The notes under the pieces: generated by a model
The model's input: only the letters and a program-made list of their open reading frames with translations
Databases searched by the model: none
What the model was told of the DNA's origin: nothing
Assembly (NCBI RefSeq): GCF_000426625.1
Contig: NZ_KE384548.1
Location: forward strand, 186,001 to 250,000
DNA: 64,000 nucleotides
Reading direction: 5' to 3'
Source of the DNA: Psychrilyobacter atlanticus DSM 19335
Lineage (GTDB): Bacteria; Fusobacteriota; Fusobacteriia; Fusobacteriales; Fusobacteriaceae
Made by a program: the position numbers and the translations under genes
In this document: positions 1-64,000 of the stretch, piece by piece
How the letters are laid out: each line of letters starts with the position of its first letter
Position numbering within the stretch: the first letter of the stretch is position 1

Positions 1-525
1 ACAGACAGTGAAGCAGAATTAAACTTCATTAAAACTCATTGTGAAAAACTAGATGTGCCGGTAGCTCTATGTGATGTATGGGCTAATGGTGGAGATGGTG
101 GAATAGAACTAGCCAAACTAGTGATAGATGAAATTGAAAACAAGGAAAATAATTTTAAATATCTCTATGAAACAGAAGAGACTATTGTGGAAAAGATAGA
201 AAAGATAGTAAAAAATATCTATGGTGGAGATGGAGTAATATTTACACCTAAAGCTAAAAAGATGATAAAAACATTAAACGAATATGGATACGATAAATTA
301 CCGATCTGTATGTCAAAAACTCAAAAGTCTATCTCAGATGATCCTAAATTGATGGGAAGACCAAGTGGATTTACCGTTACAATAAATGAATTAAGATTAT
401 CAGCAGGAGCAGGATTTATAGTAGCAATGGCTGGAAGTATCCTAGACATGCCGGGACTACCAAAAATACCTTCGGCAGAATTGATCGATATAGATGAAGA
501 TGGAATAATCTCTGGATTGTTCTAA
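1..525 (+). CDS. fhs: Formate--tetrahydrofolate ligase, C-terminal part
   Basis: This is the 3' end of a gene that begins before the window. The visible 174 codons match the C-terminal part of formyltetrahydrofolate synthetase, which makes N10-formyl-THF from formate, THF and ATP. Recognisable stretches are VALCDVWANGGDGG near the start and KTQKSISDDP and LSAGAGFIVAMAG toward the end. The product feeds the two formyl-transfer steps encoded just downstream (PurN and PurH), which explains its place ahead of the purine cluster. The gene stops 15 bases before a purine riboswitch, so it is probably a separate transcription unit. Confidence 0.93.
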   Translation, partial: TDSEAELNFIKTHCEKLDVPVALCDVWANGGDGGIELAKLVIDEIENKENNFKYLYETEETIVEKIEKIVKNIYGGDGVIFTPKAKKMIKTLNEYGYDKLPICMSKTQKSISDDPKLMGRPSGFTVTINELRLSAGAGFIVAMAGSILDMPGLPKIPSAELIDIDEDGIISGLF

Positions 526-539
526 AAAAATTAAATAAA

Positions 540-602
540 CTTATATATACCCATAATATGGTTGGGAGTCTCTACGGTTTGCCTTAAATAAACCGCTATA
601 AG
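540..602 (+). promoter_or_regulatory. Purine riboswitch aptamer, guanine type
   Basis: The aptamer of a purine riboswitch lies just upstream of purL. P1 pairs CTTATA (540-545) with TATAAG (597-602). P2 is built on the CCC/GGG pair around the ATAATATGG loop, and P3 pairs CGGTTT with AAACCG. The J2/3 core reads TCTCTAC. The ligand-reading base in J3/1 is C596 (the C74 equivalent), so guanine or hypoxanthine is the expected ligand. The base before it is G where A is usual. Confidence 0.88.
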
Positions 603-645
603 TAAATGAAAGTACTTGGATAGATCCGGGGGCTATTTTTACTTA
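599..645 (+). promoter_or_regulatory. Antiterminator of the guanine riboswitch
   Basis: TAAGTAAA (599-606) is the exact reverse complement of TTTACTTA (638-645). The first segment overlaps the 3' strand of aptamer P1 and the second lies in the upper stem and loop of the terminator. Ligand binding locks 599-602 into P1, frees the terminator and should switch the operon OFF. Confidence 0.75.
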
Positions 646-670
646 TTAAAAATAGTCCTCGGATTTTTGT
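626..670 (+). terminator. Riboswitch-controlled intrinsic terminator
   Basis: A 15-bp stem (626-640 with 648-662, three G-U pairs) closes a short loop and is followed by ATTTTTGTT. It lies between the purine aptamer and purL and is the regulated terminator of the purine cluster. Confidence 0.87.
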
Positions 671-715
671 TATTAGTAAGGAAATTATATTTATTCATAA
701 AAATTAGGAGGAGTC

Positions 716-3700
716 ATGAATCACCGTGTCTATGTAGAAAAAAAAGAAAAATTTGCTGTAGAAGCTAAAAAATTAAAAGCTGAATTAAAGGAAAATTTAA
801 ATTTAGCTCATTTGGAAGAGGTCAGAATAATAAATATATATGATCTTTTCAATGTAAAAAGAGATGAAATATCTACAATAAAAGAAGTGGTGCTTTCAGA
901 AACTGTAGTAGATTTTACCTACGATACTTTAGATTTAAAGGATAAAAAATATTTAGCTGTAGAATTTTTACCTGGTCAATTTGATCAGAGAGCAGACTCA
1001 GCCATCCAGTGTATAAATTTAATTTGTGAAGAGAGTCAGGATATATCAGTAAAAACAGGAAAAGTGCTTATCTTTTCTGGAAAACTCTCACCTGAAGATA
1101 TGGAGAAAATAAAAAAATATTATATAAATGAAGTCGAGATGAGGGAAAAAGACTTATCTAACATGGTAGAAGATGAGATAACTCCTCCAGAGGAAGTGGA
1201 GATTTATAGGGATTTTAACTCTTACACTGAGATCGAGTTGGAAAATTTTAGAAAATCTTCTGGCTTAGCTATGACTACAGCAGACATAATGCACATTCAA
1301 AAATACTTTAAGGAGGAAGAGGGAAGGAATCCTAGCGAAACTGAGATAAAAGTATTGGATACTTATTGGTCAGATCACTGCAGACATACTACTTTTGAGA
1401 CTATATTAGAAAAAATTACCTTACCTAAAGGTAGATTTGAAGAGAGTCTGCAATCAACATTTAATGAATACTTGGAAAGCAGAAGAGATGCCCACGGAGC
1501 AAGGATAGAGAAAAAACCTATGACCCTTATGGACATGGCTACCATATCAGCAAGAGAGATGAGAAAAAATGGTCTTTTAGATGATTTGGAAGTATCGGAA
1601 GAGATAAATGCCTGTTCTGTATACATAGATGTGGATATAAAAAAAGATGGGAAAAAGCAGATAGAAAAATGGTTATTGATGTTTAAAAACGAAACTCATA
1701 ATCATCCTACTGAGATTGAACCATTTGGAGGAGCTTCTACTTGTATAGGAGGAGCAATAAGAGATCCATTATCTGGGAGATCATACATATATCAGGCTAT
1801 CAGAGTGACAGGATCGGCGAATCCATTGGAAAAATTAGAGGAGACTTTACCTGGAAAACTATCTCAGAGAAAGATAACGACAGGTGCAGCTCATGGTTAT
1901 TCATCTTATGGTAATCAGATTGGTGTGGCAACTTCCCATGTAGCAGAGATATATCATCAAGGGTATAAAGCTAAAAGGATGGAAGTAGGAGCAGTAGTTG
2001 CAGCTACCCCAGCAAGTAATGTACGTCGTGAAACTCCAAATCCTGGGGATAAGATAATCTTACTCGGAGGGAAAACTGGTAGAGATGGATGTGGAGGAGC
2101 TACTGGTTCATCTAAAGAACATGATATCAACTCTATAACTACTTGTTCAGCTGAAGTTCAAAAAGGAAATGCTCCAGAAGAAAGAAAGATACAGAAATTA
2201 TTTAGGAATCCAGAGGTAACTAAATTGATTAAAAAGTGTAATGACTTTGGTGCTGGAGGAGTATCGGTAGCAATCGGAGAACTAGCAGATGGATTAATAA
2301 TAAATTTAGATAAAGTACCTGTGAAATATAGGGGATTAAATGGTACAGAATTGGCTATCTCTGAATCGCAAGAGAGGATGGCAGTGGTAGTAGAAGATAA
2401 GGACGTAAAAAAATTCTTGGAATTGTCTGATATCGAAAACTTAGAAGCAGTAGAGGTAGCAGTGGTTACAGAGGAAAGAAGATTGATAATTAACTGGAAG
2501 GAGAAATCCATAGTAGATATCAGCCGTGATTTCTTGGATACCAATGGTGTCACTGGATATATGGATATAGAGGTAGAAGCACCAACTTCAGAAAGTCCGA
2601 TGGAAACTCCTAATACAAAAGGCTCAACACTGGAAGAAAAAGTTATGAACAGGATAAGTTCACTCAATGTAAGTTCTCAAAAGGGACTTATGGAGATGTT
2701 TGACTCAACAATTGGAGCGGGGACGGTACTTATGCCATTTGGTGGAAAATATCAGCTTACTCCTACAGAGGGATCGGTTCACAAGATACCACTACTGGAG
2801 GGAACGACAGATACAGCATCTGCTATAACTTGGGGATATAATCCATTAATTACTAAATGGTCACCGTATCATGGTGGAGCTTATGCAGTGGTAGAATCAT
2901 TGGCTAAGATAGTAGCTATGGGTGGAGATTACAGAGGAGTGAGGTTATCATTCCAAGAGTACTTTGAAAAATTAGGATCTAATCCTAAAAAATGGGGTAA
3001 ACCATTTGCTGCATTACTGGGAACACAATACATAATGAAAAACTTTAACATTCCTGCCATCGGTGGTAAAGATAGTATGAGTGGAAGTTTTAATGATATA
3101 GATGTACCGCCTACATTGATCTCATTTGGAGTAACGAAGGTTCTGGCTTCTAATGTGATCTCACCGGAATTAAAAGGTAGCGGGAATAATCTATACCTAA
3201 TCAAACACAATATGAATAAAGATCTCATGCCTAATCTAGAAGAGTTAAAAACTAACTTTGAATATATCCATGAAAATATAAAGGATAAGAAGATCATCTC
3301 TGCAATGACCATAAAAGCTGGAGGAGTAGTTGAAGCTATCTCTAAGATGAGTTTTGGAAATATGGTAGGAGCTAAGATTTCAATGAAAGAAGATGAGTTG
3401 TTTAAAATGGGATATGGATCGATCCTAGTTGAAACTCCACATATTTTAGAAGATGATAATACACTCTTAATAGGGGAAACAATCCCAGCTAAGGAATTAA
3501 TCATAAATAATAAAATAATTAAATTAGATGAATTATTAACTAAATGGAAGGGGACTTTAAATGAAATATTCCCTGAAATAGTAGAAGGAAATTCAATTGA
3601 AGACGAAAATCTAGAGATTGAAACTTGTGAGAAAAAAGATCTAGTAAAACCCAAGGAAAGGATAGAAAATCCAAGAGTATTTGTACCAGCTTTTCCTGGA

Positions 3701-4468
3701 ACTAACTGTGAATATGATTCTATGAAAGCCTTCGCTAAGGAAGGAGCACTGCCATTTACAATGACATTTAGAAACTTAACTATGGATCATATAACAAAAT
3801 CTATAGATGAGATGGTAAATCATATAGATAACTGTGAAATTCTAATGTTACCTGGAGGATTTTCAGCAGGAGATGAACCAGAGGGGTCAGCTAAATTTAT
3901 AGCAACTATCTTAAGAAATGAAAAGATAAAGAAAGCGGTAGAGAGATTATTAGGTAGAGACGGATTGATCTTAGGAATATGCAATGGATTCCAAGCACTT
4001 GTAAAATCTGGACTACTACCTAATGGAGTAATCGGAGATTTAGATGAGAATTCTCCTACCTTGACTTATAACGACATCAATAGACATATATCAAAAATAG
4101 TAACAACTAAGGTTGTATCTAATAATTCACCGTGGTTCAGTGATATTGAAGTAGGATCAAAACACCAAATAGCTGTATCTCATGGAGAAGGAAAATTTGT
4201 TGTAGGGGAGGAAAAACTGAAAGAATTAATAGAGAATGGTCAAATAGCCACTCAATATATTGACTTAGATGGGAACCCGACCAATCATGGAGAGTATAAT
4301 CCAAATGGATCTGTCTATGCAATCGAAGGAATAACTTCTAAAGATGGAAGGATTTTCGGTAAGATGGGACATTCTGAGAGAACAGGAGAAAATTTATATA
4401 AAAATATCATAGGAGATAAGGAACAAAATATCTTTAGAAATGGTGTGAATTATTTCAGAAACAGATAA
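716..4468 (+). CDS. purL: Phosphoribosylformylglycinamidine synthase, single-chain form
   Basis: Converts FGAR to FGAM with ATP and glutamine, the fourth step of IMP synthesis. At 1,250 residues it is the long form with synthetase and glutaminase fused, not the PurS/PurQ/PurL complex of Bacillus. The synthetase part shows KNETHNHPTEIEPFGGA near residue 325 and FNDFGAGG-type glycine-rich stretches. The class I glutaminase at the C terminus has its nucleophile at Cys1089 in GICNGF, with His1219 and Glu1221 in GHSERTG. An AGGAGG Shine-Dalgarno sits four bases before ATG. It is the first gene behind the guanine riboswitch, so the whole cluster should fall when guanine is plentiful. Confidence 0.97.
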   Translation: MNHRVYVEKKEKFAVEAKKLKAELKENLNLAHLEEVRIINIYDLFNVKRDEISTIKEVVLSETVVDFTYDTLDLKDKKYLAVEFLPGQFDQRADSAIQCINLICEESQDISVKTGKVLIFSGKLSPEDMEKIKKYYINEVEMREKDLSNMVEDEITPPEEVEIYRDFNSYTEIELENFRKSSGLAMTTADIMHIQKYFKEEEGRNPSETEIKVLDTYWSDHCRHTTFETILEKITLPKGRFEESLQSTFNEYLESRRDAHGARIEKKPMTLMDMATISAREMRKNGLLDDLEVSEEINACSVYIDVDIKKDGKKQIEKWLLMFKNETHNHPTEIEPFGGASTCIGGAIRDPLSGRSYIYQAIRVTGSANPLEKLEETLPGKLSQRKITTGAAHGYSSYGNQIGVATSHVAEIYHQGYKAKRMEVGAVVAATPASNVRRETPNPGDKIILLGGKTGRDGCGGATGSSKEHDINSITTCSAEVQKGNAPEERKIQKLFRNPEVTKLIKKCNDFGAGGVSVAIGELADGLIINLDKVPVKYRGLNGTELAISESQERMAVVVEDKDVKKFLELSDIENLEAVEVAVVTEERRLIINWKEKSIVDISRDFLDTNGVTGYMDIEVEAPTSESPMETPNTKGSTLEEKVMNRISSLNVSSQKGLMEMFDSTIGAGTVLMPFGGKYQLTPTEGSVHKIPLLEGTTDTASAITWGYNPLITKWSPYHGGAYAVVESLAKIVAMGGDYRGVRLSFQEYFEKLGSNPKKWGKPFAALLGTQYIMKNFNIPAIGGKDSMSGSFNDIDVPPTLISFGVTKVLASNVISPELKGSGNNLYLIKHNMNKDLMPNLEELKTNFEYIHENIKDKKIISAMTIKAGGVVEAISKMSFGNMVGAKISMKEDELFKMGYGSILVETPHILEDDNTLLIGETIPAKELIINNKIIKLDELLTKWKGTLNEIFPEIVEGNSIEDENLEIETCEKKDLVKPKERIENPRVFVPAFPGTNCEYDSMKAFAKEGALPFTMTFRNLTMDHITKSIDEMVNHIDNCEILMLPGGFSAGDEPEGSAKFIATILRNEKIKKAVERLLGRDGLILGICNGFQALVKSGLLPNGVIGDLDENSPTLTYNDINRHISKIVTTKVVSNNSPWFSDIEVGSKHQIAVSHGEGKFVVGEEKLKELIENGQIATQYIDLDGNPTNHGEYNPNGSVYAIEGITSKDGRIFGKMGHSERTGENLYKNIIGDKEQNIFRNGVNYFRNR

Positions 4469-4564
4469 TTGTATCAGATTTCATGTCTGCCAGGGGTAGA
4501 TATATAAAATAAAAGCAGGATATTGGCGGAATAAAAAATATTTTTATATAAAAGGAGAGAAATT

Positions 4565-5044
4565 ATGAAGGTAGCTATTATATTTGGAAGTAAATCGGAT
4601 ACAGATGTTATGAGAGGGGCAGCAAATTGTCTGAGAGAGTTTGGGATTGAATTTGAAGCACATGTATTATCAGCTCATAGAGTTCCGGAAAAATTGGTAG
4701 AAACATTAAAAAGATTGGAAGCAGAAGATACACAAGCAATAATTGCAGGGGCAGGATTAGCAGCACACCTGCCGGGAGTGATAGCTTCTAAAACGACGCT
4801 GCCAGTTGTAGGAGTACCTATAAGAGCAGCATTAGATGGAATGGATGCACTACTATCAATTGTACAGATGCCAAAATCTATCCCAGTAGCTACAGTTGGA
4901 ATCAATAATTCCTATAATGCAGGGATGTTAGTGGTGCAGATATTAGCACTGAAATACCCTGAAGTTCAGGAAAAATTAGTGAAATTTAGAGAAAATATGA
5001 AGAAAAATTTCATTGCAGACAATGAAAATGGAGTAGAATTATAA
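4565..5044 (+). CDS. purE: N5-carboxyaminoimidazole ribonucleotide mutase
   Basis: Rearranges N5-CAIR to CAIR in purine synthesis. The 159-residue protein has GSKSDTDVM at the N terminus, SAHRVPE near residue 40 and [10 protein letters not shown] near residue 65, which fit class I PurE more than the class II AIR carboxylases. Class I enzymes normally need PurK to supply N5-CAIR, but no purK is seen anywhere in the window. The gene follows purL by 96 bases with SD AAAGGAGAG. Confidence 0.94.
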
Positions 5045-5117
5045 AGAAGTTATAAGCTAATAGTTAAGAGCTGATAATAGAATTAGTAGACGTTGAGACT
5101 AGGTTGAATATATAGGC

Positions 5118-5145
5118 TGAATCATACAGGGTTTGTATGATTCAT
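5118..5145 (+). other. Intergenic hairpin between purE and purC
   Basis: TGAATCATACA pairs with TGTATGATTCA around a short loop. No T-run follows, so it is more likely a processing or stability element of the polycistronic mRNA than a terminator. Confidence 0.5.
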
Positions 5146-5183
5146 GATAAAAAATTTAATTTGAATAAAATCGGAGGCTGAAG

Positions 5184-5894
5184 ATGGAAAAGAGAGAATT
5201 TATATATGAAGGTAAGGCTAAACAAATATATGCTACAGACAATGAGAACTTGGTAATAATTCATTATAAAGACGATGCTACTGCTGGAAATGGAGAAAAA
5301 AAGGGGATAATCTCTAATAAGGGAATGATAAATAATGAGATCACAACTATCTTATTTGAAAATTTAGAAAAAAATGGTATCAGAACTCATTTTCAAGAAA
5401 AATTAAATGAGAGAGATCAGTTATGTGAAAAACTGGAAATCTTTCCATTAGAAGTAATAGTAAGAAATATAATAGCCGGGTCAATGGCTAAAAGGGTAGG
5501 AATTGAAGAGGGAACTAAACCTGAAAATACTATCTTTGAAATATGCTATAAAAATGATGAATTTGGTGATCCACTTATTAATGACCATCATGCAGTGGCT
5601 ATGGGGTTAGCTACATACGATGAATTAAAAAAGATCTATGAGATTACAGGAAAGATAAATACTCTATTACTTAAAGCCTTTGGAGATGAAGGGATAGACT
5701 TAGTGGATTTTAAAATTGAATTTGGAAAAAATGCTGCTGGAGAGATAGTTTTAGCTGATGAAATTTCACCAGATACCTGCAGATTATGGGATAAGGCTAC
5801 AGGACAAAAACTAGATAAAGATAGATTCAGAAGAGATTTAGGGAGTATAGAGGAAGCATACATCGAGATATTAAAAAGACTAGGAGCAAAATAA
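5184..5894 (+). CDS. purC: SAICAR synthase
   Basis: Joins CAIR and aspartate with ATP to form SAICAR. The 236-residue length and order of motifs are typical: EGKAKQIY at the N terminus (nucleotide site), [12 protein letters not shown] near residue 95, and [14 protein letters not shown] near residue 190. SD CGGAGG is placed well before ATG. The stop codon overlaps the purF start by one base, so the two are translationally coupled. Confidence 0.96.
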
Positions 5895-7285
5895 TGGTTG
5901 TATATAATGAATCAGAGAAGATGGAAGAAGAATGTGGTGTATTTGGAATTTATTCCAAAGAAGATAAAAAAGACATAGCAGGACTTATCTACTATGGGTT
6001 GTGTTCATTACAGCACAGAGGACAAGAAAGTGCAGGAATGAGTATATCTAAAGATGAAAAGATAAAAACCTATAAGGGCCAGGGACTGGTTTCAGATGTA
6101 TTCTCAGAAACAACTTTAAAAGAAACGGTAGGAAATGTAGGGATAGGTCATGTTAGATACTCTACAGCTGGTGGATCATGTGAGGGGAATGCACAGCCAC
6201 TCCAAAGACATTCTAAATTAGGAGATATAGCTGTGGCTCACAATGGAAACCTTATCAACCCTATGATAATCAAAGAATTATTGGAAGATGCAGGGGTGGC
6301 ATTCCAAACTACTACCGATTCAGAAGTTATTATAAATATGATGGCTAGAAGGTCTAAAAACGGATTGAAGTCAACATTGGTAGATACCATATCAGCTATA
6401 AAGGGATCTTTTGCTCTAGTAATAGCTGTACAAAATAAATTGATTGGAATAAGAGATCCATATGGGATTAGACCACTCTGCATGGGTAAGTTAGAGGATG
6501 GAAGTATTGTACTGGCATCTGAATCATGCGCTTTAGACTCTGTAGGAGCAGAATTAATAAGAGACATAAATGCAGGGGAGATAGTAATAATAGATGAAAA
6601 TGGTGTAGAAGCGATCAACTATAACGAACAATCTCACAAAGCACCTTGCTCATTTGAACATATTTATTTCGCTAGACCAGATTCTGTGATAGATGGATTG
6701 GATGTATATAAAAGCAGATATGAAACAGGGGTAAAACTATGGGAACAGGGGAAGATCGAAGCAGATATTGTTATAGGTGTCCCGGATTCCGGGCTGCCGG
6801 CAGCTCAAGGATATGCAATAGCTTCAGGGATACCATTTGTGACTGGGTTAGTAAAAAATAAATATATAGGTAGGACATTTATAAAACCATCTCAGGAACT
6901 TCGTGAAAGAGCTGTAAGGGTAAAATTGAATCCAATTAGATCTATGATAGAGGGGAAAAGAGTTGTAGTAATAGATGATTCATTGGTTCGTGGGACCACA
7001 AGTAAAAAATTAATAGAGATGTTGAGGGGTGCAGGAGCTACAGAGGTTCACTTTAGATCTGCCAGCCCAGCAGTGATGCACCCATGTTATTTTGGTGTAG
7101 ATATAGCATATAGGAAGGAACTTTTAGCTGCAGAGATGTCTGTAGATGAGATATGTGAATATATCGGTGCAGATAGTCTGGATTTTTTAAAGTTAGATAA
7201 TTTAACTAATACTTTGGGAAGTAAAAGTTTCTGTATGGGATGTTTTAACGGAATATATCCCATGTCTACAGTAGCGAATATGTAG
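5894..7285 (+). CDS. purF: Amidophosphoribosyltransferase
   Basis: First committed step of purine synthesis: PRPP plus glutamine gives phosphoribosylamine. It is the Bacillus-type enzyme. A 13-residue leader precedes Cys14 (EEE|CGVFG), the N-terminal nucleophile exposed after propeptide removal. The PRPP loop VVVIDDSLVRGTTS lies near residue 355. Cysteines in PCSFEH, HPCYFG and FCMGC match the four ligands of the structural 4Fe-4S cluster known in the B. subtilis enzyme, which makes it oxygen-sensitive. The gene starts inside the purC stop. Confidence 0.96.
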   Translation: MVVYNESEKMEEECGVFGIYSKEDKKDIAGLIYYGLCSLQHRGQESAGMSISKDEKIKTYKGQGLVSDVFSETTLKETVGNVGIGHVRYSTAGGSCEGNAQPLQRHSKLGDIAVAHNGNLINPMIIKELLEDAGVAFQTTTDSEVIINMMARRSKNGLKSTLVDTISAIKGSFALVIAVQNKLIGIRDPYGIRPLCMGKLEDGSIVLASESCALDSVGAELIRDINAGEIVIIDENGVEAINYNEQSHKAPCSFEHIYFARPDSVIDGLDVYKSRYETGVKLWEQGKIEADIVIGVPDSGLPAAQGYAIASGIPFVTGLVKNKYIGRTFIKPSQELRERAVRVKLNPIRSMIEGKRVVVIDDSLVRGTTSKKLIEMLRGAGATEVHFRSASPAVMHPCYFGVDIAYRKELLAAEMSVDEICEYIGADSLDFLKLDNLTNTLGSKSFCMGCFNGIYPMSTVANM

Positions 7286-7618
7286 TTTGTTGTTACTTTT
7301 TTCTTGAAATAAAAGTAACCAAAAATTCAAGATTCTATAAAAATCACTATTACATAGTGAATGAAATTATAAAAAATCAGACCGCAAGGGTCTTCACCAT
7401 AACTCTATAAAATTTATTTTATAAATTTAAGAGTTGTGAGAGAGTCGATTACCTCAGAAAAAATATAAATAATTAAAAAAATTATATTTTTAAAATCGTC
7501 CGTTTTATAAATTTTATCTTCATATTACATTACATAATTTTTATAATATCATCAAAAATAAAAGAACATAGATCAGAGATTAAATCTGTGTAATCTGTGT
7601 CAAAAAGGGAGTGTAGAG
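7286..7618 (+). other. Gene-free interval with hairpins between purF and purM
   Basis: No coding frame is supported in these 333 bases. GTTACTTTT pairs with AAAAGTAAC at about 7292-7319 directly after purF and may attenuate readthrough. AGACC-gcaa-GGGTCT forms a second small hairpin near 7378. The end carries direct repeats of AATCTGTGT. The interval looks like degenerate intergenic repeat sequence, related in style to 10,738-10,832. Confidence 0.5.
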
Positions 7619-8620
7619 ATGTCAACAATTTCATATAAAGATGCAGGGGTAAATAAGGAAGAGGGATACAAGTCAGTAGGACTAATGAAGGATTTAGTAA
7701 AGAAAACACATAATAAAAGTGTACTTACCGGCTTAGGCAGCTTTGGTGCAATGTATCAATTGGGACAAATGAAAGACCCAATATTAGTATCTGGAACAGA
7801 TGGTGTAGGAACTAAATTGGAGATAGCATTCAAAACTAAAACCTATGACACTGTAGGAATTGATTGTGTGGCTATGTGTGTAAACGATGTATTGTGTCAT
7901 GGAGCTAAACCACTATTTTTCTTAGATTATATGGCTTGTGGAAAGTTAGATGCAGATGTCGCGGCGACACTTGTAAGCGGAATAACAGAAGGTTGTTTAC
8001 AGTCTGATGCGGCATTGGTTGGTGGAGAGACAGCAGAGATGCCTGGATTTTATAAAGATGGAGATTATGATATAGCCGGATTTACAGTGGGAGTAGTTGA
8101 AAAAGAAGATCTTATAGATGGATCGAAGATAGAAGAGGGAGATACAATCATAGCATTGCCTTCATCAGGGGTGCACAGTAATGGATTTTCACTGGTAAGA
8201 AAATTAGTAACTGACTATGATACTAAATATGAGGATAAAACAATAGGAGAGGAACTGCTTACTCCTACAAGAATATATGTAAAACCTATCTTAGAACTTA
8301 TTAAAAAGCATAGGATAAACGGTCTGGCTCACATGACTGGTGGGGGAATAATTGAAAATTTACCTAGAGTAATACCAGCAGGATTAGAAGCTATCGTTGA
8401 TAAATCAGCAATAAAGATACTTCCTATCTTTAAATATCTAATGTCACTGGGAGTAGATGAATCTGAGATGTGGGGAACATTTAACATGGGAGTAGGATTT
8501 GTAATAATAGCTAATTCTAGTGAAAGAGATGGAATAATCAAAACTTTGGAGGAGCTTGGAGAGGCTCCATATGAGATAGGAACTATATCTAAGGGAGATA
8601 ATGGAATATGTTTAAGATAG
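7619..8620 (+). CDS. purM: AIR synthase
   Basis: Closes the imidazole ring of FGAM to AIR with ATP. The 333-residue protein shows SYKDAGVN at the N terminus, SGTDGVGTK near residue 58, GGETAEMPG near residue 138 and HMTGGGIIENLPR near residue 238, all typical of PurM. SD GGGAG lies before ATG. Its last 13 bases overlap purN. Confidence 0.96.
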   Translation: MSTISYKDAGVNKEEGYKSVGLMKDLVKKTHNKSVLTGLGSFGAMYQLGQMKDPILVSGTDGVGTKLEIAFKTKTYDTVGIDCVAMCVNDVLCHGAKPLFFLDYMACGKLDADVAATLVSGITEGCLQSDAALVGGETAEMPGFYKDGDYDIAGFTVGVVEKEDLIDGSKIEEGDTIIALPSSGVHSNGFSLVRKLVTDYDTKYEDKTIGEELLTPTRIYVKPILELIKKHRINGLAHMTGGGIIENLPRVIPAGLEAIVDKSAIKILPIFKYLMSLGVDESEMWGTFNMGVGFVIIANSSERDGIIKTLEELGEAPYEIGTISKGDNGICLR

Positions 8621-9183
8621 CAGTTTTAATATCAGGTGGTGGAAGTAATTTACAATCCATAATTGATACTGTCTCTACATCAAAAGTAGAATATGAGATA
8701 TCATGCGTTATAGCAGATAGGGAATGTTATGGTATTGAAAGGGCAAAACAAAATAATATAGTGACAAAAATATTTGATAGAAAGGTATTAAAAAAAGATA
8801 TTTCTAAAAAGATAGATGGATATTTAGGAGATCACGTAGATCTAGTGGTTTTAGCAGGATTTTTATCGATCCTGGATGAAGAATTTATAAATAATAGGAA
8901 GGGGAGGATAATAAATATCCATCCTTCCCTCCTGCCTAAATTTGGTGGGCCTGGAATGTTTGGGATGAGAATTCACCGGGCAGTAATAGATGCTAAAGAA
9001 TCTGAATCCGGCTGTACAGTTCACTATGTAGATGCAGGTATAGATACAGGAGAGATAATAGAGCAAATAAATGTAAAAGTTGACCCAAAAGATACCGCAG
9101 AGATTTTACAAAAGAAAGTATTGGTGGAAGAGCATAAATTGTTGCCAAAGGCTATTGAGCAGGTACTATATAATTTAAAATAA
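8608..9183 (+). CDS. purN: GAR transformylase (formyl-THF dependent)
   Basis: Transfers formyl from N10-formyl-THF to GAR. The 191-residue protein has ISGGGSNLQ (phosphate loop) at the N terminus and the catalytic trio Asn103, His105 (NIHPSLLP) and Asp146 (GIDTGEI). It overlaps purM by 13 bases, so it is probably translated by coupling. It uses the formyl-THF made by the ligase at the left edge of the window. Confidence 0.95.
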   Translation: MFKIAVLISGGGSNLQSIIDTVSTSKVEYEISCVIADRECYGIERAKQNNIVTKIFDRKVLKKDISKKIDGYLGDHVDLVVLAGFLSILDEEFINNRKGRIINIHPSLLPKFGGPGMFGMRIHRAVIDAKESESGCTVHYVDAGIDTGEIIEQINVKVDPKDTAEILQKKVLVEEHKLLPKAIEQVLYNLK

Positions 9184-9216
9184 AAAGTTGTAAAAAGCAC
9201 ATAGGAGGATATACAA

Positions 9217-10710
9217 GTGAAAAGAGCATTGATATCAGTTTTTGATAAAACAGGAATAGTGGAATTTGCAAATTTTTTAATATCGCAAGGGGTGGAGATA
9301 ATCTCTACAGGTGGAACCTACAGACATTTAAAGGAAAATAATATAGCTGTATTAGATGTAGCAGAAGTAACACAGGCAGAAGAGATGTTAAATGGAAGGG
9401 TAAAAACTCTGCACCCAATCATCCATGGGGGTATCTTGGCTGTTAGAGATAATGAGGAGCACATGAAAACTTTAGAGGAGAGAGAAATTACTACAATAGA
9501 TATGGTAATAGTTAATTTATATCCATTCTTTAAAGAGGTACAAAATGATATTTCATTTGAAGCGAAGGTAGAATTCATAGATATCGGCGGGCCTACAATG
9601 CTCAGATCTGCTGCTAAGTCATTTAAAGATGTAGTGGTAATTTCTAATACTTCTGATTACAATGTAGTAAAGGAAGAGATGAAAGCAGGAGAGGTCACTT
9701 TCGAAACTAAGAAGAGGCTGGCAGGAAAAGTATTTAATCTGACATCAGCCTATGATGCAGCTATATCTAACTTCTTATTAGAAGGAGAGATGCCGGAATA
9801 TTTGAGTACATCTTATGTTAAGAAGATGGATTTAAGATATGGTGAAAACCCACATCAAAATTCTGCTTACTATGTATCTACAACTGAAAATGGAGCTATG
9901 AAAGATTTTGAACAATTAAATGGAAAGGAGTTATCTTTTAATAATATAAGAGATATGGATGTGGCATGGAAAGTAGCCAATGAATTTGAAGTACCTGCAT
10001 GCTGTGGTCTGAAACATTCAACACCTTGCGGGGTTGGAATTGCAGAAAATATCTATGATTCATATATGAAGGCATATGACTGTGATCCTATTTCTATATT
10101 TGGAGGGATAGTAGCTTTTAACAAGAAGGTAGATGGTAAAACAGCTGAGGAGTTAAAGAAAATATTCTTGGAAATAGTAATTGCTCCTGACTTTACAGAG
10201 GAAGCGTTAACAATATTAAAGGCAAAGAAAAACTTAAGAATAATAAAGGCATATCAAAAACCATGTGATAAGATAGAGTATGTAAAGGTAGATGGTGGTA
10301 TCTTAGTACAGGACAGGGATACTGCATTCTCTGATGATTTTAAAGTAGTAACTGAAAAATCTCCTACAGAATCAGAGATGACAGACTTAGTGTTTGGAAT
10401 GAAGGTAGTAAAACATGTGAAGTCCAATGCCATAGTAGTAGTAAAAGATGGGATGGCTAAGGGGATAGGAACTGGAGAAACCAATAGAATATGGGCTACA
10501 AAACAAGCTATTGAAAGAGCCGGAGATGGTGCAATCTTAGCATCAGATGCATTTTTCCCATTCAGAGATGTAGTGGATGCCTGTGCAGCAGCAAAAATTG
10601 GCGGGATAGCCCAGCCTGGTGGATCAATAAGAGATCAAGAATCTATAGATGCATGTAACGAACATGGGATATCTATGGTACTTACAGGGATAAGACATTT
10701 TAAACATTAA
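9217..10710 (+). CDS. purH: Bifunctional AICAR transformylase / IMP cyclohydrolase
   Basis: Performs the last two steps to IMP. The start is GTG at 9217, five to six bases after AGGAGG. The N-terminal cyclohydrolase domain has STGGTYRHL and GRVKTLHP; the C-terminal transformylase domain has [10 protein letters not shown] near residue 208, the KHSTPCG loop near residue 267 and FPFRDVVD near residue 448. Length is 497 residues, slightly short of the usual 510-530 but with all domains present. Confidence 0.96.
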
Positions 10711-10737
10711 AAAATAAGTGATAAATAGCTGAACTTT

Positions 10738-10832
10738 TTTGACACAGAGTTCCACAGAATTAAAAGAGAGGTACACAGAGTTTTTATTTTTTCTCTGTGT
10801 CACTCTTTCTCTTCTCGGAGTATCTCTGTGTT
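10738..10832. repeat. Intergenic inverted repeat of CTCTGTGT motifs
   Basis: GACACAGAG at 10,740 is mirrored by CTCTGTGTC at 10,793, with further CACAGAG/CTCTGTG copies inside. The element sits between purH and purD and is not coding. Similar CTGTGT repeats end the purF-purM gap, which suggests a dispersed intergenic repeat. Confidence 0.5.
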
Positions 10833-10966
10833 CAGGTTTTTATATATGAATTTAGTGTTTATAGAGTTTTAATTAGAATGGAATATTAAGTACGTAATTA
10901 GAAACTAATAATCAAAAATAATGACATATATATAAATAAAAAAATATAAAGAAAAGGGAGTAAATT

Positions 10967-12223
10967 ATGAAAATTTTAATTATAGGTAGTGGCGGTCGTG
11001 AACATGCTATTGCATGGAAATTTGCTCAAAACAATAAGGTAGAAAAAATATATGTAGCCCCAGGAAATGCCGGGACGGAACTAATGGAAAGATGTGAAAA
11101 CATAGATCTATCCAATATCGAAGAGATGGTAGAGTTTGCATCAAAGAATAAAGTAGAACTCACCATGGTAGGATCTGAGGAGCTATTAGTAGAAGGAATA
11201 GTAGATAAATTTGAAGAAAAAGGATTGATTGTATTTGGTCCAGATAAAAAATCTGCAATCTTAGAGGGAAGCAAAGCCTACTCTAAAGATTTTATGAAAA
11301 AATATGGTGTAAAAACAGCTGCCTATGAGATCTTTACCGATTATGATAGTGCTATAAAGTATCTGGATGAGATAGAATACCCGACTGTGGTAAAAGCCAG
11401 TGGTTTAGCTGCAGGAAAGGGTGTAATCATAGCTCAAAATAAAGGTGAGGCAGTGGAAGCAGTAAGAGATATGATGTTAGATCATAAATTTAGTGAAGCT
11501 GGATCTGAGATAGTTATAGAGGAATTCCTTGTAGGAGTAGAAGCTTCTATCCTGTCTATCACCGATGGTAATACCATAGTACCGTTTATATCCGCTAAGG
11601 ATCATAAAAAGATCGGTGAAGGAGAAACAGGTTTAAATACAGGAGGGATGGGGGTAATAGCTCCTAATCCATATGTGACATCTGAAATAATGAATGGTTT
11701 TATCGATGATATTATGACTCCTACTTTGGAAGGATTAAAGGCAGAGAAGATGAAGTTTAACGGTGTTATATTCTTTGGATTGATGATAACGGAAAAAGGA
11801 GTCTACTCATTAGAATATAATATGAGATTGGGAGATCCTGAAACTCAAGCTGTGTTGCCACTTATGGAAAATGATTTCTTAGAAATTTTAGAGATGTGTA
11901 TAGAGGGGAATTTGGATAAAGTTGAGATGAATTGGAAAGATGCTTCAGCCTGTTGTGTTGTAGGAGTATCTGGGGGATACCCTGAAAGTTATAACAAGGG
12001 ATATGAGATAGAAGGTATTTCAAATGTAGATGATCTGGTATTTATTGCAGGAGCTAAATTGGAGGAAGACAAACTCTTGACCAATGGTGGACGTGTAATA
12101 AATATAGTCAGTTTAGGAGAAAATTTAAAAATCGCTTGTAAAAACACATACAGTTCCATAGATAAGGTAAACTTTGAAGGGATCTATTGTAGGAGAGACA
12201 TTGGAAAGATAGATGAACTATAG
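10967..12223 (+). CDS. purD: Phosphoribosylamine--glycine ligase
   Basis: Joins phosphoribosylamine and glycine with ATP to give GAR, the second step of the pathway. The 418-residue ATP-grasp protein begins with GSGGREHAIAWK. It shows VVKASGLAAGKGV near residue 140 (ATP-grasp loop), NTGGMG near residue 225 and LEYNMRLGDPETQ near residue 285 (metal ligands). SD AAGGGAG precedes ATG. It closes the cluster and is followed by a terminator. Confidence 0.96.
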   Translation: MKILIIGSGGREHAIAWKFAQNNKVEKIYVAPGNAGTELMERCENIDLSNIEEMVEFASKNKVELTMVGSEELLVEGIVDKFEEKGLIVFGPDKKSAILEGSKAYSKDFMKKYGVKTAAYEIFTDYDSAIKYLDEIEYPTVVKASGLAAGKGVIIAQNKGEAVEAVRDMMLDHKFSEAGSEIVIEEFLVGVEASILSITDGNTIVPFISAKDHKKIGEGETGLNTGGMGVIAPNPYVTSEIMNGFIDDIMTPTLEGLKAEKMKFNGVIFFGLMITEKGVYSLEYNMRLGDPETQAVLPLMENDFLEILEMCIEGNLDKVEMNWKDASACCVVGVSGGYPESYNKGYEIEGISNVDDLVFIAGAKLEEDKLLTNGGRVINIVSLGENLKIACKNTYSSIDKVNFEGIYCRRDIGKIDEL

Positions 12224-12270
12224 CTCTTATTTGAGAGAGTAAAGAAAGTGAGATAATAATTGATGTAGAC

Positions 12271-12308
12271 AAAAGATGATTTCTGTATTTTACAGGGGTC
12301 ATCTTTTT
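12271..12308 (+). terminator. Terminator after purD
   Basis: AAAGATGA pairs with TCATCTTT around a loop of about 20 bases and is followed by TTATAT. It ends the purine cluster. Confidence 0.65.
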
Positions 12309-12447
12309 ATATCTTGATATAGTTTATAAGAGATCTAATGGTAGATGAAAAATATTGATTTATGAGTTTAGAAGGTATATAATTTATAACTTAAATGAAG
12401 TATACTTATAAGAGACTGGGTTATTCTATATATTCAGGAGGGCACCA

Positions 12448-12687
12448 ATGAGCAAAAGTCTAGATAAATTCCACGATGAATTAAATAAACTTGAAGAATT
12501 GTTATTGCCGCTATACTCAGATCATGCAGAATTATTTGAATATATGGATTCTATTAATAGTTCTAGAGATGTCCATGAAAAAATGAGATCCATTAATAAG
12601 GTTCAGAAATATTGTGAGTCACAGTCAAATCTAATAGACCGTGATATTCTCAATCGAGTAGATCATCTAAAAGATCTTTTAAGATAA
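12448..12687 (+). CDS. Small hypothetical protein
   Basis: A 79-residue, charged, probably all-helical protein of unknown function. It has no signal peptide, membrane segment or metal motif. CAGGAGGGCACC gives a good Shine-Dalgarno before ATG. It stands alone between the purine cluster terminator and the methyltransferase gene. I do not recognise its family. Confidence 0.6.
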   Translation: MSKSLDKFHDELNKLEELLLPLYSDHAELFEYMDSINSSRDVHEKMRSINKVQKYCESQSNLIDRDILNRVDHLKDLLR

Positions 12688-12877
12688 TTTAACGTTTTTA
12701 TTGTAAAGAATAACTCAGCAGCTTATATTAAAGTTCATATTATTTACACTAGATATTATAATTTTTAAAATTATGATATTTTGATAAAAGAATAAAAAAA
12801 ATTAAATGGGAAAGTTTTTGAAATGTAGAGGGCCTGAGTTAAGAGGTCTTAATTAAATTTATAATTTGAGGAGATAT

Positions 12878-13462
12878 ATGGAAATTCAGAATAATAAAGA
12901 ATATTTTAATAGCAATGTAGATAAATGGATTGATTATCTAACCGATGATAGAATCTTTGCGATAAAAGAAAGTTTAAAATTAATGAATGTTGATAAGGAA
13001 AAGAGTATTTTAGAAATTGGTGCAGGTACGGGGACTTTTTATTCTTTTTTAGATTTTAATAAATCGGAAAACTACCTGGGAGTAGATATCTCAGAACAAA
13101 TGTTAGGAGAGTTTAAAAAAAGGTTTTCTGAAGCTGAGACCTGCTGTATGAACTTTGAAAAAAAGGTTAATTTAGATAGAAAGTTTGATATTATTGTATT
13201 ATTTGACAGCATTCCTCATTTTGAAAGATTAGATCTTCTATTTGAAAATGCCGCGGGACTCCTAAACAAGGGAGGAGTTTTTTATATAATACATTCTAAA
13301 ACAAGAAATCAATTGAAGGAACACCATAAAAAAATAAATTACAGTCTAAATAGAGATGCAATCCCTAACGACATGACCTTGAAAAAAGAGTGTTTAAAAT
13401 TAAATTTTGAAGATATCGTAATAAAAGATGAAAAATTCTTCTTTTTTAGCTGTCAAAAATAA
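12878..13462 (+). CDS. Class I SAM-dependent methyltransferase
   Basis: A 194-residue Rossmann-fold methyltransferase of unknown substrate. Motif I is ILEIGAGTGTF near residue 47, followed by YLGVDISEQML (acidic motif II) and FDIIVLFDSIPH (motif IV). The start was set at ATG 12,878 because GAGGAG lies directly before it; an upstream TTG at 12,866 overlaps that Shine-Dalgarno. It is probably a small-molecule methylase; nothing next to it suggests the substrate. Confidence 0.8.
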   Translation: MEIQNNKEYFNSNVDKWIDYLTDDRIFAIKESLKLMNVDKEKSILEIGAGTGTFYSFLDFNKSENYLGVDISEQMLGEFKKRFSEAETCCMNFEKKVNLDRKFDIIVLFDSIPHFERLDLLFENAAGLLNKGGVFYIIHSKTRNQLKEHHKKINYSLNRDAIPNDMTLKKECLKLNFEDIVIKDEKFFFFSCQK

Positions 13463-13477
13463 GTTAATATAATTGAA

Positions 13478-13510
13478 AAGGCTTCCAAAATTTGGAAGCC
13501 TTACTTTTGA
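13478..13510. terminator. Bidirectional terminator
   Basis: AAGGCTTCCAAA pairs with TTTGGAAGCCTT around one base, followed by TACTTTT on the + strand and preceded by TTGAAAAG. It separates the convergent methyltransferase and symporter genes and can serve both. Confidence 0.8.
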
Positions 13511-13528
13511 TATTCCACTTGTTTTTCA

Positions 13529-14914
13529 CTAAACCGTTTTTGTCTTTTTTTCTTTTACCTTTAATTCCTCAAAATAATCTTTCGTTTCTTTTATAATTAC
13601 TCCACTAAGAGCGATTAAACCAATTAAGTTTGGTATAGCCATAAGTCCATTAACTATATCAGCTACAACCCAAATGAGTTCTAATCTGATAAATGGTCCT
13701 ATAGCAATCAAGAAAATAAAGATTGCTTTAAAATATTTTATTCCTTTTACACCACAAAGATATACAGTACATCTTTCACCATAGTAATTCCAACCAAGGA
13801 TTGTAGTGAAGGCAAAGAAAATAATACCAATGTTGACAATAAGACCACCAATACCTCCAAATGTAAGAAGGTTATTAAACGCGGCGTTGGTAACTTCTGC
13901 TCCAGCAAGATTTGCATGATTCCAAAATCCAGAAGAAATAAGTACAAGACCTGTCATAGTACAAACTACAATAGTATCAAAGAACGTCCCAGTCATAGAG
14001 ATTAGTCCTTGTCTTACACAAGAATTTGTTCTTGCAGCAGCAGATGCAATAGGAGCTGATCCTAAACCAGATTCGTTAGAGAAAACTCCCCTAGCTACTC
14101 CTGCTTTTAATGCTAGAGCTACTCCTGCACCTGCAAATCCTCCTACAGCAGCATGGCCATTAAATGCGCTACTGATAACTAAATTAAATGCAGCTGCAGT
14201 AGCACTTCTATCCATAAGAAGTATTATTGTCGCTCCAAAGACATAAAATAGAGCCATAAATGGAACTACAATCTCTGAAACTCGAGAGATACTTTTGATC
14301 CCTCCTACAGTTACAGCAGCTACACTAAGTGTTAACAGTACTGCAACTATTATTCTTGGAACTCCAAATCCCCCACTTACTCCTGTAACGATGGCGTTTA
14401 CTTGAGCAAAAGTTCCGATCCCGAAGAATGCAACTCCTATTCCAAATACAGCAAAAGATTTTGCTAATATCTTACCAAGCTTTTTATTTTTAAGCCCCCC
14501 TTCTAAATAATACATGGGCCCTCCAGCTTGTTGTCCATTCTCATCTTTTGTTCTGTATTTGATGGCTAAAAGTCCCTCTGAATATTTCGTTGCCATTCCA
14601 AAGAATGCCGCCATCCACATCCAGAATAATGCTCCTGGTCCTCCTAATCTAATTGCAGTTGCTACTCCTACAATATTTCCAGTACCAATAGTTGCTGCTA
14701 GTGCCGTACAAAGTGCAGCAAAACTACTTACGTCTCCCTCACCAGAATCATCGCTATCTTTTACAAAAAGATATTTCAGTGCCAGGGGAAGTTTGAAAAT
14801 TTGTAGTAATCCCAGTCGAACCGTTAGATAAACACCTGTTCCTACCAATAGTATTAGTAGCGGTGGTCCCCATACAAAGTTATTTATTGCTTGAAAAAAA
14901 TTAAGTGTATCCAT
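13529..14914 (-). CDS. Glycine/alanine:sodium symporter (AgcS family)
   Basis: A 461-residue polytopic membrane protein of the alanine/glycine:cation symporter family. Diagnostic stretches are NNFVWGPPLLILL at the N terminus, AATIGTGNIVGVATAI near residue 73, GGPMYYLE near residue 130 and ARGVFSNESGLGSAPIA near residue 275. It imports small neutral amino acids with sodium. A tandem glycine riboswitch in its leader strongly suggests glycine as the substrate, so it probably takes up glycine for catabolism or clears excess. SD GGGAGG precedes ATG. Confidence 0.92.
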   Translation of the reverse strand: MDTLNFFQAINNFVWGPPLLILLVGTGVYLTVRLGLLQIFKLPLALKYLFVKDSDDSGEGDVSSFAALCTALAATIGTGNIVGVATAIRLGGPGALFWMWMAAFFGMATKYSEGLLAIKYRTKDENGQQAGGPMYYLEGGLKNKKLGKILAKSFAVFGIGVAFFGIGTFAQVNAIVTGVSGGFGVPRIIVAVLLTLSVAAVTVGGIKSISRVSEIVVPFMALFYVFGATIILLMDRSATAAAFNLVISSAFNGHAAVGGFAGAGVALALKAGVARGVFSNESGLGSAPIASAAARTNSCVRQGLISMTGTFFDTIVVCTMTGLVLISSGFWNHANLAGAEVTNAAFNNLLTFGGIGGLIVNIGIIFFAFTTILGWNYYGERCTVYLCGVKGIKYFKAIFIFLIAIGPFIRLELIWVVADIVNGLMAIPNLIGLIALSGVIIKETKDYFEELKVKEKKTKTV

Positions 14915-14924
14915 TTTTAGTGCC

Positions 14925-15009
14925 TCCCTTTTATTTGTAGGGAATTTAATTATATGTACAGAAAAAAACTATATATAAAAATACGTAGTTTCACTGGTAT
15001 ATAATTAAA
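14925..15009 (-). promoter_or_regulatory. Expression platform of the glycine riboswitch
   Basis: On the - strand AAACTA and TAGTTTTTTT can form a terminator near 14,965-14,990. Flanking TTTAATTATAT and ATATAATTAAA segments are complementary and could form the competing antiterminator. This fits transcriptional control, with glycine favouring readthrough as in other tandem glycine switches. The detailed folding is inferred. Confidence 0.5.
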
Positions 15010-15091
15010 CTCCTCTGTCCCTTTTACCTGAGAGTTTCGCCCGTTAAGGGTTTGCTCCTTCGGTGTCCATTATTTTGGATCTCTCCAGAGG
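15010..15091 (-). promoter_or_regulatory. Glycine riboswitch, aptamer 2
   Basis: Second aptamer of a tandem pair, read on the - strand. It shows the family hallmarks CTCTGGAGAG, CCGAAGGAGCAAA, GAAACTCTCAGG and the closing AAAAGGGACAGAG. It lies about 95 bases ahead of the symporter start. Confidence 0.95.
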
Positions 15092-15095
15092 TTCG

Positions 15096-15182
15096 TCCAG
15101 TATAGGTCCCACTTTTATTAAATAAAAGCACCTGAAAGTTTTACTTCTTCGGCGATAATTACTTATCTTCTCCCTATACCTT
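15096..15182 (-). promoter_or_regulatory. Glycine riboswitch, aptamer 1
   Basis: First aptamer on the - strand, with TATAGGGAGA, GCCGAAGAAGTAAAA, CTTTCAGG and the closing GGGACCTATA followed by the short linker to aptamer 2. The P1 arms TATAGG and CCTATA pair exactly. Confidence 0.95.
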
Positions 15183-15203
15183 CAACCGATTTTTAACTTA
15201 TAT

Positions 15204-15209
15204 ATTATA
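15204..15209 (-). promoter_or_regulatory. -10 box upstream of the glycine riboswitch
   Basis: Reading the - strand, TGTATAAT lies about 20 bases upstream of aptamer 1, an extended -10. A convincing -35 at the right distance is not seen. Confidence 0.4.
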
Positions 15210-15336
15210 CATAATAAAAAATTCTGAAAAAGCAATTTTTTAAGATGAAAATCATATCCATTAAAAGACATCATATGTGGAATATCCCTATGATATTAGC
15301 ATATATTTTTTTAGAATACAATAGGCAAGTGAAAAA

Positions 15337-15346
15337 AATCGCGATT
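15337..15346. promoter_or_regulatory. AATCGCGATT palindrome
   Basis: A GC-centred palindrome in very AT-rich intergenic DNA, about 160 bases upstream of the glycine riboswitch on the symporter side. The same core occurs at 20,368-20,379 in the leader of the reductase operon. It could be a shared operator; the cognate regulator is not identified. Confidence 0.3.
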
Positions 15347-15537
15347 AATTTTTTAATTAATAATTAATTTTTTTTAATTAGTAATTAATTACAATGTAAT
15401 GAAAGTTGAGAAATAGATATAGGAGGATAAATTTCCTTCTTTTTATATTATGAATTATAGAATTAGACTTGGATTATAAAACAATATATAATATTGTTTT
15501 ATCTAAAAAATAGTTTGATGCGAATAGGTATATAAGA

Positions 15538-15565
15538 AAAAAAGCAAGATATTATCTTGCTTCTG
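15538..15565 (-). terminator. Terminator of the small basic-peptide genes
   Basis: On the - strand AGCAAGATA pairs with TATCTTGCT and is followed by a run of seven T. The stop codon of the upstream peptide gene lies inside the hairpin. Confidence 0.75.
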
Positions 15566-15650
15566 TTTCATTTGTTTCTGTTTTTTCAACTTCTATTTCT
15601 TTTATTTTGATCTTTCTTTTAACATTGGATTTTATTAGTGCTTTACCCAT
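15552..15650 (-). CDS. Small basic peptide (32 residues)
   Basis: Encodes a 32-residue peptide beginning MGKALIKSNVKRK and ending in an acidic tail. Its ATG overlaps the last codons of another 25-codon frame, and the pair ends in a strong terminator, so the unit is transcribed. The start lies in GGTAAAAAATGGG, so either translational coupling or slippage on the A-run could connect the two frames. Function unknown. Confidence 0.45.
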   Translation of the reverse strand: MGKALIKSNVKRKIKIKEIEVEKTETNETEAR

Positions 15651-15712
15651 TTTTTACCTTTATTTTTATTCTTACCTTTTATTTTAACAGCTTTTGTTTT
15701 TCCTTTCTTCAT
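15635..15712 (-). CDS. Very basic lysine-rich peptide (25 residues)
   Basis: Starts MKKGKTKAVKIKGKNK behind a perfect AGGAGG at the correct distance. More than a third of the residues are lysine. It runs into the 32-residue frame at 15,650. It may be a nucleic-acid-binding or ribosome-associated peptide; that is a guess from composition alone. Confidence 0.45.
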   Translation of the reverse strand: MKKGKTKAVKIKGKNKNKGKKWVKH

Positions 15713-16055
15713 CTTTACCTCCTAAATTAATAAAAATAAAAACTTCTAGTCTGTAAGTCTTTATAATATATCTTACATTATATCATATATTGTGAGAATA
15801 AAACGATGTATTCCGAAGAATCTTATCTATAAAGATGTCATTTGATATTATAGTATTTTTATGATTATTCTCTGGTATAGGTGGTTTAAAGATGAAAACA
15901 ATGATCAATAAATTGTTTCAATCCTTATGAGCTCTATTATTGCGATGCTATTTGCAAGGGGATTATAAAAAACGCTAAAAGATATTCATTTGATTAAAGG
16001 AAGTTAAGAGGAAGGTAGTATATAAAATAAGGGAGAGAGTCGTGGAGGATAAAAT
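15713..16055. other. Gene-free interval with degenerate frame
   Basis: No intact gene is supported. Around 15,890-15,975 two short open stretches in different + strand frames (MKTMINKLFQSL then MSSIIAMLFARGL) read like a decayed membrane-protein gene, but both stop early. The last 40 bases carry the Shine-Dalgarno region of the next gene. Confidence 0.4.
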
Positions 16056-16337
16056 ATGGATATTGCAAAGATATTTGACTGTAATGCTGAAAGCTGTGTA
16101 TATAATAAAAATAAACAATGCCATACTCCTGCTATAAATATAGGAGATGATATACCATGTTGCGATACATTTATGGCCGGCTCTAAGAAAGCCGGATTTA
16201 ATGATGTTTCCGGTGGGGTAGGTTCGTGTAAGGTAGATTCATGTTCTTTTAATAATTCTTTGGAATGTAGTGCATCTGGTATTCATATGTCAGTTGTAGG
16301 AAATGAGGTAGACTGCCAAACTTATCGAAAAAAATAA
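16056..16337 (+). CDS. DUF1540 cysteine-rich protein
   Basis: A 93-residue protein with two copies of the DUF1540 cysteine motif, CNAESCVYNKNKQC...CCDTF (about residues 9-40) and CKVDSCSFNNSLEC...DCQTY (about residues 58-90). The paired Cys spacing suggests metal binding. The family is common in anaerobic Firmicutes and Fusobacteria and has no established role. SD GGAGG precedes ATG; a terminator follows. Confidence 0.85.
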   Translation: MDIAKIFDCNAESCVYNKNKQCHTPAINIGDDIPCCDTFMAGSKKAGFNDVSGGVGSCKVDSCSFNNSLECSASGIHMSVVGNEVDCQTYRKK

Positions 16338-16355
16338 TGAACTTCCTCTCCCTTA

Positions 16356-16380
16356 GCTGCCCCTGAGGCGGCTTTTTTTA
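16356..16380 (+). terminator. Terminator after the DUF1540 gene
   Basis: GCTGCC pairs with GGCGGC around CCTGA, followed by TTTTTTTA. Confidence 0.85.
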
Positions 16381-16428
16381 TAAAGACTTAAAAGATATAT
16401 CAAAATATAACAGAGGAGGATGATAGAT

Positions 16429-16707
16429 TTGAAACTAATCGATGAAATTAGAGAAATATTGGAAGGTGCCGGCTATGAGTTTTTAGATTCAGGATCGGAA
16501 AAAGCGTTGGAACACCCCAAGGAGATCCGGATTCGTTTTGCCAGTAATGAAGCAGTTGAGATAGAGCCTCATATATTTGAAGCAAACGATATAAAAAAAT
16601 ACCTGAAAGAGTTTAAGATTGTAGAGCATGATCCAGATATAATCGATATCAAGACTGGAAAACCCCACAAATCGTATTATTCGATAATTATAGAAAAAAG
16701 TAGTTAA
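16429..16707 (+). CDS. Hypothetical protein (92 residues)
   Basis: A small, soluble, mixed-charge protein of unknown function; I recognise no domain. GAGGAGG at 16,413-16,419 lies immediately against an ATG at 16,420 but is nine bases from TTG 16,429, so TTG is the better start. It sits alone between terminators and the PPC-domain gene. Confidence 0.6.
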   Translation: MKLIDEIREILEGAGYEFLDSGSEKALEHPKEIRIRFASNEAVEIEPHIFEANDIKKYLKEFKIVEHDPDIIDIKTGKPHKSYYSIIIEKSS

Positions 16708-16796
16708 AGAGATCAAAAAGATAAGGAATTTTCAACTTGTATCTTTTATTTAAATGTAGTAGCATTAAACTTAGAATATATTAAAGAGGAGATAAG

Positions 16797-17198
16797 ATGA
16801 AGATATATGCTGTTAGATTGACTGAGGGTATGGATTTAAAAATTGAGATACAAAAGATAGTTGAAGAAAAGCAAATAAAGGCAGGGATAATACTCTCCTC
16901 TGTAGGCTGTATATCAAAGGCAAGATTTAGAGTGGCTGATGGTGTAAGTGTTAAGGGGATTGAGAAAAATTTGGAGATACTTTCATTGAATGGAACTCTG
17001 TCTCAGAAGGGTATTCATCTGCATATAAGCTTCAGTGATCTAGATGGGATTAGTTTTGGAGGTCACCTTGTAGAGGGAAATATTATTAATACAACATGTG
17101 AATTAGTCATAGGAATATTAGAAGATTATAAGTTTGACCGATGGATGGATTCAAATACAGGTTATGAAGAATTGGTCATTGAAACACAAGAGTCATAA
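16797..17198 (+). CDS. PPC-domain (DUF296) DNA-binding-like protein
   Basis: A 133-residue protein with the PPC/DUF296 fold. The signature histidines are in KGIHLHISFSD near residue 82, followed by SFGGHLVEG near residue 94. In plants the domain follows AT-hooks; bacterial forms stand alone, form trimers and have no settled function. SD AGAGGAG precedes ATG. Monocistronic between the hypothetical gene and the adenine riboswitch. Confidence 0.85.
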   Translation: MKIYAVRLTEGMDLKIEIQKIVEEKQIKAGIILSSVGCISKARFRVADGVSVKGIEKNLEILSLNGTLSQKGIHLHISFSDLDGISFGGHLVEGNIINTTCELVIGILEDYKFDRWMDSNTGYEELVIETQES

Positions 17199-17245
17199 TT
17201 GACAGAAAGGAAAATAATTGTTAAAATATTATAAATAATTTAACA

Positions 17246-17308
17246 TCGTATAACTCCAATAATATGGTTTGGAGGTTTCTACCAGGTACCTATAATTCCT
17301 GATTACGA
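17246..17308 (+). promoter_or_regulatory. Purine riboswitch aptamer, adenine type
   Basis: P1 pairs TCGTA (17,246-17,250) with TACGA (17,304-17,308). The core has TAACTCC, AATATGG, GGAG and TTTCTACC as in pbuE/add switches. The ligand-reading base in J3/1 is U17303 (the U74 equivalent), which specifies adenine. It lies directly upstream of adenosine deaminase. Confidence 0.9.
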
Positions 17309-17354
17309 AGAGGGTCTGTTTATACAGCGTTCTTTGTAATGGGAATTTTTTTAT
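17294..17354 (+). terminator. Terminator competing with the adenine aptamer
   Basis: AATTCCTGATTACGAAGA (17,294-17,311) pairs with 17,331-17,347 (about 17 bp, with wobbles and one bulge) and is followed by a T-run. Its 5' arm contains the 3' strands of aptamer P3 and P1. Adenine binding should therefore destroy the terminator and turn the gene ON. Confidence 0.78.
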
Positions 17355-17399
17355 TGCTTAGAAATCTATATATCGGATCAAACAATAGGAGGAATAAGA

Positions 17400-18392
17400 A
17401 TGAATTATAAGGAAATGCCAAAAATTGATCTACACTGCCATTTAGATGGAAGTTTAAGAGCTCAAACAGTGTTGGATATAATAAAAAAAAATAGACTGGA
17501 ATTAACTCAAAATTTGGAAGATATAAAAGAGTGGCTGACAGCTCCCTTAAGCTGCAGTTCGTTGGATGAATATCTTAGATGTTTTGATCTACCAATAGCC
17601 GTGATGCAGACCAAAGAAGATTTAGAGAGGGTATCTTTTGAACTTATGGAAGATGCTGCCCTGGAAAATATAAAGTATATAGAGATAAGATTTGCACCTC
17701 AGCAGCATACGGAAAATGGATTGACTACAAAAGAGATAATAGAGAGTGTATTATGTGGAATGAGGAGAGCAGAAAAAATATATGATATCAAGGGGAATTA
17801 CATCTTATCATGTATGAGACACCTGTCAGCTGAATCAGCTATGAAAATAGTGGAGGAAGGAAAACAATTTATAGGACAAGGAGTTGTGGCAGTAGATCTT
17901 TGTGGTGGAGAGGTAGCAGGATTTTGTCATAAATTTATTGAGCCTATGAAAAAAGCCAAAGAATATGGGTATAGGATAACTATCCATGCAGGAGAAACAG
18001 GCATAGGTGAAAATGTCACTGATGCAATTGAACTTTTAGGAGCAGAGAGAATCGGACATGGGGTATTTATAACTAATAGCAAGGAAGCTTATGATCTGGT
18101 AAAGGAAAGGAAGATCCCTTTGGAAATATGTCCTACAAGTAATGTGCAGACTAAGGCTGTAAAAAATTATAGAGAACACCCAATATATGATTTCTATAAT
18201 GATGAAATTATGATAACATTAAATACAGACAATAGAACTGTATCAGACACTACTATGACTGAGGAATGTGTTCAAATAGAGAAGGCTTTTGAGTTGAAAA
18301 AAAGTGAATATATAGATATATATTTAAACAGTATAGAAGCAGCTTTTATTTCAGATGATGAAAAACAAAAGTTAATGGAATATTTAAAATAA
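17400..18392 (+). CDS. add: Adenosine deaminase
   Basis: Hydrolyses adenosine (or possibly adenine) to inosine (hypoxanthine) and ammonia. The 330-residue protein has the zinc ligands His12 and His14 (DLHCHLDGSL), the catalytic region HAGETG near residue 199, RIGHG near residue 220 and LNTDN near residue 275. An AGGAGG precedes ATG. An adenine-type ON riboswitch in its leader fits purine salvage: free adenine signals surplus and induces the deaminase. The switch ligand leaves open an adenine deaminase activity, though the sequence is closest to adenosine deaminases. Confidence 0.92.
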   Translation: MNYKEMPKIDLHCHLDGSLRAQTVLDIIKKNRLELTQNLEDIKEWLTAPLSCSSLDEYLRCFDLPIAVMQTKEDLERVSFELMEDAALENIKYIEIRFAPQQHTENGLTTKEIIESVLCGMRRAEKIYDIKGNYILSCMRHLSAESAMKIVEEGKQFIGQGVVAVDLCGGEVAGFCHKFIEPMKKAKEYGYRITIHAGETGIGENVTDAIELLGAERIGHGVFITNSKEAYDLVKERKIPLEICPTSNVQTKAVKNYREHPIYDFYNDEIMITLNTDNRTVSDTTMTEECVQIEKAFELKKSEYIDIYLNSIEAAFISDDEKQKLMEYLK

Positions 18393-18583
18393 AAAAGCAA
18401 CATTTTGTTGTATTCAGAGAAGCACAATATAATTTTGGATAAATTTTAACCTTTTAAATAAATAGCAAAAATGGATTATTTACTATTATTTCAGAAGAAA
18501 TGTCTATCTTTCCTCCCATAGTAGTGTCAGCAGAATTATAGTCAGGAATTAAAATAAGTAGAGACAAAGATTGTGGAGGAGTT

Positions 18584-19210
18584 ATGAAAATAAAGAAAAT
18601 TACTTGCGGAATAATTGCAAATAATAATTATATTTTAATAAAAGGGAATGATTGTTTAATTGTAGATTTAAGCGATTTTGAGAGCATTGATAAGTTTGTA
18701 GAAAATTCTAAGTTGAATGTATTGGGGGTTCTTCTAACGCATACCCATTGGGATCATTTGTTAGGAGTGGAGAAATTTGTAGACAAATATAAGGTGCCTG
18801 TCTATCTGAGCTCTAATCGACCTAACTATATAATGGATGCCAACTTTGATTATACTATAAAAAAATATGGAATAAGAACGAGATTTGATATAGATAAGAT
18901 AGATATCAGATACCTAGATGAGGGAAAGCAAAAAATAGAAAACTTTGAATTTTTTGTAATAGATACTCCGGGACATACTACTTGTTCAATTGTGTATTAT
19001 TTTTTAGCAGAGAAAGCCATGTTTACAGGGGATTTTTTGTTCAAAAAAACTATAGGTATAACTAATACACAACTGAGTAATAAGGAACAGATGAAGGAAA
19101 GCTTAAAAAAAATCAAAACTTATCCTGATGATGTTGCTGTCTATCCAGGACATGGTGAAGATACAAACTTAAAATATGAAAAGATTCATAATAGGTATTT
19201 GAATAGATAG
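18584..19210 (+). CDS. Metallo-beta-lactamase-fold hydrolase
   Basis: A 208-residue MBL-fold protein of the glyoxalase II-like group. Metal ligands are visible in THTHWDH (residues 52-58), PGHTTCS near residue 129, FTGDFLF near residue 147 and YPGHGED near residue 186. Substrate unknown; short stand-alone members hydrolyse thioesters or related compounds. SD GGAGGAG precedes ATG. Confidence 0.85.
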   Translation: MKIKKITCGIIANNNYILIKGNDCLIVDLSDFESIDKFVENSKLNVLGVLLTHTHWDHLLGVEKFVDKYKVPVYLSSNRPNYIMDANFDYTIKKYGIRTRFDIDKIDIRYLDEGKQKIENFEFFVIDTPGHTTCSIVYYFLAEKAMFTGDFLFKKTIGITNTQLSNKEQMKESLKKIKTYPDDVAVYPGHGEDTNLKYEKIHNRYLNR

Positions 19211-19220
19211 ATATAATAAC

Positions 19221-19273
19221 AAAGTAAATAAAATTAGGAGTAGTCTAAGACTACTCCTAATTTTATTTACTTT
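19221..19273. terminator. Perfect 53-base bidirectional terminator
   Basis: A palindrome with 26-base arms (AAAGTAAATAAAATTAGGAG outward to the centre at 19,247). It separates two convergent genes and overlaps the end of the TetR-type gene. Confidence 0.88.
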
Positions 19274-19953
19274 AATAACCTACAATCCTGTAAGACAAAT
19301 AATTTTAAACAATTTTTTATGTATTTGATAGCTCTGTTACATAAAACTTTACGTTTATAGATGTTTTCAGGTTTTGTAGCTTCTTCTAAAAGACCCTTGT
19401 AGATAAGCACCTGCATATCATTGATAGTGGTTATGTTACTCGGAGAAATTAATTTTTTTCGAGCTGTCTTTATCAAAAGGATCTTATTTCTCTCATAGAT
19501 ATCTAATTTCAAGATCATACGATGAAACTTTGCAAAGGATGTTGTTATCTCCTCTGGGTAGATCTTATAGAATTCCTTTATCTCGTAGTAATTTTCAAAA
19601 TCTTTTCTGTTAAAATCTAAATTAGAAAAAAATATAGATTTGTATATCTCTGGTCTTTCAAATGAGCATTTACAGAAAAACTCCCAAATGAGGATAGATT
19701 CCTCCAATGGGTTTTCAGCTTCTTCAGTATAGGCGTCTAATCCAGTGATATATTCATTTAAAAATTTCATACAAGCTAAAAGAATTAAATGATCTAAATT
19801 CTTAAAGTATGTATAGAGGGTCGCACTGTTGTAGCCTGTAATCTTGGCAACTTTTCTTATACTAACCTCTTCTAAGCCCTCTTCTTGAATAATAGTCATG
19901 GTAGCATCTATAAAAAGTCGTTTTACATTTAATTTTCGTTCTAGTCTGGTCAT
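19267..19953 (-). CDS. TetR-family transcriptional regulator
   Basis: A 228-residue regulator. The N-terminal helix-turn-helix is clear: LFIDATMTIIQEEGLEEVSIRKVAK then TGYNSATLYTYFKN at about residues 14-55. The ligand-binding C-terminal part is not conserved with anything I recognise. It is transcribed away from the reductase operon across a 500-base shared upstream region, so it could control that operon. SD AAGGA precedes ATG. Confidence 0.85.
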   Translation of the reverse strand: MTRLERKLNVKRLFIDATMTIIQEEGLEEVSIRKVAKITGYNSATLYTYFKNLDHLILLACMKFLNEYITGLDAYTEEAENPLEESILIWEFFCKCSFERPEIYKSIFFSNLDFNRKDFENYYEIKEFYKIYPEEITTSFAKFHRMILKLDIYERNKILLIKTARKKLISPSNITTINDMQVLIYKGLLEEATKPENIYKRKVLCNRAIKYIKNCLKLFVLQDCRLLK

Positions 19954-20180
19954 CTTTTCCTTCTCTCCTGTAAATTAATCTAGTTATTAACTAAGTATAT
20001 AATAAAAACGCCAAAAACAAAATAATTTATTTTTTTATTTTAATTGAAGAAAACTATGGACTTTATAAAAAAATGAAATGAATTTCACAAGCGTGATGAA
20101 AAGTTAGTATGGTAGAGGTAATGTATTTATGTAGTCATATTTATAATCTCTAAAATTTCATTCCTATATATTATAAAAAG

Positions 20181-20227
20181 TGAATGCATTCAGTTTACAA
20201 GAGTTGAAACGTTACACAAGGTTTCAA
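20181..20227. promoter_or_regulatory. Palindromic sites in the regulator-reductase interval
   Basis: TGAATGCATTCA (20,181-20,192) is a perfect 12-base palindrome. TTGAAAC-N10-GTTTCAA (20,204-20,227) is an inverted repeat 12 bases further on. Both lie between the divergent TetR-type gene and the reductase operon and are operator candidates. Confidence 0.4.
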
Positions 20228-20321
20228 AAACGAATCTTTTTTTATTTTTTATTTTTTTCAATAAAAACGTCACGTTCAGAAAGAGATTGATAAAAAAATA
20301 ACTTTTATTTAAAAAAAAGAG

Positions 20322-20350
20322 TTGACTTATAGAATTTTATAGGTTATAAA
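20322..20350 (+). promoter_or_regulatory. Promoter of the reductase operon
   Basis: TTGACT, 17 bases, TATAAA. The predicted start is near 20,357, giving a leader of about 100 bases. Confidence 0.7.
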
Positions 20351-20353
20351 TTA

Positions 20354-20413
20354 CGTATAGAAGAAATTAATCGCGATTAGAAAATAATCTTGGTTACTAA
20401 AATAACCTATACG
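20354..20413 (+). promoter_or_regulatory. Structured leader of the reductase operon
   Basis: CGTATAG (20,354-20,360) pairs with CTATACG (20,407-20,413). Inside lie the palindrome TAATCGCGATTA (20,368-20,379) and GGTTA/TAACC. It could be an RNA switch or an operator at the transcript start; no known riboswitch class is recognised. Confidence 0.4.
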
Positions 20414-20457
20414 ATTAATTAACCTTGATTAAAAAAAAACGAAAAAGAGGTGAAGTA

Positions 20458-21783
20458 ATGAAACTTGAATTGGGAAATTTTTATGTTAAAGATGTTAAGT
20501 TTGGGGATACTACAGCTTATGCGAATGGTATTCTTACAATTAACAAAGATGAAGCCTTGGCTTATGTTATGGAAGATGAGCATATTACCGAAGCAGATAT
20601 CGTTATCGCTAGACCTGGTGAAAACAAGAGAATTGTTCCTGTAAAGGAAGCTGTTGAACCTAGATGTAGAGTAAATGGAAATCCAGTATTTCCAGGTGTA
20701 ACAGGTGGGATGACTCCTGCAGGTAATGGAAGAACGCATGCACTTAAGAATACAAGTGTATTAGCAGTAGGAAAGCACTGGGGAAGTTTTGGAGACGGAA
20801 TGATAGATATGAGTGGAGAAGGAGCAGATTTAACTTATTTCTCTAAACTAATCAATGTTTGTCTTGTAGCTAACACAGATGAGGAATTTGAAAGATATGA
20901 GCAACAAAAGAAAAATAAAGCTCTTAGATGGGGTGCAATGAGACTTTCTGAATATTTAGGTAATGCAGTTAAAGAAATGGAACCTGAAGAAATAGAAGAG
21001 TTTGAATTACAACCAATCATTAAAAGAGATGAAAAAATAAAAGCACTTCCAGCAGTTGTATATGTAATGCAACCACAATCACAAATGGAAGAATCTGGAT
21101 ACAATGACTTAGTATATGGATGGGATGCAAATAGAATGGTTCCAACTTTCATGAATCCAAATGAAATTTTAGATGGAGCAATCATCAGTGGTTCATTCAT
21201 GCCTTGTTCATCTAAATGGTCTACATATGACATGCAAAATTGTCCTACAATCAAAGAGTTATACAAAGCACATGGAGAAACTATTAACTTCTTAGGAGTT
21301 ATCATGTCTAACTTAAATGTAGCAATGGAGCAAAAAGAAAGAGCAGCAGCATTCGTAGCTCAAATGGCTAAGTCATTAGGTGCAGATGGAGCTATCTTAG
21401 CAGAAGAAGGATACGGAAACCCAGATGCTGACTTTATTGCATGTTTTGATGCTTTAGAAGATGTAGGTGTAAAAACTGTAGGAATCACTAATGAGTGTAC
21501 TGGTAGAGACGGTCAATCTCAACCATTAGTTGTACTAAGTGAAAAAGCTAATGCAATTGTTTCTTGTGGAAATGTATCACAATTAATTAAATTACCACCA
21601 ATGGAAGAAGTAATCGGTGAATTAGCAGCATTAGGTAGAGATGGTTTAGCTGGTGGATGGGAAGGCGACGAGAAATTAGGTCCTTCAGTTAGAGAAGACG
21701 GTTCAGTTATTTTAGAAAATAACTCAATGTTCTGTGGAGATCAAGTACTTGGATGGTCTCAAAAAACAATGAAAGAATATTAA
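20458..21783 (+). CDS. Reductase component B, proprotein subunit (GrdE/GrdG/GrdI family, betaine type favoured)
   Basis: The 441-residue proprotein subunit of substrate-specific component B of glycine, sarcosine or betaine reductase. These proteins are cut internally to create a carbonyl group that binds the amine substrate. A conserved Asn-Cys (QNCPTI, Cys262) is a candidate cleavage point. The ATG at 20,458 follows AAAAGAGGTGAAGTA; an upstream ATT-region extension lacks a ribosome site. It is the first gene of the operon and is paired with the selenoprotein subunit downstream. The adjacent BCCT transporter favours betaine (GrdI) over glycine (GrdE), but sequence alone does not settle this. 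Confidence 0.85.
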   Translation: MKLELGNFYVKDVKFGDTTAYANGILTINKDEALAYVMEDEHITEADIVIARPGENKRIVPVKEAVEPRCRVNGNPVFPGVTGGMTPAGNGRTHALKNTSVLAVGKHWGSFGDGMIDMSGEGADLTYFSKLINVCLVANTDEEFERYEQQKKNKALRWGAMRLSEYLGNAVKEMEPEEIEEFELQPIIKRDEKIKALPAVVYVMQPQSQMEESGYNDLVYGWDANRMVPTFMNPNEILDGAIISGSFMPCSSKWSTYDMQNCPTIKELYKAHGETINFLGVIMSNLNVAMEQKERAAAFVAQMAKSLGADGAILAEEGYGNPDADFIACFDALEDVGVKTVGITNECTGRDGQSQPLVVLSEKANAIVSCGNVSQLIKLPPMEEVIGELAALGRDGLAGGWEGDEKLGPSVREDGSVILENNSMFCGDQVLGWSQKTMKEY

Positions 21784-21798
21784 GGAGGATTAATCAGT

Positions 21799-23112
21799 AT
21801 GAAAAAAGCAATTTTATATATAAATCAATTTTTCGCTGGAATTGGTGGGGAAGAAAAAGCCGATCATGCTCCAGAAATTAAAGAAGGATTAGTAGGTCCT
21901 TCACTAGCATTAGACTCAGCATTAAAAAATGCAGAAGTAACTCATACAGTAATTTGTGGAGATAACTTCATGGGTTCTAATCAAGATGAAGCAGTTGAAA
22001 GAATTTTAGCATTCTTAGAAGATAAAGAATTTGATATCTTCTTCGCAGGACCATCTTTCCAAGCAGGAAGATACGGAAACGCTTGTGGAGTAATCTGTAA
22101 AGCTGTTAAAGAAAAATTTGGAGTTCCTGTAATTTCATCTATGCATGTTGAAAATCCAGGAGTAAACATGTTTAAAAAAGAAGTTGTTATTTTCCCAGGT
22201 GGTAGAAGTGCCGCTGCAATGAGAAAAGACACTAAGAAAATGGCTGCTTATGCAGACAAAGTTTTAGCTGGAGAAAAAATTGGAACAGCTGAAGAAGAAG
22301 GATTCTACGTAAGAGGAATCAGACATCAAGTAATTGACTTTACAATGGAACCAGCAGCAGTTAGAGGAGTTAAAATGCTTCTTAAAAAATTAGCTGGAGA
22401 AGAATATGTAACTGAGTTACCTATTCCAAAAAGTGATAGAGTAGAGATAGCAGCACCTGTTAAAGATCTATCAACTTCAAAAATAGCAATAGTTACTACA
22501 GGTGGAATAGTACCAGTAGCAAATCCAGATAGAATTCAATCTGCATCAGCTACAAGATGGGGAATGTATGATGTAAGTGAAATGCCAAGATTAGAAGCTG
22601 GAGTATTTAAAACTATCCATGCAGGTTATGATCCAGCAGCAGCAGACGCAGATCCTAACGTATGTGTACCTTTAGATGCACTAAGAGCATATGAGACTGA
22701 GGGGAAAATTGGAAGTTTAGATACACATTTCTATACTACAGTTGGAACTGGAACTACAGAAGCAGAAGCATCTAGAATGGCTGAAGAAATGGTACCATTC
22801 TTAAAAGAACACGGTGTTGACGCCGTTATCATGACTTCTACATGAGGTACTTGTACTCGTTGTGGAACAACGATGGTAAAAGAAATAGAAAAAGCTGGTT
22901 TCCCAATTGTACAAATGGCAAACTTAGTACCGGTTGCGAAAACAGTAGGTGCCAATAAGATAGTTCCTACAATTTCAATTCCTTACCCACTAGGAGATCC
23001 TAATACTTCTAAAGAAGAACAATGGAAGTTAAGATATCATAGAGTTGGAGTGGCGTTAGACGCTCTTGCTACTGACATTGAAGATCAAACAGTATTTGAA
23101 GTTAAGTTTTAA
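21799..23112 (+). CDS. Reductase component B, selenoprotein subunit (GrdB/GrdF/GrdH family)
   Basis: A 437-residue selenoprotein. The frame continues through TGA at 22,843-22,845 (codon 349, TST-U-GTCTRC) with strong coding character on both sides, so the TGA is read as selenocysteine. Component B accepts the substrate and passes the carboxymethyl group to selenoprotein A. GGAGG lies before ATG. The preceding subunit ends 15 bases upstream. It is likely GrdH (betaine) from the transporter context. Ordinary gene callers would split it into pieces ending at 22,845 and starting at 22,873. Confidence 0.92.
22857..22873 (+). promoter_or_regulatory. SECIS-like hairpin after the component B UGA
   Basis: TCGTTGT pairs with ACAACGA around a GGA loop, starting 12 bases after the UGA. 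The distance and compact apical loop fit a bacterial SECIS read by SelB. It is inside the coding sequence. Confidence 0.6.
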
Positions 23113-23113
23113 T

Positions 23114-23143
23114 TCATAGGGGAGCAAGTATGCTCCCCTATTA
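23114..23143 (+). terminator. Hairpin between component B and transporter genes
   Basis: ATAGGGGAGC pairs with GCTCCCCTAT. The following sequence is only weakly T-rich, so it may be a partial terminator or mRNA-stabilising element that lowers transporter expression. Confidence 0.55.
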
Positions 23144-23171
23144 AGCTATTTAATCGACAAAAGGGGGATTT

Positions 23172-24743
23172 ATGAAAGCGGATACAGGTGTAATTAAAGA
23201 AACTAATATAAAAAAAAGTGATGCAACATTTTACATATCTATAGGCTTAACTTTAGCGATTGTATTATGGGGGCTAGTTTTACCTGCTAGTTTTGAAAAG
23301 GCAGGAAATGCAACTTTTGGGTATCTTGTGAATAATTTCGGATGGTTATATACTATCTCGATGTCATCATTTGTTGCCTTTTGTGCTTATTTAGCATTCA
23401 GTAAATATGGATCGATAAAATTAGGTCCTGACAATTCTAAACCAGAATATACTCTAATATCATGGTTTGCTATGCTCTTTTCAGCAGGAATGGGTATAGG
23501 ACTAGTATTCTGGGGAGCAGCGGAACCTATGAATTTCTATGTTAATCCAATTATAGGGATTGAGGGAGGAACACCTAGGGCAGCAGCATTTGCTATGCAG
23601 CATTCATTTATGCATTGGGGTCTTCATCCATGGGCTAACTATTCAGTATTAGCTTTAGCTATGGCTTATATGCAGTTTAGAAAAGGAAAACCAGCTCTTG
23701 TAAGTAGTGTATTTATTCCAATTGTGGGAGAAAAAGCTACTAAGTCATGGTTCGGAAAGATGATCGATGTATTTGCAATTTTTGCAACTGTTGCAGGAGT
23801 AGCTACATCTTTAGGTCTTGGAACTTATCAAATAAATAGTGGTTTGAATTATTTATTTGGTGTACCAGAAAATAGTATGGTTCAAATTATAATCGTAGGT
23901 GTAATAACTGCTATCTTTATGCTTTCTGCAATGGCAGGAGTAGACAAAGGAATGAAATTCATATCTAACTTAAATGTAGGAGTAATCCTTTTAATGTTAG
24001 TTGTTTGTTTCTTAGTAGGACCTACACTATTAATATTAAAAGTATTTGTTGAATCTTTAGGTAACTATATGGGTGGATTTGTAACTGCCAGTTTTGAGAT
24101 GGGAACATTTACAAACGATTCTTGGTATGGATCTTGGACAGTATTCTACTGGGCATGGTGGATAGCATGGGCTCCATTTGTAGGAAGTTTTATAGCTAGA
24201 ATATCTAAAGGAAGAACTATCAGAGAATTTATTACAGGAGTATTGTTAGCTCCTACATTAGCTTCATTTATCTGGTTTTCAGTATTTGGAAGTATGGGAT
24301 TAGCACAAGGATTAGATCTTGCGAAAGAAGCAATAGCATCTACTCCTACAGCATTATTTGTAGTGTTAAGTAAATATCCAATGGGAATGGTTGTATCGAT
24401 AATCGCAGTAATTTTATTATGTACTTTCTTTATTACTTCGGCAGATGCTGCTACATTCGTATTAGGTATGTTAAGTTCTAAGGGAGATTTAAATCCACCT
24501 GTTGGAAAAAAACTTCTTTGGGGTGGAATTCAATCTGGATTAGCATTAGCTCTAATGTTAGCAAGTGCTAACGGACTTAAGATGTTACAGACAATATCTC
24601 TGGTCGCCGCCTTCCCGTTTGTATTCATAATGATCTTTGCTATGATTTCATTGATGAGATCATTGAAAGCTGAGAAGAATTGGAACAAAGAAGAAGTGGC
24701 GGAGACAGAAGAAGTAGAAACAGAACAAATAATAGAAGCATAA
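23172..24743 (+). CDS. BCCT-family betaine/choline transporter
   Basis: A 523-residue, 12-helix transporter of the betaine-choline-carnitine family. Hallmarks are MGIGLVFWGAAEPMNF near residue 110, the substrate-box sequence YWAWWIAWAPFVGSFIARISKGRTI near residue 330 (quoted in parts: WAWWIAWAPF, SFIARISKGR) and FFITSADAATFVLG near residue 420. It brings in glycine betaine or a related quaternary amine. Its place inside the reductase operon suggests it supplies the substrate of component B rather than serving osmoprotection. Confidence 0.92.
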   Translation: MKADTGVIKETNIKKSDATFYISIGLTLAIVLWGLVLPASFEKAGNATFGYLVNNFGWLYTISMSSFVAFCAYLAFSKYGSIKLGPDNSKPEYTLISWFAMLFSAGMGIGLVFWGAAEPMNFYVNPIIGIEGGTPRAAAFAMQHSFMHWGLHPWANYSVLALAMAYMQFRKGKPALVSSVFIPIVGEKATKSWFGKMIDVFAIFATVAGVATSLGLGTYQINSGLNYLFGVPENSMVQIIIVGVITAIFMLSAMAGVDKGMKFISNLNVGVILLMLVVCFLVGPTLLILKVFVESLGNYMGGFVTASFEMGTFTNDSWYGSWTVFYWAWWIAWAPFVGSFIARISKGRTIREFITGVLLAPTLASFIWFSVFGSMGLAQGLDLAKEAIASTPTALFVVLSKYPMGMVVSIIAVILLCTFFITSADAATFVLGMLSSKGDLNPPVGKKLLWGGIQSGLALALMLASANGLKMLQTISLVAAFPFVFIMIFAMISLMRSLKAEKNWNKEEVAETEEVETEQIIEA

Positions 24744-24804
24744 AAAATAAAAAAAGATTGATATAATATTAAAAATGGAATAGAATGAACGGGAGGATAC
24801 AACA

Positions 24805-25746
24805 ATGTCAAAAATATACGACCTTATAGTAGTAGGAGCAGGGCCAGCAGGATTATCTGCAGCTCTATATGCAGGAAGATCAAAATTATCTACATTAGTA
24901 TTGGAAAAAAGTAAAACAGGTGGACAGATTGTTATAACTCATGAAGTAGCAAACTATCCTGGATCTGTAAGAGAAGCTACAGGACCATCTCTAATTGCTA
25001 GAATGGTAGAGCAAGTTACAGAATTCGGTGCAGAGATCAAAGCTGACGATGTAATAGATGTAGATTTTTCTGGAGACATCAAAATAGTTAAAGGTGACAA
25101 AGAAGAGTATAAAGCTAAGTCAGTTATTATAGCAACTGGAGCTACACCTAGAAAGATGGGTTGTCCTGGAGAAGCTGAATTTACTGGTAAGGGAGTTTCA
25201 TATTGTGCTACATGTGACGCTGACTTCTTTGAAGATTTCGAAGTATTCGTAATCGGTGGAGGAGACACAGCTGTTGAAGAAGCAATGTATCTAACTAAAT
25301 TTGCTAGAAAAGTAACTATAGTACATAGAAGAGATGAATTAAGAGCAGCTAAATCTATTCAAGAAAAGGCGTTTAAAAATGACAAGTTAGCATTTATGTG
25401 GGATTCAACAGTTGAAGAATTAAAAGGTGACGGAATATTAGAAACAGCAGTATTCAGAAACTTAAAAACTGGAGAATTAACAGAGTACAAAGCAGATGAA
25501 GAAGATGGAACATTTGGATTATTCGCATTTGTTGGTTATGTACCACATTCAGATACATTCAAAGGTCATATAGAAATGGATGACTGGGGATATATCAAAA
25601 CTGACGATGAAATGAGAACAAATGTAGAAGGAGTATTTGCAGCAGGAGATATTAGACCTAAAGCACTTAGACAAGTAGTAACAGCTACTGCTGATGGAGC
25701 AATCGCAGCAACGTTAGCTGAAAAATATATGGAAGAAAAATTTTAA
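24805..25746 (+). CDS. trxB: Thioredoxin reductase
   Basis: A 313-residue flavoprotein. FAD site [17 protein letters not shown] at the N terminus, redox pair CATC at Cys134 and Cys137, NADPH site [10 protein letters not shown] near residue 153, and AAGDIR near residue 280. In amino-acid reductase operons it passes electrons to thioredoxin, which re-reduces selenoprotein A. SD GGGAGG precedes ATG; trxA follows 13 bases later. Confidence 0.95.
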
Positions 25747-25759
25747 GGAGGATCAATTT

Positions 25760-26080
25760 ATGTTAATCGTAGATAAGGGAACATTCGAAGAAGAAGTACT
25801 AAATGCAGAAGGTTATGTATTAGTAGACTATTATAGTGATGGGTGTGTACCATGCCAAGCATTATTACCTGAATTAGAAGTAATAGCTGAAAAAAATGCT
25901 GATAAAGCTAAATTCGTAAAATTAAACACAAGTAAAGCAAGAAGAATGGCAATAAAGCAAAAAGTATTAGGATTACCTACAATCACTTTATATAAAGGTG
26001 GAGAAAAAGTAGCAGAATTAACAAAAGACGATGCAACAGCAAAAAACATTGAAACTATGTTAGCAGAAAACATTAAGTAA
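25760..26080 (+). CDS. trxA: Thioredoxin with CVPC active site
   Basis: A 106-residue thioredoxin whose redox motif is C29-V-P-C32 (DGCVPCQ) rather than the common CGPC. This variant is known from thioredoxins of glycine reductase operons in amino-acid fermenting anaerobes. The cis-proline is in GLPTITLY near residue 73. It carries electrons from TrxB to the reductase. Confidence 0.94.
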
Positions 26081-26212
26081 CAATAATATATCGATCTTTT
26101 ATAGATTGATAATTATTATACAAATAATTTAAGAATCAAAAAGAAATATTATTTTTATGGGACTAATGTATTCACTTTAAAAGTATTAGTAAAATATTAG
26201 GAGGAAATAATT

Positions 26213-26683
26213 ATGTTCGAAAATAAAAAGTTAATAATAGTAGGAGATAGAGACGGTGTACCTGGAGAAGCTATAAAAGCTTGTGCAGAAACAATCCCTT
26301 CAGTAGAGGTAATATTTGCTTCTACAGAATGTTTTGTCTGAACGGCAGCAGGAGCAATGGATTTAGAGAATCAAAAAAGAATTAAAGATTTCGCAACTGA
26401 ATATGGAGCAGAAAACTTAGTAGTTATATTAGGAGCAGCAGAAGCAGAGGCATCTGGATTAGCTGCAGAAACAGTAACAATGGGAGACCCTACATTCTCA
26501 GGAGTACTAGCTAACGAAGCGTTAGGATTATCAGTATTCCACGTATTAGAAGATCAATTCAAAGGTTCTGTAAATGAAGAAGTATTTGAAGAGCAAGTAG
26601 GAATGATGGAAATGGTATTAGAAGTAGAAGAAATCGTAGAAGAAATGAACGAAATCAGAGGAGAAGGTTGTAAATACCTTTAA
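26213..26683 (+). CDS. grdA: Reductase selenoprotein A
   Basis: A 156-residue selenoprotein shared by glycine, sarcosine and betaine reductases. The frame reads through TGA at 26,339-26,341 (codon 43) in the motif C-F-V-U, the CxxU redox centre. It carries the carboxymethyl-selenoether intermediate and delivers it to component C. AGGAGG precedes ATG at 26,213. No clear SECIS hairpin was found by eye after this UGA, unlike in the component B gene. Confidence 0.95.
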
Positions 26684-27103
26684 TTTCTCGCAAAACTTGT
26701 AATAGCTAAACCAGCAACAAAAAATAACTAAAAAAACTAAGAAATCATATTCAAAACCGTGTCTTATGCGAGGCACACAACAAATCTTTAATCAAAAATA
26801 ATTCTCGAAAAATCCATTGAACACATGGCTCAGGATGAGCCTATATAATAGTAACAAAATAATTTTTCCTTATTAATAAAAATTGAGGTAAGAATTATCG
26901 GCAACAAATTTAAATAAAAAAAAATCCTATAAAAATAATAATAACTTTCTTAGATTATTAAAATCAATAAATCTTCTAATTGAAAAATATAGAAGATAAA
27001 AAACAAAATAAATAAACCTAAATAAGGGGAAGAGTTATTGTCTCTTTCCCTTATTTTTATTAATAGTGATATAAATATATAATAAAAATCGGAGGAATAA
27101 AAG
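26684..27103 (+). other. Gap between grdA and grdC with hairpins
   Basis: No gene is seen in these 420 bases. GTGTCT-tatgcg-AGGCAC and GGCTC-aggat-GAGCC form two small hairpins near 26,760 and 26,835. A full terminator follows at 27,021. The gap may separate expression of grdA, needed in excess, from component C. Confidence 0.5.
27021..27060 (+). terminator. Terminator between grdA and grdC
   Basis: AATAAGGGGAAGAG pairs with CTCTTTCCCTTATT (14 bp, one wobble), followed by TTTATT. Confidence 0.8.
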
Positions 27104-28639
27104 ATGAATTTTGCAGTTTTAAAAGGAGCAGCATATTGTTTAGTGCATACTCCAGACATGATCTTACACAATGGAACTACACAAACAGTTGAAAAACATA
27201 CTAACCCGGATTCTGAATATTTAAAAAATATCAGAGACAGCTACAGAACTTATGAAGAAGTAGTAAACTACGGACCTAACCAAACTTACATTGGAAATAT
27301 GACTCCTGAAAAATTAAAAGAAGTTGGAATGCCATTCGTAGGTAAAAATATTGAAGGTTCTTCAAATAAAGGTAAATTCGGAGAGATCTTAGCTCAAAAA
27401 GAATTTATCGTAATGGTAAAATTAGCTGACGTTTTCGACTTAGTATTATTAGAAACAGCATTCTTAGCTGACGCAGTAGAAGCATATAGAAACTATGAGT
27501 TCTATTCTGAAGCTGACGAAGCTCAATTAAGCAAAGGTCATGATTTCTCTGTAATCGAAGCTTTAGTAAATGAAGAGGGAGCAGAAGGGTTATACCATGA
27601 AGATAAATTAGTTGGATGTGTAAAAAGAGCTCATGATGTAGACTCTAACTTAAGTTCTCATGTAATTTTTGAAAACTTAGTTGTAAAAGCATCTGGAATC
27701 TTAGCATTTAAAAACTTAATTGCAAGAAACAACATCGATCCTACAACTATCGACTATGTAATCGAATGTTCAGAAGAAGCTTGTGGAGATATGAACCAAA
27801 GAGGTGGAGGAAACTTCGCTAAAGCTATCGCAGAAGCATCTGGAGCAGTAAATGCAACTGGATCAGACCTTAGAGGATTCTGTGCAGCACCTACTCATTC
27901 ATTAATAAACGCAGCATCATTAGTAAAAGCTGGAACGTACAAGAACGTTGTAGTAGTTGCAGGTGGAGCTACAGCAAAATTAGGAATGAACGGTAAAGAC
28001 CATGTTAAAAAAGACTTACCTATCTTAGAGGATACATTAGGAGCATTCGCTATCTTAATCTCTGAAAATGACGGAGTTAGTCCAGTAATCAACACTGATT
28101 TCGTAGGTAGACATACTGTAGGAACAGGATCTTCACCTCAAGCAGTTATCTCATCATTAGTAATCGAGCCATTAGAAAGAGCTGGATTAAAAATTACAGA
28201 TGTAGATAAGTACTCAGTAGAGATGCAAAATCCAGATGTTACAAAACCAGCAGGAGCAGGAGATGTACCAGAAGGAAACTACAAGATGATCGGAGCTTGT
28301 GGAGTTAAGAAAGGACATATCGAAAAGAAAGCTATGAAAGATTTCGTTGTAAATAACGGAATGGTTGGATGGGCACCTACACAAGGTCATATCCCTTCAG
28401 GAGTACCTTACTTAGGATTTGCTATGGATGAATTAACTACAGGTGAATTAAACAGAGTAATGGTAGTAGGAAAAGGATCATTATTCTTAGGAAGAATGAC
28501 TAACTTATTCGATGGTGTATCTATCATGGTAGAGAGAAACACAGGTGTTACAGAGGAAGCAGGAAAAGTTTCTAAAGATGAAATCAATACAATGATTGCA
28601 GAAGCTATGAAAAACTTTGCCTCTCAATTCTTAGGTTAA
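27104..28639 (+). CDS. grdC: Reductase component C, beta subunit
   Basis: A 511-residue protein of the GrdC family, related to ketoacyl synthases. With GrdD it releases acetyl phosphate from the selenoprotein A-bound intermediate, conserving energy. Visible features include NFAVLKGAAYCLVHTPD at the N terminus, ECSEEACGDMNQRGGGNFAKA near residue 225 (quoted in parts: SEEACGD, RGGGNF) and CAAPTHSLINAA near residue 264. CGGAGG precedes ATG. grdD follows 13 bases later. Confidence 0.94.
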   Translation: MNFAVLKGAAYCLVHTPDMILHNGTTQTVEKHTNPDSEYLKNIRDSYRTYEEVVNYGPNQTYIGNMTPEKLKEVGMPFVGKNIEGSSNKGKFGEILAQKEFIVMVKLADVFDLVLLETAFLADAVEAYRNYEFYSEADEAQLSKGHDFSVIEALVNEEGAEGLYHEDKLVGCVKRAHDVDSNLSSHVIFENLVVKASGILAFKNLIARNNIDPTTIDYVIECSEEACGDMNQRGGGNFAKAIAEASGAVNATGSDLRGFCAAPTHSLINAASLVKAGTYKNVVVVAGGATAKLGMNGKDHVKKDLPILEDTLGAFAILISENDGVSPVINTDFVGRHTVGTGSSPQAVISSLVIEPLERAGLKITDVDKYSVEMQNPDVTKPAGAGDVPEGNYKMIGACGVKKGHIEKKAMKDFVVNNGMVGWAPTQGHIPSGVPYLGFAMDELTTGELNRVMVVGKGSLFLGRMTNLFDGVSIMVERNTGVTEEAGKVSKDEINTMIAEAMKNFASQFLG

Positions 28640-28652
28640 GGGGGTTAGTTAT

Positions 28653-29822
28653 ATGTCTTTAGATATTAAACAAATGATAGGTGAAACTTTTTTAGATATA
28701 GCCAATGCCATGGAAACAGGGTCATTTGGTAAAAGAATCTGTGTAGGAATAACTACAATAGGTAGTGAGCACGGAATAGAAAACATCGTTAAAGGTGCTG
28801 AAAAAGCAGCTTTAAGTGGTGACTTTGATGTAGTTTTAATCGGACCTAAAGTAGAGACAACTTTAAGAGTTGTAGAAGCTAATACAGAAGCAGAAGCGCA
28901 TAAAAGAATGGAAGAATTAATCGACTCAAAAGAGATCAATTCAGCTGTAACTATGCACTACAGTTTCCCAATAGGAACTTCTACAATTGGTAGAGTAGTA
29001 ACTCCTGCTTTTGGAAATGACATGTTAATAGGAACTACTACAGGAACATCAGCTACTAACAGAACAGAAGCTATGTTTAAGAACTCACTTTATGGAATAG
29101 CAACAGCTAAAGCAATTGGAATAGCTAATCCTACTGTTGGAATCTTAAATGTAGACAGCTCAAGAGCTGTAGAAAGATCTCTTAGAAAATTAGCTGACAA
29201 TGGTTACGCAATCAACTTTGGTGAATCTAGAAGAGCAGATGGTGGAACAATCATGAGAGGAAATGACCTTTTAATGGGATCATCAGATGTAATGGTAACA
29301 GACAGTTTAACAGGAAATATTCTTATGAAGATGTTTTCTTCTTACTCAACAGGTGGATCTTATGAAGCAAGCGGATACGGATATGGTCCAGGAGTATCAT
29401 TTGATATGAAGAGAACTATATTAATATTATCTAGAGCATCAGGAGTACCTGTAGTAGAAGGAGCAATAAAATATGCTGCACTATTAGGGAAAAATGATCT
29501 TACTGCAATAGTAAGCAAAGAATATGAGATGATAAAAAAAGCAGGATACGAAGATATCTTAGCTAGTTTTGTTGAAGCGCCTAAAAAGCCAGTAGAAGAA
29601 TTTGTAAAACCAGAAAAAGAAGTAGTAACAGCGCAAGTATCAGGAATAGATATTATGGACTTAGATGATGCAGCATTAGAACTTATGAGAAATGGGATCT
29701 ATGCAGAAGCAGGAATGGGTTGTACAGGACCGATCATCTTAGTTAATGATGCTAACAAAGAGAAAGCAATTGTTATCTTAGGAGAAAATGAATATATTGC
29801 AGTAGAAAAAACTAGTTGCTAA
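28653..29822 (+). CDS. grdD: Reductase component C, alpha subunit
   Basis: A 389-residue GrdD-family protein, related to PlsX/phosphotransacetylase-type folds, and the partner of GrdC in acetyl phosphate formation. The C-terminal AGMGCTGPIILV contains the cysteine thought to carry the acetyl group. The N-terminal region has VGITTIGSEHG. It ends the operon, and a strong terminator follows. Acetate kinase, needed to harvest the acetyl phosphate, is not in the window. Confidence 0.94.
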   Translation: MSLDIKQMIGETFLDIANAMETGSFGKRICVGITTIGSEHGIENIVKGAEKAALSGDFDVVLIGPKVETTLRVVEANTEAEAHKRMEELIDSKEINSAVTMHYSFPIGTSTIGRVVTPAFGNDMLIGTTTGTSATNRTEAMFKNSLYGIATAKAIGIANPTVGILNVDSSRAVERSLRKLADNGYAINFGESRRADGGTIMRGNDLLMGSSDVMVTDSLTGNILMKMFSSYSTGGSYEASGYGYGPGVSFDMKRTILILSRASGVPVVEGAIKYAALLGKNDLTAIVSKEYEMIKKAGYEDILASFVEAPKKPVEEFVKPEKEVVTAQVSGIDIMDLDDAALELMRNGIYAEAGMGCTGPIILVNDANKEKAIVILGENEYIAVEKTSC

Positions 29823-29872
29823 TATTTAATCTCCGTGAAATGAACTGCAACTATTAGACCAGTGTATAATCT

Positions 29873-29909
29873 AAAAAGGAGGCATCAATTTATTGATGTC
29901 TCCTTTTTT
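29873..29909 (+). terminator. Terminator of the reductase operon
   Basis: AAAAAGGAGGCATCA pairs with TGATGTCTCCTTTTTT around a short loop, then TTAG. Confidence 0.9.
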
Positions 29910-29975
29910 AGTTGTCTTAGACTATAGATTTTAAAGGTATTTATACATCTTTATTTCTTAATATTAAAAATAAAC

Positions 29976-30088
29976 TTGCTTTTTTCTGATTTATAGGGAA
30001 TAATCTGAGTAATTAAACTTCCCCAAGTTTAATTATTGTATGTGTATGTTTTGTAAAAGCCTTAACTTTCGAAGTTAAGGCTTTTACT
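29976..30088 (+). ncRNA. Small RNA unit D1 (remnant, AAGCCTTAA-terminator family)
   Basis: TTGCTT (29,976-29,981), 17 bases, AATAAT (29,999-30,004), then a short transcript with the hairpin TAATTAAACTT/AAGTTTAATTA (30,010-30,035), ending in the terminator AAAAGCCTTAACTT/AAGTTAAGGCTTTT (30,055-30,085). The same terminator stem closes units at 38,856 and 38,989 in the prophage. Confidence 0.5.
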
Positions 30089-30089
30089 A

Positions 30090-30215
30090 TTTATTGGTTC
30101 TTATTCTGACCCTGTAGCTAGTCTATTTTCTACATATTTAATTACTACTTCTTAGCAGTAATATTTTTACTGACAGCCATTGTATGTTTATCTAATGAAA
30201 TTTTCTAAATAGAAA
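30090..30215 (-). pseudogene. Decayed 3' end of a phage baseplate spike (gpV-like) gene
   Basis: This stretch aligns with the 3' end of the intact baseplate V gene at 39,105-39,250. For example GTCTATTTTCT and the CTACTTCTT...GTAATATTTTTA...GCCATTGTATGTTTATCTA segments (in parts) match with scattered changes and about 70 bases missing. On the - strand it still ends ENRLATGSE-stop, compare ENRPTTIPV-stop. It is a remnant of a second, related phage. Confidence 0.65.
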
Positions 30216-30255
30216 TATCTAAGATAAAAAAAAGTCAAAAAACTGTACATTTTTT

Positions 30256-30378
30256 TTGACTTTTTGTATTTTTTATAGTAATAAAGGTAATAGTATTAAT
30301 ATTTCTTCAAACCAAATATTAATATCACATCTTTAGTTAGAAGTTCTCGTTGACTTTACGGGGACTTCTACTTTTTTT
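30256..30378 (+). ncRNA. Small RNA unit D2 (remnant, conserved-loop family)
   Basis: TTGACT (30,256-30,261), 17 bases, TAATAA (30,279-30,284), about 80 nt of RNA and the hairpin TAGAAGTTC...GGACTTCTA (30,338-30,370) with the loop TTGACTTTA, then TTTTTTTT. Stem sequence differs from the three copies at 43,903-44,384 but pairing and loop are kept. Confidence 0.55.
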
Positions 30379-30443
30379 TAGAAAACTTATTCTTATCTAC
30401 TAAAATTACTCCCGAACTCTTCCCTCTGAAATTAGGGAGGGTA

Positions 30444-30536
30444 ATGAAAAAAATATTGAAAGGACTCTTTCTTAATCTTAAGATATCATTACGGGATCTT
30501 TTTAAGTCCCTATTTTATGTGCTATACTCTTATTAG
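30444..30536 (+). CDS. Small basic amphipathic peptide (30 residues)
   Basis: Encodes MKKILKGLFLNLKISLRDLF and ten more residues, alternating hydrophobic and basic. AGGGAGGG lies just before ATG, and CCCTC upstream can pair with it (TTCCCTC...GGAGGG), so translation may be controlled by a hairpin. Size and composition resemble small membrane-active peptides of type I toxin systems. No family is recognised. Confidence 0.4.
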   Translation: MKKILKGLFLNLKISLRDLFKSLFYVLYSY

Positions 30537-30558
30537 ATGGGGATAAGGGGGGCTTAGT

Positions 30559-30807
30559 ATTAAAATAAAAATAAATCAAGCATTAAGAAAATTAACTGAA
30601 GAATATACTCTAGATATCGGTTTTGATACCCAAATTATGACAGATATTAATGTTATAAAAGCTAGTCTTTATTATTCCACTTCAAGTGGAAACTTAGTCC
30701 TATCTAATGGTTATAGCCATATAGATGACTATGTAAATATTTCTAAACACACAGAAAATGCAATTGTTGATGCAATAAAAAATATTGATATAACTTTGAT
30801 AAAGTAA
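30559..30807 (+). CDS. Possible protein with non-AUG start (about 82 residues)
   Basis: An open frame of 82 codons with good coding character (INQALRKLTEEYTLDIGFD through NAIVDAIKNIDITLIK). It has no ATG, GTG or TTG near its beginning. GGGGGG lies six bases before ATT 30,559, a possible but rare start, and the frame opens just upstream after TAA. It may be a live gene with an unusual start or a gene that lost its start codon. A possible extended -10 (TGCTATACT) precedes it. Function unknown. Confidence 0.4.
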   Translation: MKIKINQALRKLTEEYTLDIGFDTQIMTDINVIKASLYYSTSSGNLVLSNGYSHIDDYVNISKHTENAIVDAIKNIDITLIK

Positions 30808-31059
30808 TTGAAATCCCCCATCTAACTTCTCTATCACTCAGAAACAAAGCTTTTTTACATTTTTTGATAGTTTTTTTCTCCGTCTTTTCGGCATTTTTTA
30901 TTATATTAAAAGAGTACTAAAAAAAGAACATTAAGTACTCTTTTCTCTAATAAAACTCTGTTTGCATTGGTTTTTAGATAATATTCAATATTAATTTTTT
31001 ATTACTATCTTTAAGTTGTAAAACCAAGAAATTAAGTTAGAGAGTTTAGAAATATATTA

Positions 31060-31125
31060 AGTTTTATCCTAATTTTTAGGAGGGAGCATGGTGCGTCAGT
31101 ATGCCCGACGCTTACCTCCTATTAA
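31060..31125. other. Nested hairpin element
   Basis: TAGGAGG (31,077-31,083) pairs with CCTCCTA (31,115-31,121), enclosing GCGTC/GACGC (31,093-31,097 and 31,107-31,111). It is GC-richer than its surroundings. It lies 18 bases beyond the stop codon of the - strand 24-residue peptide gene, so it may end or regulate that transcript or be an RNA in its own right on the + strand. Confidence 0.45.
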
Positions 31126-31139
31126 AGAATAATAAGCAA

Positions 31140-31214
31140 TTAGAGGTAGCTGGTACATAGCTTTAAAAAATTCTTTGAATAAAAGTATATATATTTTTCT
31201 ATTAATTCATACAT
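31140..31214 (-). CDS. Small peptide (24 residues) with own promoter
   Basis: Encodes MYELIEKYIYFYSKNFLKLC and four more residues. GGAAGGA lies five bases before ATG, and an extended -10 (TGGTATAAT, 31,243-31,248 on the - strand) lies about 30 bases upstream, leaving a leader of about 20 bases. This compact layout is typical of small toxin or leader peptides. A longer frame reaching to 31,322 would begin upstream of this promoter and is less likely. Confidence 0.4.
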   Translation of the reverse strand: MYELIEKYIYFYSKNFLKLCTSYL

Positions 31215-31315
31215 AGCTTCCTTCCAAGATGAAATATATTTTATTATACCATAAAATAATGAGAGTGGATAAAATCCAAAAAAAATGCAAAAAAATAGTA
31301 AAAATACTAAATAGA

Positions 31316-31345
31316 AGGACACTAAAAATTTATAGTGTCCTTTTT
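31316..31345 (+). terminator. Terminator-like hairpin
   Basis: AGGACACT pairs with AGTGTCCT, followed by TTTT. A related hairpin with a different stem occurs at 32,105-32,130. Confidence 0.6.
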
Positions 31346-31424
31346 AATATTGACTTTTGAGAAAGCTAATTGTTTACTAAAAAAGTGTTAAAATTGAATA
31401 AATAATGTGGTATAATTTAATATA

Positions 31425-31448
31425 TTCCCTTACTAATTAGTAAGGGAA
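31425..31448 (+). promoter_or_regulatory. Perfect 24-base palindrome in the leader of a 45-residue gene
   Basis: TTCCCTTACTAA and its exact mirror, followed by TTTT, about nine bases after TGGTATAAT (31,409-31,416). It could act as an attenuator in the leader. The next paralogue has a similar hairpin at 31,800-31,839. Confidence 0.55.
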
Positions 31449-31480
31449 TTTTAATAATGATTATCGGGGGGCATAACAGA

Positions 31481-31618
31481 GTGAAAAAAATAATGTGGTA
31501 TACGATAAGATGGTTTAAATATTATATATTAAATCCTCATTATGAAAAATTTTATGGAAATTTTGAAAACTATTGTAAACAGCGAAAAATGTATGAAAAA
31601 AAGCATAATATTAAATAA
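31481..31618 (+). CDS. 45-residue basic aromatic protein, copy 1
   Basis: Starts at GTG nine bases after GGGGGG and reads MKKIMWYTIRWFKYYILNPH, ending EKKHNIK. It is rich in Tyr, Trp, Lys and Arg and has no membrane segment. It is a tandem paralogue of the gene at 31,867 with about three quarters of residues identical. Each copy has its own palindromic leader hairpin. I do not recognise the family. Confidence 0.6.
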   Translation: MKKIMWYTIRWFKYYILNPHYEKFYGNFENYCKQRKMYEKKHNIK

Positions 31619-31620
31619 TA

Positions 31621-31660
31621 ATAAAAAAAGGTTGAATTTTTTTCGACTTTTTTTTGTTAT
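31621..31660 (+). terminator. Terminator after the first 45-residue gene
   Basis: AAAAAAGGTTGAA can pair with TTCGACTTTTTT, followed by more T. Confidence 0.6.
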
Positions 31661-31799
31661 TATAAATTAATTTGAAAACTACTTGATCTCTTAAGTTTGA
31701 TTTTATTAGTATTCTAAATGAAAGTTAAAGAGATTATCAAATTTCATTTTTTAAGAGTTCTTAATTTAAATTTAAATTAATTTAATTATTTTTGAAGGA

Positions 31800-31839
31800 T
31801 TCCCTTACTATTATATATATATATAGAATAGTAAGGGAA
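31800..31839 (+). promoter_or_regulatory. Leader hairpin of the second 45-residue gene
   Basis: TTCCCTTACTATT pairs with AATAGTAAGGGAA around an alternating AT loop. It is homologous in position and arms to the palindrome at 31,425. Confidence 0.55.
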
Positions 31840-31866
31840 TTAAGATATAGTTTTGGGAGGGAGGAA

Positions 31867-32004
31867 ATGAAAAAACTAAGATGGTATTTGATAAGATGGT
31901 ATAAATATTATATATTAAATCCCCATTATGAAAAATTTTATGGGAGTTTTGAAAATTATTGTAAACGGCGAAAAATACATGAGAGAAAACATCATATTAA
32001 ATAG
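31867..32004 (+). CDS. 45-residue basic aromatic protein, copy 2
   Basis: Starts at ATG behind GGGAGGGAGGAA and reads MKKLRWYLIRWYKYYILNPH, ending ERKHHIK. The central YYILNPHYEKFYG block is identical to copy 1 and differences cluster at the ends, which suggests selection on the core. The start sits exactly 386 bases after that of copy 1, as expected from a tandem duplication. Confidence 0.65.
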   Translation: MKKLRWYLIRWYKYYILNPHYEKFYGSFENYCKRRKIHERKHHIK

Positions 32005-32104
32005 TAAAGAAGAGTAATCGATTTTTTTTAGTCTTGGGATGTTAAATAATCGCGGACAAAATTTAAAGAAAACTGAAAACAAAAAAATAAATGATACTAA
32101 ATAA

Positions 32105-32130
32105 ACGGACGCTAAATTTATAGCGTCCGT
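32105..32130 (+). terminator. Hairpin related to that at 31,316
   Basis: ACGGACGCT pairs with AGCGTCCGT around AAATTTAT. The loop matches the 31,316 hairpin while the stem has changed on both sides, so the structure has been kept. The T-run is weak here. Confidence 0.5.
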
Positions 32131-32301
32131 CTAAGGTTAATTTTATTGGCATTATAAATGAAAGTTACAAAAGAAGTAAAAAGTAACATTAAAATATGCT
32201 AAATAACTCTAAAATACAGGAATCATTAGTGTATTTGATTTATTCTATTATATAAAAAGATATACTAAAAATCTTCCTTTTATAATTTTCTAGATAGTAA
32301 A

Positions 32302-32331
32302 AAATAAGCAGGCTAAAAGCCCGCTTATTTA
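32302..32331 (-). terminator. Terminator of the exported-protein gene
   Basis: AAATAAGC-GGGC pairs with GCC-GCTTATTT on the - strand, followed by TTTT. Confidence 0.8.
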
Positions 32332-32347
32332 ATCTAACTATTGTGTT

Positions 32348-32989
32348 CTATTGATATCTAGCTTCGGCAAGTATAAGACCTAATTTGTAACCAGCACTAA
32401 TTTTTGTTAAGTCAAGATATAAATCTACTTCTATTTCTTTTTGACCACCATATAAATATACACCTTGAGTAGCAGTCATAGCTCCGCCACCTAAACCAAC
32501 AGTTTTAACAGGGAAGAATCCATTATGACCTTTAATAGTAGCTTTTGAATTACCAGGTTTAACGTCATCAAATAATTGACCAACAAATTTAAATGTAACT
32601 TCTGCAGGTCCTTCACCTTTAATTCTAAAACCAATGTCACCTATTTCCATTTTATCTCCTCTAACTGCTTCAGTGTATAATAAGTCTATTTCAGATTCAA
32701 TTTTAATAGGTTCTAATACTTTAACTTTAACTAAAGTAAGAGTATGATCTTCCCAACCTCTACCTTTGTCTCTGAATATATTAGCAGCTTTAGCTTTATG
32801 TACTTGATTATCATTAGTAGTAATATCTTGCATGTAGTTTATATCTCCTGAATCATTGTTAGCTTCAAGAGTAATAAAACCAGGATACATACTGTCAATA
32901 ATTCCAACGTTCATAGAGAATCCTTCAGATACTGCAAATGCAGTTGTTCCTACAGCTAATATGGCAGCAATCAATAATAATTTTTTCAT
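32348..32989 (-). CDS. Exported protein of unknown function
   Basis: A protein of 213 residues with a clear signal peptide (MKKLLLIAAILAVGTTAFA). The mature part is beta-rich, with no membrane segment. It ends LGLILAEARYQ, an aromatic C-terminal residue as in outer-membrane-associated proteins. ATG 32,989 was chosen because GGAGG precedes it; an upstream GTG overlaps that site. It lies outside the phage late operon, separated by a terminator, so it is probably a host gene next to the prophage end. Confidence 0.75.
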   Translation of the reverse strand: MKKLLLIAAILAVGTTAFAVSEGFSMNVGIIDSMYPGFITLEANNDSGDINYMQDITTNDNQVHKAKAANIFRDKGRGWEDHTLTLVKVKVLEPIKIESEIDLLYTEAVRGDKMEIGDIGFRIKGEGPAEVTFKFVGQLFDDVKPGNSKATIKGHNGFFPVKTVGLGGGAMTATQGVYLYGGQKEIEVDLYLDLTKISAGYKLGLILAEARYQ

Positions 32990-32998
32990 CTTTCCCAC

Positions 32999-33273
32999 CT
33001 CCGAAATTAAAAAGACAATAAGCTTTTAACTTCAGCATTTCCATTGATGTTCTCTTGCTTTACATACAGATTATTCCCTAAGCACAATAGAAAATCTAAT
33101 GCACAATTCCCACTTGATTCATTTTGACTATCAAACTAATTGTTTTGTTTATTTAATAGAAGTGAATATTTGGGTGAGGATATTCAAAAAAAATTTAAAC
33201 TTTTTCAAAAAAAATGACTTCCTCATTGAAAGTCATTTCTTCTAAATATTCTTTTACTCTATTTTTTTTATTT
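32999..33273. other. Gene-free interval between exported-protein gene and phage end
   Basis: No convincing gene apart from the terminator at 33,204-33,238. The left part should hold the promoter of the exported-protein gene. A phage attachment site is likely to be here or nearby but cannot be fixed without the other end. Confidence 0.4.
33204..33238 (-). terminator. Terminator of the phage late operon
   Basis: On the - strand AAATGACTT pairs with AAGTCATTT and is followed by a long T-run (A-run at 33,205-33,213 on +). It is the last phage feature on the left. Confidence 0.78.
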
Positions 33274-33381
33274 TCAAAACAATTCTCTTATTGAATTAGC
33301 TCTCCTAAAAATTTTAAATTGAAATAATTTTGTCTTATGATTCCATGGATCTACTTTAAATTCTAATCCTTTTCCTTGTAT
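33274..33381 (-). CDS. Possible short phage protein with non-AUG start
   Basis: A 35-codon frame (QGKGLEFKVDPWNHKTKLFQ then FKIFRRANSIRELF) of clear coding character at the end of the lysis module, overlapping the holin-like gene. It has no standard start. GGAGG lies seven bases before ATA 33,381, a possible start. A product made by frameshift from the overlapping gene is an alternative. Low certainty. Confidence 0.3.
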   Translation of the reverse strand: MQGKGLEFKVDPWNHKTKLFQFKIFRRANSIRELF

Positions 33382-33665
33382 TTTGAATCCTCCAAACCCA
33401 GCGATATCTTATATTTATCCAGCTCACTATCGATCTGATCATTAGAGGTTAAATTAATGTTTCCATTATGTTTGGATTCCTTTAATCCTTCAGCAAAATC
33501 ACTGAGTACCTTATAAGCTATGTTCCTAGCTTTTACTCCTCCTGTTTCTTCAATTGCATTTCCAACTTTTTTTCCTGTTGTTCTCACTAATGGGGAAGGT
33601 AAAATTAATAATACTATACCCAATAATGTGCTCAATACAAATGGATGTAAAAATATTTCTTTCAT
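33363..33665 (-). CDS. Phage membrane protein, holin-like
   Basis: A 100-residue protein with one strong hydrophobic segment at residues 5-27 and a charged tail. It directly follows the endolysin gene in the lysis module, so holin or spanin-like function is likely from position. No family motif is recognised. GGAGAG precedes ATG. Confidence 0.6.
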   Translation of the reverse strand: MKEIFLHPFVLSTLLGIVLLILPSPLVRTTGKKVGNAIEETGGVKARNIAYKVLSDFAEGLKESKHNGNINLTSNDQIDSELDKYKISLGLEDSKYKEKD

Positions 33666-33677
33666 GTTTCACTCTCC

Positions 33678-34178
33678 TTATATTTCTTTATACGCTATTT
33701 CATAATTTTGAGGAACGACTTTTACGATTGGGCTTGGCCAACTGCAGAATAAATTCCTTTCCGACATCCTTCTTCTGAGTAATCCTTTGGATCTTTTGCC
33801 TGCTGCCTTGGACCATAAATTAAAAATTTTGCAAGCACCTATAAAATTCCTACCATTTACCAATTGGACTATATCAGATTTCCTAAAACTAGATCCTCCA
33901 ATATTGTAACAAAGGGAGACTAGAGCATCATATTGATTTTGATTTATTTTTTTTATCATTATAACCTTTTTGACAACATTTTCATATATTTTTAATTGTT
34001 TTATTAGTTCTAAATCAGCTACTTTTAAGGTCATAATATCGCCTTTCTTAATTTTTACACCATTGACTCTAGTAAATCCCCAACCAATAGTCCAAACGTC
34101 TGCAGGACACTTATATGCCTTCATTTCATAACTTTCAAAATGCTTTATGAGCTCTATTCCTTGTTTAGATATTTTCAT
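33678..34178 (-). CDS. Phage endolysin, GH24 lysozyme
   Basis: A 166-residue T4/P1-type lysozyme that cuts peptidoglycan to release virions. The catalytic spacing E15-(8)-C24-(5)-T30 matches the E-D/C-T triad of the family (FESYEMKAY, CPADVWTIGWGFTR). There is no signal peptide, so it should depend on a holin. It follows the one-segment membrane protein at 34,179 with no gap. Confidence 0.92.
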   Translation of the reverse strand: MKISKQGIELIKHFESYEMKAYKCPADVWTIGWGFTRVNGVKIKKGDIMTLKVADLELIKQLKIYENVVKKVIMIKKINQNQYDALVSLCYNIGGSSFRKSDIVQLVNGRNFIGACKIFNLWSKAAGKRSKGLLRRRMSERNLFCSWPSPIVKVVPQNYEIAYKEI

Positions 34179-34430
34179 TTATCCCTCCTTTTTAGCCTTT
34201 AAATATCCTTCTATTTCAGATAGCTTCATCATGAGTTTATTAAACTCTTCCCTGCTTACTTTTTCAGATAATTTAATTTTGATTTCTTCTACTTCTCTTT
34301 CAATACGATCTATTCGATCACTCCCTTTATCAACTCTTTTAAAGACTCTCTCCCAAAGAGGTTTAGCTAAATTAATTGCTAGTAAGCCTCCTATTATCCA
34401 ATTAGCAGCTATAGCTGTATCTGGGAACAT
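34179..34430 (-). CDS. Phage membrane/coiled-coil protein, possible holin
   Basis: An 83-residue protein with a hydrophobic segment at residues 8-24 followed by a charged coiled coil (RIDRIEREVEEIKIKLSEK). One transmembrane segment with a coiled coil next to the endolysin suggests a holin or antiholin-type role, as in XhlA-like proteins, but the identity is not proven. Its end touches the endolysin start. Confidence 0.6.
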   Translation of the reverse strand: MFPDTAIAANWIIGGLLAINLAKPLWERVFKRVDKGSDRIDRIEREVEEIKIKLSEKVSREEFNKLMMKLSEIEGYLKAKKEG

Positions 34431-34442
34431 AATACCTCCTAT

Positions 34443-34970
34443 TTAAATTAAAGTAAGTTCTTGAGAAGTATCAGCATGAAGCTGTAATAACTTTACTATT
34501 TCAGGATCTGGTTTAATTATTTTCATCCCTAGTTTTTCTCTAGAATCTAACCTCGTTTGTCTATTTTCTAAATCAGTTTCGATTGCTTTAATCCTATTAT
34601 TTATACTATCGATCTCACTTTGTTTATCATAGATCCAGATATTAGCGTTCCAGGTATAAAATTCTCCAGGAGAGGGAATAGTTTTTATCATATTATCTTC
34701 TAAGATTTCACCAATTCCAAGGATTTTATACCCTTTTTCTATTTGCTCTCTATCGTTTAGAAAGTATAGAGTAAAATCAGATTGAATAGTATATGGTTCT
34801 ACTAATTCTCCCTCGTATACAAAATGGATCTCTGGATCATAGTCATATGGGAATGCTTTTTCATATTTCCCATCAATTCTATTCTCATCCAAAGAAACAG
34901 ATTTTATATGTTTTTCTTTGGCTTCCTCCCATGTAGGAGCTGGCTCTTTTTTAAATAAGTTATATTTCAT
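34443..34970 (-). CDS. Phage protein downstream of the tail fibre
   Basis: A 175-residue protein with no clear domain, containing a coiled-coil stretch near residues 120-150 (SEIDSINNRIKAIETDLENR). Its position right after the fibre gene suggests tail fibre assembly chaperone or an accessory fibre protein. Confidence 0.6.
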   Translation of the reverse strand: MKYNLFKKEPAPTWEEAKEKHIKSVSLDENRIDGKYEKAFPYDYDPEIHFVYEGELVEPYTIQSDFTLYFLNDREQIEKGYKILGIGEILEDNMIKTIPSPGEFYTWNANIWIYDKQSEIDSINNRIKAIETDLENRQTRLDSREKLGMKIIKPDPEIVKLLQLHADTSQELTLI

Positions 34971-35008
34971 TTTTCACCTCACTTTTTTATCTACCGACTA
35001 AAACAAAT

Positions 35009-36223
35009 TTAGAATTGTTTTGTAAAAGTAATCTCTGCAATATAATCACTTGAAGTTCCTAATAATCTATTAACTATGTAGTTCCTTCCATCTGTTGTAA
35101 CCTTATATCCTTGTATGAAATGTACAACTGAACCCATGTCTTGAAAAGACACCTTACAGTTATTTCTTGTGAATCCTGTTGGATAAGGAATACTAATTAA
35201 CTTTTGAAAATCACTCCCACTCACTTTTACTACTTTTGTTAAATTCTCTATTTGTTCTGTATTATTCTGTATTGCATTTTTATTTGTGTTAGCTAAACCA
35301 AGAGCTTCTAGACCCTTATCATAAGCTATTTTCACCGCTAGTGCTGAAGCTACCAAAACTTTACTTGTTGAATTGACTAAATGAGTTATATTAAGATTAA
35401 ACCCACTATTTTTAATGAATTTAGGCTCTTTCTCACTTGCTAAAGTGTAAGCCTGGTTAGCTTTTGTCTGTGCCGAATTTGCTGTATTTTGAGCTGATGT
35501 AGCTTTAGTTAGTGCTGCTGCTCCTTTATCATAAGCAATTTTTACAGCATATGCTGAAGCTACTAAAATTTTACTTGTTGAACTAATTACATGAGAAAAA
35601 CTTCTATTAAAAGCATCTTTTTTAGTAAATGCAGGCTCTCCTCCTAGATCACTAGCCCTTTTATCTCCTTCCATTACTGTTCCGGTAATAGTTCCAAATG
35701 ATTTGTTAAAAGCGTCATTCTTATTAAACTTATCTTCTTTAGTTGCTAGACCTTCTACAAGGTCTTTTATGGTAGCATAGACATTACTTTGATCTATAAC
35801 CGCATTGATAGTTGCTGCACTTGAAATATAGGTAATAATGTCTTCTACTGATTCTATGACCCCACTGGATTCATTGGGAATTAAATTTGGTGTGTCTGTA
35901 TTGCAATATGAATAAAGGATCTCAACTCCATCTTCTCCCCTGGCATAAACTCCTACTTCTCTTAAATATGTATCTTCTATAAAACCCTTATTATTAAAGG
36001 ATATCCTTATCCTATATCCTCCATTAGGTAGTTTGGATGAACTGGTAATACTTAAAATTTTAAAACTATCTATTAGAGAAGTTAAAGCTTCTTTATCTGT
36101 TCCTAGAGGAAGGATCCCTTTCCCAATTTCGACCTTAGTAAAGACTATAGCTTCTCCTAAGATAGCTCTAGCTAATAGTTCTTTCCCTTTGTTGGTTAGG
36201 ACTGTACCTGTATATTTAGCCAT
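35009..36223 (-). CDS. Phage tail fibre protein (gpH-like)
   Basis: A 404-residue fibre. The N terminus (KYTGTVLTNKGKELLARAI) is the collar domain that attaches P2-type fibres to the baseplate. The middle has two near-identical modules around STSKILVASAYAVKIAYDKG and STSKVLVASALAVKIAYDKG, separated by a coiled coil of Ala/Gln/Asn heptads. The C terminus should bind the host. It overlaps gpI by eight bases. Confidence 0.85.
   Translation of the reverse strand: MAKYTGTVLTNKGKELLARAILGEAIVFTKVEIGKGILPLGTDKEALTSLIDSFKILSITSSSKLPNGGYRIRISFNNKGFIEDTYLREVGVYARGEDGVEILYSYCNTDTPNLIPNESSGVIESVEDIITYISSAATINAVIDQSNVYATIKDLVEGLATKEDKFNKNDAFNKSFGTITGTVMEGDKRASDLGGEPAFTKKDAFNRSFSHVISSTSKILVASAYAVKIAYDKGAAALTKATSAQNTANSAQTKANQAYTLASEKEPKFIKNSGFNLNITHLVNSTSKVLVASALAVKIAYDKGLEALGLANTNKNAIQNNTEQIENLTKVVKVSGSDFQKLISIPYPTGFTRNNCKVSFQDMGSVVHFIQGYKVTTDGRNYIVNRLLGTSSDYIAEITFTKQF
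35320..35590 (-). repeat. Internal duplication in the tail fibre gene
   Basis: Two copies of a segment of about 60 bases beginning TTATCATAAGC at about 35,317 and 35,526 encode the repeated STSK-LVASA-AVKIAYDKG module. Third-base differences show an old duplication. Confidence 0.65.
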
Positions 36224-36821
36224 TTCTTCCTCCTAAATATTTTTCGAAATCTGAAGCTACATTAGGATCTAATGGAATAACCTCATAAAGTGATGAATGA
36301 AAAACAGTTCCTGAGTAGTTTGTCCCTTCCCATTGGCTGCTGACTATAATTCCATCTAGGGAACTCCTTTCATTTTTAGTCATATTAATTGATTTATATA
36401 GTTCTTTTAGTTTTTCACTTGTTGGTGGGACACTTCCAATGATCTTAAAGTGATATGGAAATCCTCCATACTCTTGCCACTCTAATAGCTCAAAATCACC
36501 ATGAATATCTTTCATAGTTTTTTCTACAGCATACCTAGTTCCTTTGGTTTTTCTGACAATATATGCGGTCTCTACTAGACTAGCTTTGATTTCTTTCGAT
36601 AAGGTTTGTTCATACCCTTCAACTCTCCACTGGTAAGCTAGTTCGTCTAAGATAGGTTCATCCAGTATTTTAAAATCACCATAAAGAAAAAGATTCTTTT
36701 CCCTGGAATTAATCAGATCTAACTCTTCTTGGATAACTTGGGTTAAAAAATTTATCTCTTCATCTTCCTGAAGAAAATTAGGGAGAAGTCTTAGGATTGA
36801 AATATCATCTATTTTAATCAT
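36216..36821 (-). CDS. Phage tail protein I
   Basis: A 201-residue baseplate wedge component of the P2 gpI family. DDISILRLLPNFLQEDEEI at the N terminus and LDELAYQWRVEGYE near residue 58 are characteristic. It links baseplate protein J to the fibre. It overlaps gpJ by eight bases and the fibre gene by eight. Confidence 0.88.
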   Translation of the reverse strand: MIKIDDISILRLLPNFLQEDEEINFLTQVIQEELDLINSREKNLFLYGDFKILDEPILDELAYQWRVEGYEQTLSKEIKASLVETAYIVRKTKGTRYAVEKTMKDIHGDFELLEWQEYGGFPYHFKIIGSVPPTSEKLKELYKSINMTKNERSSLDGIIVSSQWEGTNYSGTVFHSSLYEVIPLDPNVASDFEKYLGGRNG

Positions 36822-37911
36822 CTTCTACTCCTCCATATCTAATATTGAAATTCCTTTCCTTAGCTACTTCAAATGAATTAACTATTTTGAAACTAGGAGA
36901 AACAATAGTAACTCTTTTAGCTCCTGCGCTTCTAACTAGATAGACTAATTCAGTAGGAGTTATATCTCTTTTAAGAGATCCTTTTTGCCATGTAACGTAT
37001 TCACTAACTGCTTTATTAACCTGGTCTTGTATCTCATTTACTAACCCTATATTTCGACTAGAGATATAGTATGTAAAATCTATATCATAGTTTATTTGCG
37101 CAGGTTTATTCACCACCAGATTGTCTGTTAATGGTCTCCTCTTATCTGCATTGCAAGTATCAAACACATCTTGAAGAACACTGTCAGTGGGAAGTTCTCC
37201 TCCCTTCATTAGAGGTGTTATCCGGACTGTTCCTGGTGTAGTCATCTCTACATTTACATCTATGATTTCTTGGTTAGCGGTTTTCGCCCAATAGATATAT
37301 CCATCTCCTGGACCTGCAGTTGAAAACTTACTTGGAGCAGTTCGGATCCTTTCTTTTAAGCTTTCATCTGTTTCAATCTCAGCTCCCCCTTGGGATATTT
37401 CCATATTTATTACAGATTTAAAAAAAGGGAAAGGATCAACTATCTTATTTATTTCTCCTGGAAGATACCCGTTGCCAACTATCCCTTCTTCAGTACAAAT
37501 AGCAATAACTTCCTTAACTATTTCTCCTGGCTTAAACTCAAAATATGGTGTTAGAAAATACATATTATTTCCTGGTGTAACCCTTACCGAATTAACTCCT
37601 AAAAGGTGCTCTTTTGCTTCTTCTATCTCAAACTTTAAAAGTACACTTGCTTTTTTAGAACCTAATCTTTCTGTATCAGTAAAGGCTCCCATCTCAGTGG
37701 CATAGTCTCCCTTTGTATACCTGAGTAAATTCATCTTGAGGCCTTCATTGGTAGTTTCATTCCTAATAAAAAGAGAGTAAGCTACTGTCTGGAGCAACCA
37801 TCTTCTCTCATCTGCTAATCCTAAAGAAACGCCACTTAAATCTTCATATTTTTTAACCATCCTTCCGAGGATCTCTTCTGAACTTTCATTATGTATATTT
37901 AAATCATTCAA
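36814..37911 (-). CDS. Phage baseplate assembly protein J
   Basis: A 365-residue baseplate protein of the P2/Mu J family. Typical features are the GxxxxRxxx-TxAG/E...S pattern, GGAEIETDESLKERIR near residue 180 and AGPGDGYIYWAK near residue 203. It builds the baseplate periphery. It overlaps gpW by eight bases and gpI by eight. Confidence 0.9.
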   Translation of the reverse strand: MNDLNIHNESSEEILGRMVKKYEDLSGVSLGLADERRWLLQTVAYSLFIRNETTNEGLKMNLLRYTKGDYATEMGAFTDTERLGSKKASVLLKFEIEEAKEHLLGVNSVRVTPGNNMYFLTPYFEFKPGEIVKEVIAICTEEGIVGNGYLPGEINKIVDPFPFFKSVINMEISQGGAEIETDESLKERIRTAPSKFSTAGPGDGYIYWAKTANQEIIDVNVEMTTPGTVRITPLMKGGELPTDSVLQDVFDTCNADKRRPLTDNLVVNKPAQINYDIDFTYYISSRNIGLVNEIQDQVNKAVSEYVTWQKGSLKRDITPTELVYLVRSAGAKRVTIVSPSFKIVNSFEVAKERNFNIRYGGVEDD

Positions 37912-38203
37912 TGATACTCACCTCCATAATGGGCTTTAAAGTTCCCCTTTGATGATCTGTTATGTATGTAACCTTATGTATCTTTAATCTAGGCTCATAT
38001 TTCTTAAACTGTGTTTGCATATTCATCAAGGCAGTACTCCTGTTTAATGGTGAATCTACTATATCTCCATTTATGCCAATACCCCTGGCTAGGATAACTT
38101 CTCCAATAACTACAGAAAGGATATTTCTTCCATTTTGAAGGATCCTATCTATTCCGGTAGCTTTTAAATTGACCTTGTTTTGTGGTTCTAAAGTATAGAT
38201 CAT
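37904..38203 (-). CDS. Phage baseplate protein W (gp25-like)
   Basis: A 99-residue protein of the GPW/gp25 family, a conserved baseplate wedge component where sheath assembly begins. The C-terminal pattern EPRLKIHKVTYITD fits the family. Starts one base inside the gpU stop. Confidence 0.82.
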   Translation of the reverse strand: MIYTLEPQNKVNLKATGIDRILQNGRNILSVVIGEVILARGIGINGDIVDSPLNRSTALMNMQTQFKKYEPRLKIHKVTYITDHQRGTLKPIMEVSIIE

Positions 38204-38712
38204 TATGCTTCACCTCTGTCTACCATTCCCTGGTTAAAACCTTGTGGAACCACTTTTTTCTTAGTAGCCTTTTTAGGTTTAATAACTACATCTGTATTTT
38301 TGTATATCATTTCTACATATTCTTCCAGTGTAAGGGATACATCTATCTTTCTTACTTTCCCTCCATTAGTTATATACTCATATCCAGCATCATAGGAAGT
38401 AATAACATACTGGCCACTTCCTATAGGTTTATCTCCTAAACTAAAATCCAGTGTTTCTCCAGTATTCTTATATAAATCTAATTTTTTAACTAGTTCCTGG
38501 GGATCTATTCCAAAATCACTTCTAAGAATCATTTTAAAAGTAAGAACATCAGTTTTTAGATCTATAAACTCTAAAGCAGGTTTTTGTCCTTTCCGGGCAT
38601 GCTTTTCATAGTTAGCTCCACTACTAAGTTTTAAGTTGATAAAGTTTAATATTTTTTTGTTCTTTCCATCAAAGGAGACTTCAAAGGGAATATTTCCTAA
38701 TTTTCCTATCAT
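38203..38712 (-). CDS. Phage tail protein U
   Basis: A 169-residue protein of the P2 gpU family (MIGKLGNIPFEVS at the N terminus), the tail terminator/completion protein. In P2 the gene lies between T and D; here it lies between V and W, a reshuffled order. The tail beyond residue 135 (KPKKATKKKVVPQG) is basic and probably unstructured. Confidence 0.82.
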   Translation of the reverse strand: MIGKLGNIPFEVSFDGKNKKILNFINLKLSSGANYEKHARKGQKPALEFIDLKTDVLTFKMILRSDFGIDPQELVKKLDLYKNTGETLDFSLGDKPIGSGQYVITSYDAGYEYITNGGKVRKIDVSLTLEEYVEMIYKNTDVVIKPKKATKKKVVPQGFNQGMVDRGEA

Positions 38713-38757
38713 TATTCTTCACCTCACTTAAGATTTTCTAAAATATGAACCCTAAAT

Positions 38758-38848
38758 TTGACTTTTTGAGCATTTAAAGATACTATAATTAAGCATTCAA
38801 TGCCTCAAAATTGTTTTGCACTAAAACAGGATTTTTTCCTGTTTTTTT
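38758..38848 (+). ncRNA. Small RNA unit U1
   Basis: TTGACT (38,758-38,763), 17 bases, TACTAT (38,781-38,786), then about 55 nt ending in AAACAGGA/TCCTGTTT and TTTTT. It is on the + strand, opposite to the phage genes, in a gap between gpV and gpU. Confidence 0.5.
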
Positions 38849-38855
38849 TATTTAA

Positions 38856-38958
38856 TTGATTTTTTATAATTTATAAGTGATAATAAATACGAGTATAGTT
38901 TGTCATATATTCTTTTCCTTTTTAAAAGCCTTAATTTCCTAGAGTTAAGGCTTTTACT
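38856..38958 (+). ncRNA. Small RNA unit U2
   Basis: TTGATT (38,856-38,861), 17 bases, GATAAT (38,879-38,884), about 65 nt, then AAAAGCCTTAA/TTAAGGCTTTT. The terminator stem is shared with U3 and D1. Confidence 0.5.
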
Positions 38959-38988
38959 ATTTTATTTATAATTATTGATAAAATAAAT

Positions 38989-39093
38989 TTGCTTTTTTGG
39001 AATTTATAATGAATACTATGAATAAGAAGACCTGTTGATCTTCATGTTAATTACCTTTTAAAAGCCTTGACTTGCAGAGTTAAGGCTTTTACT
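38989..39093 (+). ncRNA. Small RNA unit U3
   Basis: TTGCTT (38,989-38,994), 17 bases, AATACT (39,012-39,017), a GAAGA/TCTTC hairpin, then AAAAGCCTTGA/TTAAGGCTTTT. It ends ten bases before the gpV stop codon on the other strand. Confidence 0.5.
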
Positions 39094-39104
39094 ATGTTAA
39101 AATA

Positions 39105-39701
39105 CTATACTGGAATTGTAGTTGGTCTATTTTCTGCATCTTTATGTTTGTGGAGGTCTACATCTCCCTTAGGAGTGGTCAATTTTTTGACTCCTACTTC
39201 TTCAGCGGTAACATTTTTAGCAGTTGTCATTGCGTTTATATCTAGTGAAGTTCCTGCAATAGAAGTAGCTTTTGAATTAATAGTTAAGCTATTTGTTGTC
39301 ATCACTATGTTATTAGAAGATATATTTATATTATTAGCTCCCTTTATATCTATGTCTCCTACACAATTAACTTCTAATAAGTGAGTTTCAAAATTATATT
39401 TGATCTTAGTTCCATCTGGAAAGATAATATATTTCATCTTACCGGTATCTTTTGGTAGATTTTTGCCAGTGGAATAACTCCCTAAAATAAAGCCTACATT
39501 AGGTGCATTAGGTAAGAATACACAAACTACGTCTTCTTTTACACTAGGCATTGAATAATTTTTTTCTGTATTTGTATGATCTGTTAAAACTTGTAAAGGT
39601 TTAGAAATTTCTCCAGGAGTATCATCAAACTCAACCCTTGCTGTAGTTGTCTTATAACTTATAGAGGATACCTTTCCAGTCCTTAAAAACCTAAACTCCA
39701 T
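39105..39701 (-). CDS. Phage baseplate spike protein V
   Basis: A 198-residue P2 gpV/Mu gp45-type spike. The N-terminal OB fold (ARVEFDDTPGEISKP) is followed by a beta-helical C terminus with repeated I/N/S strands (NNINISSNNIVMTTNSLTIN) and a GDVDLHKHKD end that suits metal binding at the tip. It punctures the outer membrane. It overlaps gpD by one base. Confidence 0.88.
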   Translation of the reverse strand: MEFRFLRTGKVSSISYKTTTARVEFDDTPGEISKPLQVLTDHTNTEKNYSMPSVKEDVVCVFLPNAPNVGFILGSYSTGKNLPKDTGKMKYIIFPDGTKIKYNFETHLLEVNCVGDIDIKGANNINISSNNIVMTTNSLTINSKATSIAGTSLDINAMTTAKNVTAEEVGVKKLTTPKGDVDLHKHKDAENRPTTIPV

Positions 39702-40747
39702 TAAAAGTCCAACCTCCTTCTCATATTTAAACTGCAGATATATTCCCTGGTAATATCATGAGTAACTGAAGTTATCAGATACACTCCATCATACCTTCCA
39801 AATCCTAAAATTTTAGTTGTGAGACCTGCCAAATATTCTGGATCTCCCATATGAGATATTTTTATTTTTGTTTCATTTTTATTCATATTTCTAAGTATCT
39901 TTTTTGCTCGTTCATTTAAAAACTTTTCTTTCTCTTCTTTTGTTATTCCTGTAACCTTTGTATCTATATTTTTATAGAGAATCTTTCCTGTTTTCACTTT
40001 GTAGAACAAACTCATAGGAGCTTCGTATTCACCTTTTAAGAGCTCTCCTAAGATTGGATCATAGAATGTTAGCTTGCATCCCTCATAGACCTCTAGGTCA
40101 TCACATTGAAGGTTATAGCTCATTAGATCTGATTTATTAAAAGTAATTACAGTTTCTTTGTTTTCATATGTCTTCTCATCAAAAATAATGATTTTATCCG
40201 TAGTTATCTTTAAGGCCATTCCCTGTTCTTTTGATATTCTAGATAGTAGACTAGCATCTGATTCTTTTAATTGATTAACTTTATCAAAGGTAAACTCTTC
40301 AGGACAGTCATAGAATAGATTCATGGAATAAGTTTTTGATATTTCTTGTGCGATCTCTCTAAGAGATACATTTTCCCAGGTATTATCTTTTTTTACTCCT
40401 TTAAGATCTTTTGTTATATCTATAGAAGTTGCTGAGATATTCATGGTATCTGGAGTTCCTGAAAAAGATAGATCATCTATGGTAAAAGTTCCACATTTTA
40501 AGATCCTGTTATCTCCTTCATTTCTCCAGTTAATCACTCCTAATTCGATTTTAAGCTTATCTCCCTTTAAGATAGCCCATTCCTTAATCCATTTATCTCC
40601 CGTAAGGCTGAGGGTCACACTATCTCCTTTATCTAGGTTGTCTGTGTATGAAAATCCTTTGATATATGAAGATATGTCTCCTGTAATGTCTTTTCCTTCA
40701 TAGGTTACAGTTAAATAGGTTCTCCTGGATATCATGGCTGCCTCCAA
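39701..40747 (-). CDS. Phage late control D / tail hub protein
   Basis: A 348-residue protein of the P2 gpD family, equivalent to the T4 gp27 hub that joins tube and spike. YEGKDITGDISSYIKGFSYTDN at the N terminus (quoted in part) and GFGRYDGVYLITSVTHDI near the C terminus are characteristic. It overlaps gpX by 16 bases. Confidence 0.87.
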   Translation of the reverse strand: MEAAMISRRTYLTVTYEGKDITGDISSYIKGFSYTDNLDKGDSVTLSLTGDKWIKEWAILKGDKLKIELGVINWRNEGDNRILKCGTFTIDDLSFSGTPDTMNISATSIDITKDLKGVKKDNTWENVSLREIAQEISKTYSMNLFYDCPEEFTFDKVNQLKESDASLLSRISKEQGMALKITTDKIIIFDEKTYENKETVITFNKSDLMSYNLQCDDLEVYEGCKLTFYDPILGELLKGEYEAPMSLFYKVKTGKILYKNIDTKVTGITKEEKEKFLNERAKKILRNMNKNETKIKISHMGDPEYLAGLTTKILGFGRYDGVYLITSVTHDITREYICSLNMRRRLDF

Positions 40748-40947
40748 GGTGGAACAGTTAAGTTTTTAGTATTAGGAATATCAGGACATATCAGTTCTAT
40801 TCCACCACTGAAGATAGCTATATTCATGTATCTGGGGTTAGATCTTATTAGTGATTTAGAGAATTTATCTTCTCCATATACTTTAAAACTAATATTATCC
40901 CAGGTATCTCCCTGGATAGTTTTGTATATATCCACTTCTCTAGTCAA
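40732..40947 (-). CDS. Phage tail protein X (LysM-like)
   Basis: A 71-residue P2 gpX-family protein with a LysM-like fold (IQGDTWDNISFKVYG). It probably anchors hub or tape measure during assembly. It overlaps the tape measure gene by eight bases. Confidence 0.87.
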   Translation of the reverse strand: MTREVDIYKTIQGDTWDNISFKVYGEDKFSKSLIRSNPRYMNIAIFSGGIELICPDIPNTKNLTVPPWRQP

Positions 40948-43387
40948 AACTTAACCTCCTTTCAGTTTTAATATCTTCAGCAATTGTATCTTTAACAATT
41001 TTCTTGATTATTTGCGCAAGATCCTCACTTGATTTTTTTAGGATCTCACTGATATTATCTACATTACCTTGAATAGTAGGATTAAAATCTATCTTAATCT
41101 CTATCTTTTTATCAGTAGAATTGTTAACTAATTTCTTCTCAACTTTGGAAGTTAAAGATGGGATCCCATCTCCAGCAAACATTCCTAATTTAGCTCCTGC
41201 ATGATACCAAAGGCTTTTTGATTGTCTAGTTCTATCATGGGGAACTATAGTTTCTGGTGCATCTCCTACTAGCGCTAAGTGAGGAGTATTTACCGTTCCA
41301 CCTTTTGCATAAGCAGGAACATTGTTAATATTTTGTTTTCTGTTCCAATTACCAGATAGAGCAGATTTTGAAGGTGACTTTAGTTGTTTAGTATTCCTAT
41401 TCTGTAATAAATTTGAAGTTTTAACTTTTTGAAGTGAGGGCAGCTCTTTTGTTTTCTCACCTTTAAATTTCTTATACCAATCATATATTCTTTTAATGCC
41501 CTTTAAAAACATACCCAAAGGACTGTATTCAAATACTTTAAAGATTGGAGATTTTTCAAATACTTCCCATAATTCCAAAGTTTTATCTTTCATCTTTCCT
41601 ATATTGGTTTTAAATCCATTCCATAGTTCTATAGTTTTAGATTCGATCTTATCAAAGTTCTTATAGATTAAATATCCACCTGCAGCAACTGCAGCTAAAA
41701 TTAAAAGGATTGGATTAGACATTAGTGCGGTAAAAGCTGTACCCAGAGCGCCTACTCCAAAAGTGGCTGCTCCAATAGCTAAATTTACTCCTACAAACCC
41801 TGTTGCTGTGAGAGTTAGAAACTCTGTTAGTCCTGGGAATTTCTGTGCAAACCCTGTAATTATCTGAGAGCCTTTAGTAAATAGTTTTGTCAGAACTTTT
41901 AAAGGAGGTAATAAGAAATTAGTAAAAGCCAGACCGAGGTTAAGTAGTGATTTACCTAATATTTTTAATTGAGCTGAGGCAGTACCGTTAACATTATTAA
42001 ATTCATTATTGACACTGTTAGCCACTTTTTTCTTATCATTAATCATATCTAAGTTATTTTGTAATTTCCCTAATTGATTAGTTAAAGGTAGGAGTGCTCC
42101 CACTGCTTCCTCACCAAACAACATGGTTCCTATAGACATTCGTTTACTTTTATCCACATTTTCAAATGCTCCTAGAACCTTCTTGATAGTTCCCATAGAA
42201 TCTTTTTGCATATCTTTTGCAATCTGAGCTGAGTCAAAACCTAGCGCCTCAAAGGCTTCTTTTCTGCTCTTACTAGCTGATTCACCACTACTCATAGTGG
42301 AGTATAGTTTTCTTAATGCAGTACTGGCAGTACTTGCATCTTTAACGCCAAAATCAATAAGACTTGCACCTAAAGCTGCAGTTTCAGAAACTGTTATATT
42401 AGCCATTTTTCCTAAAGGTCCCATAGCAGTTACAATGTCACTTACTTGAGCGGGAGTAACTTTGATATTATCTCCTAATGTATTTATCTGATCTGCTAAT
42501 CCCATAACTTCACTTTGAGTCATTTTCAGGGAGGTTCTCCAGGTGGCAAGATTCCCTCCGGCTTTATCTGCGTCAACACCAAAAGCAACTGCTACCTTTG
42601 CAGTATCAGCGGTAAACTTAGCTAGTTCTTTTTGTTCTATCCCAGCTTGACCTGCAGCAGCAGCTATCTCATATATCTCAGTATTCATCAAAGGGATATC
42701 CTTTGTTGTCTGCAGTAGTTCTTTTCTAAATTTTTGGATTTCTTTAGGGTCACTGATACTTAATTGTTTTTTCACATCTGCAAATGCAGCTTCATCATCT
42801 ATTGCCAACTTAACTCCTACTCCGATCATGAGAGCAGGAGGGATCATTTTCTTCATCCTTTTTTGGCCGTTATCTTTATAATCTTTAAATCGCTTCTGAT
42901 TTTTTCTCATTTTCTCCTGGATCTTAAGATTTCTTTGCATCTTATCTCCAAGTTCTTTTTCACCTTTAGAGAGCATCCATACCCTTGATTTAGCTTTAGA
43001 TAATTCATTACTATATTTTTTTGTGGATTCTTTTGATTTAACTAAAGTTTTATCTAATTGTTTCTGTGTTTGTAATGCTTTTTTAAATTCAATAGTTGCG
43101 GCTTTACTGGCTTTTCCCGATCCATTAACTTGAATCTTTAACTTCTTTATCTTATCTGCTAAAATTTCTGATTCTTTGCTGTTCTTTTGAAATTCAGCAC
43201 GACTTTTAATAAATTGATTTTCTAGTTTAGAGCTTTCTTGTCTGGCTTTTCCTAAAGCTTTACTTCTTGTTTTCATTTGCTTCATTTCTAAGCCTAATTT
43301 TTCTAATTCCTTACTAGCTTTAGTAAAACTTTTCTTTACTGATGGATTAAGGGCTCCACCTATCTTAATAATAAAGTTTCTATTCAT
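40940..43387 (-). CDS. Phage tail tape measure protein
   Basis: An 815-residue protein that sets tail length. The N-terminal third is coiled coil. The conserved tape-measure core follows (about residues 200-400; EIAAAAGQAGIEQKELAKF, WRTSLKMTQSEVMGLADQIN). A hydrophobic block lies at about residues 540-595. The C terminus has KGGTVNTPHLALVGDAPET, common in these proteins. Its ATG lies inside the end of the E' frame. Confidence 0.92.
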   Translation of the reverse strand: MNRNFIIKIGGALNPSVKKSFTKASKELEKLGLEMKQMKTRSKALGKARQESSKLENQFIKSRAEFQKNSKESEILADKIKKLKIQVNGSGKASKAATIEFKKALQTQKQLDKTLVKSKESTKKYSNELSKAKSRVWMLSKGEKELGDKMQRNLKIQEKMRKNQKRFKDYKDNGQKRMKKMIPPALMIGVGVKLAIDDEAAFADVKKQLSISDPKEIQKFRKELLQTTKDIPLMNTEIYEIAAAAGQAGIEQKELAKFTADTAKVAVAFGVDADKAGGNLATWRTSLKMTQSEVMGLADQINTLGDNIKVTPAQVSDIVTAMGPLGKMANITVSETAALGASLIDFGVKDASTASTALRKLYSTMSSGESASKSRKEAFEALGFDSAQIAKDMQKDSMGTIKKVLGAFENVDKSKRMSIGTMLFGEEAVGALLPLTNQLGKLQNNLDMINDKKKVANSVNNEFNNVNGTASAQLKILGKSLLNLGLAFTNFLLPPLKVLTKLFTKGSQIITGFAQKFPGLTEFLTLTATGFVGVNLAIGAATFGVGALGTAFTALMSNPILLILAAVAAGGYLIYKNFDKIESKTIELWNGFKTNIGKMKDKTLELWEVFEKSPIFKVFEYSPLGMFLKGIKRIYDWYKKFKGEKTKELPSLQKVKTSNLLQNRNTKQLKSPSKSALSGNWNRKQNINNVPAYAKGGTVNTPHLALVGDAPETIVPHDRTRQSKSLWYHAGAKLGMFAGDGIPSLTSKVEKKLVNNSTDKKIEIKIDFNPTIQGNVDNISEILKKSSEDLAQIIKKIVKDTIAEDIKTERRLSFD

Positions 43388-43876
43388 CAGGTATCGCCTC
43401 CATCCATTTAACTAGATCTATAAGTTTCAAATCATTAAAAAATTTTATCCCAGTTTTAGTAGCCTGTCCTATCTTTATCATATTGCTCCTAAACTTTAAA
43501 ATTTTTTCTGGTTCATTTAGATCTACGATAATAAGAAACCCTTAACCACTTCTACCAAGACATCAAAATCTGAATGTTTTAACTCTAAGATAGCTTCATA
43601 AGGTAGATCTGCAGCTGCAGCTCCTACGGCAGCTTGATATGCCTGTCCGAATTTAATCTCTGAACTAGAACTATAATATTTACCCTGGGAGACTACCTCT
43701 GCTTCACACAACTTAGCTCCAGTCAAAGAATTGAAATCCATTTTTACTTCTTTAATCTCCACATCATTAAATTTAACAGGGTGTTTTAAATTAATAGTAG
43801 TTACTCCACCGACTACAGTTACATAGTCTTTTTTTATTTTTTTATCTACTGATTTAAGTTCTTTATTTTCTTTCAT
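43380..43876 (-). CDS. Tail assembly chaperone E+E' (-1 frameshift product)
   Basis: The gpE frame contains the slippery heptamer G-GGT-TTC at 43,541-43,535, four codons before its stop. A -1 slip continues through an open frame of 51 codons (VDLNEPEKILKFRSNM to KWMEAIPDE) that stops inside the tape measure start. The fusion would be about 165 residues. P2 makes gpE and gpE+E' in exactly this way, and many tailed phages do the same with their tail assembly chaperones. Confidence 0.8.
43523..43876 (-). CDS. Tail assembly chaperone E
   Basis: A 117-residue protein of the P2/Mu tail assembly chaperone E family (VTTINLKHPVKFNDVEIKEV near the N terminus). It wraps the tape measure protein during tail assembly. 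It is the short product; the long form arises by frameshift. It lies between the tube gene and tape measure as in P2, but with a 508-base gap upstream holding small RNA units. Confidence 0.86.
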   Translation of the reverse strand: MKENKELKSVDKKIKKDYVTVVGGVTTINLKHPVKFNDVEIKEVKMDFNSLTGAKLCEAEVVSQGKYYSSSSEIKFGQAYQAAVGAAAADLPYEAILELKHSDFDVLVEVVKGFLLS

Positions 43877-43902
43877 CCGGTTCTCCTTTTTTATTTTTTA
43901 AG

Positions 43903-44024
43903 TTGACTTTTAGTAATTATTAAGGTACTAATACTAGTGTATTGATATTATAGCTAGTAAATATTAATGCCATATGTTTCTTTCCTCAAAGAGTTCTTGT
44001 TGATTTTACAGGGGCTTTTTGTTT
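43903..44024 (+). ncRNA. Small RNA unit U4 (conserved-loop family)
   Basis: TTGACT (43,903-43,908), 17 bases, TACTAA (43,926-43,931), about 85 nt, then the hairpin AAAGAGTTC...GGGCTTTTT (43,988-44,020) with loop TTGATTTTA, followed by GTTTT. First of three tandem copies on the + strand. Confidence 0.6.
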
Positions 44025-44120
44025 TAGAGGATTATTATTTAATTTTTTAAATTCCTTCTTCTATCTTTCCTTCTGATTACTTGTCTTCAGGCATTTTGTT
44101 TTTTTTCTTTCATTTATTCC

Positions 44121-44238
44121 TTGACTTTTAGTATTTTTAAAGGTATTAATACTAATGTGCTAATATCAACACCCAGTAGTATTGGTACCATAATTTCTCA
44201 AAGAGCTCTTGTTGATTATACGAGAGCTCTTTGTTTTA
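44121..44238 (+). ncRNA. Small RNA unit U5 (conserved-loop family)
   Basis: TTGACT (44,121-44,126), 17 bases, TATTAA (44,144-44,149), about 80 nt, then AAAGAGCTC...GAGCTCTTT (44,200-44,232) with loop TTGATTATA and GTTTT. Confidence 0.6.
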
Positions 44239-44266
44239 ATAATATTTATTACTAAAAACTTTTAAG

Positions 44267-44384
44267 TTGACTTTTGTTTATCTTTGGAGTAATAAAATAG
44301 TGTAATACTGTTTATTAGACCAAACATAATTACAACCTTCAAAGTTAAAAAGTTCGCGTTGACTATACGTGGACTTTTTACTTT
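44267..44384 (+). ncRNA. Small RNA unit U6 (conserved-loop family)
   Basis: TTGACT (44,267-44,272), 17 bases, TAATAA (44,290-44,295), about 80 nt, then AAAAAGTTC...GGACTTTTT (44,347-44,379) with loop TTGACTATA. The hairpin ends just before the tube gene stop codon on the other strand. Confidence 0.6.
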
Positions 44385-44900
44385 TTATAGGAAATCATCA
44401 TTATCTAGATAATTGATACCATCTACTACAAATTTATTGTTAAGTTTATCAATATGAAGAGTTTCTATCTCATCTACAAATATTCTTAAACTAATTACTT
44501 CAAATTCTGCTTCTGTATCCATAGCTTTAGCTGTTTCTGCTTTTCCTAAGTTTTTGTTCTTAGGAGTTACTTTAGCCATGATTCTAATCTTTCTATTTTT
44601 CACCCTTCCTATAGGACTTCCTGGATCAGCCATCTGAAGATTACCTCTAAAAGCTAATTGATGCATGATAGGTGCAAGAAGTGTTGTAAATTGAGCATTA
44701 ACCGCTCTCTTCTTTATTTTCATTCCCATAGATTTAGTTAACCCGGCAATAGGAACTTCTAATTCTCCTGCTATTCCAGAACCTGTAACTGTATCGGTCA
44801 TAAACTGGATATTAGGTAATTCTACGTCTACTGTTCCTATTTCTTTTAATGCATTTAAATACAAACTAAATCCTTGTAGGGATATTGGAAATCCATTCAT
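44385..44900 (-). CDS. Phage major tail tube protein
   Basis: A 171-residue P2 FII-family tube protein, the inner pipe of the contractile tail. Signature features are LYLNALKEIGTVDVELPNI near the N terminus and KIRIMAKVTPK near residue 107. It overlaps the sheath gene by one base. Confidence 0.9.
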   Translation of the reverse strand: MNGFPISLQGFSLYLNALKEIGTVDVELPNIQFMTDTVTGSGIAGELEVPIAGLTKSMGMKIKKRAVNAQFTTLLAPIMHQLAFRGNLQMADPGSPIGRVKNRKIRIMAKVTPKNKNLGKAETAKAMDTEAEFEVISLRIFVDEIETLHIDKLNNKFVVDGINYLDNDDFL

Positions 44901-46348
44901 TACTTACCACCTCCAAATAGTTTCTTTAAGTATTCTGTATCATACTCTAGAGCTGATTCTATCTTTTCTGCTACTCCTACTGGAGTCATATATCTTTTAA
45001 AATTGTACTTTCCATCCATTAACTTAGTAGTTGGATTATCTTGTTTATTAAACTCGATCCTTCCGCCTAAAATGGCTCCTGTAGTTACTAATCCATTGTA
45101 GTAGTCGTTATAGCTGTCTACGATCTTATCCATTAGCTTATTATTAGCCGGCTTATCTACATCTAACCAGTAAGTCAGAGTAAAGTTGTTGTTATCCCAG
45201 ATAAACATCCTCTTACAAGAGATTGTATTATCTTTAATATCTCTATTAGCTGGATAACATCCAGTTCTATTCCCCCATAATCTCCAACCGTTATTAAAGT
45301 TAATAGAAGTTGCTACTCCATTATCATTTAGATAATCAGCCTGGGTTAATAGAAGATCTACTTCTGTTTTATTCTTCAGACAGATCCCTGTGATATTAAG
45401 AGGTTTATTAGATGGTGATTCATATGGGATATCTCCATTTTTAGTATCTACTGCATACATAGAAGCAGCTACTAAAGTAGAAAGGTGGTAAAGAGTTTTG
45501 TCGATTAATCCCATTGGCCAAAAATTATACAAATTTTCATGGATATAATTATTATCGTTTTTCCATGCAGTGACCTTGTTATACTTATCAATCGTTGTTG
45601 AATCTATATCGGCTAATGCTATGCCGGTAAAGACCTCATTGATACTTTTCATAGCAGATACAAGGACTGTCATTACCTTGCTCTTATCGGTCCATCCAGG
45701 GGCTAATCCGATGTTAGGAACCTTATTAAATTTAGGAAATACCTGATTTATCAGAGCTATTCCTTCGGTCTTTAGAGTAGTTGTATCAATCCCTCCTATA
45801 ACATCTGCTTCAGTTACTAAACCAGGTTTTAGTTTATCGTAGCTTACTTTTCCTGCGTTTAGAGTTCCTGCTAATGTTTCATCTGTAATTATGATACTTA
45901 CAGATCCATCCTCATTGAATACTGCTGTATATTTTTCTTTAGGAACTGGACTATCATCAGATTGTTTTAAAGATAAACTCGGTAACAAAATTCCTTTATC
46001 AGCTATAGTTCCTTTTTTCTTAGTAAATGTGATATCTCCATCACTAACTGCTTCCTTATGGGTAGCAGGATCCAAGACATTTATGAGAACTACTGGTCCT
46101 ACTTTAAATAACCTAAAAAATACATCTATAGCTTCACAAAGGGTATAACTCGCCCAATCATCTGAATATCCAAAGGCTTCTATAGCTTCTCTTTCTGAAT
46201 AACAAAGAACAGGTTTATTGATCTGAGGTGTCTTTGCTAAATTTACCGGTGCAGTTCCTATAATTACTGCGCAATTCCCACTTTCTATTACACTTGCTAT
46301 AGAGGTGGAGGTTTCACTTGTTTTTACTCCATGATTTATATTTCCCAT
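44900..46348 (-). CDS. Phage tail sheath protein
   Basis: A 482-residue P2 FI/Mu L-type sheath. HGVKTSETSTSIASVIES at the N terminus and IGTAPVN near residue 32 mark the family, with the conserved C-terminal handshake region (GGRIEFNKQDNP). Contraction of the sheath drives the tube through the envelope. It shares one base with the gene at 46,348. Confidence 0.93.
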   Translation of the reverse strand: MGNINHGVKTSETSTSIASVIESGNCAVIIGTAPVNLAKTPQINKPVLCYSEREAIEAFGYSDDWASYTLCEAIDVFFRLFKVGPVVLINVLDPATHKEAVSDGDITFTKKKGTIADKGILLPSLSLKQSDDSPVPKEKYTAVFNEDGSVSIIITDETLAGTLNAGKVSYDKLKPGLVTEADVIGGIDTTTLKTEGIALINQVFPKFNKVPNIGLAPGWTDKSKVMTVLVSAMKSINEVFTGIALADIDSTTIDKYNKVTAWKNDNNYIHENLYNFWPMGLIDKTLYHLSTLVAASMYAVDTKNGDIPYESPSNKPLNITGICLKNKTEVDLLLTQADYLNDNGVATSINFNNGWRLWGNRTGCYPANRDIKDNTISCKRMFIWDNNNFTLTYWLDVDKPANNKLMDKIVDSYNDYYNGLVTTGAILGGRIEFNKQDNPTTKLMDGKYNFKRYMTPVGVAEKIESALEYDTEYLKKLFGGGK

Positions 46349-46641
46349 TAGCTTAATACCTCCTCTAATGCTTTATTAAAAAGGATATTTGTTATAGTTC
46401 CTGGTTGATCTATTTCATTTAAAGATTCAACATATTTATCTTCAGAAACAAATAGAGGAGCTATAGATGGATATTTTTCTTTTAATTTCTCTATTTCTTC
46501 AGGGAGATTTCCTCGAAAGATAGTTCCTTTATCTAAAATCCCTCTTTGGACTCCTGGACCTATATAAAATATGCTCACTTTTTTTATCTCTTTTGGTTCT
46601 TCTATTTTTTTCTTTTTAGATTCTTTTTTTACTGCCATCAT
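46348..46641 (-). CDS. Small phage protein before the sheath gene
   Basis: A 97-residue protein with a lysine-rich N terminus (VKKESKKKKIEEPKEIKK) and no recognised domain. It sits where Mu-like phages encode a small DUF2635-type protein before the sheath; that parallel is positional only. Confidence 0.6.
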   Translation of the reverse strand: MMAVKKESKKKKIEEPKEIKKVSIFYIGPGVQRGILDKGTIFRGNLPEEIEKLKEKYPSIAPLFVSEDKYVESLNEIDQPGTITNILFNKALEEVLS

Positions 46642-46647
46642 TCCTCC

Positions 46648-47127
46648 CTACAGATAGTCATCTTGTGGCTGTGTTACTGCTATTTCAAAGGTACATTTAG
46701 TCTCACCGAGGTAATGGGGGAACTCAATCTCTCCATAGACTTCATGTTTCATAGATCTCTTTAATATCCCAAACTGAAAATTGGTATCTTTAAAGAAATC
46801 TTCCCTGATCTTATCTATCACTGAGAGTACATCCCAATGACCAGTTGCATGTGTCAATTTAACTAAAGGTCTACTCTTTTCCCTTTCTCTACTTAACCCA
46901 ATAGTTCCATATAAGATATTAATATCTGCAATACCGCTTAATTCTTTATCTTCAATATGGGTAGTTTGAATTAATATATATGGTTCTCCTCTCACTGCTG
47001 ATTTAGGCAGTGCGCCTGTTTCAACTAGTGGTAAGACAAATTCACCTTTATCGTTTATTAACTGAATACCTTTTACTGCTTCAGTTATTCGTCTTTTTAT
47101 CTCTTGTTCTAAATTTCTTACTGACAT
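46648..47127 (-). CDS. Tail completion/terminator-like phage protein
   Basis: A 159-residue protein just upstream of the sheath. Its size, position and mixed beta pattern suggest a tail terminator or Mu gp37 (DUF1834)-like role at the head-tail interface. Not firmly assigned. Confidence 0.6.
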   Translation of the reverse strand: MSVRNLEQEIKRRITEAVKGIQLINDKGEFVLPLVETGALPKSAVRGEPYILIQTTHIEDKELSGIADINILYGTIGLSREREKSRPLVKLTHATGHWDVLSVIDKIREDFFKDTNFQFGILKRSMKHEVYGEIEFPHYLGETKCTFEIAVTQPQDDYL

Positions 47128-47231
47128 GGCTTCTCCTTTTTATTGATATTTATTGGCGGGGATTCTTTAACGACATTTGAAATATCTTTAACAGTATTTA
47201 AAATTTCCTTACCTATATTTTTAGTTGACAT
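47118..47231 (-). CDS. Small phage protein (37 residues)
   Basis: Encodes MSTKNIGKEILNTVKDISNV followed by VKESPPININKKEKPCQ. AAGGAGG lies seven bases before ATG, and the stop overlaps the start of the next gene, so it is coupled to it. It follows the SPFH gene directly. Function unknown; it is too short for most automatic calls. Confidence 0.6.
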   Translation of the reverse strand: MSTKNIGKEILNTVKDISNVVKESPPININKKEKPCQ

Positions 47232-47240
47232 AATGCCTCC

Positions 47241-48134
47241 TTAGTTTCTAATATCTATTATTGGAGTTCCTCCAGAAGTAACTTGCGGTAATTCTCCATT
47301 CCATCTTAGGGTTTGTTCATATCTAATTAATTCATCTGATAAAGATTTTTTCTTTAGATCATTGGCTTTAGATTGGGCTTTAGCTACAGTTAATATTCTC
47401 TCTGCTTCAGCTTTAGCTTGAATTAATTTAACATTTGCTTTTCCTTGCTCCTGGATAGCATTTCTTTCAGCTTCAATTTGAGCTTTTTGTTTTTCAATCT
47501 TTTGTCTTTCTAATTCTTGTTGTGTATTTACTCTTTGTTGAATAACTGTAGCAGTGGCTTTATCTAGTCCTATTCTTGAGAAATTAACAGATTCAATGAT
47601 TATTCCATCTTTAGCAAACTTTTCTTTAATATGCTGATAAGCCTTTAAGTTTAGATCTGCCCGTTTAGATCCATAAATATCAAGGACACTAAATTTAGAA
47701 GTTACCTCGGAAACATATGCTTTTATCTTTACTCTGGTATATGTATTCTGAATAAGTTCTCCACTTTTACCTTTAAATCGAGTAAATATTTTAGCAACTT
47801 TATTTTCATCATATCTATATGAATATTCTAAATCTACATTTACCATCTTTCCATCTGAAGTAGGAACTATAAAGGAATCATTATCTTCTGAACCTTCCCT
47901 TTCATCTGCAGATAAATATGCTTGTTCTGTTCCTACGGTATATTCTGTTACATTTTTAAAAGGATTGATAAGGTTGTATCCTTGGGTTAACACCTTTTCT
48001 TGAACTCCTCCATTAGGGCTATAAACAACACCTACATATCCTGCGGATATTCTATGACATGATTTAGTCATCATTAATATCGCCATAACTATTACAATCA
48101 TTACCGCACTTGTTTTTTTTCCATTAATTATCAT
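47241..48134 (-). CDS. SPFH/prohibitin-like membrane protein in the phage
   Basis: A 297-residue SPFH (band 7) protein. One N-terminal membrane helix (residues 9-26) is followed by YVGVVYSPNGGVQEKVLTQG and FNPFK-type sequence at the start of the SPFH domain. A long coiled coil rich in Glu, Ala, Lys and Gln (about residues 195-265) and SGGTPIIDI follow. The fold forms membrane rings, as in prohibitin, HflK/HflC and stomatin. It is embedded between a minor tail protein and the tail terminator-like gene, an unexpected place. Possible roles are control of a membrane protease such as FtsH, exclusion of other phages or a membrane scaffold during lysis. None is shown by sequence. Confidence 0.88.
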   Translation of the reverse strand: MIINGKKTSAVMIVIVMAILMMTKSCHRISAGYVGVVYSPNGGVQEKVLTQGYNLINPFKNVTEYTVGTEQAYLSADEREGSEDNDSFIVPTSDGKMVNVDLEYSYRYDENKVAKIFTRFKGKSGELIQNTYTRVKIKAYVSEVTSKFSVLDIYGSKRADLNLKAYQHIKEKFAKDGIIIESVNFSRIGLDKATATVIQQRVNTQQELERQKIEKQKAQIEAERNAIQEQGKANVKLIQAKAEAERILTVAKAQSKANDLKKKSLSDELIRYEQTLRWNGELPQVTSGGTPIIDIRN

Positions 48135-48151
48135 TTTTGTCCTCCTAATTT

Positions 48152-48703
48152 TTATTTTTCAAAGAATTTTTCTACTTGTGTTCCTAGGTTCTTTTCTAGT
48201 TTTTCTTGGATAAGCTCCTCTATAAATTCAATTACATTATTTGTTTCTAGCATCCCACCGGTAGAGTATCCTCTTTGTAAACTAATGGGATTTCTTTTCT
48301 TCCCGTCTCTTCTGAATACCTGAACATTCCCAGGTTGATTCTTGGGAGCATTAACAAATCCTCTTTTTAGTTCTTTAAGTCCACCGCTCCTGCTTTGAGC
48401 TACTTTGATAGGACCGTTACTTGGGATATCTACTTTAAATCTTTTAAGAGTAAAAGTATCCTTTTTCCTGTTATTTTTAACCTGGGCTACTGTGTTGCTT
48501 TCACTGGCTTTTTTTATCGTGATACTGGCATTTATAGGTTTCTTGTCAATATAGAATTCATCTATAATACGACTAACTATATCTCTTTTAGCTTCCAGGG
48601 CTGCCTTATTAGCAGCCCCTGAAACTACACTTTCAATACCATCTGTTATTCCCTCTAGTTCCTTTGTTATTTTAGCGAGTAACTTGCTATCTATTTCAAT
48701 CAT
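48152..48703 (-). CDS. Minor tail protein Z / head-tail joining protein
   Basis: A 183-residue protein resembling the lambda gpZ family (AKRDIVSRIIDEFYIDKKPI; a basic middle with FRRDGKKRNPI). It joins the capsid-proximal end of the tail. It lies downstream of the FII-like joining protein as in lambda. Confidence 0.75.
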   Translation of the reverse strand: MIEIDSKLLAKITKELEGITDGIESVVSGAANKAALEAKRDIVSRIIDEFYIDKKPINASITIKKASESNTVAQVKNNRKKDTFTLKRFKVDIPSNGPIKVAQSRSGGLKELKRGFVNAPKNQPGNVQVFRRDGKKRNPISLQRGYSTGGMLETNNVIEFIEELIQEKLEKNLGTQVEKFFEK

Positions 48704-48724
48704 AAAATTTCACCTTTAGTAGAA

Positions 48725-49042
48725 TTATCTATAATTAATAGCTATATCTATTCGGTATGTATTCCCTAGATCTTCTATGTCTATAATCTCATAAGAAACA
48801 TCATCCATCTCTACTCTGTCGTTAGGGGCTAAATTTGATGGGAAGTCTGTTTTTCTAATAGATACGCATATCCCATTGGTATAGATCCCCATCTGTTCAG
48901 CTTTACCTTTGTATTTTGTCCTGAAGGTTTCAGATGATTTAACTACTACTATTTCATTACCTTCAAAGATAACTTTTTCTCCTATTTCTTCAGGATCAAA
49001 GAAAAGATCTAGATCCTCATCCATCAGATCTTTAAAGTTCAT
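48725..49042 (-). CDS. Head-tail joining protein (FII-like)
   Basis: A 105-residue protein in the position of lambda gpFII, with a beta-rich sequence (VSIRKTDFPSNLAPNDRVEM, VSYEIIDIEDL). It likely forms the ring where the tail attaches. It overlaps the preceding gene by 11 bases. Confidence 0.7.
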   Translation of the reverse strand: MNFKDLMDEDLDLFFDPEEIGEKVIFEGNEIVVVKSSETFRTKYKGKAEQMGIYTNGICVSIRKTDFPSNLAPNDRVEMDDVSYEIIDIEDLGNTYRIDIAINYR

Positions 49043-49343
49043 CTTCAGCCTCCATAATTGCTTCTATGATCTCAGCTTTTTTAGTCACCTTTAACTCTAG
49101 TTCCATATCCACTGCAATCTCTTTTAGATCTGCGACATTTAATTCATCTAATTCTTTTCGTCTTTTTTCTTGTGCTAATTCTTCAGGAGTTTTCTTCTCC
49201 TGGAAGTGAGACTTTTTTTCAGTTACAAAATCAGATTTAATTAGATCGACTGCATCTTTATCTTCTAATTCTATAACTGTGCCTGGCTTATATGTTTTCC
49301 CTTTATATTCAATGGCTGTTAATTTAACTTTACATTTTTTCAT
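49032..49343 (-). CDS. Head module protein with LEM/SAP-like C terminus
   Basis: A 103-residue protein. The N-terminal part is beta-rich (YKGKTYKPGTVIELEDKDA); the C-terminal 35 residues (LNVADLKEIAVDMELELKVT) fit a small helix-extended-helix domain seen in phage head completion proteins. It lies directly after the capsid gene and probably takes the place of lambda gpFI. Confidence 0.6.
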   Translation of the reverse strand: MKKCKVKLTAIEYKGKTYKPGTVIELEDKDAVDLIKSDFVTEKKSHFQEKKTPEELAQEKRRKELDELNVADLKEIAVDMELELKVTKKAEIIEAIMEAEDEL

Positions 49344-49353
49344 TGTTACCTCC

Positions 49354-50382
49354 CTATATTACTTTAGCTGCAATCCAGCCTTGAGCATCTTCCGGTATGA
49401 TTAATGGTGAAGATCTGATTTCTAATAGATCTGTATTACCTTCAGATGAAGGAACAGTTTTTACTGCTTCTTTTCCAACAAATATCTTTGCTCTATCTGT
49501 GATCTTTTCTCTGAATGGGAAACTTCCATAATTTACTCTAAAACTCTTGGCTTTGAAGTATAAAAGTGTTCCATCTGGCAAGATAGGTTCTTCAGTAGGT
49601 TTACCGTATTCCTTTACCCAATCCATGTATGAATAGATCTTGGTATCTATCTCTGGAATATACCCAATGTATGAAACTCCTGGTTCTTTTTCCTTTGGTT
49701 TAAGATTGATAAGAGTGTCGTTGAGGATCTTTATCTTTTCCATCAAAGTTTTGTTGTTGATAATAGATCTAGCTACATCTGGGGTAACTATCACTGTATC
49801 AACTACATTTCCTGTGTTCTTTTGAACCTCAAGTTTTTGATTACTTAACCATCCAATGATATCTGAACCTTCTGCATCAAACTTATCCGATCCAGTTAAT
49901 ACCTTTAATGCAAAATCTCCATATCTGATACCTTCTTTTCCATTACCCATTGGAAATACTCCAGTCATTATCAATTGAGATAATGCCCAAATCTTAGTTC
50001 TATGGGCTATTGTTTTTAATGTCTTTAAATCTTCAGCTACTTGTTTCTTTAAGATCTTATTCAGATCTTTTTTACCAGTAACATAGATTCCTTCACCAAA
50101 TTGCTGCTGATATGCTGAGTCAGCAGTTGCAGGTATCTTCAATGAGATAAATGGAGGTTTGTATCTTTCAACTGCAAACCCATCTCTTTCGATAAGGATT
50201 CCATTAGACATAGGACCTACAAATGCTGCTCTTACTCTTCCATTGTCCTTAGAGTGGATTTCTATCTCTTGGACTACTTCCTCTATCTCTTTACCAATTA
50301 GAATATTCCAAAGAAAATTAACTGGTCTTTTTACTCTTTCTATTGCTGCGGTTATCTTTCTCGCCTCATATGGTCCTGGCAT
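49354..50382 (-). CDS. Major capsid protein (lambda gpE family)
   Basis: A 342-residue HK97-fold capsid protein of the lambda gpE type. Typical signs are VKRPVNFLWNILIG near the N terminus, PPFISLKIPATADSAYQQQF near residue 92 and the C-terminal stretch FREKITDRAKIFVGKEA. It follows the decoration protein as in lambda. Confidence 0.9.
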   Translation of the reverse strand: MPGPYEARKITAAIERVKRPVNFLWNILIGKEIEEVVQEIEIHSKDNGRVRAAFVGPMSNGILIERDGFAVERYKPPFISLKIPATADSAYQQQFGEGIYVTGKKDLNKILKKQVAEDLKTLKTIAHRTKIWALSQLIMTGVFPMGNGKEGIRYGDFALKVLTGSDKFDAEGSDIIGWLSNQKLEVQKNTGNVVDTVIVTPDVARSIINNKTLMEKIKILNDTLINLKPKEKEPGVSYIGYIPEIDTKIYSYMDWVKEYGKPTEEPILPDGTLLYFKAKSFRVNYGSFPFREKITDRAKIFVGKEAVKTVPSSEGNTDLLEIRSSPLIIPEDAQGWIAAKVI

Positions 50383-50413
50383 TATTAATCACTCCTTTTG
50401 TTATTTAAATTTT

Positions 50414-50737
50414 TTATCTCATATAGATATTTTTAGGAATACCATTTATTCTTATTTTTTCTATATCTGTAGCATCTTCTTTGATAACTCCACTTTTATA
50501 GAACATTCCACTAACATAAACCATTGCTGTTTCAGTTGTTTTGACTTCTACATTTTCACTTAATACTCCAAAGAACTTAGTTTCATCTGTACACTTTGAT
50601 AGCTTTAAAGTAGTGGGATCTAATTCTAAGAGCATCCCTCTAGTATAAGTTCCTGCAACAAATCCCATAGGTTCTACTAGGTAGGGAACTACTCCTCCGG
50701 CTTTCAGGTTTTCAGGCATTATTTTTTCTTTTTCCAT
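50414..50737 (-). CDS. Head decoration protein (gpD-like)
   Basis: A 107-residue protein in the place of lambda gpD, which stabilises the expanded head. GTYTRGMLLELDPTT and VYVSGMFYKSGV match the family pattern. Confidence 0.8.
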   Translation of the reverse strand: MEKEKIMPENLKAGGVVPYLVEPMGFVAGTYTRGMLLELDPTTLKLSKCTDETKFFGVLSENVEVKTTETAMVYVSGMFYKSGVIKEDATDIEKIRINGIPKNIYMR

Positions 50738-50752
50738 TTAAAATCACTCTCC

Positions 50753-51886
50753 TTATTCGATCCCATTTGCTAACGCTACTATGTCATCAATCTCTTCTTC
50801 TTCCTGCTTGATCTTCATCTCTTCTGGAGTCATTCCATCTAATATTTGTTCTTGGACTCCTCCAGCTTTTGCATCATCGATCTTGTTTAGCAAAATTTCC
50901 ATTTTATTCTCAGGTTTAGGTGGAACTTCAACATTTTTAGGTTGAGTTGCCATCTCTTGAAGAATATCAGTCATTAATTCTTGGTTTGTAGACTCTATAG
51001 GAGTTTCAAATTTAGCTTTTTGAATACATTCTAATGGTCTTCCTGCCCTTTGTTCTATTGTTTCTAGGTTTTGAATTCTTGTTCTTTCCTGGCTAACTCC
51101 TACTTGAACTATTTGTTTATATAGTTCCGGATGTTCTTGCATTAATTGCTCTAAACTCATTTCATCAACTCCCTCTGTATTTTTTAAATTCTTGTTTATT
51201 GGATTTTCTATTTTCTTCATACTATTTTTAATATTTTCTTTTTCTAAAAATTCATCTAGATTTTTAAATTCTGAAACATTTAAAATTTCTTCAGTACCGC
51301 ACATAAGCATATTATTCTGAAAACTCATTTGAGCTTTGCTTTCACTCTCTATGTTAGTTACAAAACCATGTGCTAAAGCGGTCTTAGCGGTCATCCAGGT
51401 AGTTGCATCCATTTTCTCTATAAGATCGTCACGAGTGATATTAACTTTGCTTAAATAGGCTTCTATGGACACTTCTCTAAATTGATCTAGATCATCAGCT
51501 TGCTTTCTAAGTTCTTTAGCTTCTCCACCAGTCGCTCCATAATATGGATTGTGGATCATCATCATAGAAACCTTGCTCATATGTATCGTGTCTCCTGCCA
51601 TGGCTACCACAGTGGCAATAGAGGCGCAAATACCATCGATAAATATATTTACTTTAGCTGGATGCCTTTTTAAACTGTTGTATATAGCGCATCCTGCAAA
51701 TACTCCGCCACCACGAGAATTGATTCTGACATCTATCTCACTGATATCTCCTAATGCATCTAATTCTTCATTTATGTTTTTAGGAGTAGCATCAGCAAAC
51801 CAACCCTCACCTACTACTCCATAGATTCTTATCTCCGCTTTCTTTTTGCTTATCATTACCGCATTAAGTAAGTTCATCTTCCTCAC
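50753..51886 (-). CDS. ClpP-like prohead protease/scaffold
   Basis: A 377-residue fusion of a ClpP-fold serine protease and a scaffold tail. The protease has RINSRGGGVFAG near residue 55, the nucleophile in GICASIATVVAMAG and His in MMMIHNPYYGATGG. The C-terminal half (after about residue 240) is helical and Gln/Glu-rich, as expected of a scaffold. An internal ATG (MSLEQLMQEHP) with GGAG could yield scaffold alone. It overlaps the portal gene by 23 bases. Confidence 0.9.
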   Translation of the reverse strand: MRKMNLLNAVMISKKKAEIRIYGVVGEGWFADATPKNINEELDALGDISEIDVRINSRGGGVFAGCAIYNSLKRHPAKVNIFIDGICASIATVVAMAGDTIHMSKVSMMMIHNPYYGATGGEAKELRKQADDLDQFREVSIEAYLSKVNITRDDLIEKMDATTWMTAKTALAHGFVTNIESESKAQMSFQNNMLMCGTEEILNVSEFKNLDEFLEKENIKNSMKKIENPINKNLKNTEGVDEMSLEQLMQEHPELYKQIVQVGVSQERTRIQNLETIEQRAGRPLECIQKAKFETPIESTNQELMTDILQEMATQPKNVEVPPKPENKMEILLNKIDDAKAGGVQEQILDGMTPEEMKIKQEEEEIDDIVALANGIE

Positions 51887-53387
51887 CTTCTTTAGTTTTT
51901 TTGTTTTTAGATTCTTCCTTGTTTGTTAAACCAAATTTTTTGATCTTCTTTACCTCTCGCCCACGTTGCTCGATATTATCATCAATATCACTACCATTAA
52001 GTTCCATACTTTCTCTCCCACCTGTGCTTAAATTATTTTTGATTCTAATTTCTGCAGCTTGAGCTTCTTTTTTGGGATCTAATGATCCTTGAGCTTGTCC
52101 AAACCATTGAGTTTTTAGATATGCTCTTCTTTTAAAAGGATCTTCATATCCAGGAAGATCTATATAATCCATGGCTACACAATAATCCATAAATTCCTCG
52201 TAGATAGGTTGCATAAAATCATCTGTAAACCATTGTCTTCTTGTTTTTAACATCTTCCAGGACTCTAATAGAGCTCCCTTTGAAGCTGAATAATTATTAG
52301 AGAACTTTAGTAATAGTTGCTCAGGAGCTAATTCCAGAGCTGCGCCTAAATGAACACACATAGTATCCATAAACTTTGTAAATCCAGAGTTAGGTCTATT
52401 AGAATCTGGAAATACTATCTTTTGTCCTGGAGGTAAGCCAGTAACAACTCCACTTTTTAACGTGATATCTTTTCCATCTTTAGGTTTAAAAGGACTTTTA
52501 GATTTAGTTTCCACTGTTTCATTTTCTATAAATGCTGCAAAATATGAATTAATAGTAGCTGCCATTAGTTCTGCATGGGTAAACTTTCTCATTTGGTGGA
52601 GGATTTCAAGAACTGGAGCAATTAAGGGGATCCCTCTTCTCTGTCCTATCCTTTCTTTGTCCATTAGGACCAATAGATTTTTCCTACCTGTTTTACTTCC
52701 ATGAACTTGGATCTTAGTAGTCTCAGATCCTTCTTTATTCTTTTTAAAATGATAAGCAATTATTATCCCGTTTTTATCCTTTTCTACGCCGTTTTTTATA
52801 TCTTTATCTCCAGTATCCGAAGGATTGATACAACTAGCAGGATCTAATAACCTTACTTTTAATCCGAATAGTTCTCCTGGATGAAGTTTAAATGATAGAG
52901 CTGCGAAACATTCCCCATCGATTAGAGAAGTTAATATAGCCAAGGATTGAATATGACTCAGTTTAGATTGTCTTCCCCAATCACATTCAGTAGATCCTGC
53001 CCACATTCTCCATAGGTTCTCTATATTTTTTTCTATCTCTTCTTTTTTTTCTTGTTCCAACCCCAGTATGCTATTATCTATAGATGCTTTTAGTTTTATC
53101 CCTGTTCCTATAACATTGGATCTGATTCTTTTGATAGCTCCATTTGCTATGGCATTTCCCATAAATTCATCTCTAGATCTAGCCACTAAGATATCTTTTG
53201 ATTCCCCTATGTCCACATCAGAACTATTTATCTGATCATCATAATCCATAGCATTTTGAGTTCCTGCCCCATGGTTATGATATTGAAGTACATTTTCATA
53301 AGTTTTCTCTGCATCATAAAGACGTGCTTTATTCATGACTCTCTTAGCTGCTAATCCAGGGAACATTTTTTTTAATGATAGTTCCAT
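51864..53387 (-). CDS. Phage portal protein (lambda gpB family)
   Basis: A 507-residue portal that forms the DNA gate of the capsid. The stretch IANGAIKRIRSNVIGTGIKL near residue 80 and GQKIVFPDSNRPN near residue 320 are typical. The C terminus is highly charged and ends in overlap with the protease gene. Confidence 0.91.
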   Translation of the reverse strand: MELSLKKMFPGLAAKRVMNKARLYDAEKTYENVLQYHNHGAGTQNAMDYDDQINSSDVDIGESKDILVARSRDEFMGNAIANGAIKRIRSNVIGTGIKLKASIDNSILGLEQEKKEEIEKNIENLWRMWAGSTECDWGRQSKLSHIQSLAILTSLIDGECFAALSFKLHPGELFGLKVRLLDPASCINPSDTGDKDIKNGVEKDKNGIIIAYHFKKNKEGSETTKIQVHGSKTGRKNLLVLMDKERIGQRRGIPLIAPVLEILHQMRKFTHAELMAATINSYFAAFIENETVETKSKSPFKPKDGKDITLKSGVVTGLPPGQKIVFPDSNRPNSGFTKFMDTMCVHLGAALELAPEQLLLKFSNNYSASKGALLESWKMLKTRRQWFTDDFMQPIYEEFMDYCVAMDYIDLPGYEDPFKRRAYLKTQWFGQAQGSLDPKKEAQAAEIRIKNNLSTGGRESMELNGSDIDDNIEQRGREVKKIKKFGLTNKEESKNKKTKEGEEDELT

Positions 53388-53410
53388 CTGCTCCTCCTAA
53401 ATAATTCTAT

Positions 53411-53851
53411 TTATAGATTTTTATTTAATAATTTACTAATCAGATCTACACCTCTTTGATAAACTAGAGTTTTAATGTTTATAGATATTTCTCCATTCGA
53501 TTTGGTAAACTTAGTTTCTATAGTTCTAAAGCATCCATTATCTATGTATTTTTGATAAGGCTGGTTATTTTGCATTAATATTTTTTTTCTCTTTAAAAAT
53601 TCAAATAACTTTTTTCTTCCATAACCTTTTTTATTTATAACTTTGGCAATTACTCCTAAATCTAGGGCGTCTCTAGATCCTGTTATTGTTTCAAAAAATT
53701 TTATTTTGTGTTTATCCTCTTTTATTTTTTGTTTTAAAACTTGTATTTCTTTTTGCTCTTTTATCCAAGCGTTAGCTCTTTCTATTGGATCAGTTATTTT
53801 ATAGCTTGGAATTTCCCCATTTTTTGCCAAGACTAAATTCTTATGTTTCAT
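53411..53851 (-). CDS. KilAC-domain antirepressor-like protein
   Basis: A 146-residue protein whose C-terminal two thirds match the KilAC domain (LGVIAKVINKKGYGRKKLFE, LMQNNQPYQKYIDNGCF). KilAC occurs at the C terminus of phage antirepressors. Here it is a separate gene just after an AntA-domain gene. Both lie within the head genes, which is unusual. Confidence 0.85.
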   Translation of the reverse strand: MKHKNLVLAKNGEIPSYKITDPIERANAWIKEQKEIQVLKQKIKEDKHKIKFFETITGSRDALDLGVIAKVINKKGYGRKKLFEFLKRKKILMQNNQPYQKYIDNGCFRTIETKFTKSNGEISINIKTLVYQRGVDLISKLLNKNL

Positions 53852-53860
53852 ATTTTCCTC

Positions 53861-54559
53861 CTAAAGATCTAACCCGTATACATGGCCCCATACATCTGAA
53901 TGATATGCATTTGCTTCCCCGTATCTAGGGCAGGGGACTTTCTTTATTTCATAACCTAATGCAATACTATTACTCTTTAGTTCTTGCCACTTAAAGTTAC
54001 CTTTGAACTGTTTTTGTGCTCTACTAACTGTATAATAATTATTTAAAATCCCAAGTTCTTTTTGAGTATCATCTAATTCTTCTTCTAGGGCTTTATTATC
54101 TGCTAAAACTACTTTTATATGCCTAAATGAGCTATCTTCTCTTTGTAACATCATCAGATTCCCACGAGCTTCTAGTTTTTCCTTTTCTTCTATTGTTGCG
54201 ACTAATTCTAACAATGCATCTTTATAGCTAATTGGTAATTTATTTTTATTCAATTGTTTCTCACACTCTATAAAATATTGTCTAACCTCTTTTCCTTTTG
54301 GTACGTTTGATAGCATAGCCAATTCTTTTGCAGTATCTAATTTCAAAATATATTCTATTCGTGGTCTAGGTACTGATTTTGTTGAATTCGCCTTATAAGT
54401 TGTATAATCTACGCCTTCAATTAATCCATAATTGCTATTTTTTACATATGTTTTTATCCAATTGGAAAAATCTTTTTTTACTTCTAAAAATCTATGCAAC
54501 TCTCTAGCACTAACAAGTTGTTCCCCTTTTTCATTTTTAGTTATTTTTATTAACTCCAT
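53861..54559 (-). CDS. AntA/AntB-type antirepressor
   Basis: A 232-residue antirepressor. The N-terminal AntA domain is clear (VSARELHRFLEVKKDFSNW, YILKLDTAKELAMLSNVPKG). The C-terminal part has a coiled coil and a second domain (NNYYTVSRAQKQFKGNFKW). Such proteins bind or displace repressors to trigger lytic growth. It lies between the gpW-like and KilAC genes inside the head module. Confidence 0.87.
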   Translation of the reverse strand: MELIKITKNEKGEQLVSARELHRFLEVKKDFSNWIKTYVKNSNYGLIEGVDYTTYKANSTKSVPRPRIEYILKLDTAKELAMLSNVPKGKEVRQYFIECEKQLNKNKLPISYKDALLELVATIEEKEKLEARGNLMMLQREDSSFRHIKVVLADNKALEEELDDTQKELGILNNYYTVSRAQKQFKGNFKWQELKSNSIALGYEIKKVPCPRYGEANAYHSDVWGHVYGLDL

Positions 54560-54570
54560 CTCTCATCCTC

Positions 54571-54807
54571 CTAATGTCTTCCTGGTATTACATTTTCTAT
54601 TGTCATTCCCACATCATCGGGATTTCCATATTTCCGACACCTTTCTTCCCAAAGTTTAATTCCTGATTGTATCTTCCCTATATCTGCTCTTGTAACTTCT
54701 TTTCCATCTATGTTATATGCCTGACCTAATAAAACTTTTTCTTCAGCTTTTAAATACATTTTTAATTTCTCCTGGCACATTTCCAAGGTTATCCCTGTAA
54801 TACTCAT
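54571..54807 (-). CDS. DUF6148 / gpW-like head joining protein
   Basis: A 78-residue protein of the DUF6148 type (CQEKLKMYLKAEEKVLLGQ, IQSGIKLWEERCRKYG), found between terminase and portal genes of many phages. It probably serves as the lambda gpW counterpart. It overlaps the terminase gene by four bases. Confidence 0.8.
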   Translation of the reverse strand: MSITGITLEMCQEKLKMYLKAEEKVLLGQAYNIDGKEVTRADIGKIQSGIKLWEERCRKYGNPDDVGMTIENVIPGRH

Positions 54808-56594
54808 TCTTCCTCCCTTTCTAAATATCCAACTTTAGATAATAGACTTAATTCTTCTTTGGATAGAGTTGCTAAAATTTTCATATCATAATCATATATT
54901 TCTAGTGCTGCTTCAGAGTAGTTCCTCAGGTCTAATCCTTCATTTCTTTCTCTGATTTTTATCCATTTGTTACTACTAGGATCTCGAACCTCAGCAGTTA
55001 AACTCATAAAATATTCTTCAGTATAGTTTCTTGTTGGATTTTTAGGGAAATGACAAAACCCTGGTCCAGACTTTTTAATTCTCAATTTACTCATGGTTGA
55101 ATCTTTTAATGCGTTGACCCCTACAGAATAAAGATTGATCTCATTATTTTTAGTTTTTCTAAATCCATTGTTTATTGCTACTATTCCACCTTGACCTTTA
55201 ATTCCAAAGATTCGTTCATCTTCTTTATCAGAAACAAAGTTATATACATTTTGTGTGTTGTACCCAGTATCAATACAAGTTGCAAAGATCTTTAATGGAG
55301 TTCCATCTTTAAAATAAAAATCTGATTTTAAAAATTCATATAACTCATTCCAAACTTCTTCTTTTGAAGGATTCCCGTAAAATACCTGGTATGTAATCCC
55401 CCAACTTTCACGGCCTAATCCCCAGCCTGTAAGTTCTAACTCAATTCTGTTATGCTGTATATCGACTCCTGCAGTTAGTAATAACACTCCTTCAGGTATT
55501 TCAGCCTCATAGGTTTCACGTCTTTTAAATAGAGCTATATAATCAATTGTCTTGATGTTCTCTTCTTCCCAAGTTTCGGCCAATACGGTATTTTTAAATG
55601 TTTTTATTTTTTCCATATCACCTTGAGATTCTATCCATTCTTCGACTATTGATTCCCATGTTCTCCATGGACTAGCTAAGGCATTTAGGTGATAGCTTAG
55701 CTTCTTTTTCTTTTCAGGAAATTTGTGTACCCATTTTCCTTTAGATTGATTACCTCTTTTCCATTCTTTCTCGTGAGATAAAACACCACATTCATTACAA
55801 ACCATCTCTACTGTTTCGTGATCATCATCAATCCACTTTAGATTTTTAAAATCTAATACTTGATACTCTCCACAATGGGGACAAGGTAATTTCCATACTG
55901 CCTGTGAGCCATTAGCAAACTCTTTCTCTATGGCACTTTTATTCTTTACAGTAGGTGTTCCAGTGATAATACATTTACTCTCATCACCATAAGTTGTTAG
56001 TCTTTTTCTTCCAAGGGAGATTACATCTCCTTCCCGACCTGAAGACTCCGGATACCTATCTACTTCATCAAAGAAAATTATTTTAATTGGTCTAGCTGCT
56101 AACTTACTTGGTGAGTTAGATCCAATGAAGGCAAGATACCCTCCCGGGAACATCTTATGTGTAACTGTATTCCCTGAGTTCTTGGAATTAGCATCTTTTA
56201 TCCTGGCTTTTAATACATAGGTATCTCTTATCATTGGGGCTATTCGTTCTTTAGAATATGCTATTGCCATGGTGTCTGTTGGTTGCACTAATAGCATTGG
56301 ACAAGGATCCAGATGTGCATATTTCCCAAAGATATTATTTATAAATTCTGATTTTGCAAGCTGGGAAGCCATCATAAGAATTGCTTCTCTCACATCTCCA
56401 GACTCTATTTTTTCGTAGATCTCTATCATGTATGGAGTTCTCTTTGTCTCCCAGGCTCCGATCTCTTTAGAGCCCTCTGAAGATAAGATCCTATTTGCAT
56501 CTGCCCATTCACTAATACTTAAATTAAGTGGAGGTTTTAATAAATCCAGGCATTCTTTAAATAATTTTTTTACTTTTTTTTTGCCATTCATCAC
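54804..56594 (-). CDS. Terminase large subunit (lambda GpA family)
   Basis: A 596-residue packaging motor and nuclease. The ATPase has ILMMASQLAKSEFINN (Walker A variant) near residue 85 and IIFFDEVDRYP (Walker B) near residue 178. Two CxxC pairs (CPHCGE, CNECG) at about residues 235-270 form the usual zinc site. The nuclease domain is in the C-terminal half (TAGVDIQHNRIELEL). It places the packaging system with lambda. Confidence 0.92.
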   Translation of the reverse strand: MMNGKKKVKKLFKECLDLLKPPLNLSISEWADANRILSSEGSKEIGAWETKRTPYMIEIYEKIESGDVREAILMMASQLAKSEFINNIFGKYAHLDPCPMLLVQPTDTMAIAYSKERIAPMIRDTYVLKARIKDANSKNSGNTVTHKMFPGGYLAFIGSNSPSKLAARPIKIIFFDEVDRYPESSGREGDVISLGRKRLTTYGDESKCIITGTPTVKNKSAIEKEFANGSQAVWKLPCPHCGEYQVLDFKNLKWIDDDHETVEMVCNECGVLSHEKEWKRGNQSKGKWVHKFPEKKKKLSYHLNALASPWRTWESIVEEWIESQGDMEKIKTFKNTVLAETWEEENIKTIDYIALFKRRETYEAEIPEGVLLLTAGVDIQHNRIELELTGWGLGRESWGITYQVFYGNPSKEEVWNELYEFLKSDFYFKDGTPLKIFATCIDTGYNTQNVYNFVSDKEDERIFGIKGQGGIVAINNGFRKTKNNEINLYSVGVNALKDSTMSKLRIKKSGPGFCHFPKNPTRNYTEEYFMSLTAEVRDPSSNKWIKIRERNEGLDLRNYSEAALEIYDYDMKILATLSKEELSLLSKVGYLEREEE

Positions 56595-57043
56595 CTATCA
56601 CCCTTATTGCTTGGAGGATCATATTTTTCTAACTCTTCCAAGGATTTTAATATATGTTTCTCTACAATCTTTTTAATATCCGGATTTTCATCTTGCTCTA
56701 TTTCAATAGTAATTTTTCTACTGGTACTGAGGAGCTGGGATTTAAATTTTATTAGCATATCAGATAAGGCTCCTCTGACTACATCATCAGGATAATATTT
56801 ATCTTTTAATATTTTTAAATTGAATTCTTGAGTTTCTCTTTTTGCTTTTTTTAATTTTTGATCTTCAAGATTATGATCTCCATTTTTACTTTTAATTTGT
56901 TTAATATATTCCTTAACGCACTTCCGGTAGATATATTCTCCAGGAGCATATTTAAAATCTTTAAATAGTGTTCTTACTTGTCTCTCAGTGATTAAAAACT
57001 GTTTGGCTAGTTGTTTTTCACTGATTAAAATTATTTGACCCAT
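56591..57043 (-). CDS. Terminase small subunit (Nu1-like)
   Basis: A 150-residue protein with an N-terminal winged-helix (ISEKQLAKQFLITERQVRTL) and a helical C terminus, overlapping terA by four bases as in lambda nu1-A. ATG 57,043 follows AGGAGG; the frame opens further up but without a ribosome site. Confidence 0.82.
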   Translation of the reverse strand: MGQIILISEKQLAKQFLITERQVRTLFKDFKYAPGEYIYRKCVKEYIKQIKSKNGDHNLEDQKLKKAKRETQEFNLKILKDKYYPDDVVRGALSDMLIKFKSQLLSTSRKITIEIEQDENPDIKKIVEKHILKSLEELEKYDPPSNKGDR

Positions 57044-57202
57044 ATATCCTCCTAAAATTTTTGGAAGTCCCAAATAAAAATTTTCTAACGGCCAAAGTTC
57101 TGCGCCTCAGCGTCGCAAATCTTTTTTCCGAACACCTCACAGTACCTTTTTATTACAATCTGTGTTATGCTTTAATAGAAAGAATAATCAGGAGGTAAAA
57201 TT

Positions 57203-57400
57203 ATGAAACAATGTGCTTATTATATCGATTGTGCCACGGAAGAAGTTCATAAATCAGGATGTCCCAATATGCCTACCGCTAATAAGATTAACTTAGGAAA
57301 GCATACAACTGCTCCTAAAGCAGTAAAGGCTGCATTATCTAAAGGCTTCACAAATGCTAATGGTTGTCCTCTCTGTTGCTCTCTCGCTAATAAAAAGTAA
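57203..57400 (+). CDS. Small cysteine-rich protein, phage moron
   Basis: A 65-residue protein with a likely zinc site: His and Cys in VHKSGCPNM and two Cys in NGCPLCCSL. The H-C...GF...C-C pattern resembles the Ada-like metal-binding domain found in nucleases and ComEC proteins. It is the only coding gene on the + strand inside the packaging module, has CAGGAGG before ATG and its own terminator, and probably its own promoter. These are marks of a moron expressed in the lysogen. Confidence 0.72.
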   Translation: MKQCAYYIDCATEEVHKSGCPNMPTANKINLGKHTTAPKAVKAALSKGFTNANGCPLCCSLANKK

Positions 57401-57433
57401 ATGACTTTAGTTACATAGTCATTTACTTTTTTT
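57395..57433 (+). terminator. Terminator of the moron gene
   Basis: AAAGTAAATGAC pairs with GTCATTTACTTT, followed by TTTT. The stop codon lies in the stem. Confidence 0.85.
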
Positions 57434-57435
57434 AT

Positions 57436-57942
57436 TTAATCGTCATCCTCTTCTTCCATAAGCATTGTCTCTTTTTGTTTTATAATATCTTTCTTACACT
57501 CTTCATATTTAATTTGCTTTAACTTATAATCTATTTGTTCTGTAGATGTCTGAAGGCTGAATAGTTCCTTGCCTAGCTTATACAGTTCTGTAGTGGCTGC
57601 TATCCTATTCTTCAAAGCTTCTTCATGTGATTTAACCTTTGGTTTTATACCATTAGCATTTAACTCCATGAGATAAGATAAGTTAGACTGATGGAGAGTT
57701 CTATAATCAGTTATGACCTTATTTCTCAATTCAACTCTTTTAGTTATGTCATCTTCAATAAATGCCTGTTGTAATATTGCTTTAGTCTTTCCTTTTTTCC
57801 AATTCTCTTTACTAGATAGGTTCCTAAGGGTTCCATAGTTGATCATGTATTCAACAGATATATCCAGTAGATCCATTCCGGCTTCATATGCTTTTCTCAT
57901 ATCTTTCTTTTTATCGTTATTAATTTTTCTGTATCTATTCAT
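57436..57942 (-). CDS. Phage helix-turn-helix protein, possible second terminase-small-like
   Basis: A 168-residue protein whose N terminus (AGMDLLDISVEYMINYGTLR) looks like a helix-turn-helix followed by a W-x-x-G segment, as in small terminase and DUF1804-type proteins. The rest is helical with an acidic end. It lies upstream of the Nu1-like gene across the moron. Its role is unclear. Confidence 0.6.
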   Translation of the reverse strand: MNRYRKINNDKKKDMRKAYEAGMDLLDISVEYMINYGTLRNLSSKENWKKGKTKAILQQAFIEDDITKRVELRNKVITDYRTLHQSNLSYLMELNANGIKPKVKSHEEALKNRIAATTELYKLGKELFSLQTSTEQIDYKLKQIKYEECKKDIIKQKETMLMEEEDDD

Positions 57943-58237
57943 CAGTAATCAACCTTAGATCATTTAAATCTACTCCATATCTTTTTTCTATTAGATCTAT
58001 AAGTAGTTTTCCCATTACACTTTCTGTATTTATCTTCTTTATGATCGCTTCCATGAGCTTAGATGGATCTTTATTACTTACAACATCAAAGCCAGGATTA
58101 TTAAAAGAATAGACATAACTGTTTGCAAAGATATTTATGGTTTCTAATGATCTATCAGTTTGAAAAGATGAGATCTTAAATTTCTCTGCATCTTCTATCA
58201 TTTCAGTAAAATCTCTTTCATTCATTTTTAGCATCAT
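57935..58237 (-). CDS. Phage hypothetical protein
   Basis: A 100-residue protein with no recognised domain. ATG 58,237 was chosen because GGAGGTGA lies five bases before it; an upstream TTG overlaps that site. It overlaps the next gene by eight bases and is the first gene after the promoter at 58,330-58,358, so it opens the morphogenesis operon. Confidence 0.6.
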   Translation of the reverse strand: MMLKMNERDFTEMIEDAEKFKISSFQTDRSLETINIFANSYVYSFNNPGFDVVSNKDPSKLMEAIIKKINTESVMGKLLIDLIEKRYGVDLNDLRLITDE

Positions 58238-58329
58238 GACTCTCACCTCCAAACTACTTTTTTATGTCATAATAATGTCATAAATCACTTAAAATTTTCT
58301 ACCTCATTACTTAGGGAAACTGTGTCACA

Positions 58330-58358
58330 ATTATTTTTTGTCATTTCTTTTCAATCAA
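58330..58358 (-). promoter_or_regulatory. Promoter of the phage morphogenesis operon
   Basis: On the - strand TTGATT (58,358-58,353), 17 bases, AATAAT (58,335-58,330). Downstream copies of TATGACAT form an imperfect palindrome near 58,270 that may be an operator. Confidence 0.5.
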
Positions 58359-58417
58359 TTGTTTTATATAGCTTTTAGCTGAAATTAGTACTTTTATTTT
58401 TTCCTCACTTTCTGCGA

Positions 58418-59440
58418 TTAGTGAGGAAAAATTTTTCCCACTAAATAACTTAATTTTTCTTTGTTATTTAAGTGAGAGTATTTACTATTTATTCTCTTTA
58501 TTTCCCTTCCACGGTTCTTTTTATTGTGAATATTTACTATGTCTATAAGATTAGAATAATCAAATATCCAGGAGTTATCTTCCAGGTATTTATATACACT
58601 TCTCTTTGGGGATCGGCCCTTAGATCTGGCTAATTTATTTTGTTTTTTTAGTTCTAAGTAATTTAATTCTAAGTTTGGTACTAATTCTTTTTCTAAATAT
58701 CTATATGCTTCTTTAAATAATTTTTCCCGGCATAACTCCATAAAAATCTTATCTAAGAGATCTTGATCCCCTAATAGTGCTTCTAATGTATTATCGATAT
58801 TAAATCTTTCAGTGGCATAGTATTTATATGTTGAGCTGGATAGCCACCACTCCAGTCTGGTTAATTCAAAATTTAAAAGAGTTTTATCGTCTACTTCTCT
58901 TTTCTTATCGTAAATTCTAACTTTATGACTTTTCCATCCTCCATCTAGGGTAGAATCTACAAATAATTTTTTATATGATTCATTTAGATTGATATTGCCT
59001 ATTTTTCTCAATTTAGGCAGTTTAAGGAATAAAAGGATAAAGACTTCTTTAAATTCTTCAAAGATCAGATCCAGGTTTATATTTATCTCTATTTCACTGA
59101 TCTTAGCTTCAGAAAGATCTATAGATATGTCTTTGCTATTTAATAAACTTATTAATCTATTAATAGATTCTTTCAGTTCAAAATTCCTTGTATTGTATAT
59201 ATTGTGACCATGTAAAATTTTATTAGGATTAAACCTAAGGTATGTAGTTTCTCTTACTTCTCCACTGTCGTAGAGTTTAATAGTTTTTTCTATACTGAAG
59301 AGTTCTTCTTTTATCTCAAACTTCTCTTCTATCCATCCCTGACCTTCAGTAAAAAGTGATTTTTTATCTGTTTCTATTTTTATTCCAGAGAGAACTAGTT
59401 TATCGATCCCTATCCTTTCTAACTTATCTCTATTTAACAT
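58418..59440 (-). CDS. Replication initiator-like protein
   Basis: A 340-residue protein. RIGIDKLVLSGIKI at the N terminus, SHKVRIYDKKREVDDKTLLN near residue 170 and FELTRLEWWLSS near residue 190 resemble rolling-circle replication initiators of filamentous phages and small plasmids (phage CRI/G2P-type). The catalytic tyrosine cannot be fixed by eye. The basic C terminus (KKNRGREIKR) would suit DNA binding. AGGAGGTG precedes ATG by ten bases. Upstream small RNA units on the opposite strand resemble copy-control RNAs. Family call is tentative. Confidence 0.5.
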   Translation of the reverse strand: MLNRDKLERIGIDKLVLSGIKIETDKKSLFTEGQGWIEEKFEIKEELFSIEKTIKLYDSGEVRETTYLRFNPNKILHGHNIYNTRNFELKESINRLISLLNSKDISIDLSEAKISEIEININLDLIFEEFKEVFILLFLKLPKLRKIGNINLNESYKKLFVDSTLDGGWKSHKVRIYDKKREVDDKTLLNFELTRLEWWLSSSTYKYYATERFNIDNTLEALLGDQDLLDKIFMELCREKLFKEAYRYLEKELVPNLELNYLELKKQNKLARSKGRSPKRSVYKYLEDNSWIFDYSNLIDIVNIHNKKNRGREIKRINSKYSHLNNKEKLSYLVGKIFPH

Positions 59441-59484
59441 TTGACAAATTCACCTCCTCTTATTAAATTTTATTAATTTTTAAC

Positions 59485-59624
59485 TTGACTAAGCCGGTAA
59501 GTAACTGTAGAATGTCTGTGTAATGATGTTATTATATTTGAATAAATATTATTCTCTCTCCCAAGAGATTCATTACAAAGGTTTTATGATTGGCTCTTAA
59601 ATTAACTTTTAAGAGCCTTTTTTA
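59485..59624 (+). ncRNA. Small RNA unit U7, opposite the rep leader
   Basis: TTGACT (59,485-59,490), 17 bases, TAGAAT (59,508-59,513), about 105 nt with GTAATGA/TTCATTAC pairing, then GGCTCTTAA/TTAAGAGCC and TTTTTT. It starts 45 bases upstream of the rep ATG on the opposite strand and would be antisense to the rep leader. Confidence 0.55.
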
Positions 59625-59637
59625 TATATTCATAGAG

Positions 59638-59684
59638 ATATTACATTGATGATTTGTTTTAGGAGGTTCACCTAATGTAATATC
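59638..59684. other. Inverted repeat
   Basis: ATATTACATT is mirrored by AATGTAATAT with AGG/CCT inside. It lies between units U7 and U8 and may be a terminator for neither; it could be a binding site or replication-related hairpin. Confidence 0.4.
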
Positions 59685-59756
59685 TTTAAAAATATATAGA
59701 AGATGTTATTTTATTTTTTTGTAGCCCTTTGTTTTCAAGGTTTTTTTTTCACTTAG

Positions 59757-59938
59757 TTGACTTTAGCGTTTTTTTAAGGTAAAATTAATTTATAATGAGC
59801 ATACCAATTTGTATACATTCCTCATCCCAGTTGGAATGTATGCTGCTCATAAGGGTAAATTCATTTCGGACAGTGAATTTACTTACTTTTCCTCTGAGCC
59901 TCTAGTTATCTAAATAATTAGAGGCTCTATTTTTATTT
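59757..59938 (+). ncRNA. Small RNA unit U8 with three hairpins
   Basis: TTGACT (59,757-59,762), 17 bases, TAAAAT (59,780-59,785). The RNA of about 145 nt folds into ATGAGC/GCTCAT enclosing ATACATTCC/GGAATGTAT, then GTAAATTC/GAATTTAC, then the terminator GAGCCTCTA/TAGAGGCTC and TATTTTT. Nearly all of it is paired. No known RNA family is recognised. Confidence 0.6.
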
Positions 59939-59973
59939 AGTTAATTTAGTTAATTTTATTTATTTAGATAAAC

Positions 59974-60170
59974 TTGTTTTAAAAGATACTTTGCTATATA
60001 CTCTATCCATGGTGGGAAAGAGATTTTGAGAAGTTACTACTAGCAAAGGATTTAAGCCCTAAAAAATACAGCGATTTTATATACAACCCACCAGAATAAA
60101 ATTAACACCCCAAAAGTTAATTTTATTTAAATTCCCTAAAAGAACCACTTTTTTAAGTGGTTCTTTTTAT
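59974..60170 (+). ncRNA. Transcription unit U9
   Basis: TTGTTT (59,974-59,979), 17 bases, TATACT (59,997-60,002), then about 160 nt with AAAATTAAC/GTTAATTTT and the terminator AAGAACCACTT/AAGTGGTTCTT plus TTTT. A frame within it (YPWWERDFEKLLLAKDLSPK and on to YNPPE-stop, ending near 60,100) looks coding but lacks a start codon, so it may be a gene remnant. Confidence 0.5.
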
Positions 60171-60234
60171 TTGATTTAAAATAAAAGAGTTTGCTTTTTT
60201 GTTTATTTAATTTATTTTGTTTATTTAGTTAAAC

Positions 60235-60377
60235 TTGTTTCATAGAAAAAAATTATATATAATAATTCTAAGATGGATTTGACAAAGAATTATTTTAAAA
60301 ACCTTTTAATTGTTGTTAAAGTCTATGAAACATTTTAGAATCCATCTAGAAAGATTTTCAGCATCTTTCGATTTTTT
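60235..60377 (+). ncRNA. Transcription unit U10
   Basis: TTGTTT (60,235-60,240), 17 bases, TATAAT (60,258-60,263). The transcript can form a 13-bp stem (TTCTA-GATGGATT with AATCCATCTAGAA) and ends at GAAAGAT/ATCTTTC plus GATTTTTT. It contains a 21-codon frame (MDLTKNYFKNLLIVVKVYET) and overlaps the - strand peptide gene at 60,306. Confidence 0.5.
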
Positions 60378-60380
60378 CAT
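60306..60380 (-). CDS. Small peptide (24 residues) with hairpin-masked ribosome site
   Basis: Encodes MKKSKDAENLSRWILKCFID and four more residues. AAAGGG precedes ATG but lies in the 3' arm of a hairpin (60,384-60,392 with 60,399-60,407), so translation may be repressed until the hairpin opens. The + strand unit U10 is antisense to the whole gene. The layout suggests a type I toxin-antitoxin-like pair, without sequence proof. A longer frame to 60,512 has no ribosome site. Confidence 0.35.
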   Translation of the reverse strand: MKKSKDAENLSRWILKCFIDFNNN

Positions 60381-60632
60381 ATGGGATCCCTTTTCCTGAA
60401 GGGGTCCTCTTCCATTTAAAAGATCTTTATTTTTTTTAATATCTAAAGTGTTACGTTTGACTTTGAAAAAAAAGTTCGATATACTTAATTTAGGTGGATT
60501 TAAATTAAACATTATTTAAAATACATAATAAACTGCTTGTTAATACCAAAAATTGCTTTTTTGAAATTTTAAATCCGCCTAAAAAAGACTTTTTTATTGG
60601 ATTATTATTATATAGATTATTCGCATGAGACC

Positions 60633-60662
60633 TCTATTTTATGGAGATCTCATTCTTTTTTT
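60633..60662 (+). terminator. Terminator-like hairpin
   Basis: TGAGACCTC pairs with GAGATCTCA (one mismatch), followed by TTCTTTTTTT. An upstream promoter for it is not clear. Confidence 0.6.
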
Positions 60663-60691
60663 CACAACATTAATTTTTTTTAATTAGTATA

Positions 60692-60720
60692 TTGACTTTT
60701 ATTTAGATTAGATATACACT
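60692..60720 (+). promoter_or_regulatory. Promoter of a further + strand unit
   Basis: TTGACT (60,692-60,697), 17 bases, TACACT (60,715-60,720), the same format as U1-U10. The transcript would run antisense into the gene at 60,816; no clear terminator was found before the strong hairpin at 60,836-60,866. Confidence 0.4.
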
Positions 60721-60815
60721 TGTTTCAAGTGGGTTGAATACAGTCAAAAGTATTTTTATTTTTAATAATTAAACTATTGATTATCCACTTCGCAGAGACT
60801 TTTATTTATACGTCT

Positions 60816-61118
60816 TTAGTTGTATTCCTTCATATGGGGGCTCCTTTCAATCTTGGAAGGAGCCCCTTCCCTATTCAATTTCTTTGCTTTTTTTACACAA
60901 TAATTTTCAATTTCTAATGTTAAATATTTCTCTTTTGATGGGATTTTATCTCTTATGAATTTATGCATGTTGTCCCAGTCAAAGTTTATTTTTTTATACA
61001 GTTGGTCTCTTTCAATCTTTCCCATGGATTTCCAGCCTTTTTTAGCAAGATCTTTTCTTTTATCTTCCAGGGCTTTCATCTGGGTTTGTCTTAATTCTCT
61101 TTGCTTTTTCCAGTTCAT
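60816..61118 (-). CDS. Hypothetical basic protein
   Basis: A 100-residue lysine-rich, helical protein (MNWKKQRELRQTQMKALEDK at the N terminus). AGGGGG lies before ATG 61,118; an upstream start at 61,157 lacks one. The last codons contain a very stable hairpin (GGGGCTCCTT/AAGGAGCCCC, 60,836-60,866) resembling the one before the 24-residue peptide at 60,306. No family recognised; basic charge suggests nucleic-acid binding. Confidence 0.5.
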   Translation of the reverse strand: MNWKKQRELRQTQMKALEDKRKDLAKKGWKSMGKIERDQLYKKINFDWDNMHKFIRDKIPSKEKYLTLEIENYCVKKAKKLNREGAPSKIERSPHMKEYN

Positions 61119-61217
61119 ATTTCCCCCTAATGGGTGATTGAGTTCCCACCTTCTCAATGTTGAATAGTTTCCCGTTAAATTAACTATTTCCCTTATTAAA
61201 AAACAAAAAGGAGCGTA

Positions 61218-61245
61218 AAAACAGGCTAGTTATAGCCTATCTTTA
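61218..61245 (-). terminator. Terminator of small - strand genes
   Basis: On the - strand AGGCT-ataact-AGCCT is followed by GTTTTT, within a wider GTAAA/TTTAC pairing. Confidence 0.6.
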
Positions 61246-61272
61246 CACCCCATAATTTTTTGGTAGTATAAG

Positions 61273-61368
61273 TTAGAAGGTTTTCCTTATTGTAAGTTGT
61301 CCTTTCTTAGTAGCAATATAAATTGCCCTCGTCTTAGTAACAGATCTTACAGGTCCGTCTTCCCATAT
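61273..61368 (-). pseudogene. Open stretch without start codon
   Basis: Thirty-one codons of coding-like sequence (WEDGPVRSVTKTRAIYIATK then KGQLTIRKTF) with no ATG, GTG or TTG and no ribosome site. It lies in the same frame as the gene at 61,396, separated by stops. Probably a truncated gene end. Confidence 0.3.
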
Positions 61369-61395
61369 TTTTTATTGTATATTTACTTTTTAATT

Positions 61396-61542
61396 TTAAT
61401 ATTTTTTATTAGAGACTATGGTAGTTTTCATTGGATGACCTTTTTCAAAAGTGACTTTAATCTCTCCATATAGATCTTCTTCCATTAGTTTCTCTATTTC
61501 GATACTTAGTTTTATATATTTCTCCATTTTCTTCTTTTCCAT
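61396..61542 (-). CDS. DUF2292-like small protein
   Basis: A 48-residue protein (MEKKKMEKYIKLSIEIEKLM at the N terminus). The segment YGEIKVTFEKGHPMKTTIVS resembles DUF2292 proteins, small proteins of unknown role common in anaerobes and often near selenium- or metal-related genes. AGGAGGAG precedes ATG. Family call is from pattern only. Confidence 0.55.
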   Translation of the reverse strand: MEKKKMEKYIKLSIEIEKLMEEDLYGEIKVTFEKGHPMKTTIVSNKKY

Positions 61543-61772
61543 AGGCTCCTCCTAAAAAATATAATTCTTTGGTCAAGTTTAATTATATAGGGAACTACAA
61601 AAAAATAAAAGTATTTTTTTTAAAATTGCTTTAATCATTATTAAATATGGGCTACTTACCCTAAACATTTTAGTAATTTTAATTTTAAAATCATTATTTT
61701 CTTTTCTTCACTTAGTTTTCACAAACAAATCATATAATCATTTTACAGAAAAGAATACAGAGGAGGAAAGAG

Positions 61773-62114
61773 ATGAAGAAAAAGATTTTATTATTTACAG
61801 GGGTAGTTTTAATGGGGATATTTATGTATAGTATGCCTTACACTAGCAGCTTAAATGGAACTAGCATAAGCCAAACAGGGAATTCTTCAGAATTGAAGTT
61901 ACAATATAGAAAAGGACTTTATTATGAACTAGGAAAAGGTACACCGTTTACAGGTAAAATGAAAGTTAATTACGAGAAGGAGTATGTAAATAGCGAAGGT
62001 AATTATAAGACCAAAGAAGCAATTTTTGAGAATGAATATGTGAATGGAGTTATAAAAAATACAAACTATTATACTCAAAATGGAACTTTTGAATATAATG
62101 TTAAAAAAATATAG
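61773..62114 (+). CDS. Exported YwqK-like protein, copy 1
   Basis: A 113-residue protein with a signal peptide (MKKKILLFTGVVLMGIFMYS). The mature part resembles a single YwqK/MORN-type unit (YYELGKGTPFTGKMKVNYEK ... NEYVNGVIKNTNYY), a motif seen in secreted fusobacterial proteins and some toxin-antidote pairs. AGGAGG precedes ATG; CATATAAT lies about 50 bases upstream as a likely -10. First of a tandem pair. Confidence 0.7.
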   Translation: MKKKILLFTGVVLMGIFMYSMPYTSSLNGTSISQTGNSSELKLQYRKGLYYELGKGTPFTGKMKVNYEKEYVNSEGNYKTKEAIFENEYVNGVIKNTNYYTQNGTFEYNVKKI

Positions 62115-62156
62115 AATATAATCATTTTACAAAAAAGAATACAGAGGAGGAGTTAT

Positions 62157-62498
62157 ATGAAGAAGAAGATTGCACTACTTACAGGGGTAGTTTTAATAGG
62201 GATATTTATGTATAGTATGCCTTACACTAGCAGTTTAAATGGGACGAGCATAAGCCAAACAGGGAATACGTCACAATTGAGGTTACAATATAAAAAAGGA
62301 CTTTATTATGAACTAGGAAAGGAGACACCATTTACAGGTGAAATGAGAGTAAATTATGAAAAGGAATATATAAATAGTGAAGGTAATTCTAAGACCAGAG
62401 AAGCATTTTTCAAGAATGAATATGTGAATGGACTTTTAAAAGAAACAAACTACTATAGTCAAAATGGAACTTTTGAATATAGTGTTAAAAAAATATAG
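62157..62498 (+). CDS. Exported YwqK-like protein, copy 2
   Basis: A 113-residue paralogue of the preceding gene, about 80 percent identical, with the same signal peptide and repeat unit. The starts are 384 bases apart and the ribosome-site region (ATAATCATTTTACA, CAGAGGAGGA) is duplicated too, so the unit arose by tandem duplication. A strong terminator follows. Confidence 0.7.
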   Translation: MKKKIALLTGVVLIGIFMYSMPYTSSLNGTSISQTGNTSQLRLQYKKGLYYELGKETPFTGEMRVNYEKEYINSEGNSKTREAFFKNEYVNGLLKETNYYSQNGTFEYSVKKI

Positions 62499-62502
62499 AA
62501 AA

Positions 62503-62549
62503 AAAACAGACGAGCAGCTAAAAATTCTTAGTTACTTGTCTGTTTTTTT
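62503..62549 (+). terminator. Terminator after the YwqK-like pair
   Basis: AAACAGAC pairs with GTCTGTTT across an AT-rich loop, followed by TTTT. Confidence 0.7.
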
Positions 62550-62611
62550 ATGAGAAAATCATGTATTTTTCTCAAATAAAATTCTTATGCAAAGCAGAAG
62601 TTTCCAGGGGT

Positions 62612-62648
62612 TACACGTGCATAACTTTAGTTATGCGTAAGCGTGCAG
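62612..62648. other. Intergenic hairpin
   Basis: GCATAACT pairs with AGTTATGC around TT, with partial outer CGTGC repeats. It lies just beyond the end of the DUF6338 operon and may be its terminator or a recombination site; no clear T-run on the - strand. Confidence 0.4.
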
Positions 62649-62657
62649 TCCTTCTTT

Positions 62658-62861
62658 TTATTCTTTAGGAAAGATTGTTATTTTTGGTTTGATTTTTGGT
62701 TTTTTATCTGGTGTAGTAGTAATAGTAATTTCCTTAGGAGAATATCCTTTTATAACTTGACTTCCTTTATCACTAGGTTTTATAAAGTGATCAGAAAGTT
62801 TTTTACGAGGAATATATCCTTCTAAACCCGGGATTGAGACTGTGTCTTTATTATCTTTCAT
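62658..62861 (-). CDS. Small partner of the DUF6338 protein (GYxP repeats)
   Basis: A 67-residue, proline- and lysine-rich protein with two GYxP motifs (GYIPRKKL and GYSPKEIT). It starts three bases after the DUF6338 gene, with GGAGGTG before its start. Such low-complexity GYxP proteins accompany DUF6338 genes in other bacteria as I recall; function unknown. Confidence 0.6.
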   Translation of the reverse strand: MKDNKDTVSIPGLEGYIPRKKLSDHFIKPSDKGSQVIKGYSPKEITITTTPDKKPKIKPKITIFPKE

Positions 62862-62864
62862 AAG

Positions 62865-63449
62865 TTATTCACCTCCATTACTTTCTATAATATTAGCATC
62901 CATAAAATTAATTCGAGATATTTCAGAACCTTTGATAAGAACTCCTTTAGAATAATCTGAAAATTCTACTACTTGATTATTATCGTCAGTAGCATAAATA
63001 AATTCAAGATAGATACTTTGTTCGTTTGGGTAAGCACTGGCAAAAGAATTTGTTCCATAATAACCAACAATAGGCTTTTCTTTCCCTTTAATGTAAACTA
63101 CTACAACACAAGGCTCTCTTTTTTCAAAGAAAAAATCCCAAGCCAGAGGACTGATAGTATTTACAGTATTTTCTTTTATAAGTTTACTTAAAAGAATTTT
63201 TTTTAATAATAATGGCAAAACAAAAGACATTGAAATTATAAGAAGAATTTTGATAGGTTTATTCAAAAAATCTATAGATAGATAGACTAATTTATATAAA
63301 ATACCTAAAGAAATTATTTCAAAATAATTATCTTTTAACATATTTTTTTTATTTGGTACAATCATTTTCCAAATTTTATAAGAAATAAATCCCAAAGAAA
63401 AATAAGGAAATATACTTTCAAGTTGACTAAAAAAATTGGCACTATTCAT
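62865..63449 (-). CDS. DUF6338 membrane protein
   Basis: A 194-residue protein with hydrophobic segments at about residues 10-30, 45-60 and 66-88, and a cytoplasmic C-terminal domain. The latter has LAWDFFFEKREPCVVVVYIK and YYGTNSFASAYPNEQSIYLE, the recognisable DUF6338 core. No function is established. With a methyltransferase gene next to it, it could belong to a defence or accessory island. AGGAGG precedes ATG. Confidence 0.78.
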   Translation of the reverse strand: MNSANFFSQLESIFPYFSLGFISYKIWKMIVPNKKNMLKDNYFEIISLGILYKLVYLSIDFLNKPIKILLIISMSFVLPLLLKKILLSKLIKENTVNTISPLAWDFFFEKREPCVVVVYIKGKEKPIVGYYGTNSFASAYPNEQSIYLEFIYATDDNNQVVEFSDYSKGVLIKGSEISRINFMDANIIESNGGE

Positions 63450-63506
63450 ATTTTCACCTCCTAAAATAAATTTTAAATTAAGTAATTACTTTATATTCTC
63501 TTACTA

Positions 63507-63543
63507 AAAAGTAGGTTAATTATAGATATATTAACCTACTTTT
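63507..63543. terminator. Bidirectional terminator
   Basis: AAAAGTAGGTTAA pairs with TTAACCTACTTTT. Confidence 0.75.
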
Positions 63544-63610
63544 AGTTTTTTTGCAATACTTCTAATCTTTTTTTTAGAATTAATGTTCTGTTATCGTCTT
63601 TTTTGAATAA

Positions 63611-63639
63611 AAAAAAGATAGTCAAAAACTATCTTTTTT
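63611..63639. terminator. Bidirectional terminator
   Basis: AAAAAAGATAGT pairs with ACTATCTTTTTT. It probably ends the methyltransferase transcript on the - strand. The 150 bases to its right hold only an 18-codon frame (63,733-63,789) that is not convincing. Confidence 0.75.
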
Positions 63640-63806
63640 ATTTTTAATATATTTACAAGATCACTCTGGATATCTCAGCTTCTTTTGAAGGGTAACTCTT
63701 CTCTAAATTAAATATATTTTGATCAAAAAAATTTAAGCAACCATCTCTTCACACATTTTCTTGGTTTTGTCTTTATTTTTTTTATCCATATAAAATACCT
63801 ACTCAA

Positions 63807-64000
63807 TTAAATTTTTTTCATTACTACTATATATTCTTTATGCATTGTTTTTACTTTATTACCTTTTTTCCCTGTAGGCGCTACTTTTCCTGGAAGTCTT
63901 TTTCTACTAATATTTCTAATAATTGTTTCAAGGTGTTCAAATCCATTTTTTTCAAAAAAATGTTTTGTTACCTCGTCTGTTTTAAGAAGTTGACCTTTGA
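63807..64000 (-). CDS. Probable DNA methyltransferase, C-terminal part
   Basis: The 3' end of a gene that starts beyond the window. The visible 64 codons (GQLLKTDEVTKHFFEKNGFE ... TIIRNISRKRLPGKVAPTGK ... TMHKEYIVVMKKI) resemble the C terminus of type II DNA modification methylases, which end in a similar RxxxRxxPxxxxPTG...TMxxEYIVxxxK pattern. No catalytic motif is in view, so the call is tentative. A restriction partner may lie outside. Confidence 0.5.
   Translation of the reverse strand, partial: KGQLLKTDEVTKHFFEKNGFEHLETIIRNISRKRLPGKVAPTGKKGNKVKTMHKEYIVVMKKI

What the first reader, a model, noticed from the sequence alone, without database searches (positions are those of the whole stretch)
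43903..44384. Three tandem phage small RNA units with covarying stems and an invariant loop
Seen: three copies, each TTGACT-N17-hexamer promoter, about 80 nt, then a terminator hairpin, all on the + strand inside a - strand tail module. A fourth copy lies at 30,256 in the phage remnant. The 9-bp outer stems differ (AAAGAGCTC/GAGCTCTTT, AAAGAGTTC/GGGCTTTTT, AAAAAGTTC/GGACTTTTT, TAGAAGTTC/GGACTTCTA), yet pairing holds in all. Three further base pairs also covary. The nine-base loop TTGA(C/T)T(T/A)TA is kept in every copy. Inference: an RNA family under selection, perhaps binding a phage or host regulator or another RNA, or a buffer against late transcription. I know no described family that matches.
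Basis: partly seen in the sequence, partly recalled or inferred. Interest (0 to 1): 0.8.

Follow-up and report, generated by a model that had tools for sequence, protein, structure and literature searches.

The report
Antisense small-RNA cassettes in phage tails
Prophages of a marine fusobacterium carry tandem, self-contained small-RNA genes running backwards inside their tail operon; the RNAs form an old, structure-conserved family not in Rfam, and some copies stay intact in the bacterial chromosome after the phage around them has decayed.

Summary
Three + strand units (43903-44026, 44121-44238, 44267-44385) fill the gap between the tail-tube and tail-chaperone genes of a myophage-type prophage; a fourth (30256-30376) lies in a remnant. 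Covariance models find about 20 distinct members, confined to this genus and related metagenomic phages; Rfam has no match. Covariation is strong (terminator helix 98% paired, 9 of 13 pairs changed on both sides), and G-U pairs mark the + strand as the RNA. The loop is conserved, not invariant. Relatives have either a 9-66 nt gap with no unit, or one to three units, always antisense; two more distant phages hold unrelated promoter-terminator units at the same junction. A second antisense array sits between baseplate genes. Tandem units belong to old subfamilies, so they are not recent duplicates. A chromosomal orphan shared by two species is 95% identical against 67% in its flanks. Best reading: noncoding 'morons', sRNA genes probably expressed in lysogeny and acting partly in trans, perhaps in superinfection exclusion; expression and target are untested. 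Prophage moron-site and antisense sRNAs are a known kind; this family and its arrays are new.

The parts
43903..44026 (+). unit 1 (subfamily B): -35 43903-43908, -10 43926-43931, 5' hairpin about 43939-43970, terminator hairpin 43988-44020 (weak T-tract)
44121..44238 (+). unit 2 (subfamily C): -35 44121-44126, -10 44144-44149, 5' hairpin about 44157-44188, terminator hairpin 44200-44232
44267..44385 (+). unit 3 (subfamily D): -35 44267-44272, -10 44290-44295, 5' hairpin about 44301-44334, terminator hairpin 44347-44379, ending at the tube stop codon
30256..30376 (+). unit 4, chromosomal orphan (subfamily A) in a decayed prophage: -35 30256-30261, -10 30279-30284, 5' hairpin 30293-30325, terminator hairpin 30338-30370; same locus in genome G058
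43523..43876 (-). tail assembly chaperone gene flanking the array (PHROG 3140)
44385..44900 (-). tail tube gene flanking the array (PHROG 55 'head closure'; its hits in named phages are annotated as major tail tube FII protein)
38758..38850 (+). second array, unit 1: TTGACT promoter and terminator AAAACAGGATTTTTTCCTGTTTT; other RNA type, related units in L019, L095 and L100
38856..38960 (+). second array, unit 2 (type 2): TTGATT promoter, hairpin 38923-38956
38989..39095 (+). second array, unit 3 (type 2): TTGCTT promoter, hairpin 39059-39091
29976..30092 (+). type 2 unit next to orphan unit 4 in the remnant

Best explanation
Each unit is an autonomous small-RNA gene (sigma-70-type promoter, about 85-nt RNA with two hairpins, intrinsic terminator) carried as a noncoding 'moron': accessory DNA inserted between two late genes, in the orientation in which its terminator cannot cut the late operon. 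Shown by sequence: gene anatomy, covarying structure, + strand identity, moron-like presence and absence, antisense orientation, retention in decayed prophages. Inferred: the RNAs are made from the prophage in lysogeny and act at least partly in trans. The most likely single mechanism (about 0.35) is antisense pairing with the tail mRNA of related incoming phages, nucleated at the exposed hairpin loop, so that this mRNA is cleaved or blocked (superinfection exclusion). A host RNA as target is almost as likely (rival 1).
For: About 20 divergent members found by covariance model; covariation above all shuffles and slid controls; G-U 22 against A-C 3 in the terminator helix on +; autonomous promoter conserved most; empty junctions of 9-66 nt in relatives against 103-508 nt with antisense units, and unrelated antisense units at the same junction in L026/L030 and L028; second antisense array at a baseplate junction; orphan unit 95% against 67% in flanks between two species; units kept in decayed prophages. 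Precedents: STnc6030, antisense to tail genes of BTP1, excludes BTP1 (PMC7067206); moron-site sRNAs of EHEC prophages (PMC4104026).
Against: No transcript has been seen. The -10 boxes are weak and copy 1 has a poor T-tract. If self-antisense pairing were the only function the loop would be free to drift, yet it is rather conserved. The RNA covers an intergenic stretch, not the chaperone ribosome-binding site. The retained units could partly reflect one ancestral deletion.
Confidence: 0.5

Rival explanations
1. Trans-acting sRNA for the lysogen: the conserved terminator loop binds a host mRNA, a host sRNA (sponge) or an RNA-binding protein, as with AgvB and AsxR of EHEC prophages.
For: Loop far more conserved (0.72) than the linker (0.25) and first loop (0.32); shared by a type-2 stem in L020 and L096; orphan conserved in the chromosome.
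Against: No consistent target in window translation-initiation regions; loop not invariant; some related phages and genomes lack units.
Confidence: 0.3
2. Cis-acting only: antisense transcription or RNase III cleavage at the junction keeps tail genes silent in lysogeny or sets the tube to chaperone/tape-measure ratio.
For: Always antisense, at two late-operon junctions; unrelated sequences occupy the same junction, so position may matter more than sequence.
Against: Orphan conserved outside any operon; some phages have no unit at either junction, e.g. L027; antisense orientation is expected anyway because a sense terminator would be polar.
Confidence: 0.2
3. Selfish or near-neutral promoter-terminator DNA that accumulates where it does no harm.
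For: Dispensable; several unrelated types share the junctions.
Against: Compensatory changes in both helices, conserved promoter, orphan constraint.
Confidence: 0.12
4. RNA anti-CRISPR (Racr-like repeat mimic).
For: Only a loose likeness: phage-borne solitary hairpin RNA (recalled, not tested further).
Against: No Cas1 in the host genome while the control search rings in 9 of 14 genomes; no CRISPR family hit in Rfam scans.
Confidence: 0.02

Closest known systems
EHEC prophage moron-site sRNAs (EcOnc01/AgvB, EcOnc02/AsxR; PMC4104026)
   Same: Families of short prophage sRNAs at a conserved moron insertion site, convergent to the late direction, with a conserved 3' part and a variable 5' part
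   Different: Lambdoid phages, site downstream of PR', 51-60 nt, Hfq-bound; here tail and baseplate junctions, about 85 nt, two hairpins, tandem arrays, no sequence relation; F. nucleatum, in the same phylum, lacks Hfq and ProQ (PMC11005410)
STnc6030 antisense RNA of Salmonella phage BTP1 (PMC7067206)
   Same: Antisense to late tail-region genes of a prophage; trans effect when expressed from a plasmid
   Different: About 500-786 nt, overlaps coding sequence, single locus; here about 85 nt, intergenic, structured, multi-copy; exclusion untested
Phage morons
   Same: Inserted between genes adjacent in relatives, with own promoter and terminator, opposite to the late operon
   Different: Classical morons encode proteins; these have no evident ORF
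OOP RNA of phage lambda
   Same: Short antisense RNA with own promoter and terminator, near a gene's 3' end (recalled, and as described in PMC7067206)
   Different: Regulates cII in the immunity region, single copy; not homologous (no Rfam match)

Membership tests
Phage moron | Extra DNA between two genes that are adjacent in a close relative | tested here: met
   Gap 9 nt in L097 (tube 88% identical) against 318 nt in L017 and 508 nt here
Phage moron | Own promoter and terminator | tested here: met
   Most conserved columns are -35/-10; terminator hairpin in every member; generic scan calls only two terminators and none of these promoters
Phage moron | Expressed from the repressed prophage | not testable with these tools
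   No transcriptome at hand
Phage moron | Protein-coding gene | tested here: not met
   The ORF list (60 aa or more) shows none in the units; conserved part is a hairpin. Hence 'noncoding moron' by analogy, not plain membership
EHEC moron-site sRNAs (AgvB/AsxR) | Sequence homology or Rfam match | tested here: not met
   Rfam scans of the window and the array
EHEC moron-site sRNAs (AgvB/AsxR) | Base-pairs with host sRNAs or mRNAs | tested here: inconclusive
   No consistent target in window translation-initiation regions
Superinfection-excluding antisense RNA (STnc6030 type) | Transcribed antisense to the late operon | tested here: met
   Orientation in all in-operon members; transcription itself untested
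Superinfection-excluding antisense RNA (STnc6030 type) | Plasmid expression blocks the cognate phage | not testable with these tools
   Needs an infection assay
RNA anti-CRISPR (Racr) | Host carries a CRISPR-Cas system whose repeat is mimicked | tested here: not met
   No Cas1 in the host genome; CRISPR types lacking Cas1 not excluded

The most novel reading that the evidence does not exclude
Tail operons of these phages are hot spots for interchangeable noncoding RNA cassettes: diversified antisense sRNAs that exclude related phages, some of which the host keeps as chromosomal anti-phage RNAs after the prophage decays.
Probability: 0.2. Interest if true: 0.8.

Novelty: new variant of a known kind. 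Interest (0 to 1): 0.55.

Why it matters
Morons are mostly thought of as protein genes, and most phage sRNAs are known singly from enterobacterial phages, found by RNA-seq. Here comparative genomics alone shows a structured RNA family in ordered tandem arrays at late-operon junctions of fusobacterial phages, unrelated cassettes at the same junction, and a constrained chromosomal orphan. It gives a testable set of RNAs for lysogeny, superinfection exclusion and domestication in a phylum whose best-studied member lacks Hfq and ProQ (PMC11005410).

Tried and rejected
Recent duplication: rejected, units of one phage sit in different subfamilies. DNA cruciform or - strand hairpin: disfavoured by G-U asymmetry. 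Hit in another genus (G044): not counted; it reads as an ordinary terminator hairpin without the unit's promoter. Other families of the order: no hits in 35 genomes. Named phages: no DNA match to the array. Loop pattern elsewhere in viral contigs: model R2 finds no members in the loci outside known relatives. Targets in window translation-initiation regions: nothing consistent. The loop resembles the -35 box (TTGACTTT), so it might pair with the late mRNA just upstream of the chaperone ribosome-binding site; matching runs of 8 in 5 of 20 units, 4-7 in the rest, so only a weak lead. Rfam sub-threshold hits (PyrR, Leu_leader) taken as chance.

Full report
What is there. The window holds a myophage-type prophage whose late genes run on the - strand (PHROG hits: sheath, tube, tail assembly chaperone, tape measure, baseplate). 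In the 508-nt gap between the tube gene (44385-44900) and the chaperone gene (43523-43876) lie three + strand units: TTGACT, 17 nt, a weak -10, a 5' hairpin, a linker, and a 13-bp hairpin with a 7-nt loop and a T-rich tail. A fourth lies at 30256-30376. The hairpin pattern is absent from 100 shuffles of the window.

A family, not a local repeat. Covariance models from five and then fourteen copies find six copies in this genome: the four in the window, one in a second prophage at C3:841,563 and one in a third at C2:1,505,686, both at the same tube-chaperone junction. Further members are in four other genomes of the genus and in metagenomic phage contigs. In 96 genomes of the order nothing else is credible. 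On a sequence-only alignment of 14 members the terminator helix is paired in 98.4% of cells with 9 of 13 pairs changed on both sides, the 5' helix in 86.4% with 4 of 10. None of 500 shuffles reaches the observed values for paired cells, changes on both sides or covariation score (18 of 500 do for further pair types), and sliding the partners drops pairing to 43-53%. The rows are related, so these counts are not probabilities.

Which strand. In the terminator helix of 20 members the non-Watson-Crick cells are G-U 22 times and A-C 3 times when read on +. Copy 1 folds at -24.6 kcal/mol on + and -6.8 on -. Either the + strand RNA is kept in shape, or a hairpin on the late mRNA is selected against as well; a DNA cruciform would not give this asymmetry.

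What is conserved. Column identity: -35 0.93, -10 0.84, terminator stem 0.73-0.76, its loop 0.72, 5' stem 0.62, linker 0.25, first loop 0.32. The loop GTTGAYTWTAC is common, but GTCGACTTTAC, ATCGATTTTAT, GTTATTTTTAC and GTTTAAATAC occur: conserved, not invariant. A type-2 stem in L020 and L096 carries the similar GATTGACTTTATC loop.

Place and orientation. In close relatives the tube-chaperone gap is 9, 44, 48 or 66 nt without units (L097, L025, L027, L096) and 103-508 nt with one to three, always antisense to the late operon. In the Propionigenium maris prophage L026 (=L030) and metagenomic contig L028 the same gap holds promoter-terminator units of other sequence, also antisense; one looks shared by L026 and L028 (my reading of the sequences, not scored). 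A second array lies between two baseplate/tail genes (window 38713-39104); my reading of the gap sequences is one to three antisense units in nine of twelve phages compared, none in L018, L026 and L027. In a simple terminator scan of these gaps the only late-sense terminator belongs to a toxin-antitoxin-like insert in L096; the same scan misses several antisense hairpins, so it is a rough control. A terminator in the late direction would be polar on the operon, so antisense orientation is expected of any such cassette and does not by itself show antisense function (inference).

History. In a tree of 20 units the three of this prophage fall in different subfamilies; from chaperone to tube the order B, C, A/D fits this prophage, L017 (C, A) and L020 (B, C) (several forks are weakly supported). 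This suggests an old array with losses rather than recent duplication.

Orphans. Copy 4 lies at the same chromosomal locus in a second species (G058; L091), beside a fatty-acid-synthesis-type gene. The unit is 115/121 identical, the alignable flanks 180/270 (Fisher p=6e-11); flank alignment is imperfect because of indels. Decayed prophages in G058, G059 and G054 keep type-1 and type-2 units with short tube remnants while most structural genes are gone. These may share one ancestral deletion, so they are not counted as independent events. Gene conversion of copy 4 from resident prophages is unlikely, as the prophage copies of this genome belong to other subfamilies. Constraint outside the operon argues for a trans function.

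Mechanism. Shown: anatomy, structure, strand, insertion pattern, retention. Inferred: expression in lysogeny and action in trans. I put antisense exclusion of related phages at about 0.35: each RNA is perfectly complementary to the late mRNA of any phage with the same unit, and STnc6030 of BTP1 is an experimental precedent with a 3' seed (PMC7067206). A host or sRNA target through the conserved loop, as for AgvB/AsxR (PMC4104026), is nearly as likely. Target searches in the window gave nothing firm. CRISPR-repeat mimicry is unlikely, as the genome has no Cas1.

Novelty. Prophage sRNAs at moron sites and antisense to late genes are known, so the kind is known. The family is absent from Rfam 15 and from named phages by DNA similarity. 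I found no paper using a term for noncoding morons, and none on prophages of this genus (the library lacks most subscription journals). Ordered tandem arrays at two late junctions, with unrelated cassettes at one of them, make it a new variant.

Noticed in passing
window 59757-59940 (+): Another likely sRNA gene: TTGACT-N17-TAAAAT, three hairpins, the last a terminator (GAGCCTCTAGTTATCTAAATAATTAGAGGCTC then T-rich). A homologous stretch survives in the decayed prophage of L091 (about 8800-8980).
   Followed up: partly
L096 (G058:C2), baseplate gap of 879 nt: The gap holds what looks like a type I toxin-antitoxin pair (small hydrophobic peptide reading MWISILVALIAVSPQISKEIRAWIDW..., with an antisense hairpin RNA) beside the antisense units.
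   Followed up: no
L028 1780-2333 and L026 6517-6860: Unrelated antisense promoter-hairpin-terminator units (four and two by eye) in the same tube-chaperone gap; one type looks shared by both phages.
   Followed up: partly
window 31482-31649 and 31868-32035: Two 83% identical repeats, each with a short basic ORF of about 45 aa (MKKIMWYTIRWFKYYILNPHYEKFYG...).
   Followed up: no
window 30501-30836: Stretch next to the orphan unit, with an apparent small ORF, 95.8% identical to G058 although its surroundings are decayed.
   Followed up: no
window 61723-62022 and 62107-62406: Two 87% identical repeats with 113-aa ORFs without Pfam match, beyond the prophage.
   Followed up: no
window 521-618, 15005-15098, 17226-17325, 22846-22883: Two purine riboswitches, a glycine riboswitch (- strand) and a SECIS_4 element, at Rfam gathering scores.
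   Followed up: no

Follow-up and report, generated by a model that had tools for sequence, protein, structure and literature searches.

The late operon of a contractile-tail prophage of Psychrilyobacter atlanticus DSM 19335 carries a gene for an SPFH/Band_7 protein, and since relatives with the same gene order do without it, we regard this gene as facultative cargo and not as a needed part of the virion. The explanation of its role that we tentatively favor, which in our estimate still falls somewhat short of an even chance, is that of optional late-operon cargo whose product would scaffold or shield the inner membrane, or FtsH/HflKC, until lysis. Phage SPFH genes are already known; the version studied here differs by its site and by a missing partner. 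Throughout, the window is the whole stretch of 64,000 nucleotides that we analyzed (contig NZ_KE384548.1, positions 186,001 to 250,000). The features on which the argument turns are as follows (window positions):

48152 to 48703, minus strand: neck1 or minor tail Z-like gene (gpZ183), the upstream flank (Minor_tail_Z 3.3e-06; phrog_27 1.6e-21)
48135 to 48151, minus strand: SPFH leader of 17 nt with an AGGAGG ribosome-binding site, the upstream boundary of the inserted cassette
47241 to 48134, minus strand: SPFH/Band_7 protein, with a predicted transmembrane helix (residues 5-25), an SPFH domain (about 28-190) and a long helix (192-264)
47118 to 47231, minus strand: 37-aa ORF, lacking a hydrophobic stretch and having its own Shine-Dalgarno sequence
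46648 to 47127, minus strand: p159, a virion structural protein, the downstream flank (phrog_2581 3.1e-11)
44900 to 46348, minus strand: tail sheath (Pfam below cut-off; up to 42% identity to annotated sheath proteins)
33363 to 34430, minus strand: lysis cassette of the same prophage, with an endolysin at 33678-34178 (phrog_7 6.3e-49)

The SPFH protein and its predicted structure

The SPFH ORF is complete, begins with ATG and encodes 297 residues. Pfam Band_7 (PF01145) matched residues 28-219 (E = 4.4e-21; 76.1 bits vs. a curated cut-off of 23.6) and PHROG 200 matched nearly the full length (residues 4-296; E = 1.3e-57), bearing out the first-pass annotation of a complete SPFH protein; the N-terminal membrane helix that it described is likewise predicted by AlphaFold2. 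The AlphaFold2 model, for which 46 sequences from the window, viral loci and genome loci served as input, had a mean pLDDT of 81 and a pTM of 0.58, with the last 20 residues as its low-confidence part. In this model helix 5-25 is followed by the SPFH fold, a helix of 73 residues (192-264), in line with the long coiled coil of the first-pass annotation, and a short helix (267-277). The N-terminal helix is predicted to anchor the protein in the cytoplasmic membrane.

When solved chains were compared with the model using Foldseek and VIA-align, human prohibitin came out on top (8rrh_A: Foldseek 2.4e-16; Z 18.6, rmsd 2.5 over 217 residues), followed by erlin, HflK/C, flotillin and stomatin. A sequence-profile search of the PDB also returned prohibitin (PHB1/2) as the best match (2.7e-12), followed by QmcA (3.9e-11) and HflK (1.1e-6). 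Human prohibitin is a mitochondrial, two-gene heteromer and shares 15-18% identity with the window's protein. Because the identity to the matching solved assemblies is only ~11-18%, function is not readable from them. The best solved relatives by fold similarity are ring-forming assemblies and, by this family precedent, the SPFH protein should assemble into a domed ring. It also has the fold of E. coli HflK/HflC with FtsH (7vhq, 7wi3, 9cz2). However, HflK and HflC are encoded by a gene pair, whereas the window's SPFH gene is single and matched no NCBIfam family at E <= 0.01, and so no hflC/hflK equivalog; HflC/HflK orthology was rejected for lack of such a match. A search for an adjacent NfeD gene, the partner of stomatin/QmcA-type proteins, gave no match at E <= 0.01, the neighbors being neck1, the 37-aa ORF and p159. 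Another SPFH gene on a prophage, HflK/C-like PM0222 of Pasteurella multocida, lies on a lambda-like prophage island and differs in that its product is described as vesicle-secreted and immune-active (available text of PMC9872710).

At the end of the membrane helix lies Cys26 (window 48057-48059). By a crude count within a window of 8 residues (FNU2 dropped), a cysteine ends the helix in 8/8 prophage, 37/43 IMG/VR, 6/9 deposited-phage and 1/3 chromosomal SPFH proteins. Bacterial lipoproteins are recognized by a lipobox motif; ahead of the conserved cysteine all eight prophage proteins have TKSC or FKSC instead of this motif. The conserved cysteine also occurs where the lipobox is absent, and lipidation or another role is possible.

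Position in the late operon

The SPFH gene is co-oriented with the terminase, portal, capsid, neck, sheath and tape-measure genes of the prophage. The operon reads terminase, gpW-like, two antirepressor-like ORFs, portal, protease, decoration, capsid, 103-aa protein, FII-like, neck1/gpZ, SPFH, 37-aa ORF, p159, p97, sheath, tube, tape measure, baseplate, fibre and lysis genes. The co-orientation and tight spacing noted at first pass were confirmed, as the SPFH gene starts 17 nt after neck1/gpZ and ends 9 nt before the 37-aa ORF. A leader of 16-18 nt containing AGGAGG, reaching back to the end of neck1, was present in all eight SPFH-bearing loci that we compared. Judging by its position, p159 is probably the tail terminator, and two small ORFs next to the endolysin, each with a hydrophobic stretch, may have a holin/spanin role.

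The first-pass annotation had described the 37-residue peptide as coupled to the SPFH protein. The ORF does exist directly downstream, has a Shine-Dalgarno-like AAGGAGG before it and shares 10 nt with p159; it had no match in Pfam or PHROG. It is found, at somewhat variable length, in 6/8 SPFH-bearing relatives and is absent from L008 and from copy a of G058, ruling out an obligatory coupling with SPFH.

Scanning positions 46500-49200 gave 8 promoter-like sites (vs. 10.3 in shuffles) and 2 terminator-like sites (vs. 1.5). One promoter-like match on the SPFH strand (9 of 12; 48162-48133) sits right at the gene start, so a weak promoter of its own is possible. The SPFH gene lies midway in the late operon, with no clear promoter or terminator of its own. 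From its tight position among structural genes and the lack of a clear promoter, we infer that it is expressed late.

The antirepressor-like ORFs (window 53411-54559) lie between the portal and gpW-like genes, which are ~9 nt apart in six related loci and ~700 nt apart in the host's own third prophage. Because this spacing varies among loci, we read these ORFs as a second facultative insertion in the late operon.

Presence and absence between neck1 and p159

A locus counted as a close relative if its capsid protein, or as much of it as was available, was at least 88% identical. Among the 11 close relatives with both flanks, SPFH lies between neck1 and p159 in eight: the window's prophage (L007), another prophage of its genome, a prophage in G054, two in G058, and the IMG/VR contigs L008, L009 and L010, of which the first two come from one metagenome sample. 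Capsid or p159 as the query also found all eight loci, and the count is therefore no artefact of SPFH queries. G056 (L060) was left outside the count, as its contig ends inside neck1. The positional conservation in related prophages that the first-pass annotation had proposed to survey is thus there, and relatives keep the slot, unlike what would be seen for an insertion unique to this strain. Compared with phages of the wider family, the gene is nonetheless an insertion.

The three close relatives without SPFH, which the capsid and p159 queries also brought up, are the host's own third prophage (L059 = L079; neck1 96% and p159 94% identical), L075 and L076. In these, neck1 and the next gene are 8-9 nt apart; the gene is thus missing from an otherwise intact site in close relatives, as expected of a moron. 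SPFH was also absent from four of four remoter prophages, namely L080, the near copies G041 and G042, and G053, which is apparently identical to L081. It was likewise absent from three of three deposited phages that share this gene order (Vibrio phage X29, Fusobacterium phage Funu1, Paenibacillus phage Lily), in which neck1 overlaps the next gene by 4 nt. Because the relatives lacking SPFH have tight junctions, neck1 and the next gene were probably joined in the ancestor, with SPFH as the insertion. Given these absences, the first-pass view of SPFH as a member of the structural module is not supported. Across 98 genomes there were 19 capsid matches, with SPFH in 5; the other 14 capsid-matching stretches, some of which are short contigs, gave no SPFH match. 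Presence of SPFH changes at least 3 times on the p159 tree and 4 times on the neck1 tree (2 and 1 of these changes, respectively, being forced by starred branches), suggesting that it was probably gained or lost more than once.

In genome G000, a shared late module is found in three closely related prophages (C2 near 1508700, C3 near 234000 and C3 near 836600), two with SPFH and one without. The window's host, in which SPFH is present in two prophages and absent from the same site in another, provides a natural comparison.

Selection and origin

Median pairwise dN/dS (Nei-Gojobori, own script; saturated pairs dropped, namely 7/36 for FII and 2/36 for neck1) was lowest for SPFH among six genes (SPFH: 0.065; capsid: 0.075; p159: 0.121; FII: 0.124; 103-aa protein: 0.130; neck1: 0.145), indicating that the SPFH gene is under strong purifying selection and does something. 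Its GC content was 0.321 (five neighbors: 0.323-0.351) and its third-position GC 0.184, the lowest of the six (others: 0.223-0.274). A recent unconstrained acquisition is not supported by dN/dS and GC, although third-position GC is lowest.

In a tree of 69 rows (alignment A7, without L106, L126, L131, L133 and L137; tree without L126, L131 and L133), the eight prophage proteins formed one clade (100/100) that joined three chromosomal SPFH genes at 100/99, with phage L086 next (98/91). All of these fell among phage SPFH proteins, while the host's four Band_7 proteins stood apart (100/100) on very long branches, which make the deep joins of this tree unsafe. The chromosomal genes, which belong to related genomes (G048, G012 and G049), are 53-63% identical to the prophage genes, occur in 3/61 genomes searched and have a metabolic neighborhood, one being on a 4-kb contig. 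Like the window's gene, they have no small membrane partner upstream; unlike it, they have no match to the window's other late genes nearby. Capture from chromosome to prophage is the simplest reading, with the direction inferred.

Phage SPFH genes and a tiny membrane-protein gene

SPFH matched 732 of 50,697 phage records (duplicates included). SPFH ORFs of T4-like phages were already listed in 2006 (PMC1524935, in the part available), and those of Kayvirus (MbpS), Bacillus phages AR9/PBS1, PJN02, N4-like and P1-like phages belong to the same family as the window's, PHROG 200, labeled 'lipoprotein'. In ten deposited phages compared in full, the SPFH proteins were 22-36% identical to that of the window. 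Where 5-9 kb of flank was available (ten deposited phages), the neighbors of SPFH are genes for DNA metabolism, tRNA, lysis or terminase, or early genes, and in none of the ten does it lie between neck and tail genes as in the window. With short flanks, SPFH of Erwinia phage phiEaP8 follows a gene annotated as capsid decoration. Among 63 IMG/VR, 10 deposited and 3 chromosomal loci, a match to another late protein of the window was found only in L147 (terminase), by a test that is blind to unrelated structural genes.

A tiny membrane-protein gene, defined as an ORF of 28-110 aa with a transmembrane segment ending at most 60 nt upstream of SPFH, directly preceded SPFH in 44/49 scored IMG/VR loci, or 43/49 as the careful figure, since the L112 match looks like a wrong-frame artefact. 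Looser limits gave 38/44. The IMG/VR loci had been retrieved using patterns of the subfamily to which the window's protein belongs; L093 was dropped beforehand (no motif found) and identical C-terminal sequences were counted once. In the same loci, such a gene lay upstream of 19/307 other genes (Fisher p ~2e-35 with relatedness ignored). In deposited phages it was upstream in 12/24 and downstream in 3/24 (one pilin-like), these 24 having been picked by the author from phage match lists and being, like the 49 loci, a non-independent sample. Loci with the tiny gene before SPFH fall within L086-L148, L032-L035 and L155-L164.

By eye there are at least two partner types: the commoner has ~50 aa and one predicted transmembrane helix (consensus MNPVF..LV......W..L....F..IG........DAK from 22 sequences), and the other, found in N4-like VEc25, Cyrano, RCS47 and Spe5P4, has ~68 aa and two hydrophobic stretches. 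None of eight partner proteins matched Pfam above cut-off, and ten searched against PHROG matched unknown-function or generic families only. In the window's group, no tiny gene was found upstream of SPFH in L008, L010 or L023 (3/8 loci scanned). Searching the window's genome with a profile built from 22 of the 44 partners returned five matches, all weak and unconvincing; the best (E = 0.014), inside a 389-aa frame, was rejected as weak.

We consider the frequent pairing of phage SPFH with a preceding tiny membrane-protein gene to be a new and more interesting lead. The literature that we searched on SPFH and phages, superinfection, N4 and small partners did not yield such a general pairing, the available text on Kayvirus notes mbpV beside mbpS (PMC7150955), and an account of prokaryotic SPFH evolution (PMC2636767) contains no word beginning with phage, viral or virus. 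In the parts available of the literature that we found, the role of phage SPFH is called unclear or only guessed, despite the 732 records. The tiny partner in N4-like phages, AR9/PBS1 and Kayvirus, which have laboratory hosts, is a concrete, testable one, so the purpose of phage prohibitin-like proteins becomes testable. One doubtful, though possible, interpretation is that phage SPFH is half of a widespread two-part membrane module, in which the ring would enclose or gate the tiny protein and time membrane failure; the window's group would then have a partner-less form, taken back from a chromosome and tied into late expression, whose target would be a host protein or the holin of the phage itself.

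A possible late membrane role and its alternatives

Comparison shows that the SPFH gene, together with a ribosome-binding site of its own, is an insertion between neck1 and p159 in the late operon of a temperate contractile-tail phage. In the late membrane role that we favor, its product, a phage-type prohibitin-like SPFH protein, would be made late, during assembly, would place its N-terminal helix in the cytoplasmic membrane and then form a domed ring. While virions accumulate, the ring may scaffold or shield the host inner membrane, or FtsH/HflKC quality control there, so that membrane failure or loss of phage membrane proteins would be delayed until the holin triggers. The tiny membrane gene before SPFH in most viral loci suits a membrane role; its absence beside the window's gene and the lack of a convincing match to it in the genome count against this explanation, as do the promoter-like match at the gene start and the low identity to the solved assemblies. 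The mbpS gene of Kayvirus sits among lysis genes, and its authors suggest that MbpS may help secretion of a lytic enzyme (PMC7150955, as far as available). A precedent for membrane upkeep comes from B. subtilis, where PspA, a phage-shock protein, is connected with the membrane through an SPFH protein (available part of PMC8581546). Such upkeep is also compatible with action in lysogens.

We find it unlikely that SPFH is instead an exclusion or defence moron, whose ring would alter the inner membrane and block DNA entry of other phages. This would suit facultative and strongly conserved cargo at one slot, whose presence changes 3-4 times on the flank trees; moreover, in N4-like Escherichia phage VEc25 (L162), SPFH lies two genes after a superinfection exclusion gene, by annotation only. 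In the available text of a preprint on N4 lysis, the exclusion system of N4 is said not to be characterized (PMC12642591). However, a late gene lacking a clear promoter or terminator of its own would protect a lysogen little. SPFH is found, too, in named phages that we take to be strictly lytic. A PADLOC-type defence gene was set aside, as SPFH had no PADLOC match.

Slightly less probable is a decoy or extra HflK/C subunit that would shift FtsH proteolysis and the lysis-lysogeny balance. SPFH has the fold of HflK/C, and the host encodes one Peptidase_M41 (FtsH-type) protein as well as an adjacent Band_7 pair (C2:306442-307873), which we take to be HflK/HflC. The same proposal, a lysogeny role by analogy with HflKC, has been published for SPFH genes of other phages, with the remark that phages characterized as lytic carry SPFH too (available parts of PMC8540360 and PMC4936722). 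Against it stand the separation from the host's four Band_7 proteins in the tree, the missing NCBIfam match and a late operon position that suits a lysogeny decision poorly. A role in the lysogeny decision, or in lysogens, is less likely given a place midway in the late operon with no clear promoter, and a late role in lysis or membrane upkeep fits better.

It is improbable that SPFH is a passenger, selfish or close to neutral, taken from a host chromosome; its nearest non-prophage relatives are single chromosomal genes in few genomes and its third-position GC is the lowest of six, but its dN/dS is low and it is kept in most of the close relatives. Least probable of all is a minor neck protein, in the virion or in its assembly, as hinted by the place between neck1 and p159, by the capsid decoration gene before SPFH in phiEaP8 and by low counts of SPFH peptides in virion preparations of two other phages (PMC10892097 and PMC6034870, in the parts available), since such counts suit membrane contamination and the relatives with the same gene order but no SPFH led us to reject it as the best explanation.

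Elsewhere in the late operon, the tape measure and a tail-chaperone-like gene (window 40940-43876) are only 37-92% identical between prophages whose neighboring genes are ~90% identical, as if this block had been swapped.

What the first reader, a model, noticed from the sequence alone, without database searches (positions are those of the whole stretch)
59485..60720. Array of opposite-strand RNA units upstream of a Rep-like gene
Seen: at least four complete units (promoter, structured RNA, terminator) plus another promoter fill the 1.3 kb upstream of the Rep-like gene, all on the strand opposite to it. The nearest would overlap the rep leader. Established: plasmid rep genes are often controlled by countertranscribed RNAs. 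Inference: copy or induction control of this phage may rest on several antisense RNAs, compatible with the missing CI-type repressor and integrase.
Basis: partly seen in the sequence, partly recalled or inferred. Interest (0 to 1): 0.7.

Follow-up and report, generated by a model that had tools for sequence, protein, structure and literature searches.

The report
Prophage array of small-RNA genes
A prophage in a Fusobacteria-type genome carries six back-to-back small-RNA genes around its replication gene, and relatives of two of them survive in bacterial chromosomes where the phage is gone, which suggests that they regulate other genes rather than only switching off the neighbouring replication gene.

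Summary
The array is real and larger than reported: six promoter-RNA-terminator units (59485-60872) opposite the Rep-like gene; four terminator-like sites, all on +, against 0.3 expected. U7 and U8 are RNA families with compensatory base changes; U8b and U9 are recognised by a model of a third family, U12, not trained on them. Strong matches come from one genus only. Units are exchangeable: a sister prophage has none; another species has U8b-U9 in one prophage and U8-U10-U11 in another. The premise for rep control fails: a CI-type repressor and an integrase lie beyond the window edge. U7 is antisense to the rep leader, but 6 of 11 loci with a gene at the rep position lack it, and 10 of 15 copies are not beside an intact one. 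In two species the same host site keeps U7 and U8 (97.6%, 94.3% identical) while spacer and hairpin relic drop to 70%. Best reading: trans-acting small RNAs, several with C-rich loops like LhrC and FoxI/FoxJ, carried as cassettes and partly domesticated. Targets unknown; no expression data.

The parts
58418..59440 (-). Rep-like gene (340 aa)
   Evidence: Phage_CRI/G2P 20.9 bits, just under the cut-off of 21.7; phrog_702 'replication protein' 5.8e-07; TIGR01629 rep_II_X 17 bits against cut-off 29
59485..59513 (+). U7 promoter, TTGACT-17-TAGAAT
   Evidence: upstream sequences of the other copies
59519..59626 (+). U7 RNA: closing stem P1, two inner hairpins, the second with a CUCCCA apical loop, terminator 59592-59617
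   Evidence: alignment A4 of 9 copies, 8 pairs changed on both sides, covariation score reached by 0/500 shuffles; model R1
59623..59700 (.). Conserved hairpin between U7 and U8, loop TGATTTGTTTTAGGAGGTYCACC; probable Rep target/origin (inferred)
   Evidence: 16 loci; 12-13 of 13 stem pairs in all 11 loci with a gene at the rep position, 11 where rep is broken, 7-11 in 4 loci without rep
59757..59785 (+). U8 promoter, TTGACT-17-TAAAAT
59793..59932 (+). U8 RNA: closing stem with inner hairpin (loop with UCCCAG), hairpin P2, terminator 59896-59927
   Evidence: alignment A5 of 5 copies, 13 pairs changed on both sides, 0/500 shuffles; model R2
59974..60170 (+). U8b unit: promoter TTGTTT-17-TATACT, RNA 60008-60170, P2 loop CACCCCAAAA, terminator 60138-60167
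   Evidence: 90% identical U8b-U9 block in L076; model R3, not trained on it, E 2.1e-4
60235..60415 (+). U9 unit: promoter TTGTTT-17-TATAAT, RNA 60269-60415, terminator 60383-60408
   Evidence: homolog in L076; model R3, not trained on it, E 4e-7
60457..60655 (+). U10 unit: promoter TTGACT-17-TATACT, 13-bp closing stem from 60492, terminator 60625-60653
   Evidence: homolog in L077, 83% identity over U10-U11; model R3 only marginal, E 0.063
60692..60872 (+). U11 unit: promoter TTGACT-17-TACACT, structured RNA, terminator 60837-60866
   Evidence: homolog in L077; not recognised by R3
60816..61118 (-). Small ORF upstream of rep, also present at the same place in L009, L014, L015, L018 and L076; its 3' end overlaps U11
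   Evidence: no Pfam, PHROG or NCBIfam match

Best explanation
59485-60872 is an array of six small-RNA genes, each with its own promoter and intrinsic terminator, carried by a temperate tailed prophage. They belong to several RNA families that move as cassettes into the variable zone around a conserved hairpin (probably the Rep target) beside the rep gene. The RNAs most likely act in trans on mRNAs. U7, U8, U8b and U12 would pair through C-rich loops (CUCUCCCA, UCCCAG, ACCCCAAA, CUCUCUCC) with G-rich ribosome-binding sites, without Hfq, as LhrC and FoxI/FoxJ do. Some pairs (U7+U8) have been kept by the host after loss of the phage. U7 may additionally act in cis as an antisense RNA on the rep leader. 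Shown: structure, covariation, modular exchange, independence from rep, selective retention. Inferred: transcription, trans action, C-rich seed pairing. Unknown: targets.
For: Terminators 4 against 0.3 expected. Covariation U7: 8 pairs changed on both sides, score 0.272 against 0.189 shuffled, 0/500; U8: 13 pairs, 0.357 against 0.218, 0/500. R3 finds U9 and U8b although trained only on U12. Modularity: window U7-hairpin-U8-U8b-U9-U10-U11; L076 U6-U7-hairpin-U8b-U9-U12; L077 another unit-hairpin-U8-U10-U11; L015 only the hairpin. U7: 14 places in 61 family genomes, 12 with E<=1.9e-10 and 2 weak ones accepted on synteny, all in one genus, plus one viral contig. The closing stem of U7 has 7-8 of 8 pairs in all 15 copies, with or without rep, while the hairpin decays without rep. 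Orthologous host site in G000 and G058: U7 RNA 82/84, U8 RNA 133/141, hydrolase coding 186/198, against spacer 87/125 and hairpin relic 45/64 with 26 gap columns. No Hfq found in G000. C-rich seeds are established for LhrC (PMC4132741, passages) and for Fusobacterium FoxI/FoxJ (PMC11005410, passages).
Against: No expression data. Unpaired CCC in the six window units is not above shuffles (6 observed, mean 5.7); U9, U10 and U11 have no C-rich apical loop. One domesticated U7 (L133) has CUCCU instead of CUCCC, and L094 U8 lost its CCC. No target stands out: best ribosome-site pairing is with a DUF1540 gene at 16056 (-18.2 kcal/mol), whose GGGAGAGAG is only partly kept in the 4 relatives looked at. 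U7 lies at a fixed place between rep and hairpin wherever both are present, which a purely trans-acting RNA does not need. U10 and U11 rest on two copies each.
Confidence: 0.58

Rival explanations
1. U7 (and perhaps the others) are countertranscribed RNAs that limit rep expression, as in rolling-circle plasmids; the rest of the array is accessory.
For: U7 is always between rep and hairpin on the opposite strand where both occur (window, L088/L076, L082/L018, L090, L096, and L085 with a broken rep). A sister prophage suggests rep is read from upstream of the small ORF, so its mRNA would carry the complement of U7.
Against: 6 of 11 loci with a gene at the rep position have no U7 (L089, L081, L083, L094, L095, L014). 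9 of 15 U7 copies have no rep beside them and one more has a broken rep. U8-U11 are not in the rep leader of relatives. The U7 loop does not favour the rep ribosome site (rank 42 of 62).
Confidence: 0.22
2. The structured units are single-strand origins: hairpins with promoter-like sequences where host RNA polymerase primes second-strand synthesis after rolling-circle replication.
For: They flank a hairpin that tracks Rep. Units with promoter and hairpins next to a rolling-circle origin recall filamentous phages and ICEBs1 (recalled; ICEBs1 sso paper PMC4595007 seen only in the search listing).
Against: Each unit ends in a terminator; up to five units in a row are more than needed; a sister prophage has none; U7 and U8 stay conserved in a chromosome without a working hairpin.
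Confidence: 0.08
3. The array is an RNA-based immunity or interference locus: its RNAs silence related prophages or superinfecting phages, and chromosomal relics protect the host.
For: Exchange of units between related prophages; retention without the phage; the small ORF leader of these phages is rich in GGGAA hairpins and has a GGGGG ribosome site.
Against: No preference of the C-rich loops for the small ORF (ranks 10, 14, 12 and 29 of 62) or rep; no phage challenge data.
Confidence: 0.12

Closest known systems
LhrC multicopy sRNAs of Listeria monocytogenes (PMC4132741, passages read)
   Same: Several similar sRNA genes; UCCC motifs in loops and single-stranded stretch; bind the G-rich site before the start codon; the abstract passage says no chaperone is needed for stability or target interaction.
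   Different: Here phage-borne, of several families, exchanged between prophages and placed around a rep/hairpin locus; targets unknown; window U9-U11 lack the C-rich loop.
FoxI and FoxJ sRNAs of Fusobacterium nucleatum (PMC11005410, passages read)
   Same: Same wider lineage, judging from the Fusobacteriaceae MAG that carries a rep relative; cytosine-stretch seed; no Hfq.
   Different: Chromosomal, sigma-E dependent, single genes; no sequence comparison was made here.
Countertranscribed RNAs of rolling-circle plasmids such as pT181 and pLS1 (recalled)
   Same: U7 is opposite the rep leader, short, structured and terminated.
   Different: U7 is optional for rep loci and persists where rep is gone; five further units.
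csRNA family, Rfam RF02379 (Cia-dependent small RNAs)
   Same: U8b 3' half scores 40.5 bits, E 0.0017 in a 1.5-kb search.
   Different: Below the gathering score of 57; the match is mostly hairpin P2 and the terminator stem.
Phage immunity RNAs of P4 and P1 (recalled)
   Same: Phage-encoded antisense RNA acting on related phages.
   Different: Single RNAs from the phage's own leader; here a CI-type repressor is also present.

Membership tests
Multicopy CU-rich sRNAs (LhrC type) | Several paralogous sRNA genes with own promoter and terminator | tested here: met
   U8b and U9 recognised by the U12 model, E 2.1e-4 and 4e-7; U10 marginal (0.063), U11 not
Multicopy CU-rich sRNAs (LhrC type) | Conserved unpaired UCCC-type motif | tested here: inconclusive
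   CCC in the loop segment of 14 of 15 U7 copies (sequences printed; L133 has CUCCU) and in most U8 copies, present in U8b; absent in window U9-U11; total not above shuffles
Multicopy CU-rich sRNAs (LhrC type) | Pairing with target ribosome-binding sites shown by experiment | not testable with these tools
   only in silico pairing
Plasmid-type countertranscribed RNA of rep | Encoded opposite the rep leader | tested here: met
   U7 only; 6 of 6 copies that have rep beside them, one of these broken
Plasmid-type countertranscribed RNA of rep | Present wherever the replicon is, absent where rep is absent | tested here: not met
   absent from 6 of 11 loci with a gene at the rep position; present at 9 places without rep
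csRNA (RF02379) | Score at or above Rfam gathering threshold | tested here: not met
   40.5 against 57 bits
Any Rfam family | Gathering-score match to the array | tested here: not met
   whole-window scan gives 4 matches, all far from the array
Phage_CRI / gpII-type Rep | Pfam gathering score for the Rep-like protein | tested here: inconclusive
   20.9 against 21.7 bits; 4 relatives (31-87% identity) show no match at E 0.01; AlphaFold model unusable, pLDDT 42.5

The most novel reading that the evidence does not exclude
These phages carry a swappable set of regulatory RNAs around their replication locus, an RNA cassette system through which related prophages and their host compete or cooperate, and the host keeps single RNA pairs after the phage has decayed.
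Probability: 0.3. Interest if true: 0.75.

Novelty: new variant of a known kind. Interest (0 to 1): 0.52.

Why it matters
Phage small RNAs are mostly known to me as single genes. A multi-family array that is rearranged between prophages, with members fixed in the chromosome of two species, would show how phages can supply a bacterial lineage without detectable Hfq with new small RNAs. The domesticated U7-U8 pair is a small, directly testable case. For this finding it also removes the argument that the phage needs RNA control because it lacks a repressor.

Tried and rejected
Missing repressor and integrase as a reason for RNA control: rejected, both exist outside the window.

U8b as a coding gene: an open frame (WWERDFEKLLLAKDLSPKKYSDFIYNPPE) was noticed by eye, but the L076 homolog has frame-breaking indels (by eye), so rejected.

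Rfam membership: none at gathering score; weak csRNA and RNAI matches lie on the U8b hairpin and terminator.

Enrichment of unpaired CCC: not above shuffles. An after-the-fact strand contrast in the same output (6 of 11 CCC unpaired on +, 0 of 10 on -) was not used as evidence.

Target search by loop pairing against 62 hand-picked start regions of the window: no clear target; rep ranks 42, 28, 11 and 19 of 62 for the four loops and the small ORF 10, 14, 12 and 29 (the output counts from zero). The start list was mine and includes uncertain starts; the small ORF was entered at 61119, one base off its ATG at 61118.

Structure of Rep: AlphaFold model useless, so no fold search; the profile search of solved structures gave nothing credible.

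Database matches: none in phage records for the array or for Rep.

A first reading of rep upstream regions took contig-oriented loci as match-oriented; the rows with rep on the minus strand (L020, L021, L025, L026, L030, L032, L033, L038) showed the wrong side and were dropped, not redone. A first hairpin pair count in one register was replaced by the best of eight registers.

Not followed up: weak matches of model R1 outside the genus (E 4.8e-5 to 0.01) and three weak ones inside it (G000:C2:1291052, G058:C2:1670642, G054:C28:16896); the short DNA matches in other genomes.

Literature: searches. None lists a report of these RNAs; 'Psychrilyobacter' with 'prophage' gave 0 papers.

Full report
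The window lies in a 3.54-Mb genome. The prophage begins near 33.3 kb and continues past the window end: an IMG/VR record that contains this region is 47,825 bases long. Just beyond the window are a repressor with HTH and Peptidase_S24 domains (L079:8059-8859, -) and a serine recombinase (L079:16772-18172, +).

Observation. In 59441-60900 the terminator scan finds 4 sites, all on +, against 0.3 (sd 0.7) in shuffles; promoter-like sites are 13 against 7.9 (sd 3.5). By eye and by folding there are six units, U7, U8, U8b, U9, U10 and U11. All are on +; rep is on -.

Synteny. Among close relatives of Rep, prophage L015 of the same genome has small ORF, one hairpin element and rep with nothing else between; L009 and L014 have a further gene there that looks by eye like a methylase/ParB. 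The window has U7 between rep and the hairpin, and U8 to U11 between the hairpin and the small ORF. In G058, prophage L076 carries U6_76, U7, hairpin, U8b, U9 and a new unit U12, and the degraded prophage L077 carries another unit, hairpin, U8, U10 and U11. U8b-U9 and U8/U10-U11 thus behave as separate cassettes.

Hairpin. The loop sequence was found at 12 places in 5 of 61 family genomes, all one genus, in 5 viral records of which 3 were new, and in L014: 16 loci looked at. Stem pairs: 12-13 of 13 at the 11 loci with a gene at the rep position, 11 at L085 where rep is broken, and 7, 8, 11 and 11 at the four loci without rep (best of eight registers for each). The 11 are six with this Rep (two of them, L083 and L014, with an extra gene between; in L083 the contig ends inside rep) and five (L081, L090, L094, L095, L096) with another protein, which has no Pfam match in the two tested and was equated by eye in the other three. 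The hairpin therefore tracks rep and is probably its target. On the rep strand its loop resembles the nick site of filamentous phages (recalled, not tested).

RNA families. U7: nine copies aligned, 32 pairs, 88.3% of cells paired, 8 pairs changed on both sides, covariation score 0.272 against 0.189 in shuffles, 0/500. These sequences are related, so the shuffle figure is not a probability; sliding the partner strand gives at most 0.111. U8: five copies, 42 pairs, 13 changed on both sides, 0.357 against 0.218, 0/500; slid at most 0.205. Model R1 (U7) gives 12 matches at E<=1.9e-10 in 61 family genomes, all in one genus. Two weak matches (G000:C2:1475139, E 2.3e-4; G058:C2:1860325, E 0.008) are accepted because they are next to strong U8 matches at an orthologous site. 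With viral L096 that is 15 copies: 5 beside a whole gene at the rep position, 1 beside a broken rep, 9 without rep. The U7 closing stem has 7-8 of 8 pairs in all 15. R2 (U8) gives 5 matches in 8 genus genomes. R3 (U12, four copies) gives 5 strong matches in 8 genus genomes, and also window U9, L076 U9 and window U8b, none of them in its training set (E 4e-7, 8.1e-7 and 2.1e-4). U10 is marginal (0.063, at the level of unrelated matches) and U11 is not found.

Domestication. G000:C2:1472500-1478500 and G058:C2:1857500-1863500 are 89% identical over 4.4 kb. The listed genes there are host-type, including an alpha/beta hydrolase and a glyoxalase; beyond the shared stretch L133 has part of a transposase-like ORF. 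No phage gene was recognised. Between the two genes lie U7, a hairpin relic and U8. Identity: U7 promoter 32/33, U7 RNA 82/84, U8 promoter 33/36, U8 RNA 133/141; hydrolase coding 186/198; spacer 87/125; hairpin relic and spacer 45/64 with 26 gap columns. The stretch after U8 is 126/141, but it holds a repeat that is common in the genus. The RNA genes have been held like coding sequence while their surroundings drifted. This argues for a function without rep.

Mechanism. No Hfq was found in G000, with the search positive in 5 of 14 control genomes. U7 has CCC in the P3 segment in 14 of 15 copies (L133 has CUCCU), U8 in most copies, U8b in P2; U12 has a CUCUCUCC-type loop. LhrC uses three UCCC sites against a G-rich site before the start codon (PMC4132741, passages), and cytosine stretches serve as seeds in FoxI/FoxJ of Fusobacterium nucleatum, which lacks Hfq and ProQ (PMC11005410, passages). 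By analogy I infer trans action on ribosome sites. Against it: unpaired CCC in the six window units is at chance level (6 against 5.7), U9-U11 lack such loops, and no target was found. A DUF1540 gene at 16056 has a 9-base complement to the U7 and U12 loops, but only 62 start regions were tried and the match is only partly kept in 4 relatives.

Antisense control of rep. U7 sits where a countertranscribed RNA should, in every copy that has rep beside it. In L015 the scan finds no promoter-like site within about 620 nt upstream of rep, so a read-through rep mRNA is likely. But 6 of 11 loci with a gene at the rep position do without U7. Cis control is possible in addition, not as the general function.

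Verdict. I rate it a new variant of a known kind: C-rich, multicopy small RNAs, here as phage-borne cassettes with domesticated members. The families are not in Rfam at gathering score, and the literature searches listed under Tried and rejected did not show them.

Noticed in passing
window 61119-61251 (-) and relatives L009, L014, L015, L018, L076: Leader of the small ORF before rep: conserved hairpins with GGGAA/GGTGGGAAC loops, a CCC-GGGGG hairpin at the ribosome site, and a strong terminator just upstream; looks like an RNA-binding or attenuation control.
   Followed up: no
L134 about 2334-2396 and more than 100 places in genus genomes: A short interspersed palindromic repeat (GCAACGTGACGTTGC core), REP/MITE-like.
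   Followed up: no
L009, L014, L018, L043, beside the hairpin or rep: A highly conserved structured stretch of about 90 nt (AGCTGGTCTAAACGTCATAACAGGCAATATCAGCT core on the rep strand) in prophages without the U8-U11 array.
   Followed up: no
window 57203-57400; L004, L084, L087, L098, L122: Small cysteine-rich ORFs (window copy hits phrog_4298) stand next to rep-less U7 loci.
   Followed up: partly
window about 30243-30380; L077; L085: A further RNA-like unit (GTATTAATA hairpin, then TCTCGTTGACTTTACGAGA terminator) shared by three places, one outside the prophage.
   Followed up: no
window 59948-59981 and 60197-60242; L005, L007: U8b and U9 promoters share a TTTAGTTAA-repeat element that also precedes two chromosomal genes of the genome; possible common regulator.
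   Followed up: no
window 61773-62498: Tandem duplicate of a 113-aa secreted-type protein; one copy at the matching place in L076, there after an IS21-like insertion.
   Followed up: no
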